Below, piece by piece: positions 1 through 27,765 of a stretch of 27,765 nucleotides of DNA (position 1 is its first letter; each line of letters opens with the position of its first letter). The notes beneath the pieces are model-generated. The model was not told where the DNA came from, ran no database searches, and was given only the letters and a program-made list of their open reading frames with translations. The translations under genes and the position numbers were made by a program. Source of the stretch: a virus; IMG/VR virus record IMGVR_UViG_3300038552_000096, positions 1 to 27,765 of that record. One strand, 5' to 3'.

Positions 1-504
1 TGCGTCGAAGCCCGTCAGGACGTAGGTCCCAGGCTCGGCCACCAGCGCGCGAGCAGCCACCAGGGTTGCAGCGAAGCCCGTCACGCTGTAGCTTCCCGGC
101 TCCGCGTTCAGGAAGCTCCCCCGTTCCAGGCCCGCCACAAATCCCACGAGGGAGAATGCTCCGGGGCTGGCATCCAATAGGAAGCCTCCGCTCAGGCCCG
201 CCAGGAACCCGGTGATACTGTAACCTCCGGGCTCGGCGTTGAAGAGGAGCCCGCGGGCGAGGGTCGCCGCGAATCCGGTGATCGAGAACGCGCCGGGCTG
301 CGCATCGAGAAAGCGATCCGCGGTCAGGGTCGCGACGAAGCCCGTCAAGGTATAGCCTCCAGGATCGAGGCTGAGGAGGAAACCGTGGGCGAGGGTTGTG
401 GGGAAGCCCGTCAGATCGAATGCGCCCGGCTCCGCGTTGAACATCTTGCCCGCCGCCAGTGTCGCCGCGAAGCCGGTCACGGCGAAGGAGCCCGGCTCCA
501 GGTT
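1..504 (-). repeat. 66-bp tandem repeat encoding 22-aa PG-Y/F-TGF units
   Basis: Seven complete units lie at 439-504, 373-438, 307-372, 241-306, 175-240, 109-174 and 43-108, with a partial eighth at 1-42. Each encodes a variant of NAEPGxYxxTGFxAxLxxxx. The units are contiguous, in frame and diverged at the DNA level, so this is a protein repeat and not a recent exact duplication. The number of units beyond the window edge is unknown. Confidence 0.9.
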
Positions 505-627
505 GAGTTCATAGGCCGCGGCTCCGCCCGCGGGGATCATCTCCTCGGCAAACCATCCGGCGAGGACCATATCCTCGCCGAACCATCCTTCTTGTCTCAA
601 CTCGGAGTCAAACAAGCCGAGCGCCAC
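1..627 (-). CDS. Repeat-containing phage tail/structural protein, partial (3' end beyond window)
   Basis: 209 codons are visible and the frame is still open at base 1, so the C-terminus is missing. The start is taken as GTG at 627, the first start after an in-frame TAG at 631-633, with an AGGAAGGG Shine-Dalgarno about 10 nt upstream. The N-terminus (ALGLFDSELRQEGWFGEDMV) has the tandem GWF-type motif I know from phage minor structural proteins of unknown function. From 504 leftward it consists of 22-residue repeats with the pattern PG-x-(Y/F)-xx-TGF-x-A-x-L: seven full copies and one cut copy. It is the last leftward gene seen, after the fibre cluster, so a virion or fibre-tip role is inferred. 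Coding is clear; function is not. Confidence 0.85.
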   Translation of the reverse strand, partial: MALGLFDSELRQEGWFGEDMVLAGWFAEEMIPAGGAAAYELNLEPGSFAVTGFAATLAAGKMFNAEPGAFDLTGFPTTLAHGFLLSLDPGGYTLTGFVATLTADRFLDAQPGAFSITGFAATLARGLLFNAEPGGYSITGFLAGLSGGFLLDASPGAFSLVGFVAGLERGSFLNAEPGSYSVTGFAATLVAARALVAEPGTYVLTGFDA

Positions 628-729
628 CTGCTATAATCCCTTCCTGCCCGGTGTCCAGTGCCGGAGCGGGCCGGTTCCGAAGGCCAAGGGGCCGGACAGC
701 ACCCGCCCGGCATTGGCCCGGCGATGTCT

Positions 730-1260
730 CTACTCCCTCAATACGTCCGGCACAATCGCTTTCAACTCCTCGATGGTCTGCGCCGCCTCGATCCTCGGGT
801 CCGCAGTCGCATCCCGAAGATCGTCGCGGCGCTTCGTGGCCGCCTCGATGGCTACTTGGTCGCCGGACAACATGGCATCCCGCAACACCGTGTCGTTCTC
901 CTCAAAAAGGGGAGCGCGCATCTGCCGCAACCGATCCCGGTGAATCTCTCGGGCCTTCGGCATGTCGAAGGAGAGGGTCGTCCCGTCGTCGATCATGGCG
1001 TTGCGGTAGGCGCGATCAGCGGGGATTTCGTTCAGGGGAGTGCGCCGGTAGCGAACCGGAGTGCGCTCGCCCCATGCCGTCCGCCCGATCTCCTCGAAGA
1101 TGTTTGCGTCGGTCGGCTCACGCCGCCACCACTGGCCCTCCCTATCGAGCCACTCGGCCCCGAAGGGCAGGGAGCTTCCGCGTCCCTGGGTGACGAAGCC
1201 CATGATGGCGACCGAGCCATCGTCCAGCGTGATCGCCACAAACTCCTGCTCGATGTTCAT
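730..1260 (-). CDS. Accessory tail protein (fibre-cluster associated), function unassigned
   Basis: 176 aa. The ATG at 1260 overlaps the stop of the upstream fibre paralog by 4 nt (ATGA), with AGGAG about 8 nt upstream, so an in-frame start 30 nt further up is not preferred. The C-terminal half (about residues 90-175) contains DRAYRNAMIDDG, DMPKAREIHRDRLRQMR and ADPRIEAAQTIEELKA. I recognise this arrangement from small proteins encoded beside phage tail fibres; no biochemical role is known to me. It is charged and helical with no signal peptide or membrane segment. Its place after three fibre genes suggests a fibre-assembly or chaperone role, which is inference. Confidence 0.85.
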   Translation of the reverse strand: MNIEQEFVAITLDDGSVAIMGFVTQGRGSSLPFGAEWLDREGQWWRREPTDANIFEEIGRTAWGERTPVRYRRTPLNEIPADRAYRNAMIDDGTTLSFDMPKAREIHRDRLRQMRAPLFEENDTVLRDAMLSGDQVAIEAATKRRDDLRDATADPRIEAAQTIEELKAIVPDVLRE

Positions 1261-2048
1261 GCTTGATCTCCTAGCCCAAAGACGTGCCATGCGGAAGGAT
1301 CGGCCAGCGCCGGAGTCGATGCGTCATGGTTCCAGCACTCTACGGTCACGGTTCCTGCCGCCTGCCCGCCCGAGCGGATGGCCTGATCTCGGGCATTGGC
1401 GACGGTCAAGGCTGTAGAGGCTCTCTCTGTCGTCACTTGGCAAACCCAATTCGCGTCGGAGAAATCGGTCGCGATGGTTACGGTCGCAAGACCAGTCCCG
1501 TCGTCGCTGACGCTGGTCACATTATAGGAGCCAAGCAGGTTTCCCGTCACGCCGAACTTGGCCCAGGTCTTCGGGTGGCCCGGATGGAAGTGCTGACGGC
1601 CTGGGGTGACGATGACGCCGATGCTCGTCCCTGCCTCCATCTCGGCCTGCGTCGCCATCGGGCCGCTCGCCGCGTAGGGCGCTCCACTCGCCAGATAGTG
1701 CGTCCATTTCCCGTCGCCATCGAGGATCAACGTCTCGCCCGCCAGGAGCAGGCACTTCATCAGGGTCTCGACGTTGGTGCCGTCCGTGTGCTCGACAGTG
1801 ACATTGCATTGCTGGCTGGCGTGATTGTTTCGGAGACTGAGCGCCTTGACGTTGCGGTAGGTGCCCGCAGATGCGCCCGTCATGTCGAGGATGTTGGTCG
1901 TGGTCGCAGTGGTGATGCTGGCAAGATCGGTGCGGCCCGGAGTGAAGGTCGAGCCGTTCTTGTCCATCCACGAGGCATGAACCTCGATGTCGGCGGCCTC
2001 TCCCGTCACAACGCGCAAGATGTCGGTGGTAGCCTGGGCGATGAGCAT
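1257..2048 (-). CDS. Tail fibre-like protein, paralog 3
   Basis: 263 aa, the third of three tandem homologues. The N-terminal half keeps the shared TDxLRVVTxxAADIEVHASW and TPGRTxxASI blocks; the C-terminal half has AEMEAGTS followed by a His-rich VTPGRQHFHPGHPK segment, then the SYNVTS and TDFSD blocks. It is the most diverged copy (SWMDKNGSTFTPGRTD where the others have VENNAGTITPGRTN). The start ATG at 2048 lies 2 nt after the upstream stop, with GGAGG 11 nt away. The AEMEAGTS/PGRQHFHPGHPK block is common in phage tail fibre and host-recognition proteins, so a virion-surface role is likely. Cell target unknown. Confidence 0.85.
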   Translation of the reverse strand: MLIAQATTDILRVVTGEAADIEVHASWMDKNGSTFTPGRTDLASITTATTTNILDMTGASAGTYRNVKALSLRNNHASQQCNVTVEHTDGTNVETLMKCLLLAGETLILDGDGKWTHYLASGAPYAASGPMATQAEMEAGTSIGVIVTPGRQHFHPGHPKTWAKFGVTGNLLGSYNVTSVSDDGTGLATVTIATDFSDANWVCQVTTERASTALTVANARDQAIRSGGQAAGTVTVECWNHDASTPALADPSAWHVFGLGDQA

Positions 2049-2050
2049 GG

Positions 2051-2836
2051 CTACACCTGCCTCCCCAATGCGACAAGATGATAGGCCGTAGGGTCTTCCT
2101 GCACCGTGGTCGTTGCCGTGAAGTCGTAGACCTCCAACTCAACCGATGCCGGGTTTTGTGTAACCATCCGAACTGTCACGGTCTTCCAATCCGTGACCGC
2201 CGAGTTGGTGTTAGTCCTCTGGACGGAGGCCTGGACTGAGTAGCCAATGTCCGCGAAATCGTTGTCGAAGTTGAACCCCGCCCGCCCCGCCCCGACATCC
2301 GTCACGCTGGTCATGTTGTAGGAAGCGAGGATGTTTCCGGTCACGCCCGCCTTACACCACGCTTTCGGATGGCCGGGATGGAAGTGCTGACGCCCCGGCG
2401 TGACGAGCGAGGTCAGGCTGGTCCCCCCCTCCATCTCGGCTCGGGAGGCTATGATGCTGTTGGAGGGATACTCTCCGCCATTGGCATCATAGTGGTGCCA
2501 CTCGCCCTTGCTGTCGCAGACAAGGACCTCACCCGGAAGCAGGCTGGCCTTGACCAGCGTCTCGGTGTTGGTGCCGTCCTCGTGAGTGACGGTCACATCG
2601 CAGGAGGTCGAGGCGTGGTTGTTGCGGAGGTTGATGTGCTTGGCCCGACGCTGAATGCTGGCCCCAGGCGATCCCAGGATCGTCGTGGTTGTGGCCGTGG
2701 TGATGGAAGCGGTATTGGTGCGTCCCGGCGTGATCGTGCCCGCGTTGTTCTCGACGTAAGAGACGTGCGCCTCAATATCCGCCGCGGCGCTGGTGATGAC
2801 CCGGAGCAAGTCGGAGGTCCCGGCGAGATGTATCAT
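2051..2836 (-). CDS. Tail fibre-like protein, paralog 2
   Basis: 261 aa, collinear with both neighbours. I chose ATG at 2836, whose A is the last base of the upstream TGA (TGATG), with GGGAG 7 nt upstream; GTG at 2839 is a possible alternative. This choice makes the N-terminus (MIHLAGTSDLLRV) align with paralog 1. It carries the shared ENNAGTITPGRTN, RNNHAS, VTHEDGTNT, AEMEGGTS and PGRQHFHPGHPK blocks. The segment at 2362-2395 is identical at DNA level to 3153-3186 in paralog 1. Translation is probably coupled along the three genes. Role inferred as a receptor-binding or fibre subunit. Confidence 0.86.
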   Translation of the reverse strand: MIHLAGTSDLLRVITSAAADIEAHVSYVENNAGTITPGRTNTASITTATTTTILGSPGASIQRRAKHINLRNNHASTSCDVTVTHEDGTNTETLVKASLLPGEVLVCDSKGEWHHYDANGGEYPSNSIIASRAEMEGGTSLTSLVTPGRQHFHPGHPKAWCKAGVTGNILASYNMTSVTDVGAGRAGFNFDNDFADIGYSVQASVQRTNTNSAVTDWKTVTVRMVTQNPASVELEVYDFTATTTVQEDPTAYHLVALGRQV

Positions 2837-3627
2837 CACTGATCTCCCAGGGCCATTGCGTACCAGGAGTACGCATCTTCCTGGACGTGCGTTGTGGCCG
2901 TGCCGTCATAGACCTCGATCAGGAAGGAGCCTGCGGCCTGCGTCGCGTTTCGGATATTGGAGTATTTCACATTCGTCGCCGAGAGCGATGTCGAAGGCCG
3001 CTCTACTGTTGCGGAGATGGCATAGCTGGTGTCGGAGAAGTCGGTCGCAATGGTGAAGGTCGTCAGGCCAGCCCCGCCGTCGGTGATGCTGGTGATGTTG
3101 TAGGCCCCAACGATGAACGGCCCTGACTGGACGAGGCGAACGGCACACCATACTTTCGGATGGCCGGGATGGAAGTGCTGACGCCCTGGGGTGACGCCGA
3201 CGATCAAGCTGGACCCTGCCTCCATCTCGGCTTGCGTCGCCACGGCGACCGCGGGATGGTACTCCGCCCCGTTCACGTCGAGGTGATGCCACTCGCCCCG
3301 GCTGTCCATTTCCAGCGTCTCGCCCGCGAGCAAGGGCACCTTTATCAGAGAGACGGTATTCGTCCCGTCCTCGTGGGTAACAGTGACATCGCACGCCTGA
3401 GAGCCGTGATTGTTCCGCAGACTGAGGGCGGTGACGCGGCGTTGGACGCCCGACGCGGGAGAGCCCACGACCGTTGTGGTCGTGGCCGTCACGATAGAGG
3501 CCGTATTGGTTCTGCCAGGGGTGATCGTGCCCGCGTTGTTCTCGACCCAACTGGCGTGAACCTCGATGTCGGCCGCGGCCCCGGTGACGACTCGGATCAG
3601 GTCGCTCGTGCCGGTGAGTTGGAGCAC
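2836..3627 (-). CDS. Tail fibre-like protein, paralog 1
   Basis: 263 aa. It starts with GTG at 3627, 3 nt after the stop of the small Cys-rich gene; no strong Shine-Dalgarno is seen, so it may depend on upstream translation. Domains by eye: an N-terminal beta-rich half (residues 1-125, with DIEVHASW at 20-27 and VTVTHEDGTNT near 81-91) and a C-terminal half beginning at AEMEAGSS (133-140), with HFHPGH at 151-156. HxHxxH-type motifs bind metal in some phage fibre tips (T4 gp37 uses HxH iron sites), but here that is only an analogy. The product is probably part of an oligomeric fibre. Confidence 0.86.
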   Translation of the reverse strand: MLQLTGTSDLIRVVTGAAADIEVHASWVENNAGTITPGRTNTASIVTATTTTVVGSPASGVQRRVTALSLRNNHGSQACDVTVTHEDGTNTVSLIKVPLLAGETLEMDSRGEWHHLDVNGAEYHPAVAVATQAEMEAGSSLIVGVTPGRQHFHPGHPKVWCAVRLVQSGPFIVGAYNITSITDGGAGLTTFTIATDFSDTSYAISATVERPSTSLSATNVKYSNIRNATQAAGSFLIEVYDGTATTHVQEDAYSWYAMALGDQ

Positions 3628-3630
3628 CGA

Positions 3631-3825
3631 TCAGCCTGCGCCTATGCCCTGGCCCTTCAAGCCGAGTCTTCCCACGTCCACTGACAACTCGAAGTGCCTA
3701 CAGCCACAGACCTTGCATCTGCGGATGATGAGGTCCGGGCGCTCCTGATGCGCCACAAGGTTCTCCTCTTTGCGGCAGCATTCCTTCCGGTGATCTCCGG
3801 GGACGAGGCCCTGCGGCTCATCCAC
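3631..3825 (-). CDS. Small cysteine-rich (putative zinc-binding) phage protein
   Basis: 64 aa from GTG at 3825, chosen because GGAGG sits 6 nt upstream and because upstream in-frame sequence overlaps the preceding coiled-coil gene. Cysteines lie at 16, 17, 37, 40 and 42 (ECC and RCKVCGCRHFEL), consistent with a single zinc site. The pattern CC-x-x-EEN-L ... RxCxVCxxRHFEL ... G-x-KGxGI is one I have seen in small unassigned phage proteins near tail and lysis genes. It overlaps the upstream gene by 8 nt. Function unknown; a nucleic-acid or assembly role is possible. Confidence 0.72.
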   Translation of the reverse strand: MDEPQGLVPGDHRKECCRKEENLVAHQERPDLIIRRCKVCGCRHFELSVDVGRLGLKGQGIGAG

Positions 3826-4063
3826 CGTCGCCCTCCTCGTCCGGCTCCCCGAGTACGGCTTCGAGCTTGCCCGTCTCGGTGTCGGCGACAATCATAAGCT
3901 CGCGCAACTCGGCTTTCTTGGCCGCGATCTGCGCTGCGAGCACTCGGCGGCGTCTCTCCCGGTCGATGACGGCCTGGGCCTGCTGCGCCGCCTCAATGAC
4001 GGCCTGGGCCTCATCGAACTTGGCCGTCAATTCCTCGTCGGACCATTCGCTGATTTCGGGCAT
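3818..4063 (-). CDS. Small coiled-coil protein
   Basis: 81 aa, ATG at 4063 with AGGAG 6 nt upstream. It is almost wholly helical: residues 8-75 are rich in Ala, Glu, Gln and Arg with heptad-like spacing (EAQAVIEAAQQAQAVIDRER), ending in an acidic tail (EPDEEGDGG). It has no membrane segment or cysteine. It sits between a small structural protein and the Cys-rich gene and overlaps the latter. It may be a virion linker or chaperone; nothing in the sequence decides this. Confidence 0.75.
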   Translation of the reverse strand: MPEISEWSDEELTAKFDEAQAVIEAAQQAQAVIDRERRRRVLAAQIAAKKAELRELMIVADTETGKLEAVLGEPDEEGDGG

Positions 4064-4072
4064 CTCGATCTC

Positions 4073-4498
4073 CTATGCGATGGTCAGGATCGTGCCGGTG
4101 GGATCGCCGTTGTTGAACTTGACCGTGAACGTCTCGCCGTTCCCGAGCACAAGGTCAGCGGCATAGTCCCACCACCCGGCCAGACGGTCGAGGGCGTCGT
4201 CGTTGTGCAGCACGACGTAGCGGAAGGATTGCCAGTCGGCCGCGGTCGCGGTCCACACACATTTCGTGCCCGTCAGGGTCCCGGTTCCGCCCGCCTCGGC
4301 CCACGAGTTCTGCACGTCGATCCCGCCCGCGGTGTAGCCCGTTCCGGTCGGCTGCGTGATGTCGCTAAGAACCGTGTCCGTCGCGGCCGGGGGATCGGTC
4401 GAACGGGCCAGAGCAACCTTGAAGGTGTGGGTGTTGAGGTTGTGAACCGCGAGCCCGAGTTGCTCAACGAAGTCCTGGATTTTGTTGAACGCTGCCAT
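4073..4498 (-). CDS. Phage structural protein (widespread tail-associated family, unassigned)
   Basis: 141 aa, ATG at 4498 just after the holin stop. The sequence FNKIQDFVEQLGLAVHNLNT, then LARSTDPPAATDTVLSDI, then FRYVVLHNDD and AGWWDYAADLVLGNGETFTV, follows a pattern I recognise from small phage proteins often found beside tail or fibre genes: a helical N-terminus, then a beta-rich body with GWWDYG-like and GETFTVxFN motifs. It has no cysteine cluster or catalytic motif. A virion-decoration or tail role is inferred from family context and neighbours. Confidence 0.82.
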   Translation of the reverse strand: MAAFNKIQDFVEQLGLAVHNLNTHTFKVALARSTDPPAATDTVLSDITQPTGTGYTAGGIDVQNSWAEAGGTGTLTGTKCVWTATAADWQSFRYVVLHNDDALDRLAGWWDYAADLVLGNGETFTVKFNNGDPTGTILTIA

Positions 4499-4500
4499 CC

Positions 4501-4797
4501 CTAAGCTCCTCTCCTGGCGCGCCGTTTCGCGCCGCCGTTGATCTCTTTCATCTTGAGATACCCCTCGGATAGACCCTCCCGAATGCCCTCCCGGACGGCG
4601 AGCTTCATCCCATCCGTAATGCCATCCGTAATCCGCGAGGTGGTCTCCTCAAAGAGCTTCTTCTGCTGCACGAGCATGTCGTTGTGCGTCTTCTCGGGGA
4701 TCACCTTGGCCTTGATCCCGAGCCAGACGGCAAGGGCGAGGAAGGCAATCGCGCCTCCCGTCTGGATCAGCGTGATCCACTCCTGGACAGTGCCCAT
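4501..4797 (-). CDS. Putative holin, single transmembrane segment
   Basis: 98 aa. The start is ATG at 4797, sharing one base with the endolysin stop (TGATG), with GAGGAGG 4 nt upstream; a TTG one codon earlier is also possible. One strong hydrophobic segment lies at about residues 13-28 (GAIAFLALAVWLGIKA). It is followed by a charged helix with repeated xEGIxEGxxxG spacing and a basic end (KRRARRGA). Small size, one TM, basic C-terminus and direct coupling to a lysozyme gene fit a holin that permeabilises the inner membrane. Not proven; a lysis regulator is the alternative. Confidence 0.72.
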   Translation of the reverse strand: MGTVQEWITLIQTGGAIAFLALAVWLGIKAKVIPEKTHNDMLVQQKKLFEETTSRITDGITDGMKLAVREGIREGLSEGYLKMKEINGGAKRRARRGA

Positions 4798-5657
4798 CAA
4801 ACCTCCTCTACGGTGACGAGTGTCTTCCCTCTCGGGACTTCGATGCGAACCGGAATGGGCTCCGTCACTGGCGGAGGAGGCGGCTGCACCTCACCCCAAA
4901 TGCGAGTGTACGCCGAAAGCCGCATGTAGGTCAAATCCACACGCGGGTCCAGGTAGATCGGGCGGGTGATCGGGTAGACGATGCCTCCCGAGGATAGCTG
5001 CCACGCCTCGACATTCGCGATGAGGACCTTCGAGGTCCCCATGTACGGGGTGAAGTTGTTGGAGATCGGGAGCTTGCTGTCCACCTCCTCGAAGCTCCAG
5101 GCCACGCGCCATGTGCCGTTCGGGTTCTGGACGATGTGGACGTAGTGCGCCCACCAAAACTTCTCCTCGTTCTCCCACCCATGAACGATATTCCCGCTCC
5201 ACCACCAATCGGCGCTGTAGAGCCAGACTTCGACGCCGGGCCATTCTCTGCGGATCGCGGCCAGGAGATCGCGAATATGCTTCGTGACCTCTGCGGGTGT
5301 CTTGCCGTTGGCGATCTCGCAGTCCAGGACGATGAGCTTCGGCTTCCTCCCATCGAGGCCCGGCTTCCACCAGGAATTGAGGATGGTGCTGATGGAGATG
5401 CCCGGCGAGGCGAAACCGTAGATGGCCGTCTTGTACCCGACCTCCAGCGCCCCGTCGTAGTTGTACTGGAAGTCCCAATCCGGCCCACCCTTGTTGCCCG
5501 CGACGCGGACGAAGATGACTTTCACCTCGGGATGCTGCGCCGCGGTCTCGGGCCAGGGGATGCGGCCCTCCTGCCAATTGGGCTTGGAGTAGGTCTTGTT
5601 CTGATAGATCGCAACGTCATACGCCTTTACGAGTTCAGCCAACGCGGGCCAGGGCAT
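4797..5657 (-). CDS. Endolysin, GH25-type muramidase
   Basis: 286 aa from ATG at 5657, with AAGGAG 7 nt upstream; the in-frame extension upstream lacks such a site. The fold signature of glycoside hydrolase family 25 is visible: AYDVAIYQ near the N-terminus (Asp14), VIFVRVAGNKGG at 48-58, and the catalytic-type LDCE motif at 111-114 (Asp112, Glu114) after KPKLIV. WLYSADWWW follows at 145-153. These enzymes cut the N-acetylmuramic acid to N-acetylglucosamine bond of peptidoglycan. The C-terminus has a PPPPP linker (about 260) and a short basic/hydrophobic tail without a recognised wall-binding domain. No signal peptide, so export would depend on the adjacent holin. Confidence 0.85.
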   Translation of the reverse strand: MPWPALAELVKAYDVAIYQNKTYSKPNWQEGRIPWPETAAQHPEVKVIFVRVAGNKGGPDWDFQYNYDGALEVGYKTAIYGFASPGISISTILNSWWKPGLDGRKPKLIVLDCEIANGKTPAEVTKHIRDLLAAIRREWPGVEVWLYSADWWWSGNIVHGWENEEKFWWAHYVHIVQNPNGTWRVAWSFEEVDSKLPISNNFTPYMGTSKVLIANVEAWQLSSGGIVYPITRPIYLDPRVDLTYMRLSAYTRIWGEVQPPPPPVTEPIPVRIEVPRGKTLVTVEEV

Positions 5658-6069
5658 TGCGTCTCCTTTCCTCGGGTGCGCAGATCGACCCATCCGTTTT
5701 CAGGATGCCGAGTTCCCGCGCGAGCATTCGGAGCAAGGTGCGCGTCTCGTCGGGGGTGAGATCGACCAGCATCTTTCCCGCCAACGAGAGAAGGTCGTCC
5801 TTCTCCGCCTGGGCCTCGGTCAAGACCCTCGACTGCTCGGCAGTGAGGGCCTTGGGATCGTGCCGCTCAACGATAGCCGACAGGCCCTCCGCGGGAACGG
5901 TGTCGGGGACGATGATCTCGATGCCCGGACCCGGAAAGCGGAAGGCGCACTCGCTCACGCGCTCCATCTCTCCGCCCAGGCTGACCTCCCGCTCCAGGAA
6001 GGGGTAGGCGGAGAGGATTTCCTGGTAGAGCAAGCTCGGGTTGCAGTCCTTGTCGAAGTGGTACTTCAT
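5635..6069 (-). CDS. Accessory tail-region protein, unknown function
   Basis: 144 aa, ATG at 6069, 3 nt after the stop of the fibre-like gene, with AGGTG 6 nt upstream. The 3' end overlaps the endolysin start by 23 nt. The N-terminal part (MKYHFDKDCNPSLLYQEI) is mixed; the middle carries VPAEGLSAIVERHDPKALTA, followed by a helical region. An IVERHDP-like segment also occurs in small proteins encoded near phage fibres, so fibre assembly is a guess. No catalytic motif, membrane segment or signal peptide was seen. Confidence 0.75.
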   Translation of the reverse strand: MKYHFDKDCNPSLLYQEILSAYPFLEREVSLGGEMERVSECAFRFPGPGIEIIVPDTVPAEGLSAIVERHDPKALTAEQSRVLTEAQAEKDDLLSLAGKMLVDLTPDETRTLLRMLARELGILKTDGSICAPEERRRNALARVG

Positions 6070-6072
6070 CGT

Positions 6073-6621
6073 TCACCTGTAGCGGAAAACGGCGAAGACG
6101 GCGCTGGTCAGGTTGAGATTGATCCCGGAAGTCTGCTTCACATAGGCCGCATTCCATCCGGTCGGCGTCTGCAACCGCCTGTAGTGGAAAAAGGGCAGGC
6201 CGGTCTCCTCTCCGCTGACCGGGGGCAGACGAGTGAGGCGCTGGCTCGTGTCCGAATGATACCAGCCGCACTCGCGATAGCCATTGGCGTTGGCCTCGAA
6301 GGTGCAGGAGAGGTAGATGAAGAACGTCTGCGCCTTGGTGCCGTCAAGGAAGACGATGCGATCCGGGTCGGCCCAGGTGTTCGAGCCATTCACGATCCCG
6401 AGGCCGAGATCAGCCGTGCAGCCCAGGGCGAAGTCGAAGATGATCGGCGTCGCCACGCCGCTTGGGATCGACTGAGGCGTGAACATGCACAGCGCCCCGG
6501 TGTCCCGCGGGGTCTCGGCGCGATCCTTGAGATCGGCAACCGAAAGCTCCAGCTTCTTGACCCGATCAATAAGCTGCGCGGTTGGATCGAGCATGGGATC
6601 GACGAGAGCCGGGGCTACCAT
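6073..6621 (-). CDS. Fibre/receptor-binding-like protein with N-terminal coiled coil
   Basis: 182 aa. ATG at 6621 lies inside the end of the hub gene (7-nt overlap), with GAGGA just upstream. Residues 12-37 form a short coiled coil (LIDRVKKLELSVADLKDRAE), a common trimerisation stalk. From about residue 45 the sequence is beta-rich (FIYLSCTFEANANGYRECGWY ... SGINLNLTSAVFAVFRYR), which resembles the small C1q/TNF-like head domains on phage fibres. It follows the hub gene directly and precedes the lysis genes, a usual place for a tip or fibre subunit. Assignment rests on architecture and context. Confidence 0.72.
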   Translation of the reverse strand: MVAPALVDPMLDPTAQLIDRVKKLELSVADLKDRAETPRDTGALCMFTPQSIPSGVATPIIFDFALGCTADLGLGIVNGSNTWADPDRIVFLDGTKAQTFFIYLSCTFEANANGYRECGWYHSDTSQRLTRLPPVSGEETGLPFFHYRRLQTPTGWNAAYVKQTSGINLNLTSAVFAVFRYR

Positions 6622-7763
6622 TCCTCAAACTCCATGACAAGCTGCTCGTGCTGATCCCGGTACTCGCAGCGCACACCGGGGATGCGCATGTGGACTTCCT
6701 CCCCTTCAACAATTGCGGTCACGAGGTCCCCCACGAAGTAGTCCCGTCCATAGACGAGCTTAGAGTCCTTGCTGTGGCGGGCCTGGAAGCTGTACTTGCG
6801 GATGATGCCGTTTTCATCCAGGACGCCCTGGGCCGCAGCGGCCAGTCCCGCGTCTGTGGTCTCCTGGGTCGAGTTGATTGTCTCCTCGATCTTGTTCCAG
6901 GGCGAGTCATCGACGCGGTCTGCCGCGATCTGAACCGACGTGGCGCGATCCACGCCCTCGCCCTGGCCGAGGGCGATGGCGACGGTCTTCTCGCCAGTTC
7001 GGTTCTTGGAGTAGGAGACATCGGTGATGAGCTTGAGGTCCTCATCAAAGATCACCGGTGTATTCCCGGAGGCATTGAAGCCCGTTGTGCGGTCCAGGCC
7101 AATCGTGGAGCGGTCGGTGCCGATGCGCGGATAGTAGGTGCGGAACTCAAAGGTCGCCGCGCCAGTCCCCACCACCTCGAACTCGACGCCGGTGGCTATG
7201 CCGATCTCCTGGATCGTCGCCAGGAGCTTCTTGTAGGCCCGCGATCCCTCCCATTGTGCGCCAAGACCCCCATTCGCCTGCACCGATAGGCCCGTTGTCT
7301 GGCCGTCCACAAGTCTCCCGTTGGCGAGAGTGGCGAGCGATCCGGCATTCTCCCTCACGAAAGCCTTGATGACGTTCTCGCCCGGCCCCGACTTTTCTGC
7401 CCCCGCCGATCCCGCCTTATACAAGATGTATCGGCGGTCGATCAGGTCGAGGTAGGACTGGCCGTGCGAGCGCCTGTATTTTGGGTCCTGGAGGGGCTTT
7501 TGCGTGACGGGGGTTCGATGGAGGCCCTCAAACTCCTTATACCAGCCGATCCCAAAGTCTGGCAGCGCGCGCCACACCTCGATCTGCGCGTCGAGAGGGA
7601 AGTAGTCCGAGAGGCCCGGCTCATCGGTCATCTCCAGGCTGTAGACGCCGACCGTGTTGACGCGCTTGGAGTAGCCGATGTGTCGGAATCCCCCGTCATC
7701 CGAGAGGAGCTTCACCACGGTCCCCGACTGATCTTTGATGCGGACTTGGTAGCGAGGGGCCAT
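6615..7763 (-). CDS. Tail hub / tail-associated protein, ReqiPepy6 Gp37-like
   Basis: 382 aa, ATG at 7763 one base after the upstream stop, with only a weak ribosome site, so translation is probably coupled. The N-terminus (YQVRIKDQSGTVVKLLSDDGGF) and the later blocks SYLDLIDRRYILYKAG, TGVEFEVVGTG, FDEDLKLITDVSYSKNRTGE and FVGDLVTAIVEGEEVHMRI match what I know of the siphovirus ReqiPepy6 Gp37-like family. These proteins take the place of Tal or gp27-type hub proteins at the tail tip. Position after Dit and two tip genes agrees. No peptidase or lysozyme domain is visible. Confidence 0.82.
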   Translation of the reverse strand: MAPRYQVRIKDQSGTVVKLLSDDGGFRHIGYSKRVNTVGVYSLEMTDEPGLSDYFPLDAQIEVWRALPDFGIGWYKEFEGLHRTPVTQKPLQDPKYRRSHGQSYLDLIDRRYILYKAGSAGAEKSGPGENVIKAFVRENAGSLATLANGRLVDGQTTGLSVQANGGLGAQWEGSRAYKKLLATIQEIGIATGVEFEVVGTGAATFEFRTYYPRIGTDRSTIGLDRTTGFNASGNTPVIFDEDLKLITDVSYSKNRTGEKTVAIALGQGEGVDRATSVQIAADRVDDSPWNKIEETINSTQETTDAGLAAAAQGVLDENGIIRKYSFQARHSKDSKLVYGRDYFVGDLVTAIVEGEEVHMRIPGVRCEYRDQHEQLVMEFEEW

Positions 7764-7764
7764 C

Positions 7765-8460
7765 CTATGCCATCACAAGCATAGCCATGTTCGGCGCGGG
7801 CAGGTCCGCGCCAACGGGAGAGTTCACCGGATTTGCGTGACCATCGTAGCCGGATAGGTCCTCGACGTAGTTCGTTCCGTTCACGAGCGTCTGACCGATG
7901 ATTGTCGCGAGGCCTTGCGCAGTGAGCATCCCCAGGTGTAGGAGTTCTCCCCCAATAGGCCCTCGACGGCCCGCGGCCAGCAGGGCAGCCTCGCTCGGAA
8001 CCAGGATGCGCCCAAACATGCGGAAGTCGAGCATCAGCCCGTCGTAGTTGCTATAGCCACCACCGGCACCGAGGGTGATGGAAGAGGAGTCGTTATCCAC
8101 CCCCCCCGTAGGGGTAGAGTCCTCTATAACCGTTTGAGATACTCCGTCGATGTAGATGACGGGGTTCGCGCCAGCGCCGCCGCCCCGGTTGTAGGTCACG
8201 ACAAGATGATGCACCGCCCCAATTGCCAGGTTGGCGTCAACGCGCCAAGAGCCGTCGGTTCCGCTGAAAGTATGGATAAACTTGGGATCACCATTTTCAA
8301 GAAACAGTGTTTGAGCAAATCGCTGCATAAGCGCGAAGCTGCCCGCGACTGTCTCCGGCTTGATCCACAGCGCGTAGGAGACATCCGTTTGGTTATACCA
8401 AATGCTATTCCCTGGCACCGTTAGAGATTGGGAGGAGGCATTCTCAAAGTCAATAGCCAC
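7765..8460 (-). CDS. LamG/concanavalin A-like domain tail protein
   Basis: 231 aa from GTG at 8460, preferred because GGGAGG lies 8 nt upstream and because the protein then begins AIDFENASSQSLTVPG, the usual first strand of a LamG domain. An in-frame GTG at 8493 would add 11 residues and overlap the upstream gene. The jelly-roll pattern is visible through residues 1-160: SYALWIKPE, HHLVVTYN, VIYIDGVSQ, SSITLGAGG and DFRMFGRILVPSEAALL. Such domains bind carbohydrate or mediate adhesion on phage tails. It sits between the tip protein and hub genes, so a side-fibre or adhesin role is likely. Confidence 0.82.
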   Translation of the reverse strand: MAIDFENASSQSLTVPGNSIWYNQTDVSYALWIKPETVAGSFALMQRFAQTLFLENGDPKFIHTFSGTDGSWRVDANLAIGAVHHLVVTYNRGGGAGANPVIYIDGVSQTVIEDSTPTGGVDNDSSSITLGAGGGYSNYDGLMLDFRMFGRILVPSEAALLAAGRRGPIGGELLHLGMLTAQGLATIIGQTLVNGTNYVEDLSGYDGHANPVNSPVGADLPAPNMAMLVMA

Positions 8461-8473
8461 TACTCGGCCCTCC

Positions 8474-9778
8474 CTATTCGTACTTGAGAGCACACTGCCT
8501 AACTTCGGCGTCGCCGGATGCTGTATCGCCCGCGTCGCCCGGTGCCCGGTGGATCGCTAGAATCACCTCGTCTCCGGCAGCGAGCCCATCATTGTTGGTC
8601 AGGGTGATCGTGCAGACCTTCTCGTAGCCCGCGGTTCCAGCGACGGCGGTCGCCGACGAGAGGTTGTCGGAGGCAAAGCTGTCGGCATCCACGTCCTGCG
8701 AATCGCCCGGAGTTGTTGCCATGATCCGGGCTCCGAACACGACATTGCCGCTGGTCGCCGAGGCCATCTTGAAATGGACCTCGACGGTCGGGCTGCCGAC
8801 GTAGTTCGATGGCATACGGAACTGGAAGTAAATCCACTCCTCGGTTGTATCGTCAAACAGGGCCTCGTACCAGCGCGGTTTCGGTGTTCCCGCGGAGCTT
8901 GTCTTGACCTGGACGGTAGCCGCCTTGTTGTTGGCCGTGTCATCAGGAAGATATGCCGCTCCTGCCGGGAGGGAGACTTCCTTGTTCCCCCCTCCTGCTC
9001 CTCCTCCAGACATCTTCCAATAGGTCCCATCAAACCTCAGTCGAATGAGCGTGTCGATGTTGTTGATGACATAGGAGGGCGTCGGAAGGCGGATGTTGCC
9101 AGCCTCGGTGAGCGTGACGAGCCTGGAGGCATTCTCCAGGGCGATCAAGACCTCCTGGCCCTGGGTGCCGCCATTGATCGTATCGAGTTCGTCCGTGGAC
9201 GCGTCGGCCTGGGTATCGACCGTGTAGAAGCCCGCCCCACGAACCGTGACGACACCCGAGGCGATGGTAAGCTCGCCACCGGATCGCATGAAGGATCGCG
9301 CCAGCATCGTACCCGCGAACTCACGCTCGTCGGTGACGGTGATGACGCCACCCGTTGTGACGAGCACCTGGGCCAGAGGCACATCCCAGGTTGTGCCGTC
9401 CGTCTGCACGAGGGCGGGCGGGGTCGGGCTCGCGGCTTCGGTGCCCGCGATCCGGGTGATGCGAACCGTTTGCGCGGAGAAGTCCTTGCGCAGCACAATT
9501 CGGTCGATCCTGGGGTTGGTGGAGGGCGTCGGGATCGCGACGTTCTCCGAGGCGTCACTGTCGTAAGTCTTTCCGTCCACAAAGGCCCCGCCCGAGGCGA
9601 CAGCCACAGGCGAAGCGACGCCGCTCACCGCCAACTGATTCAGATACCCAGGAAGGACGCCTTCCTTGGTGCGGTCGAGCGTGAACGCCTTGCGCCAGAA
9701 GTCGCTCCACTGATCGTCGGAATAGGGACCGCAGTCCCCCGTTGCAGACCCGGCCCACGGCATTGATTTCTGTGTCAT
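8474..9778 (-). CDS. Baseplate/tail-tip protein, putative upper-baseplate or fibre component
   Basis: 434 aa, ATG at 9778 with AGGAG 7 nt upstream. The N-terminal domain (1-170) has the order WAGSATGDCGPYSDDQWSDF, then GVASPVAVASGGAFVDGKTY, then NPRIDRIVLRKDF, then PLAQVLVTTG, then DERE. This is typical of phage tip proteins that carry receptor-binding modules (a BppU-like or N-terminal fibre domain). The middle (180-270) is beta-rich, with a GGGAGGG linker near 262. The C-terminal part (275-434) looks like a separate jelly-roll domain (VEVHFKMASATSGNVVFGAR). Virion location is well supported by context; exact role is not. Confidence 0.8.
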   Translation of the reverse strand: MTQKSMPWAGSATGDCGPYSDDQWSDFWRKAFTLDRTKEGVLPGYLNQLAVSGVASPVAVASGGAFVDGKTYDSDASENVAIPTPSTNPRIDRIVLRKDFSAQTVRITRIAGTEAASPTPPALVQTDGTTWDVPLAQVLVTTGGVITVTDEREFAGTMLARSFMRSGGELTIASGVVTVRGAGFYTVDTQADASTDELDTINGGTQGQEVLIALENASRLVTLTEAGNIRLPTPSYVINNIDTLIRLRFDGTYWKMSGGGAGGGNKEVSLPAGAAYLPDDTANNKAATVQVKTSSAGTPKPRWYEALFDDTTEEWIYFQFRMPSNYVGSPTVEVHFKMASATSGNVVFGARIMATTPGDSQDVDADSFASDNLSSATAVAGTAGYEKVCTITLTNNDGLAAGDEVILAIHRAPGDAGDTASGDAEVRQCALKYE

Positions 9779-9787
9779 AGCAGGCTC

Positions 9788-10678
9788 CTAGAGGCCGATG
9801 AAGCGTTCGTAGTATTTCACCGAGACGGAGGACTGACCCCCGACCGCTCCACCAGCCTCCACCTTGATCGTGTTGTTGCCGCCCGCAACCTCGGGATCGG
9901 CCTCGATACGCCAGAGGGCCAGATCGCTGTCCGCCGTCACAGTGCCGATCCGGTTGATGCCGTCGCTGTCCACGACCGTCTTCTTGTCGGGAGAAAGGTC
10001 GATGTCTACATACTTGCCCGCGCTGATCGTGAACAGCAACTCCACTTTCTTGTTGAGAGTGACATTGGTCACGCGCGGGTTTTGGAGCGGGCCGGTCAGC
10101 CGGATAATGGGATAGGTGAACCATGTCCCCGCGTACGCGACTACACGGCCCTCATTGATGATGCTCGATGTGAACAGGATCGGGAAGGTGATCGGGAAAA
10201 CGAGGAAGCTCCCGACGCCCGACACCGACCAGACCTCCTCTTTCAGCGTCGGGTTGTAGAACGTGGGATCGGGCGCTCGCAGGCGCACCACGGCTCTTTG
10301 CTTCGGCCCAAGCTGATCGCGTGAGGAGAGCCCAAGCTCGCTGTGGAAGTAGCAGTCGATTTGCCGCATGGCCCCGTCCGGCAGCGTGAAGCGAAGCTGG
10401 ATCGGGTTGTTGGAGGGCTTGAAGATTTCCAGGAGCTTCTTGCGGCTCGTGAAGAGGGCGCTGTAGCTGGAGGTCATAATCGCTTCGCGCAGAGAGAGCA
10501 TCCGCGGCTCCAGCAGGAAGCCCTCGTCACTGTCCCCATGCTGCTGCGGCGCGCGCGAGATCAAACGCTGCACCGGGGGCATCCCAAAGCCCTCGTAGGC
10601 CTCGTTGAGGAACTCCGCCGAGTTATCCAGATCGTAGGTGACGCCCGCCACGATGGCTTGCAGGTTGGTGTAGATCAT
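9788..10678 (-). CDS. Distal tail protein (Dit-like)
   Basis: 296 aa, the ATG at 10678 overlapping the tape-measure stop by 4 nt (ATGA). Placed directly after the tape measure. The N-terminal half (1-150) has a two-part pattern of Dit and tail-family proteins: LLEPRMLSLREAIMTSSYSA, SRKKLLEIFKP, FTLPDGAMRQIDCYFHSELG and LRAPDPTFYNP. The C-terminal half has YPIIRLTGPLQNPRVTNVTL and KYVDIDLSPDKKTVV, usual in the galectin-like C-terminal domain of siphovirus Dit proteins. It would form the hexameric ring joining tail tube and tip. Confident as a tail component, slightly less as Dit. Confidence 0.84.
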   Translation of the reverse strand: MIYTNLQAIVAGVTYDLDNSAEFLNEAYEGFGMPPVQRLISRAPQQHGDSDEGFLLEPRMLSLREAIMTSSYSALFTSRKKLLEIFKPSNNPIQLRFTLPDGAMRQIDCYFHSELGLSSRDQLGPKQRAVVRLRAPDPTFYNPTLKEEVWSVSGVGSFLVFPITFPILFTSSIINEGRVVAYAGTWFTYPIIRLTGPLQNPRVTNVTLNKKVELLFTISAGKYVDIDLSPDKKTVVDSDGINRIGTVTADSDLALWRIEADPEVAGGNNTIKVEAGGAVGGQSSVSVKYYERFIGL

Positions 10679-13017
10679 CTGCGCCCCGAGTTCATAAGCT
10701 GGAGCAGGCGGATGTCGTCGATCAACTGCGGCTCAGTCTGATTCCGGTACTGCGCCGTGAGGTAGTAGTTGTTCTCCGTGACCCCTTCCCTTCCCGCGAG
10801 GGCCGGGGCTGGCGTAAAGGCCGGTCGAGGAATCTCTTGAAGCCCTGCCCCAAGCATAGCGAGTTCTTTGATGGCCGAGGAGACGCCCGGAAGCCCCTTC
10901 TTGAATCCTTGCTGTAGCCCCTCAGTAAGCTGGAGGCCGAAGTCAAAGAATACCTGGGAACGGGAATGGATACCGAGGATGTCCTGAGCCCAACCAACCG
11001 CATTTTCGAGAGCATCACTAAGCCAGCCGGTGAAGCGGTCCCAAACGGCCCTCACGCCATCCCATAGGCCCTGAATCCAGTTGCGCCCGGCGTTGTACCA
11101 TTCTGTCGCCTTGAGAATGACGATCTGCACGAGTTGGCCCGCGGCAGTAGTTACATTCCCGAGAAGCTCAAGGAACTTGATTTCAACGATCAGTACAAGT
11201 TGCCGCGCGGCCTCCGTTACCCCGGCTACAAGCTCCCAAAACTTGAACTTCACAATGAACACGAGTTGCGCCGCTGCGTTAGTGACCCTCGCGGCCAACT
11301 CCGTGAGCTTGAAGCCCACGATGAATATGAGTTGGGTCGCGGCCGTTGAGGCAAGGTTGAGGATATTCGCCCATCCTAGCTGAAACAGGAAGACGATCTG
11401 ATCCCATGCCGTTTTTGCTTCCGGGCCAAGAATAAGGATGGCCGCGATGAGGGTTCCTATTGCGAGCAGCAGGAGATTCAAAGGATTCAGAATGAAGGCG
11501 ACCGCGGTGCCTATCGCCGCGGCGACTCCGCCAAAGATGGCGCTTCCTATAGCGAATGCCTTGAAAACTCCTACGACACTTAGAATCCATACTAGAAGGT
11601 CTCCGCCGTCATCCTTCACCCATTCCGTGAGATCATCTAGCGCAGGCCGCAGGTCTTCCCTTATCCAATCCGCTAGGTTGCGAAACGCATCCTCAATTTC
11701 TTGGCCGTGCAGAACAATCCAATCCCCGAGACCGGTGATCGCGAGGGAAAACCTTTCGATGAGACTGACGTTATCCTCTTCCACTGTATCGCCCAAGGCG
11801 ATGCCCATGTCTCGTATGGCTTGCGTGATCCCTGGACCGTGCTCCTCCCAAAACAGTTGGATGTCTTGCTTGAATCCATCCCATGCCGTCTGGAATGGCT
11901 CAATGGCAGTGACAAACTGCACCCCGATTCTCACTATGAAGTCGGAGATTCTTTCGATGGCGTCGGCAATCCCATCTGCGATACCGTGGATGGCGCTGGC
12001 AAGGTCCCCGGCGTCAATCTCCCCAAGACCAAAAGCGGCCCATAGCTGCCCAAGAGCGGGAAGCAGATCAACCTTGATCGCCCCAAGCACGGTGTCAAAG
12101 GCATGGCCCAGGACTCGTCCGATCCTTTCAACGGTCGCGCGGAAGTCGGGGTCCATAAGAACTTGCGCCAAGTCGTAGAAGGCGTTGGTGATAACCTGAA
12201 TCAGAGGCCCCAGGAACTCGGCCCCGACGACGAGCTTGATGAAGTCCTTGAAGATGGAGACCACGCCGTAGAATGTGTGGGCCATTCGTTCGGACGCGTC
12301 AGGGAATTGCTCCATCGCAAGCTGGTTGAAGGCGTTGATGAACTCGTGTACGTCATATCGGCCGCGGGCCGCGGCCTTGCGGAAGGCGTCGAGGCTCATC
12401 GTGTCGAGGCCGAGGTTGTGGCGCATTCGGATCAGAACGTCCGTCACCGGGACAAATCCGCCTCGGGCAAGATCGCGTAGCTCGGTGCCCGTCACCTTGC
12501 CCTGCTGGATCATCTGCCCCATGTTCTGAACGATGCGCTCCATCACATCGCCCTCGAGGCCCATTCCGGCAGTGAAGTTGGCCGCAGCCTCGGTGAGGTC
12601 CCAGGCTTGGTCCGTGGTCAAGTTCATCGCCATTCCTAGCGTTTGAACATCGGCCACCTGCCCAAACTCGAAGGGCGACCAAATCGCCAGTTCCTTGAGC
12701 CGGTCGAGCAAGTCCTCCGTCAATGGCCCGGCCATAGCCAATGCCGTTGAGAAGTTGTCCGTCCTGCCTGCGGCGACAAGCTCGCGGGCCGTCAGGCCCT
12801 CCATGCGGAGTTGCAGGGTCTGGAATTGGGTGGCCCCCTCAATCGCCATGCGCCCGAGATTGGCGAGACTGTCGGCAAGGCGCTCGAAAATGCGCGCGGC
12901 GAGCATACCGAGGCCGGTCTCGCTGATCCGTTGCAGGGCACCGCCAACACTGTCTGCCGCTTGCGAAGCGCCCTGGTCCTGGCCTACGATGGTGATGGTG
13001 ATGCGATAGTCGGGCAC
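10675..13017 (-). CDS. Tail tape measure protein
   Basis: 780 aa, GTG at 13017 with GAGGG 6 nt upstream, starting just after the stop of the frameshift ORF. It is the longest gene of the window. The N-terminal third carries the tape-measure core pattern (QNMGQMIQQGKVTGTELRDL, then GGFVPVTDVLIRM, then EFINAFNQLAMEQFPDASERM). Hydrophobic segments at about residues 472-535 (WILSVVGVFKAFAIGSAIFG; LLLLAIGTLIAAILIL) may form the membrane-crossing part used in DNA ejection. Four 22-residue repeats lie at residues 559-646. The C-terminus has a short Ala/Pro stretch. Length predicts a tail near 117 nm if the usual 0.15 nm per residue holds (inference). Confidence 0.93.
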   Translation of the reverse strand: MPDYRITITIVGQDQGASQAADSVGGALQRISETGLGMLAARIFERLADSLANLGRMAIEGATQFQTLQLRMEGLTARELVAAGRTDNFSTALAMAGPLTEDLLDRLKELAIWSPFEFGQVADVQTLGMAMNLTTDQAWDLTEAAANFTAGMGLEGDVMERIVQNMGQMIQQGKVTGTELRDLARGGFVPVTDVLIRMRHNLGLDTMSLDAFRKAAARGRYDVHEFINAFNQLAMEQFPDASERMAHTFYGVVSIFKDFIKLVVGAEFLGPLIQVITNAFYDLAQVLMDPDFRATVERIGRVLGHAFDTVLGAIKVDLLPALGQLWAAFGLGEIDAGDLASAIHGIADGIADAIERISDFIVRIGVQFVTAIEPFQTAWDGFKQDIQLFWEEHGPGITQAIRDMGIALGDTVEEDNVSLIERFSLAITGLGDWIVLHGQEIEDAFRNLADWIREDLRPALDDLTEWVKDDGGDLLVWILSVVGVFKAFAIGSAIFGGVAAAIGTAVAFILNPLNLLLLAIGTLIAAILILGPEAKTAWDQIVFLFQLGWANILNLASTAATQLIFIVGFKLTELAARVTNAAAQLVFIVKFKFWELVAGVTEAARQLVLIVEIKFLELLGNVTTAAGQLVQIVILKATEWYNAGRNWIQGLWDGVRAVWDRFTGWLSDALENAVGWAQDILGIHSRSQVFFDFGLQLTEGLQQGFKKGLPGVSSAIKELAMLGAGLQEIPRPAFTPAPALAGREGVTENNYYLTAQYRNQTEPQLIDDIRLLQLMNSGRR
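11080..11343 (-). repeat. Four 66-bp in-frame repeats inside the tape measure gene
   Basis: Units at 11278-11343, 11212-11277, 11146-11211 and 11080-11145. They encode AATQLIFIVGFKLTELAAR..., AAAQLVFIVKFKFWELVAG..., AARQLVLIVEIKFLELLGN... and AAGQLVQIVILKATEW..., each 22 residues. The DNA has diverged; the AA-x-QL-x-xIV-x-x-K-xxEL core is kept, least well in the last unit. Confidence 0.85.
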
Positions 13018-13520
13018 CTATTTCCCTCGATGGGCGCGGGAGTGCTTGCCTTCTTCGTCGAGGCAGATCAGGTGCGAGGAGATCGTGCCGAGGTCCTCAT
13101 GCACAAGGTCGGAGGGCCTGCAATGGTAGACATCCCGGCACAGGATCAGTTCGATGTACTCCCAGGGTGCCGGAGCATCGGCCCATAGATGCCCCACCAC
13201 CCCGGCCCTCAGTTTCCCGCGGCCGTCCCCGGTACTGAGGCGAAGGTTGCCTCGATGCTCTTGCGCAGGGCCGCGATCATCTCCGGGAGAGCCGCAATGG
13301 GGAGTTTGTCGATGCCGCCCTCGATGGCGCGGTCGAAAATCTCCGTGATCTCATTGAGCTTCACCGCCGCGGTTGCTTCTTTTCGGGGTGCGCCACATTT
13401 CGGGCAAGTCTCCCCGGCGTAGGTTTCCCCGCACTTGCAGATGACGTTGGCCGATCTGTCGAGGGTCTTGAGGTCTCCCCAAGTGAAGCTATCGCTTCGC
13501 ACCTTCAATTCGATGTCCAT
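13018..13520 (-). CDS. Tail assembly chaperone GT, made by -1 frameshift
   Basis: The overlapping downstream frame (13018-13212) is open and in the -1 frame relative to the G gene, with no good ribosome site of its own (its first GTG is at 13200). At 13212-13218 (minus strand) is GGGAAAC, a canonical X-XXY-YYZ slippery heptamer in the correct register, with the G stop TGA immediately after it. Slippage gives a 167-aa product: 103 residues of G plus 64 (LRAGVVGHLW ... ELILCRDVYHCRPSDLVHED ...). In lambda and many siphoviruses G and GT are made this way, from GGGAAAG in lambda, and chaperone the tape measure. Location between major tail protein and tape measure fits exactly. Confidence 0.8.
13209..13520 (-). 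CDS. Tail assembly chaperone G-like protein with zinc-ribbon motif
   Basis: 103 aa, ATG at 13520 with GAGGAG upstream. It follows the major tail protein and precedes the tape measure, the standard place of the first tail chaperone. The C-terminal half is helical (NEITEIFDRAIEGGIDKLP; MIAALRKSIEA). Unusual for the family as I know it, residues 28-42 hold CKCGETYAGETCPKC, a CxC-x8-CxxC knuckle expected to bind zinc. The last codons are GGA AAC TGA within the slippery site, so termination yields G and slippage yields GT. Confidence 0.82.
   Translation of the reverse strand: MDIELKVRSDSFTWGDLKTLDRSANVICKCGETYAGETCPKCGAPRKEATAAVKLNEITEIFDRAIEGGIDKLPIAALPEMIAALRKSIEATFASVPGTAAGN
13212..13218 (-). 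promoter_or_regulatory. Programmed -1 ribosomal frameshift site GGGAAAC
   Basis: On the minus strand the zero-frame codons are GCG GGA AAC TGA, so the heptamer G-GGA-AAC is read in the phase required for simultaneous -1 slippage to GGG-AAA. The new frame then runs 64 codons to a stop at 13018. The stop codon follows with no spacer. No obvious pseudoknot was recognised by eye. Confidence 0.8.
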
Positions 13521-13542
13521 TCGTCTCCTCGCGAGCCTGAGA

Positions 13543-13992
13543 CTACGCGATCACCGACTTGGTGATCGAGGGCGCATGGAGCGTGAACTCGATCCCAATG
13601 GGATCGCCGCTCTGCACCTCGCCCTTCGGGTAGATGGGCTCCTTGATGAAGCCCGGACCCGTCGTATACATGAACTGGCCGGATGTCCCGCCCTTCGGCG
13701 ACCAGCGCATCCAGAACTGCGAAGCCGCTTCCTGCGCAGCGCGGATCACCTCGCTCGGGTCGCCCGCGCCTTCGGTGTGGGCGATCATGCAGCCAAGCTC
13801 GATGTGGCCCCGCTTTCCAGCGCCCAGGAAGGGCGTGTCGCCATCGGCGGTGAAGAACTCGCCGATTTCGCGTTCTCCGCCGCCGACCTCGATCTTGTTG
13901 GCGAAGCCGCTCATGTCCGTCCAGGCCGTGCCGTTGAGGCTGTACTCGATCTTGACGCTGCGGAAGGTGAAACCACCTGTGGTCTGTGTCAT
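13543..13992 (-). CDS. Major tail (tube) protein
   Basis: 149 aa, ATG at 13992 with GGAGG about 7 nt upstream. The order is beta-rich and typical for a siphovirus tube protein: VKIEYSLNGTAWTDMSGFAN, KIEVGGGEREIGEFFTADGD, FWMRWSPKGGTSGQFMYTTG, and VQSGDPIGIEFTLHAPSI near the end. It lies between head-completion/terminator genes and the tail chaperone genes, where the tube gene is expected. No Ig-like C-terminal domain is present. It is shorter than lambda gpV, compatible with the single-domain tube fold. Confidence 0.82.
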   Translation of the reverse strand: MTQTTGGFTFRSVKIEYSLNGTAWTDMSGFANKIEVGGGEREIGEFFTADGDTPFLGAGKRGHIELGCMIAHTEGAGDPSEVIRAAQEAASQFWMRWSPKGGTSGQFMYTTGPGFIKEPIYPKGEVQSGDPIGIEFTLHAPSITKSVIA

Positions 13993-14010
13993 CTCTGATC
14001 CTCCTCTCTG

Positions 14011-14343
14011 CTAGGGTAGACGGAAGACGGCGACGGTCAGCGCGGTCACGCCGGAGTAGGTCATGCTGACGTTGCCGTTCGCGTCGTTGAAGATGTGGGT
14101 CTGGAGGGGCGGAAGCAGCTTGTTCCCGGTCGTGGCCGGAACCACGACAACGAGATCAGCCACGTCCATCCCGTCCACCTTGGCGGGCGTTGCGATGGTC
14201 ACGGTGACGGGGGAGCCATCCGTGTTCTTGAACTCCACGAGGCAATTCCCGTCGTTGGGAAAAGTGTCCCCGCCGCCCGCCGCGGGCGTGAAGGCCGGAG
14301 TCAGCCCGGCCAGGGTGACGTTCTGAGGGGTAAGAGCCGCCAT
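14011..14343 (-). CDS. Small beta-rich virion protein, family unassigned
   Basis: 110 aa, ATG at 14343 with GAGGTG upstream. It reads as one beta domain: GGDTFPNDGNCLVEFKNTDG, SPVTVTIATPAKVDGMDVAD, then VVVPATTGNKLLPPLQTHIFND and VSMTYSGVTALTVAVFRL. This arrangement is frequent in small phage proteins placed between head-completion and tail tube genes; I know no defined function. It may be a decoration or tail-associated protein. No cysteine cluster, signal peptide or membrane segment. Confidence 0.82.
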   Translation of the reverse strand: MAALTPQNVTLAGLTPAFTPAAGGGDTFPNDGNCLVEFKNTDGSPVTVTIATPAKVDGMDVADLVVVVPATTGNKLLPPLQTHIFNDANGNVSMTYSGVTALTVAVFRLP

Positions 14344-14351
14344 GCTTCACC

Positions 14352-14759
14352 TCACTCCGATGGGGGTCTCGGCCTGCGGGGCCGAGGCATCTCTGCCGCG
14401 GATGTCTCCGGCGCTGGAGCATGAACCTCGGGCTCGGGCGGCTTCCGGGCCGCGTTGCGCAGCGTCATCGCGTCGTCCATCGAGAAGTGAAGGACACGCG
14501 CGATCTCTGTGAGTTCCAGCGCCGCGATCTGTTCGATCTTCCAGAGCCCCAACTCCCGGATCAGGGCGAGCGCCTGATCCTTGCCGACGCCGGGCAGCGT
14601 CAGGAGAGGGGCGAGGTCTGTCAGCGCAATCGCGCCTCCGGCTCTGACGACGGCCTCCGTCTCCTTCTCGTCCAGATGCTCGAAGCGCACAATCTCGCCA
14701 CGCCCGATGGTGCGAAGCTCCTTCGAGTGCCAGAGGGGTGAGATCGTCACATACTCCAT
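14352..14759 (-). CDS. Helix-hairpin-helix protein in the head-tail region
   Basis: 135 aa, ATG at 14759 with AAGGAG 6 nt upstream. Residues about 50-105 form a helix-hairpin-helix-type domain: LLTLPGVGKDQALALI (LPGVGK at 55-60), followed by IEQIAALELTEIARVL and MTLRNAARK. HhH motifs usually contact the DNA backbone or proteins. The N-terminal third (HSKELRTIGRGEIVRFEHLD) is beta-like and the C-terminus is Pro-rich and basic (PRPRRPRPP). It sits between the tail-terminator-like gene and a small beta protein, an odd place for a DNA-binding fold, so a structural use of the fold is also possible. Confidence 0.8.
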   Translation of the reverse strand: MEYVTISPLWHSKELRTIGRGEIVRFEHLDEKETEAVVRAGGAIALTDLAPLLTLPGVGKDQALALIRELGLWKIEQIAALELTEIARVLHFSMDDAMTLRNAARKPPEPEVHAPAPETSAAEMPRPRRPRPPSE

Positions 14760-14768
14760 CGCAACTCC

Positions 14769-15203
14769 TTATCCGGCCAGAGAGGCCTGGATCGGGATGA
14801 TCTCCCAAAGATACACCAAACCTCCAACAGGGAGTTGGGTCACGACCGTCGCCTGTCGGTAGTCCAGGGCCATGCCCTCGTGTTCGACGCCGCCCAGGAG
14901 CGGCTCCAGAGCGGCCTCGATGTCGTCGATCTGATCTTCGGCCTCGGCCTCGCGAGAAGCTCCGTTCGGGTCGGCGTAGAGCACGAAAATCCACACCTCC
15001 AGATTGGCGATCAGACGACGCCCTCGCGCAGTGAACACCGGGCGGCTCGACCCGGCGCTGATGACGAGGCCGACGGGCGACGCGCCCCCGAAGTCCGACT
15101 TCTTGTACGGGTAGACGGCCTGGAGGGGCTTGCCGGTGCCGACGAGATTCGCGGTCAGGTATGCGGCCACCTCTTTGCGGACATCCTTGCGGTTGCCGGT
15201 CAT
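14769..15203 (-). CDS. Tail terminator / tail completion-like protein
   Basis: 144 aa, the ATG at 15203 overlapping the upstream stop by 4 nt (ATGA). It opens with a helix (NRKDVRKEVAAYLTANLVGT), then YPYKKSDFGGASPVGLVISA, LIANLEVWIFVLYAD, a long acidic segment (SREAEAEDQIDDIEAALEPL) and YLWEIIPIQAS. Helix-beta-beta-helix-beta order and size resemble lambda gpU-type tail terminators and the related phage minor tail family. Its position is right: after the HK97 gp10-like protein, before tail tube genes. Assignment is by architecture and order. Confidence 0.74.
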   Translation of the reverse strand: MTGNRKDVRKEVAAYLTANLVGTGKPLQAVYPYKKSDFGGASPVGLVISAGSSRPVFTARGRRLIANLEVWIFVLYADPNGASREAEAEDQIDDIEAALEPLLGGVEHEGMALDYRQATVVTQLPVGGLVYLWEIIPIQASLAG

Positions 15204-15583
15204 CTGATCCTCTCAAAGAGAGCGCGGGCGGATACCTCGCCGATCCGAGCCAGGTCTTCATCAAGCGTCCGCCGATAGAAGGCATGACTTCCACCCCTGG
15301 CCTCTTCGATAGGGCCATAGATCGCGGGGCGATGCCCGAGAGGGTTGATCGCCGAGGGATCGGGCGTGATGACCGCCATGCCCGGCCGCGGAAGCTCCAT
15401 CATGTGCGAGACCGACAGCGCGCCGGTGAGCCGGTGCGTGATGGAGGAGGAGTAGCGCAGCACTTCCAATCCCGCCGCCCGCACCGCGATGTCCGATTGG
15501 CCCTGCGGAGCGATGGCCTCACTGAGGCGGCGCATCGCCCGCAGAACATCATCCACGCCTTCGAGCCTGACGCCCTCGATCAC
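15200..15583 (-). CDS. HK97 gp10-like head-tail joining protein
   Basis: 127 aa from GTG at 15583, which overlaps the upstream stop by 4 nt (GTGA). The protein begins IEGVRLEGVDDVLRAMRRLS, the usual start of the HK97 gp10 family (short strand, then a long helix), followed by AVRAAGLEVLRYSSSITHRLTGAL, where the family has its conserved helix and turn. The end (HAFYRRTLDEDLARIGEVSARALFERI) is a C-terminal helix. Family members join head and tail. Longer in-frame starts upstream only overlap the neighbour. Confidence 0.8.
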   Translation of the reverse strand: MIEGVRLEGVDDVLRAMRRLSEAIAPQGQSDIAVRAAGLEVLRYSSSITHRLTGALSVSHMMELPRPGMAVITPDPSAINPLGHRPAIYGPIEEARGGSHAFYRRTLDEDLARIGEVSARALFERIR

Positions 15584-15903
15584 TTGAGGTCCTCCAGGAT
15601 GAGGTGCTTGCGCACCCCGCCCCGCCAAGGCCATTCGGCCACGGCCTTGATAGGGTAGTCGATGCCGCCGCTGGTCAGATAGTCTCCCTCGTGGATGTCG
15701 TGGTCGCCGTCGACGAAGGTCTGGAGAAGCTCGTGCGGCGAGTCGAGCCCCATGCGCAGACGCACCTCCGAGTCTACCGGCATCAGGGGGATGCACATGA
15801 GCCCCGAGAGATGGAGCACCGGCTCGGGGCGTTTGCCTCCGACGAGCGCCGGGTGGCGCTTGGTGCTGACTGTCAGCGTGGCAAGCCGGGCGAAGGAACT
15901 CAC
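15580..15903 (-). CDS. Head closure / head-tail connector protein
   Basis: 107 aa from GTG at 15903, overlapping the upstream stop by 4 nt (GTGA). The mature sequence begins SSFARLATLTVSTK and includes LSGLMCIPLMPVDSEVRLRM and the block IHEGDYLTSGGIDYPIKAVAEW (72-93), a pattern I associate with small beta-barrel head-closure proteins that stopper the portal. It lies immediately before the gp10-like gene, where this protein is usually found. No catalytic motif. Family name not certain. Confidence 0.75.
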   Translation of the reverse strand: MSSFARLATLTVSTKRHPALVGGKRPEPVLHLSGLMCIPLMPVDSEVRLRMGLDSPHELLQTFVDGDHDIHEGDYLTSGGIDYPIKAVAEWPWRGGVRKHLILEDLK

Positions 15904-16325
15904 GCGGGCAACTCGTCGATGAACAGATAGGTTTTGCAGGTATCGCCCGCGGCGATGGCCGCAGCATCCCGCACCCGAATCTTCCAGGCGGGAGGCAGCA
16001 CGAAGTCCTGCGGGATAGGGATGGTCAGGTAGGAGGTCGCGACGAATGCCGCGAGATAGGGAAGCGCCTGACCAAAGGTGTAGAACCTCTGGAGGCTCGC
16101 CGTCTGGACCGCCCCCGCGAACTGCGCGTAGCGGACGTTGTTGCTCGCGTCCAGAATCTCCAAAGCAAGCTGCCGGTTGCCCACGGTCGCTATGCTGGTG
16201 TAGTCCACGAAGGCCCACACGAGCCGATACTTCTTCCCTGCCGGGCTCGTGAAGACCTTGCTGTTCCCCGCCGCTTCGTCGAGGAGCAGAGTGAGATCGA
16301 AGTCCACCTTGGTCCGTTGCGTCAT
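15900..16325 (-). CDS. Head-region structural protein, unknown family
   Basis: 141 aa from ATG at 16325, preferred over an upstream in-frame start because AGGG lies 5 nt before it and it clears the previous stop by one base. It is beta-rich with few charges: SPAGKKYRLVWAFVDYTSI, RQLALEILDASNNVRYAQFA, FVLPPAWKIRVRDAAAIAAG and TYLFIDELPA. It may be a capsid fibre or decoration protein. Located between the connector-like gene and the head-closure gene; function unassigned. Confidence 0.78.
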   Translation of the reverse strand: MTQRTKVDFDLTLLLDEAAGNSKVFTSPAGKKYRLVWAFVDYTSIATVGNRQLALEILDASNNVRYAQFAGAVQTASLQRFYTFGQALPYLAAFVATSYLTIPIPQDFVLPPAWKIRVRDAAAIAAGDTCKTYLFIDELPA

Positions 16326-16326
16326 A

Positions 16327-16794
16327 TCACCCTCCGATCGCAACGTCGTCGCCATGAGCGGCGAAGTTCATGTTGATCGTCCCGCCCTCCAGGCTTCCCC
16401 CGCCGATCCCGTAGCTGTCCTCGATGGTCTTGGCGAGGGCCTGCATCTTGGCCGTGACCTGACGCGCCAACTGCCCCAGGCTCTCCCGAAGCGGCCCGGC
16501 TTGGATGTCTACCACATCGAGGTTGCCGAGGATGTTTCCTAGCGCGCGGTATTCCGCCAGATCGAGGAAGGCCGCGATGTTGGCGCTGTCGATGGGCGCG
16601 AGATCGGCGTCCACGAGCGCGTCGACTCGCCCCGAGACGGCGAGGTTGAGGCGGATCAGGCCGGAGAGTAGCGGATCGTTGAGGTCGCCGTTGGAGCCGT
16701 CATTGGTCACGCCGTCGAGGCCCGCGGCGGTCATCAATCGACCAACGCGGCGGACGAGGATGCGTTCCGCTGCGCTGCGCGAAAGCAGGCTCAT
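16327..16794 (-). CDS. Head-tail connector (adaptor)-like protein
   Basis: 155 aa, ATG at 16794 with GGAGG 4 nt upstream. The N-terminal two thirds are helical (SRSAAERILVRRVGRLMTAA; DPLLSGLIRLNLAVSGRV; ANIAAFLDLAEYRALGNIL), then a charged helix (ESLGQLARQVTAKMQALAKT) and a Gly-rich tail (GIGGGSLEGGT). An all-helical protein just after the capsid genes fits the adaptor of the neck, but the sequence motif is not diagnostic. Confidence 0.66.
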   Translation of the reverse strand: MSLLSRSAAERILVRRVGRLMTAAGLDGVTNDGSNGDLNDPLLSGLIRLNLAVSGRVDALVDADLAPIDSANIAAFLDLAEYRALGNILGNLDVVDIQAGPLRESLGQLARQVTAKMQALAKTIEDSYGIGGGSLEGGTINMNFAAHGDDVAIGG

Positions 16795-16813
16795 GGAACC
16801 TCCGAGTGTGGAG

Positions 16814-16856
16814 CGGGGGCAGGGCGCGGAGGGCCACCTCTACGCCGCTGCCCCCG
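16814..16856. other. Strong GC-rich hairpin between capsid and connector genes
   Basis: Arms CGGGGGCAG (16814-16822) and CTGCCCCCG (16848-16856) pair perfectly, and GGCG (16823-16826) pairs with CGCC (16843-16846) around one bulged base (16847). The loop is 16 nt. It fills most of the 76-nt gap after the capsid group. In the minus-strand transcript it is not followed by a U tract, so it is not a standard intrinsic terminator. It may attenuate transcription or stabilise the end of the capsid mRNA. Confidence 0.6.
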
Positions 16857-16870
16857 ATCTCCCAAAAGGA

Positions 16871-17191
16871 TCAGGGTCCCTCGCCCTCGGGGGGCTCGGG
16901 GCCGTCTCCCTCCGTCTCGGAGGTCGGCGCGTCCGGGGCCTTGGCCTCGGCTTTGGCCGCGAGCTTCTTGGCCTCGGTCTTGGCCGCAGCGAGGATGCTC
17001 TCCGCTTCGGCCTTGGTCGCCTCGATGATGCTTCCCGCCTCAGCGTGGGCCGCTTCGAGAATGGCCTTGGCCTCGGCCTTGGCTTTCTTGGCCTCGGCGA
17101 TAGGCGGAAGGGCGAGGACCTCATCGAGCTTGGTCTCGACGTTCCCTAGCCGATCCCGGAACTGCGCCATGATGATCTCTAGTCTCGCCAT
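16871..17191 (-). CDS. Ala/Glu-rich helical protein downstream of the major capsid gene
   Basis: 106 aa, ATG at 17191 with GGAG 7 nt upstream. Residues 5-85 are almost one continuous helix: RLEIIMAQFRDRLGNVETKL, then repeated AEAKA/EAE segments (AKAEAKAILEAAHAEAGSII; KAEAESILAAAKTEAKKLAA). The end is Pro/acid-rich (ETEGDGPEPPEGEGP). It has the look of a coiled-coil accessory or spacer protein. It lies directly after the major capsid gene and before a strong hairpin, so co-expression with capsid is likely. Function unknown. Confidence 0.78.
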   Translation of the reverse strand: MARLEIIMAQFRDRLGNVETKLDEVLALPPIAEAKKAKAEAKAILEAAHAEAGSIIEATKAEAESILAAAKTEAKKLAAKAEAKAPDAPTSETEGDGPEPPEGEGP

Positions 17192-17201
17192 CTCGCTACT
17201 C

Positions 17202-18275
17202 CTAGTAGCCGGACGGGACGGAGAAGCCGCCCGCGGTGAACAGCATGAACACGCCGTTGAGGCGGTTGCCGCAGCCCAGGCCGAAGCGGTGCTCCCAATA
17301 CGACTCCTTCAAGGGATACCGCTCGTCCTCGGCCACCAGCGCGAGCCCTCTCGGCAGTCCGGTGTCCGCGGGGTCGTACCGCTGAACCAGCGGCTTCACC
17401 GCGTCCATGTGAACGGCGAGCAGGTAGTCGGCAGGGACCCACCGCCATTCGGACACCCACACGCCGGAGGTCGTGCGCCCGATGATGGTGCCGGGCAGGC
17501 GAGTCGGAAGACCGATGGGGACGGCGGTGTTGTCGCCGGGCCGGACGTAACGATCCGGGACCTCGTTGAACTCGGTGAGCGCCTCAACCTTGGCGCGCTG
17601 CGCCTGATTGATGAACGCCACGATGTTCGAGCCACCCGGTTCGACTCCGAAGTGCTCGACAAGCTCATCGCGCACGGTCGGGAACGGGTTGTTCGAGTCG
17701 GAGATGTTCGCCGAGGTGTAGCCGGAGGCGAGATAGTGCGTGTCCGTCGCCTCGGCCTCCGAGCCGAGGACGGGCGGGTAGACCACCGCATCGCCGTTGG
17801 CGAGCGGCTCGACCAGGAGGTTTCCGTAGTGCGGATCAACGAAAGTCTCCTGGGTGTTGTTGAAGAGGGCACGCAGGACCTCGTAGCGCACGGTGTTGAC
17901 ATCCTGGATCATCACCGTATCGAGGTGGCGGTCGTAATCCTGCATGGTCATGTAGGCGCGATCCACCCGGCTCTCGCCGAGGGCCGCGCCGTAGCCCTCG
18001 ATGGGGAAGGCGACATCCCATCCGCCCGTCGCCTTCACTTCGGCGCTCTTGCCGAGGCCGGAGAGCTTCTGGAGACGCCCGCCGCCCGCCAGCTTGTAGC
18101 GCCACTTGTGATCCTCCGTGGACCGTTCGATGAAAACGGCCATGATCTCCGAGAGTTCCGCGTTGTAGCGACGGAGGATTTCCTGGGTTGCTTCGTAGAC
18201 GACGCGCTGGCCGACCGCCTCCACGAAAACGCGGTCGGTGTCATCGAGGCCGAGGAGACCGAAGATTCCAGACAT
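17202..18275 (-). CDS. Major capsid protein
   Basis: 357 aa, ATG at 18275 with GGAGG about 6 nt upstream, a strong site. Position after scaffold and decoration genes and before connector genes identifies it. It lacks a clear N-terminal delta domain or protease site. Features by eye: an N-terminal helix (EAVGQRVVYEATQEILRRY), an E-loop-like region near 55-110 (GGRLQKLSGLGKSAEVKATG), a long helix (QDYDRHLDTVMIQDVNTVRY), a domain with EHFGVEPGGSNIVAFINQAQ, and a C-terminal region with WRWVPADYLLAVHM and RFGLGCGNRLNGVFMLF. HK97-type fold is assumed from phage type. Confidence 0.86.
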   Translation of the reverse strand: MSGIFGLLGLDDTDRVFVEAVGQRVVYEATQEILRRYNAELSEIMAVFIERSTEDHKWRYKLAGGGRLQKLSGLGKSAEVKATGGWDVAFPIEGYGAALGESRVDRAYMTMQDYDRHLDTVMIQDVNTVRYEVLRALFNNTQETFVDPHYGNLLVEPLANGDAVVYPPVLGSEAEATDTHYLASGYTSANISDSNNPFPTVRDELVEHFGVEPGGSNIVAFINQAQRAKVEALTEFNEVPDRYVRPGDNTAVPIGLPTRLPGTIIGRTTSGVWVSEWRWVPADYLLAVHMDAVKPLVQRYDPADTGLPRGLALVAEDERYPLKESYWEHRFGLGCGNRLNGVFMLFTAGGFSVPSGY

Positions 18276-18284
18276 TTCAGCCTC

Positions 18285-18707
18285 CTACGCCCAAACCGTC
18301 TGATAGTTCACGTCGATGTAGACCACCTTCGTGAACGTGGGCGCGTTGGGCAGGATGATGATCCGCCCTGCCCGGACGGTCATGGTGCCTGCGGCATCGG
18401 CGAGCGCGCCCGCCGTGTCGCTGAGGAAAACCGGGACATCACCGTTCAGCCCCGAGACGGTGAAGCCATAGACGGCACCCCTCTTGAGGACCGGGACGGC
18501 CCCGCCGATGCTGGCTGCTTTCAAGGCGATCCCGCGGAACTGCTGCTTGCCCGCGGCGTTGGCGTCGGCAACGCCAACCTTGCCCGCCGTGTCGTAGTAC
18601 ACCGCTTGCCCCTTGGCAATCGCTTCCACGGCGATCCCGTCGATCACCTCGCAGTCTTCGGCACGGACCATCGCGACCTGGGCTGCGGTAACTGCAATGT
18701 CAGCCAT
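18285..18707 (-). CDS. Capsid decoration (cement) protein, DUF2190-like
   Basis: 140 aa, ATG at 18707 with AGGAG 10 nt upstream. The body has the DUF2190 pattern of capsid cement proteins: AEDCEVIDGIAVEAIAKGQA, VYYDTAGKVGVADANAAGK, FRGIALKAASIGGAVPVLKR, GAVYGFTVSGLNGDVPVFLS and TMTVRAGRII. It is a small beta-barrel expected to bind the outside of the capsid at symmetry axes. Placed directly upstream of the major capsid gene, as usual for this family. Confidence 0.85.
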   Translation of the reverse strand: MADIAVTAAQVAMVRAEDCEVIDGIAVEAIAKGQAVYYDTAGKVGVADANAAGKQQFRGIALKAASIGGAVPVLKRGAVYGFTVSGLNGDVPVFLSDTAGALADAAGTMTVRAGRIIILPNAPTFTKVVYIDVNYQTVWA

Positions 18708-18719
18708 GAGTCGATGCTC

Positions 18720-19538
18720 CTAAAACCGTACTGCTGGCGGCAACCCTTCCGTCTCACTCTGCGCTTCTGTCTCGCCGTGCTTCTCAACACGCTTGAGAGG
18801 ACGCTTCTCGGGCTTGCGCCGAGGGCCTCCGGCAGAGCGTTCCGGGCTTGAGGTCGCCCTCTTCGGATCAATGAGGTAGGGCTTCTCCTCGGCGAGCTTC
18901 TTGAGCATCTCTTTGACCCCGGCCACTTTGCCGGTGTCCTTGTCCTCGCTCAAGAGGGAGTGGTCGCCCATGTCGTACGCGTCGGCGGGGTCGTTGAAAC
19001 CCATGCGAGCGGCCACGCGCTCGATAGCGGAACGGATGCGCATGTCGCTCAATTCGCCCTCAAGCTCGGTGACACGCGTCTTTGCCTCCGCCGCCTCGTC
19101 CTGGGCCTTCTGGAGGGCCGTCTTCTTGGCGTCCTCCGATTTCTTCTCCGCCTCGCGATACTTCTTGAGTTCCTTGTCCTGCTCCTTGGTGGCCTTCGTG
19201 AGGTTTCTCTCGGCCTGCCGGAGCTTCTTGATGAGTTTCATCGCCCTATCTTTGTCGAAGGGCTCCTCATCCTCTTCCTCTTCCTCCTCTTCTTCCTCCT
19301 CTTCCGCTTCCTCCTCTTCTTCCTCTGTCTCCCCCTCTTTCTTCCCTTTCTCCTTCTTCTTGCCCTTCCCTTCCCCTTCTGCTTCGTCCTCGTCCGGTTC
19401 TTCGTCTTCGTCCTCGTCCGGTTCTTCGTCGGCGTCTTCTTCATCGGCAGCGCCTCCGCCGCCGTTGCCGCCCTTGGCGAAGAAAAGGGCACCGATCCCA
19501 AACGGCAGGGTCGGGTAGAGCAAGTCGTCGGATAGCAT
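18720..19538 (-). CDS. Scaffolding protein
   Basis: 272 aa. ATG at 19538 is chosen because AGGAG lies 8 nt upstream; the in-frame extension beyond overlaps the previous gene and lacks a site. A short hydrophobic/Gly N-terminus is followed by a very acidic low-complexity region (about 35-92) with runs of Glu, then a long coiled coil (about 95-185) rich in Lys/Glu/Ala (KLIKKLRQAERNLTKATKEQ), then a conserved-looking globular segment (MRIRSAIERVAARMGFNDP ... DAYDMGD) and a basic C-terminus. This is the usual architecture of a phage internal scaffold, whose basic end binds the coat protein. Confidence 0.87.
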   Translation of the reverse strand: MLSDDLLYPTLPFGIGALFFAKGGNGGGGAADEEDADEEPDEDEDEEPDEDEAEGEGKGKKKEKGKKEGETEEEEEEAEEEEEEEEEEEDEEPFDKDRAMKLIKKLRQAERNLTKATKEQDKELKKYREAEKKSEDAKKTALQKAQDEAAEAKTRVTELEGELSDMRIRSAIERVAARMGFNDPADAYDMGDHSLLSEDKDTGKVAGVKEMLKKLAEEKPYLIDPKRATSSPERSAGGPRRKPEKRPLKRVEKHGETEAQSETEGLPPAVRF

Positions 19539-19548
19539 CTCGCTTCTC

Positions 19549-19911
19549 CTATTCAGACTTTTCTGCGGGCTGGCGCTTGCCAGCGATGCGATAGATCGCG
19601 GCGGGGGCAATCTCGCCCATCCGCGCATACAGACTGATGATCCGGTTCGCAGCGCGCTTCTTGGCGCTGGCGAAAGCCTCCGGGCTGACGCCCTCGGGCT
19701 TCTTGATCCGTGTGATGCCCCGTCCGGCCGCGGCCGCGTGAACCGCGTTCTTGTTGACGCCGCCTCCGGGCTCGCGGACGGGCAGGAAGCACAGGTCCTT
19801 CACCTTCTCCCCCTCGCCATTGAGGTCGATCAGACAGGCCGAGCAATAACTAGCGGGACTGTCCCACCGGCTCGCGCTTCCGTCCCACGGCTTGTCCACC
19901 ATCCCGGCCAT
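19549..19911 (-). CDS. Small head-assembly protein with WDGSAS motif
   Basis: 120 aa, ATG at 19911 with GGAGG 5 nt upstream. It overlaps the 3' end of the portal gene by 62 nt in another frame. It begins KPWDGSASRWDSPASYCSAC and continues with CFLPVREPGGGVNKNAVHAA and KKRAANRIISLYARMGE. I recognise this W-DGSAS ... LPVREP-G-N-N-AVHAAA pattern from phage head genes, where it can be a separate gene or the C-terminal part of a capsid maturation protein. No protease catalytic triad is visible. Position between portal and scaffold suggests a role in procapsid assembly; this is inference. Confidence 0.76.
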   Translation of the reverse strand: MAGMVDKPWDGSASRWDSPASYCSACLIDLNGEGEKVKDLCFLPVREPGGGVNKNAVHAAAAGRGITRIKKPEGVSPEAFASAKKRAANRIISLYARMGEIAPAAIYRIAGKRQPAEKSE

Positions 19912-21493
19912 TGGACCCTCCGGTTACATTCTCGTCCTGCCTCGGCTCAGGGGCCGATTGCGCCTGCTGCGCAGCTTTCTCCACGGCCTTCTCGACCTCC
20001 GCGATCTCCTTGTCGGTCCAGCCATGCCGCTTCAAGTATACATGCAATGGCAAGCCCGCCTCTTTCGCCGCCGTCGCCGCGGTCCAGAACGCCTCTTCGA
20101 TCTCTAGCTCGTCAAGCGGATCGCGCGCGAAAACGGGGCGGGGGCCAATGCTGTGATCGAGCTTGCCCGCCGCGTAGCTTTCGAGGTTGATTCCCCCGAA
20201 ATCCGTGTAGCCACGGATGCCGCCGATGGTCATTGCCATTTTCTGTGCGCGGGCGAGCGCGTCGTCATAGCGGGCTCGGCGCTCGTTGACCTTGGTCTCG
20301 GCGGGCTGGCGGGCCAGACGCACCGCGCGGCCGGAGTTGGTCTGGATGGCCTGATTGATCTCGACCTGCAACTCGGGGTAGTCCGCCTCGATCTCCGAGA
20401 GCATGTTCTTGATCTCGGCCACGACCGAATCGAGGTCCAGGTCGGCCACGAGCGGCCAGGGGCGAGCCTGCGGGTTGTTGGCGTAGAGGGCGGGAACTTC
20501 CTCGCGGCTTGGCTGAGGACGGTCTGCGGTGGGCGTCGTCTTGGGGATCGTGGACTTCTCAGCGGTCGCCTTGGAGACGCCGGAAAACATCCACATCGGA
20601 TCAACGCTCTTGCGAATGTGATCGTGGAGCTTCGAGGCCAAGTCGTCGAGTTCCTGAATCTTGTGCCGCAGCGGGTGGAACTCGGACCAGCCCCAATCGA
20701 GCCCGACCTCGTGGTGGTGGATCATCACGAGTGGAATGAAGTCGTAGTCCCCGACCGTCCAGGACGGCCCGTTTTCCTCGTTCCAGGCGTAGGGCGTGCC
20801 ATCGAGCAGTGTCTCGTACTGGATGCCCCCCTCGACACGCGTCGCGATCTCGGTGTAGGTGACGCGGTTGGCGATGTCTTTCTCCGGGTGCTCGCGGTAC
20901 TCGGAGAGGACGTAGCCTTTCACGTTGCCGCGAGAGTCCACGGTCACATCCTGGATCGTGGCCGGGTTGACGAGTTCAAAGTAGACCTTGCCTGTCTCGG
21001 TGTCATCGACAACCATGAGCCCGAGATCGCCGAAGACGGTTCCCCACAGCGTCGCCAAGTCTTTGTTGGTGCTCCAGTTGCTCCATTCCCACAGCTTCGA
21101 GATCGAGGCTCGGATGCGCTTCTCGTTCTTCTGATTGGAGCGGGGCACCAGGATCGGCAGCGCGCACATCGCCACCTTGCCGTCGCCCGCTTCGGGGTCG
21201 AGCCAGCCGCCCCACAGATGCGTCTTCCAGAACTCGCCAAGGCGGTAGGCCGGGTTGTAGATGTTGCGGATGTGCTGGTAGAGGGCGTTTTCAGTCTTGA
21301 GGGCTGCGGCCCAGGCGTGGAGGTTTCGGTAGGCGTTGTTCTCGTAGAAACTCCAGTACACCGCGTAGCGCAGGCGACGGGTCTCGAAGGCGGAGAACTC
21401 GTCGATGGATTGTGAGCCGACAACATCACTCGCCAGCAATGATTCGCGGAAGGCCCGGAGGGCGAGAGAGATGCGAGTGATGAGGTTTGGCAT
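19850..21493 (-). CDS. Portal protein
   Basis: 547 aa, ATG at 21493 with GAGG upstream, beginning 3 nt after the terminase stop. The portal family pattern is visible: an N-terminal segment ending KTENALYQHIRNIYNPAYRL, WSTNKDLATLWGTVFGDLGL near 140-160, YFELVNPATIQDVTVDSRGN, a central block with PLVMIHHHEVG, SEFHPLRHKIQELDDLASKL, and a C-terminal helical domain (DDALARAQKMAMTIGG ... EIEEAFWTAATAAKEAGLP). It would form the dodecameric ring at the packaging vertex. The last 20 codons overlap the next gene. Confidence 0.92.
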   Translation of the reverse strand: MPNLITRISLALRAFRESLLASDVVGSQSIDEFSAFETRRLRYAVYWSFYENNAYRNLHAWAAALKTENALYQHIRNIYNPAYRLGEFWKTHLWGGWLDPEAGDGKVAMCALPILVPRSNQKNEKRIRASISKLWEWSNWSTNKDLATLWGTVFGDLGLMVVDDTETGKVYFELVNPATIQDVTVDSRGNVKGYVLSEYREHPEKDIANRVTYTEIATRVEGGIQYETLLDGTPYAWNEENGPSWTVGDYDFIPLVMIHHHEVGLDWGWSEFHPLRHKIQELDDLASKLHDHIRKSVDPMWMFSGVSKATAEKSTIPKTTPTADRPQPSREEVPALYANNPQARPWPLVADLDLDSVVAEIKNMLSEIEADYPELQVEINQAIQTNSGRAVRLARQPAETKVNERRARYDDALARAQKMAMTIGGIRGYTDFGGINLESYAAGKLDHSIGPRPVFARDPLDELEIEEAFWTAATAAKEAGLPLHVYLKRHGWTDKEIAEVEKAVEKAAQQAQSAPEPRQDENVTGGSNGRDGGQAVGRKREPVGQSR

Positions 21494-21496
21494 GTG

Positions 21497-23023
21497 CTAT
21501 CCTCGGTAGCCCGCGACCGGGCTGGCTCCGATACTGGAGCCCGTTTCCTCTAGGCCATCGACGTGAGCGACGAGGTATCTCACATCGTCCATCCCGTGAT
21601 TGAACAGATCGACAGGGATTTCCTTCCGAGGGCGTCCCTCACGATCTGTGGGCCATGAATAGCGAGGGAACTCCTCTTCTGTGCAGGTCGGCAGTTCTTC
21701 CGCGACCAGCATGGGGTCCCGCTCGACCAGGGCATCCCGCATTAGGTATAGCGTAGGTCGGCCCCTTTCGTCAAGTGCTAGGCGGCGGTAGACCGCCTGG
21801 ATGCCGGGGCCGATGGCCTTGTTGGCGGGAACCGTCGCGATCCCATTCTCCTCCAGCGTGGCGCGATCTTCGGCGTCCCAATCGCAGACCGTGGCCTCGA
21901 TATTCTCTGCCGCGGACAGTTGGTTGATCTGCGCGGAGTGCTGCGCGACGGTGCGCTTCGTCATGTAGATTTCTCGGTAGCGAAGCAAGTCGCCGTCCGG
22001 CAGCACCGCCCACCACTGGCAGACAAACGGGTTCTTGTAGCCGAAGTCAACGACGCGGTACTTGGCCCACCAGGGTTCGATGGTCCGGGCCGGGACGATA
22101 TGCACCTCGGGGTCGTAGTTGTCGTAGACGAGGCCTTCAAAGCTGACGAACTCGCCTTCCATCTCCTGCTTGCGCCATAGCCCCTGATAGGTCGCGAGCA
22201 GCATGGCGTAGTAGGCCGCGGAGAGATTTTCGCGGTTTTCGCGGGTGGTGACGCGCCGCCACGAGAGCAGATGGCCCGAATCGGCGGAGAGACCGATCTC
22301 TTTGAGGGCCTCCATCACCTCCTCGCCGATCTGCTGGAGCACGAAAACGGTGTAGAGCCAGTGCAGGACGCCGCGCGGGGTTGTGGTGAGCCACATCTGA
22401 GGGTTGTGGCCCACGCGCAGACATCCAATCGGGATGAGGAACGACTGTTTGGAGGGGTGGCGACCCGGCTCGTCGTACCAAATCCAGTTCACGTTGGGTC
22501 CGCGCCAGGAATCGGGCTCCTTGATGCCTCCGTACCACACGACCGAGCCCGTTTTGAAGCGGATCATCTTGTCGCCCTTCGACCAATGCTCGACGAGGGG
22601 CGAGGTGGGCAGGCCGGTCAGGTCCGGGTCTATCGGAATCCACTCGTTGAGTTGGACCCAGGTCGAGCGTTTGAAGTGTTTTTCGTCAGGGGCGAGGATG
22701 AGGCCGGGCTCTCCGGCGCGAATCTTCTTCTGCGCTTCCTGGACGCCCGCGGTGGTCTTGCCGCTGCCGCGACCGCCGACGAGCAGGCGGAGAATGGCGC
22801 GATCGCGGTGGAACTGAGCCTGCCCGGTGTGGGGCTTATAGGCTTTTCCGTTGGGTTTGACGAGCCAGCCGTGCTCGTCGGTGGGCCAGAGTTCGGGACT
22901 ACGCTGGAGGAGAGTCTCCGCTTCCTTGCGCAAGCCGTGGCCGACCCATTCGGCCAGCCATTGCGGCAACTGCTTGTCCGATTCTTTGGATGGCTTCCGG
23001 CCCGCCTGGGAGTCCCTTGACAT
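21497..23023 (-). CDS. terL: Terminase large subunit (ATPase and nuclease)
   Basis: 508 aa, the DNA-packaging motor. ATP site: GGRGSGKT (83-90, Walker A) and IWYDE (181-185, Walker B with Glu185), with WLTTTPRG (211-218) as the coupling motif. RNase H-type nuclease: YRVVDFGYKNPF (Asp326), TVCDWDAED (Asp381) and NHGMDDVRYLV (Asp479/480). ATG at 23023 has a weak GGTG site 7 nt upstream and overlaps the upstream gene by 125 nt; no later start before the Walker A fits better. It works with the portal and the small subunit. Confidence 0.95.
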   Translation of the reverse strand: MSRDSQAGRKPSKESDKQLPQWLAEWVGHGLRKEAETLLQRSPELWPTDEHGWLVKPNGKAYKPHTGQAQFHRDRAILRLLVGGRGSGKTTAGVQEAQKKIRAGEPGLILAPDEKHFKRSTWVQLNEWIPIDPDLTGLPTSPLVEHWSKGDKMIRFKTGSVVWYGGIKEPDSWRGPNVNWIWYDEPGRHPSKQSFLIPIGCLRVGHNPQMWLTTTPRGVLHWLYTVFVLQQIGEEVMEALKEIGLSADSGHLLSWRRVTTRENRENLSAAYYAMLLATYQGLWRKQEMEGEFVSFEGLVYDNYDPEVHIVPARTIEPWWAKYRVVDFGYKNPFVCQWWAVLPDGDLLRYREIYMTKRTVAQHSAQINQLSAAENIEATVCDWDAEDRATLEENGIATVPANKAIGPGIQAVYRRLALDERGRPTLYLMRDALVERDPMLVAEELPTCTEEEFPRYSWPTDREGRPRKEIPVDLFNHGMDDVRYLVAHVDGLEETGSSIGASPVAGYRG

Positions 23024-23750
23024 TTTCGTTCACCGCCTCTATGAAACGGCCAAACATGACCAACGCCATGCCTCGGGTGATGAACTCCCCGGTATCGACA
23101 TAGAGTTGCCGCTGCGTATCGACGACTTTGCGTATGGTCTCGGTGAGCTTGATGATCTCGCGTCGCGTCTCGGCCAGACCCGCTCCCTCGCGCAGCAGTT
23201 TCCCTAGCTCGTCGAACAGCTTGGCTTCGCGTTCGGGCTGCTCCCACTCTCTCGCGGTGCTGATGTCGCGATAGAGGGTCTTGGCTCGATCCCACATTTC
23301 GCTGGTGTTCTTCTGACTGAGTTCGCGGACGCGATCCTGCAAGATGGCCCGGACCAGCGCCAATTCGCGGTCGAGGGCGAGGCGATCCGGGTCGGTCAAG
23401 AAGTCCTGATAGTCCTGCATCATGTTCGCGGGCAGGAAGTATCGGCTGCGGCTCCCGTCCTTCCACGCCGGATTGGCCGGACCCTTGAGCGATTCGCCGC
23501 CGTGAAACTTGCAGGCGTCGCCGTCGCGGGGGACGTGCTTGCGGCAGTGGCGATCCTCGCCGCACTCGGGGCATGTCAGCAGGAGGTATTCTTCGGCGGG
23601 GTAGGAATGCTGGCACTTGCGACAGTGTTTGCGTCTGCGCCAGCAGTAGTAGATCGGATCGCCCGCGGCATCGCGGGTCGGAAGCCCCAGGTCAGCCGGG
23701 GTGCTTTCAGGTGGAATGTCGATCTCGGGCAGCGTCGGGATGGTGGACAT
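22899..23750 (-). CDS. Probable terminase small subunit with N-terminal zinc cluster
   Basis: 283 aa from ATG at 23750; no strong Shine-Dalgarno is seen. Residues 36-80 hold seven cysteines (C36, C43, C46, C60, C63, C69, C80) with CRKC, CPEC and CKFHGG pairs, likely one or two zinc sites. Then SLKGPANPAWKDGSRSRYF and DFLTDPDRLALDRELALVRA follow, a pattern I know from genes placed directly upstream of terL and often annotated as small terminase. The rest is helical. It overlaps terL by 125 nt. DNA recognition for packaging is the likely role; HNH or recombination-type use is less likely. Confidence 0.72.
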   Translation of the reverse strand: MSTIPTLPEIDIPPESTPADLGLPTRDAAGDPIYYCWRRRKHCRKCQHSYPAEEYLLLTCPECGEDRHCRKHVPRDGDACKFHGGESLKGPANPAWKDGSRSRYFLPANMMQDYQDFLTDPDRLALDRELALVRAILQDRVRELSQKNTSEMWDRAKTLYRDISTAREWEQPEREAKLFDELGKLLREGAGLAETRREIIKLTETIRKVVDTQRQLYVDTGEFITRGMALVMFGRFIEAVNENVKGLPGGPEAIQRIGQAVAAMAGRMGRPRLAQGSGDSPPA

Positions 23751-23776
23751 TGATATTGAGGGCCGAGGCGTGCGCC

Positions 23777-24343
23777 TTAGCCTTTTGTCTGCTCCCCATC
23801 TTGCGGAGCCGCACCCACTTCCCCTTCCGCTCCACCATGACCCATAAGCCACGCGCTCGGTACGGCACCGTACACCTCCGCGCAGAACGCCCAAAAGTCG
23901 TCAGCGAACATGAAGGTAACGCCCGCGTTCTCGGCTGCGCCGCGATCCGCCTCGTCATCCCCAACCATCAGCGTCTCGCTCGGCTTGAAGCGCAGCGTCC
24001 CCATGAGTTCCAGCAGCATCCCCGCCTCGGGCTTCCGGCAGGCCGGGGCCGGATCGTTGAAGACGATGCCTTCGGGGTGATAGGGGCAGAGACGATAGGC
24101 TGCGGCCCCGATGAGGTCCGCCGCGGCGCGGACCATCGCCGTCGCTTCCTCGAGACTCGTGTAGCCGAAGGCCACGCCGCCCTGATTGCTCGCCACGGCG
24201 AGGACCTGGCCTTCGGCGCGCATCCGTTCGCAGTAGTAAGCCACGCCGGGTATCGGCACCTGCTCGGAGACCTTGTTGGGCGGGCCGGAGGTCGTGCTCG
24301 TGACCAGCGTCCCGTCCTTGTCGAAGATGATGAGGCTTCTCAT
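23777..24343 (-). CDS. HAD-superfamily phosphatase (HisB/GmhB-like)
   Basis: 188 aa from ATG at 24343, which overlaps the upstream stop by 4 nt (ATGA); an in-frame GTG 15 nt earlier is possible. All HAD motifs are present: I FDKDGT (Asp8, Asp10), II ASNQGG (Ser52), III CRKPEAGM (Lys104), IV VGDDEADRGAAENAG (Asp129, Asp130). The CPYH ... CRKP arrangement resembles the zinc loop of D,D-heptose-1,7-bisphosphate phosphatases, but the second Cys of the CxC pair is missing. In a phage it could remove phosphate from nucleotides or DNA/RNA ends; substrate unknown. It sits next to terminase, not in a repair cassette. Confidence 0.85.
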   Translation of the reverse strand: MRSLIIFDKDGTLVTSTTSGPPNKVSEQVPIPGVAYYCERMRAEGQVLAVASNQGGVAFGYTSLEEATAMVRAAADLIGAAAYRLCPYHPEGIVFNDPAPACRKPEAGMLLELMGTLRFKPSETLMVGDDEADRGAAENAGVTFMFADDFWAFCAEVYGAVPSAWLMGHGGAEGEVGAAPQDGEQTKG

Positions 24344-24453
24344 AGGGCAAAGCCGCACGGCAGATCGTAGCCGGGAAGCGGGAGGTCCTCATAGCCCCAG
24401 GGACCCAGGTCGGGGAGGAACCAATCTCCGTAGGGCGTCATCCAGGGGCTCAC
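24340..24453 (-). CDS. Very small coupled ORF, 37 aa
   Basis: GTG at 24453 overlaps the upstream stop (GTGA) and its own stop overlaps the phosphatase start (ATGA), so the ORF fits exactly between its neighbours. The sequence is MSPWMTPYGDWFLPDLGPWGYEDLPLPGY... (shown in pieces: MSPWMTPYGDWF, LPDLGPWGYEDLP), rich in Pro, Trp, Gly and Asp, without membrane segment. No clear ribosome site. It may be a real microprotein or serve mainly for translational coupling. Confidence 0.45.
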   Translation of the reverse strand: MSPWMTPYGDWFLPDLGPWGYEDLPLPGYDLPCGFAL

Positions 24454-24737
24454 AATTCGTCGCCCGCGCGGCCCACCCCGGCCCAGGCTTCGTTGAGGGT
24501 GCGGGTGCGGTCGAGCGAGAGGGGCAGCAGATCGACAAGATCGTAGTGTCGGCGCAGGGAGATGTGGCGCAGGACCCGATAGGCGGTCACGGCCACTCCA
24601 ACCGCAAGCGCCGACGCCCAGGCCGGGCCTTGGCGCAGGACGAGTGGGGCGAGGGAGGCGACGAGCATCAAGGCCAGGGTCTCGAAGAGTCTCCATGTGA
24701 TCCTCAGGATTGCTTGCGCGTGATGCGGCCGCGCCAC
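24450..24737 (-). CDS. Small membrane protein with two predicted TM segments
   Basis: 95 aa from GTG at 24737, chosen for AAGGAG 8 nt upstream; no in-frame ATG suits. Hydrophobic segments lie at about 18-35 (FETLALMLVASLAPLVL) and 39-54 (AWASALAVGVAVTAYR), followed by a charged cytoplasmic-type tail (RHISLRRHYDLVDLLPLSLD). It overlaps the upstream gene by 34 nt and the next by 4. A two-TM protein could be a holin or antiholin, but it is far from the endolysin; function unknown. Confidence 0.62.
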   Translation of the reverse strand: MARPHHAQAILRITWRLFETLALMLVASLAPLVLRQGPAWASALAVGVAVTAYRVLRHISLRRHYDLVDLLPLSLDRTRTLNEAWAGVGRAGDEL

Positions 24738-24967
24738 TTCCAGAACTCCTTGGCTTCCCACAGGCGCAACAAGAGCCACGGCCAGTCCATGTGGGCGCGA
24801 CCGCCCTTGTCGGTCCAGGTTGCCAGGATGATCTCGCGTGTGTCGGCGTGCGGCCCGACGTGACCCTTGCGTTTGCGGCATCGGTATCTCGCCCTCCCGG
24901 CCACGACATAGGTTTCATTGCAAGAGAAGGGCAACTCGACCCGTTTCAGCGCGCGGCCCATCTCCAT
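24704..24967 (-). CDS. Small zinc-finger-like protein (C-x13-C-x5-H-x3-H)
   Basis: 87 aa from ATG at 24967, with GGGAG 9 nt upstream. Residues 16-40 read SCNETYVVAGRARYRCRKRK then GHVGPH, giving Cys16, Cys30, His36 and His40. The GH-x-GPH pattern is known to me from small actinobacterial and actinophage proteins with a presumed zinc site. The C-terminus is Trp-rich and basic (DWPWLLLRLWEAKEFWKWRG). It overlaps the genes on both sides. A DNA- or protein-binding adaptor is possible. Confidence 0.65.
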   Translation of the reverse strand: MEMGRALKRVELPFSCNETYVVAGRARYRCRKRKGHVGPHADTREIILATWTDKGGRAHMDWPWLLLRLWEAKEFWKWRGRITRKQS

Positions 24968-25155
24968 TCGTACACGCTCCCGCTGGTCACGGCGTCCGGG
25001 GGGACGACGACGCATTCGAGTCGCCGCCCCCGGACACTGAGGATCAGGTAGCTTCGTCCGCTCTTGGTGCGCAGGATGTCGGCGGCTTCCGGCTTGCACC
25101 CCGGCTCATAGGAGCGGAGGGTCAAGGTGACGAAATCCCCGACCCGCGCCGTCAT
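24946..25155 (-). CDS. Small beta-type protein, unknown function
   Basis: 69 aa from ATG at 25155, overlapping the upstream stop by 4 nt (ATGA), so the longer in-frame extension is rejected. The sequence (MTARVGDFVTLTLRSYEPGC ... YLILSVRGRRLECVVVPPDA ... VYEWRWAAR) reads as a small SH3-like beta-barrel. Two cysteines, no TM. The 3' end overlaps the next gene by 22 nt. Confidence 0.7.
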   Translation of the reverse strand: MTARVGDFVTLTLRSYEPGCKPEAADILRTKSGRSYLILSVRGRRLECVVVPPDAVTSGSVYEWRWAAR

Positions 25156-25889
25156 TCGCTCGGGAAGCGGACGTGGAAGCCGAAGATACAGCCGTTGCCC
25201 CACATCTCGTCGTGCAGGAGCGGGTGGCGCTTGTTGCAGACGCCCGGCTGATCCACGTCGCTGCGGTCGAACCGCGCCGCGACCCATCCCTGCCGCAAGT
25301 CGGTCCCTGGGAAGGCCGGGTCGTCGGCGGTGCGAATCTCGACCCCGCCCCACATGACGTAGTGATGCCCGGCGCTCGACGCCCAGGCAAGGTCCCGCGC
25401 GTAACCGCGGAACCGGGCGCTCAACGCGTCTTCCTGGCGCAGCGCGCATGGAAGCGCGAACTCCCACTCGCCGCCCCCAGGCGGCTCATCCGGCAGCAGC
25501 AGGCTCGCACCTGGGCCGAAGACCAACTGGAGGAAGAGGTCGCTCATGCCCTTCGGCTCATACCAAAACTGGCAGACGGTCTTGAGGATCGCGTTGGGAA
25601 TCGCCGGGGTGTTGTAGGGGATCAGGACGTTCGAGGCCACACTCCCGTCCGGCATCAGCACCGAGTTCTGACGCCATACCAGCGGCGTCGGCTGCTCGGA
25701 CAGGTCGATCACCCGCCCCTGCCGCCCCTCCAGCGAGGCGAGTCGTGCCAGGATCGGCGTCAGGTCGCCGTCGATCGGTGGAGGCTCACCCCCGCCTCCA
25801 TCATCGGGTATCCCGACCAACTCCTCCAGCCCGGCCCATCGCTCGATCCCACTCGCATCCTTGACCCTGACCAAGATCGGTTGCGCCAT
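25152..25889 (-). CDS. Phage protein of unknown function, first gene of the leftward operon
   Basis: 245 aa. ATG at 25889 is chosen because GGGAGGGAG lies just upstream; an in-frame extension would start at 25952. N-terminal part: RVKDASGIERWAGLEELVGI, then a Gly/Pro linker (GGGGEPPPIDGD), a short coiled coil (LTPILARLASLEGRQG), then a beta-rich domain of about 160 residues (KTVCQFWYEPKGMSDLFLQL; HHYVMWGGVEIRT; GQ-type W/F strands; GCIFGFHVRFPSE). Coiled coil plus beta domain suggests an oligomeric virion or fibre-like protein, unusual for a gene before terminase. No family recognised. Confidence 0.78.
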   Translation of the reverse strand: MAQPILVRVKDASGIERWAGLEELVGIPDDGGGGEPPPIDGDLTPILARLASLEGRQGRVIDLSEQPTPLVWRQNSVLMPDGSVASNVLIPYNTPAIPNAILKTVCQFWYEPKGMSDLFLQLVFGPGASLLLPDEPPGGGEWEFALPCALRQEDALSARFRGYARDLAWASSAGHHYVMWGGVEIRTADDPAFPGTDLRQGWVAARFDRSDVDQPGVCNKRHPLLHDEMWGNGCIFGFHVRFPSE

Positions 25890-26141
25890 CAGTCTCCCTC
25901 CCTTCGAGGTTTTCGCACACGCCCCCATCCTACCCCCTCTTGACTTCCTCACGCAACCCCCCTACACTTCCACCCGCTCTCGCTCCCCAGGCGCGTCCGG
26001 CTACCAGGAGCCCCACGCGCCACCCCCCTGCGGAGGCCCCTGCATCCCCCCACTGCCAGAGGCCTCCGCTCTCTTTTTCCCCTCACCCCCCCCCTCCCCT
26101 TTTCTCCACGCCCGGAAAAATCGGAAGAAAAACAGGAAACG
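25890..26141. other. Pyrimidine-rich intergenic stretch, no gene seen
   Basis: The plus strand is dominated by C and T (the minus strand, which is the transcribed leader direction of the late operon, is G/A-rich), with a near-uninterrupted pyrimidine tract at about 26068-26106 that includes a run of nine or more C. Short ORFs here consist of low-complexity Pro, Arg or Gly and have no ribosome sites. It is likely the untranslated leader of the leftward operon. Confidence 0.6.
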
Positions 26142-26340
26142 CCCCGCGCGGGGATTCAATGGGCGGCCACCCATTATGTGAGGAAAACTCAATTGAAACG
26201 AAACTGAAACGAAACTGAAACACTCTCGCGACGCGGCGGAAGCATTGTCACAATCCCGCAACATGATTGAACCTAGGCTATACGCCTAGAACGTATCGTT
26301 ACAACGCGTACGCGTATGCCTGTAACATTCTCACGCGTAC
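26142..26340. promoter_or_regulatory. Cluster of inverted and direct repeats; candidate control region or origin
   Basis: In 200 bases: a GC palindrome CCCCGCGCGGGG (26142-26153); a hairpin AATGGG/CCCATT (26158-26175); an 11-bp direct repeat TGAAACGAAAC twice (26194-26204, 26205-26215) plus a 6-bp third copy (26216-26221); a hairpin CTAGGC/GCCTAG (26273-26289); arms GTTACA (26298-26303) and TGTAAC (26321-26326) enclosing the palindrome ACGCGTACGCGT (26304-26315); and another ACGCGTAC at 26333-26340. It is less GC-rich than its surroundings. A weak minus-strand promoter is possible (TTGTAA 26299-26304, 16-bp spacer, TATAGC 26277-26282). The function is inferred from layout. Confidence 0.5.
26194..26221. 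repeat. 11-bp direct repeats (TGAAACGAAAC), 2.5 copies
   Basis: Two perfect copies and a partial third, with no spacer. They are iteron-like but short and few. They lie within the inverted-repeat cluster between divergent gene sets. Confidence 0.75.
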
Positions 26341-26684
26341 ACCCTACCCCCACAATCCACACCCCACACCCTCCCCCCCGCATTGCCATAACTCACCCCC
26401 ACTACTCCCCCCACAAGACACCCCCCCCCTATTCGAATGTAGATACCCTCCCCCCGGCCGCGACACCCGCCCGGCCGCGTGCCACGGATCGCGGATCACC
26501 ACGGATCGCGTGGCCTCCCCCGCTGGCAAACCCTCCCCCCCCCTTACAATCGAAACCCATGGGAAGCCCTACAACGGGCGGAACGCGTGAAACCCTTGCC
26601 ACACCCCCACCCCCCGACGATTCGCCGCGTGCGGATGCCTTGCCGCGGAGCGACGGTCGCCAAAATCCCCCCTCCGCAAAGCGT
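26341..26684. other. C-rich intergenic stretch, no gene seen
   Basis: Repeated runs of five to ten C on the plus strand (for example near 26420 and 26530) separated by short mixed sequence. No ORF with a ribosome site or plausible composition on either strand. The complementary strand has several G-runs and could form G-quadruplexes if single-stranded. Confidence 0.6.
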
Positions 26685-26739
26685 GGGGGTGTCCTGGGGG
26701 GAGGGGAGCGGGGGAGGGGATGGTAGGGGGGAATAGGGG
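26685..26739 (+). other. G-rich block with strong G-quadruplex potential
   Basis: On the plus strand, eight G-runs of four to six bases in 55 bases are separated by loops of one to six bases (GGGGG at 26685, GGGGGG at 26696, GGGG at 26703, GGGGG at 26710, GGGG at 26716, GGGGGG at 26726, GGGG at 26736). Seven runs are listed as clear; the eighth (GG at 26741) is short. It is a reversal of the C-rich composition just to its left. Confidence 0.7.
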
Positions 26740-27248
26740 AGGTGCAAGGCATCATGCCGCTATTTTGCATTTATCGGCTCAGGGATTGCGAGACTCTCAT
26801 CTAGTCTTAATCAAACGCCGCGGGCATCCTCCCCCATACTGGAGGCGAAGACGGAACCTTTACAACCTACACCCCGCAAGCGTGCCAAGCATAGGCGCGG
26901 CGTCACTCCAGACCGCACGCGGGAAACCCTCCGAGTACAAACAATCCCCCGGAATGGGATAGCGTGAGAGGGGAAACTTCCACCCTCCCCCCACTCGGAA
27001 ACCGGGCCCGCGTTCGAGGGTGAAGCCTACCGAATTGCGAGCGGAGGCCAAGACCGAAGACCCCCGGTTATCCGGGGGGAGGCCTCCCCCCTATGTGCAG
27101 CGTGTACCACGATTTTGGGTGATAGCCTCCGAAGACCCCTAGCCTCCCTCCCCCTCTGGAGAGGAGAGGCGCATCCCCCCCGCATCCCCCCGGAGGCGTA
27201 CATACTGGGTTATAGCCTCCTCCGTTCTAGGGTTGTACTCAGCAAGAG
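26740..27248. other. Non-coding stretch with GC hairpins and repeated GGAGGC motifs
   Basis: No convincing gene. The sequence has a mixed region (26750-26960), then repeated GAAGACCCC and ATAGCCTCC elements (two copies of each between 27056 and 27225). GGAGGC, the ribosome-site core of the later plus-strand genes, appears here without a following start codon (near 26839, 27043 and 27190). It could hold a small RNA, a promoter or degenerate copies of the gene leaders; I cannot tell which. Confidence 0.45.
27061..27091. other. Adjacent hairpin and 18-bp perfect palindrome
   Basis: CCCCCGG (27061-27067) pairs with CCGGGGG (27072-27078) across a TTAT loop. The overlapping GGGGGGAGGCCTCCCCCC (27074-27091) is a perfect palindrome. 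The two structures share the G-run and are mutually exclusive, an antiterminator-like layout, but there is no T tract. Confidence 0.55.
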
Positions 27249-27271
27249 GCCGCGGGAGTCACTCCCGCGGC
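27249..27271. other. Strong hairpin upstream of the plus-strand gene set
   Basis: GCCGCGGGAG (27249-27258) pairs with CTCCCGCGGC (27262-27271) around a 3-nt TCA loop. No T tract follows, so it is not a typical terminator. It lies 43 bases before the first plus-strand start. Confidence 0.7.
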
Positions 27272-27275
27272 TATT

Positions 27276-27288
27276 GGTGAGTATCACC
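27276..27288. promoter_or_regulatory. Small palindrome GGTGA-GTA-TCACC before the first rightward gene
   Basis: Five-base arms around GTA, 27 bases before the start of the 55-aa gene. It could be an operator half-site pair or part of a leader hairpin; the similar element before the third gene (AGGGTGT/ACACCCT, 27633-27651) favours a leader element. Confidence 0.4.
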
Positions 27289-27314
27289 CCCATACCCTAC
27301 TGGAGGCAAACGCA

Positions 27315-27482
27315 ATGAAGACCCGCAATCGCAAGGCACTATCCGAACGGATCGAAGAGGCGCGAGAGGCGAAGAGGCAACGCGAAGAGGAATCCCGCCT
27401 CGAAACCCTACGCCGCGAGACCTTCCGCCGGATTGACTCAGCATGGGCGGATCGCTGCCCGCGGCACGCGGAGGCGCAATGA
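27315..27482 (+). CDS. Small charged helical protein, 55 aa
   Basis: ATG at 27315 with GGAGG (27302-27306) 8 nt upstream. The product is almost entirely Arg/Glu-rich helix: NRKALSERIEEAREAKRQRE, then LETLRRETFRRIDSAWADR. It contains one Cys and ends HAEAQ. The stop overlaps the next start by 4 nt (ATGA). It is the first gene of the rightward set. Such small basic/acidic helical proteins are common in early phage regions; no function can be assigned. Confidence 0.72.
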   Translation: MKTRNRKALSERIEEAREAKRQREEESRLETLRRETFRRIDSAWADRCPRHAEAQ

Positions 27483-27580
27483 CTCTCGCGGCCTCCCTCA
27501 TCCTCGAAACCCTCCCCCTGCTAGTCTTCGCCGGTTTCGGTCTGATTGTCCTCACTGCCGCGCGGCAAGCGTGGAAGTGA
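27479..27580 (+). CDS. Membrane microprotein, 33 aa
   Basis: ATG at 27479 overlaps the upstream stop (ATGA), so translation is probably coupled. MTLAASLILETLPLLVFAGF then GLIVLTAARQAWK: one hydrophobic helix of about 23 residues and a short basic tail, an inner-membrane topology with N-terminus outside by the positive-inside rule. Too short for standard gene finders. It might be a small regulator of a host membrane protein; unknown. Confidence 0.6.
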   Translation: MTLAASLILETLPLLVFAGFGLIVLTAARQAWK

Positions 27581-27594
27581 GACACCCCCCCGGA

Positions 27595-27629
27595 GGCCTC
27601 CCCTCCCCCCGTCACCGGGAGGGGAGGCC
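27595..27629. other. 13-bp perfect hairpin after the microprotein gene
   Basis: GGCCTCCCCTCCC (27595-27607) pairs with GGGAGGGGAGGCC (27617-27629) with a 9-nt loop. It begins 14 bases after the microprotein stop. It is the strongest stem in the right end, but no T tract follows, so it is a terminator candidate only if factor-independent stops in the host tolerate that. Confidence 0.65.
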
Positions 27630-27632
27630 GCG

Positions 27633-27651
27633 AGGGTGTATCTCACACCCT
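27633..27651. other. Hairpin AGGGTGT/ACACCCT in the leader of the third rightward gene
   Basis: Seven-bp arms (27633-27639 and 27645-27651) with loop ATCTC, directly after the larger hairpin. A C-rich stretch and GGAGGCAAA ribosome site follow, the same order as before the 55-aa gene. Confidence 0.55.
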
Positions 27652-27677
27652 AACACCCCCAAACGGAGGCAAATCCC

Positions 27678-27765
27678 ATGACCGATAACGGAACCTTTCG
27701 CGCGGCATTGCGAGGTGACAAACGGAAGACACCCGAAACGCGGGAGTATCGTTTCCTCACCCTAG
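27678..27765 (+). CDS. Third rightward gene, partial (3' end beyond window)
   Basis: ATG at 27678 with GGAGG (27665-27669) 8 nt upstream. 29 codons are visible: MTDNGTFRAALRGDKRKTPE then TREYRFLTL, basic and probably helical at first, frame open at the window end. Too little sequence to assign a function. Same GGAGGCAAA leader as the first gene of the set. Confidence 0.65.
   Translation, partial: MTDNGTFRAALRGDKRKTPETREYRFLTL

Follow-up and report, generated by a model that had tools for sequence, protein, structure and literature searches.

A conserved candidate −1 frameshift site abutting a stop codon in a phage tail assembly chaperone gene

What could a stop codon be doing directly behind a slippery heptamer? 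G/GT frameshifting is among nature's most frequent recoding events, and its best-known case, lambda, has the stop several codons away from the slip site and no evident stimulator. The tail assembly chaperone frameshift of lambda G/GT, with its counterparts in tailed phages, was reportedly described by Xu, Hendrix and Duda in 2004; these −1 frameshifts have since been reviewed (PMC5009743). The 27.8-kb record of an uncultivated virus that we analyse here (the whole stretch of 27,765 nt is called the window) carries the heptamer GGGAAAC immediately before the zero-frame stop of a chaperone-like gene, and two questions follow; is this a frameshift site, and if so, why is the stop so close? By comparison with lambda, the signal found in the family to which this locus belongs is compact and rich.

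The locus and its slip site

The window's structural genes all lie on the minus strand, a point absent from the sequence-only reading that had singled out the site, and run in the order terminase, portal, capsid, major-tail-like protein, G, T (in the −1 frame), tape measure and more tail genes (Table 1). The position of G and T between the major-tail-like gene and the tape measure gene is that of lambda G/GT. Homologues of the major-tail-like protein are found at the same place in loci L007, L010, L012, L013, L017, L023 and L025, and the gene has no PHROG match of its own; likewise, the chaperone proteins of the window match no Pfam or PHROG chaperone family. Among the relatives, L023 has the major-tail-like protein in two tandem copies upstream of the chaperone gene (2603-3497), and in L017, unlike the others, ∼1.1 kb separates the end of T from the tape measure gene (5254-6377).

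Table 1. Features of the putative frameshift locus in the window
Feature	Position	Strand	Remarks
Major-tail-protein-like gene	13992-13543	minus	directly upstream of G; assigned by position/synteny
G-like tail assembly chaperone ORF, zero frame	13520-13209	minus	103 aa; ATG start, TGA stop
Slippery heptamer GGGAAAC (G_GGA_AAC, zero frame)	13218-13212	minus	in phase
Zero-frame stop TGA, zero spacer	13211-13209	minus	directly after heptamer
Spacer TGAGGG, heptamer to hairpin	13211-13206	minus	6 nt; contains stop codon
T extension, −1 frame	13212-13018	minus	64 residues (LRAGVV...HRGK) + TAG; would complete gpGT of 167 aa
Putative stimulatory hairpin	13205-13162	minus	8 + 9 bp; −33.7 kcal/mol
Hairpin parts	5' arm 13205-13188, loop 13187-13180, 3' arm 13179-13162	minus
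Tape measure protein	13017-10675	minus	GTG start; adjoins T end; PHROG phrog_58, E 4.8e-20; Pfam TMP_3

The earlier description of the site as GGGAAAC and then a stop is correct, the minus strand reading GCG GGA AAC TGA from 13221 to 13209, and so is its 64-residue −1 extension; read from 13218, the −1 frame gives GK and then those 64 residues before it reaches TAG at 13020-13018, adjoining the tape-measure ORF. The next zero-frame stop lies 20 codons further on. Readthrough of the TGA was considered and rejected, as the zero frame stops after those 20 codons and T is in the −1 frame; transcriptional slippage was rejected as well, there being no long enough homopolymer run in the window.

How much can be read from the letters of the site? 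The string GGGAAACTGA occurs once in the window (0.04 expected), whereas GGGAAAC alone occurs six times (3.9 expected) and is not rare, so that the heptamer letters alone prove nothing. The background set was every distinct end of a reading frame with 100 or more open codons in the loci gathered, 2,393 ends altogether; XXXYYYZ stands directly before the stop at 26 of them, 19 of these being at tail-chaperone genes, and at ∼0.3% of ends elsewhere. Single cases of a heptamer beside a stop, with an unused −1 frame, do therefore arise by chance, but T, the heptamer phase, the stop adjacency and the hairpin are conserved over the family, and we regard a chance origin of the site as hardly credible.

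Conservation of the slip site and the adjacent stop

Relatives with a conserved T domain in the −1 frame were reached via the upstream gene and the tape measure gene, the G protein alone having retrieved no usable relatives as a query against viral contigs and GenBank phages. A profile was built from eight T domains, after which 130 viral contigs matched and 80 were kept. The search pattern, a motif around LILCRDVYH, is distant from the slip site and hence imposed no direct selection on the spacer. In the family members examined, the frame of T is −1 with respect to that of G. Beyond these contigs T is scarce; genome contigs scanned with the T profile gave nine pattern matches and no confirmed case, there is no recognisable T in GenBank phages (50,697 records), PHROGs or Pfam, and BFVD holds one uncharacterised phage protein of 49 aa that is 47% identical to T. 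An AlphaFold model of T is all-helical (pLDDT 95), with no match to its fold in the PDB, and its first helix starts at the slip-site lysine; this modelled helix start may explain the leucine codon CTN that follows the site in most members.

An in-phase XXXYYYZ lies inside the overlap in 30 of 32 T clusters (70% identity), at a varying distance from the stop. The stop follows immediately in 16 clusters, or 54 of 84 loci, and comes one codon later in five clusters and two or more codons later in nine; two clusters, one of them L108, have no perfect heptamer. The zero spacer, which the sequence-only reading had presented as a notable variant, is real and is the commonest state within the family. 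Zero-spacer heptamers comprise GGGAAAC, AAAAAAC, CCCAAAC, GGGAAAA and CCCAAAA, their stops are TGA, TAA and TAG, and across the slip sites at this junction XXX is GGG, AAA, CCC or TTT, the three X bases changing together. Comparison of the loci shows the adjacency of the stop to be kept while the words of both heptamer and stop change. The heptamer and the −1 frame, on whose conservation the earlier reading had made its claim partly depend, are both conserved over the family, and this conservation is the decisive evidence, at the level of sequence, for a frameshift site; together with gene order and the conserved −1-frame domain, the conserved heptamer strongly supports its assignment to the G/GT type.

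Could the adjacent stops be a by-product of the protein that T encodes? An adjacent stop needs NTR in the −1 codon, and the residue there is always hydrophobic, so that conservation of the residue might by itself yield stops. We therefore computed the stop frequency expected from the observed −1 residue pair under each contig's own codon usage. The expectation is 6.4 stops in 18 representatives and 16 are seen, with P ∼2e-7 if clusters are independent, an optimistic value because clusters share ancestry. Some codon choices are individually unlikely by usage, for example CTG AGG in the window (0.07) and CTA AGG in L050 (0.03). With coarser clustering at 55% identity most clusters merge. A tree of T by spacer state requires 12 changes, as against 13.9 in shuffles, with too few columns in the alignment, and the least number of changes forced by well-supported branches is two.

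T is not tied to one kind of G. At least two G families precede T and its slip site, and hhalign detects no homology between them (probability 2.9); one is short and includes the window, the other has the motif VQGEGSYV...WNWVDD. Locus L009 has a third G type with a divergent −1 extension, AAAAAAC directly before TGA and a strong hairpin, and L025 has AAAAAAC before TAG with a hairpin at z −5. These cases bear on a reading without any part for frameshifting, namely that the adjacent stop just ends G, was fixed early, and has been kept since its loss would add foreign residues. The 20 codons to the window's next zero-frame stop speak for that reading, as does the poorly resolved T tree, since shared ancestry is possible at coarse clustering. 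However, adjacency is kept in L017, L038, L046, L051 and L103, where the next zero-frame stop is just 3-4 codons off, and it is present in the two non-homologous G families, with the third in L009, and in unrelated Arthrobacter phages. On balance we think a mere clean end for G unlikely, while giving it more weight than any other rival.

The hairpin and candidate roles for the stop

A strong hairpin, absent from the earlier reading, follows the window's heptamer (z −3.07, none of 200 shuffles being as good; z −2.90 against synonymous recoding), its stable stem starting at a distance inside the ∼5-9 nt range of classical −1 signals. For zero-spacer representatives, measured in a 52-nt window 4 nt after the heptamer, the mean z is −2.96 and 81% fall below −2; the family signal peaks exactly after the slip site and is ∼0 at other offsets within 300 nt. 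Against recoded sequences that keep the T residues but draw their synonymous codons at random, z averages −2.88 (P 8e-6). The hairpin is stronger than its synonymous recodings, which argues that it has been selected beyond protein coding. Family stems mostly begin 4-7 nt after the heptamer. RNAalifold gave no consensus structure over the family, Rfam gave no match, and the pairing register of the window holds for 55% of cells (33-47% when slid); the stems slide instead of keeping one column register, covariation within one register is weak, and support for the hairpin therefore rests on per-sequence energies. Two zero-spacer loci, L046 (z 0.74) and L052 (z −1.0), have no convincing hairpin. 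A search for a Shine-Dalgarno stimulator upstream found nothing beyond a shallow, wide dip in anti-SD energy.

The hairpin also bears on re-initiation, in which termination at the TGA would be followed by a new start at a −1-frame GTG close to position 13200, giving T as a separate protein. The window does have GTG GTG 8 nt after the stop and a GTG-started ORF at 13200-13018. Yet 4 of 16 zero-spacer representatives have no ATG, GTG or TTG in the stretch and only five have an ATG, conservation of the heptamer would be unexpected, and the hairpin would bury the start; we consider re-initiation very improbable.

The reading that we prefer, and hold with considerable confidence, is that heptamer, stop-containing spacer and hairpin form a cassette for programmed −1 frameshifting, by which one gene yields two tail chaperones. 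Frameshifting itself is well supported by sequence comparison; that slippage takes place, its rate, and the part played by the adjacent stop are inferred. Against the cassette, XXXAAAC is a weaker slip site than XXXAAAG on E. coli ribosomes, which may not be those of the host. In the proposed mechanism, a ribosome would decode GGA-AAC with the hairpin at its mRNA entry and be stalled by it; the stem starts 12 nt downstream of the first base of GGA (with GGA in the P site), and in bacteria a stem-loop placed 11-12 nt from the P-site codon blocks both the A site and translocation (PMC7282821). A fraction of ribosomes would then re-pair one base back, GGA to GGG and AAC to AAA, and continue with CTG AGG GCC in the −1 frame, while those still in frame would reach the TGA at once and leave. 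Most ribosomes would make gpG of 103 aa and a minority gpGT of 167 aa.

What, then, is the role of the stop? The earlier reading had termination and slippage competing at the same site, which is plausible by analogy with bacterial work on an engineered HIV site, whose frameshifting RF2 abolished (PMC4373837), and competition between release factor and slippage at one codon may also set the gpGT:gpG ratio. The hairpin points to a further reason, or a different one, for where the stop stands, in that non-slipping ribosomes would end before the hairpin. To our minds the likeliest role, at about an even chance, is that ribosomes terminating before the hairpin leave its fold intact for the one behind and end G cleanly. 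In SARS-CoV-2, removing the zero-frame stop or moving it away lowered frameshifting, weaker initiation rescued part of the loss, and the authors put the effect down to trailing ribosomes that find the element unfolded (PMC8168617). A rule of stop before stem fits the same idea of fold protection in a bacterial system; a strong hairpin is present in 18 of 21 representatives with a spacer of zero or one codon and in 3 of 9 with a longer one (Fisher P 0.008), the heptamers of the long-spacer members being the least certain in this comparison. Since L046, L052 and the Arthrobacter phage Kaylissa lack a convincing hairpin, protection of the hairpin cannot cover every case, and Kaylissa, with its zero spacer, indicates that it is not the sole possible reason for the stop.

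A different role would be termination-coupled slippage, in which an A-site stop would itself supply the pause, peptidyl-tRNA-Asn would slip from AAC to AAA, and the output of gpGT would depend on release-factor supply, making the site a −1 analogue of prfB. Stop adjacency is conserved with all three stop codons, and L108 keeps AAC directly before TGA in an imperfect ATCAAAC (1498-1507), with YYYZ and stop retained and XXX lost, as if only the P-site tRNA slips. The engineered HIV site with a stop as its intercodon was RF2-sensitive in bacteria, which places the stop in the A site before slippage, but the stop lowered frameshifting in that same work (PMC4373837). In pea enation mosaic virus, changing a nearby stop to sense drastically cut frameshifting (PMC5009743). 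Against such coupling, five clusters have the stop one codon on, outside the A site during YYZ slippage, and nearly every cluster keeps three identical bases at XXX, a requirement that slippage at the P site alone would not impose; we find the idea doubtful. The degenerate site of L108 nevertheless offers a natural test of P-site-only slippage. We are equally sceptical of a bolder view that makes the stop an active part of the signal; termination would spare and cooperate with the hairpin, the gpGT:gpG ratio and tail assembly would follow release-factor supply and ribosome traffic, and the cassette, travelling with T, would have become attached to two or more unrelated G proteins.

To our knowledge, the role of the stop has so far been studied mainly on HIV constructs and coronaviruses. 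The family offers natural bacterial variants, with spacers of 0, 1 and 2 codons, with TGA, TAA and TAG, and with a hairpin or none, and these could test whether the zero-frame stop acts by competing with slippage, by stimulating it or by protecting the hairpin.

Known recoding sites and the G proteins

Judged by its sequence layout, the window locus has the architectural features of a lambda-type G/GT; like lambda, it has the gene order, two predicted products from one start, a −1 slip at XXXYYYZ and a long minority product. The lambda heptamer, however, is GGGAAAG, with the stop five codons on and no special downstream structure (z 0.33), whereas the window has a zero spacer and a strong hairpin. 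Some tailed phages apparently lack a stimulatory signal, and similarity among tail assembly chaperones is low (PMC5009743). Halovirus HCTV-1 G/GT shares the gene and the heptamer G_GGA_AAC (PMC5009743), but its stop lies nine codons downstream. Other annotated phages that we sampled have spacers of 3 (TIN4), 6 (D29 and Bxb1), 7 (TM4 and Bennie) and 1 codon (Yosif); Gingerbug has a single XXXYYYZ, 27 codons upstream, which may not be the one used. For comparison with these spacers, the authors of PRFect give a mean of 26 nt in SEA-PHAGES training data (PMC10885494). A further likeness is in the cultured Arthrobacter phages Kaylissa, Cyan and Reedo, whose chaperones are annotated as joined and which have GGGAAAC directly before TAG or TAA, as in the family; their T sequence differs from the family's, and Kaylissa has no hairpin (z 1.1). 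Phage D29 (L129) has a strong hairpin, z −4.1, directly after its slip site GGGGGAA, and Bxb1 has none.

RSV and BYDV have structured RNA downstream of their slip sites. As in the window, a stop is the codon immediately 3' of the −1 site (PMC4373837), but these are a retrovirus and a plant RNA virus, translated by eukaryotic ribosomes into gag-pol or polymerase products, whereas the window encodes a phage chaperone. In SARS-CoV-2 ORF1a/1b a zero-frame stop near the slip site raises frameshifting (PMC8168617); unlike that of the window, it stands five codons on from the slip site, within stem 1 of a pseudoknot, and is met by eukaryotic ribosomes. With prfB the site shares a stop codon at the recoding site and, probably, competition by termination, but prfB shifts +1, at UGA only, with a Shine-Dalgarno stimulator, whereas the family has a −1 phase, TGA, TAA or TAG, and a hairpin. 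A prfB-type switch (+1 slip, UGA, 5' Shine-Dalgarno) was accordingly rejected, given the −1 phase and the use of all stops. A literature search that covered few subscription journals found no paper on a stop directly after the slip site in phage tail chaperones. Stop-adjacent −1 sites are already known, from RSV and BYDV and also from annotated Arthrobacter phages. There is also a lesson for annotation, as the short reading frame behind a chaperone of this kind should be read as the end of a fusion protein and not as a separate gene.

Several observations concern the neighbouring modules. Loci L003-L006 are major capsid relatives of the window. In L005 and L006, whose capsid proteins are 53-56% identical to the window's, a single chaperone-like ORF stands directly before the tape measure gene with no room for T (L005, 13863-14225; L006, 9763-10116). 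Related capsids without the T extension indicate that head and tail modules have been exchanged, and, lacking a −1 extension, these loci are uninformative on the slip site. Elsewhere in the window, three tandem paralogues of 262-263 aa with 50-57% mutual identity occupy positions 3627-1257 on the minus strand. Finally, the window's G contains a zinc-ribbon-like insert, NVICKCGETYAGETCPKCGAPRKE (13448-13365, minus strand), that is missing from 11 homologous G proteins; the AlphaFold model of G (pLDDT 88) gives weak fold matches to zinc ribbons only, among them rubrerythrins, rubredoxin and Nop10.
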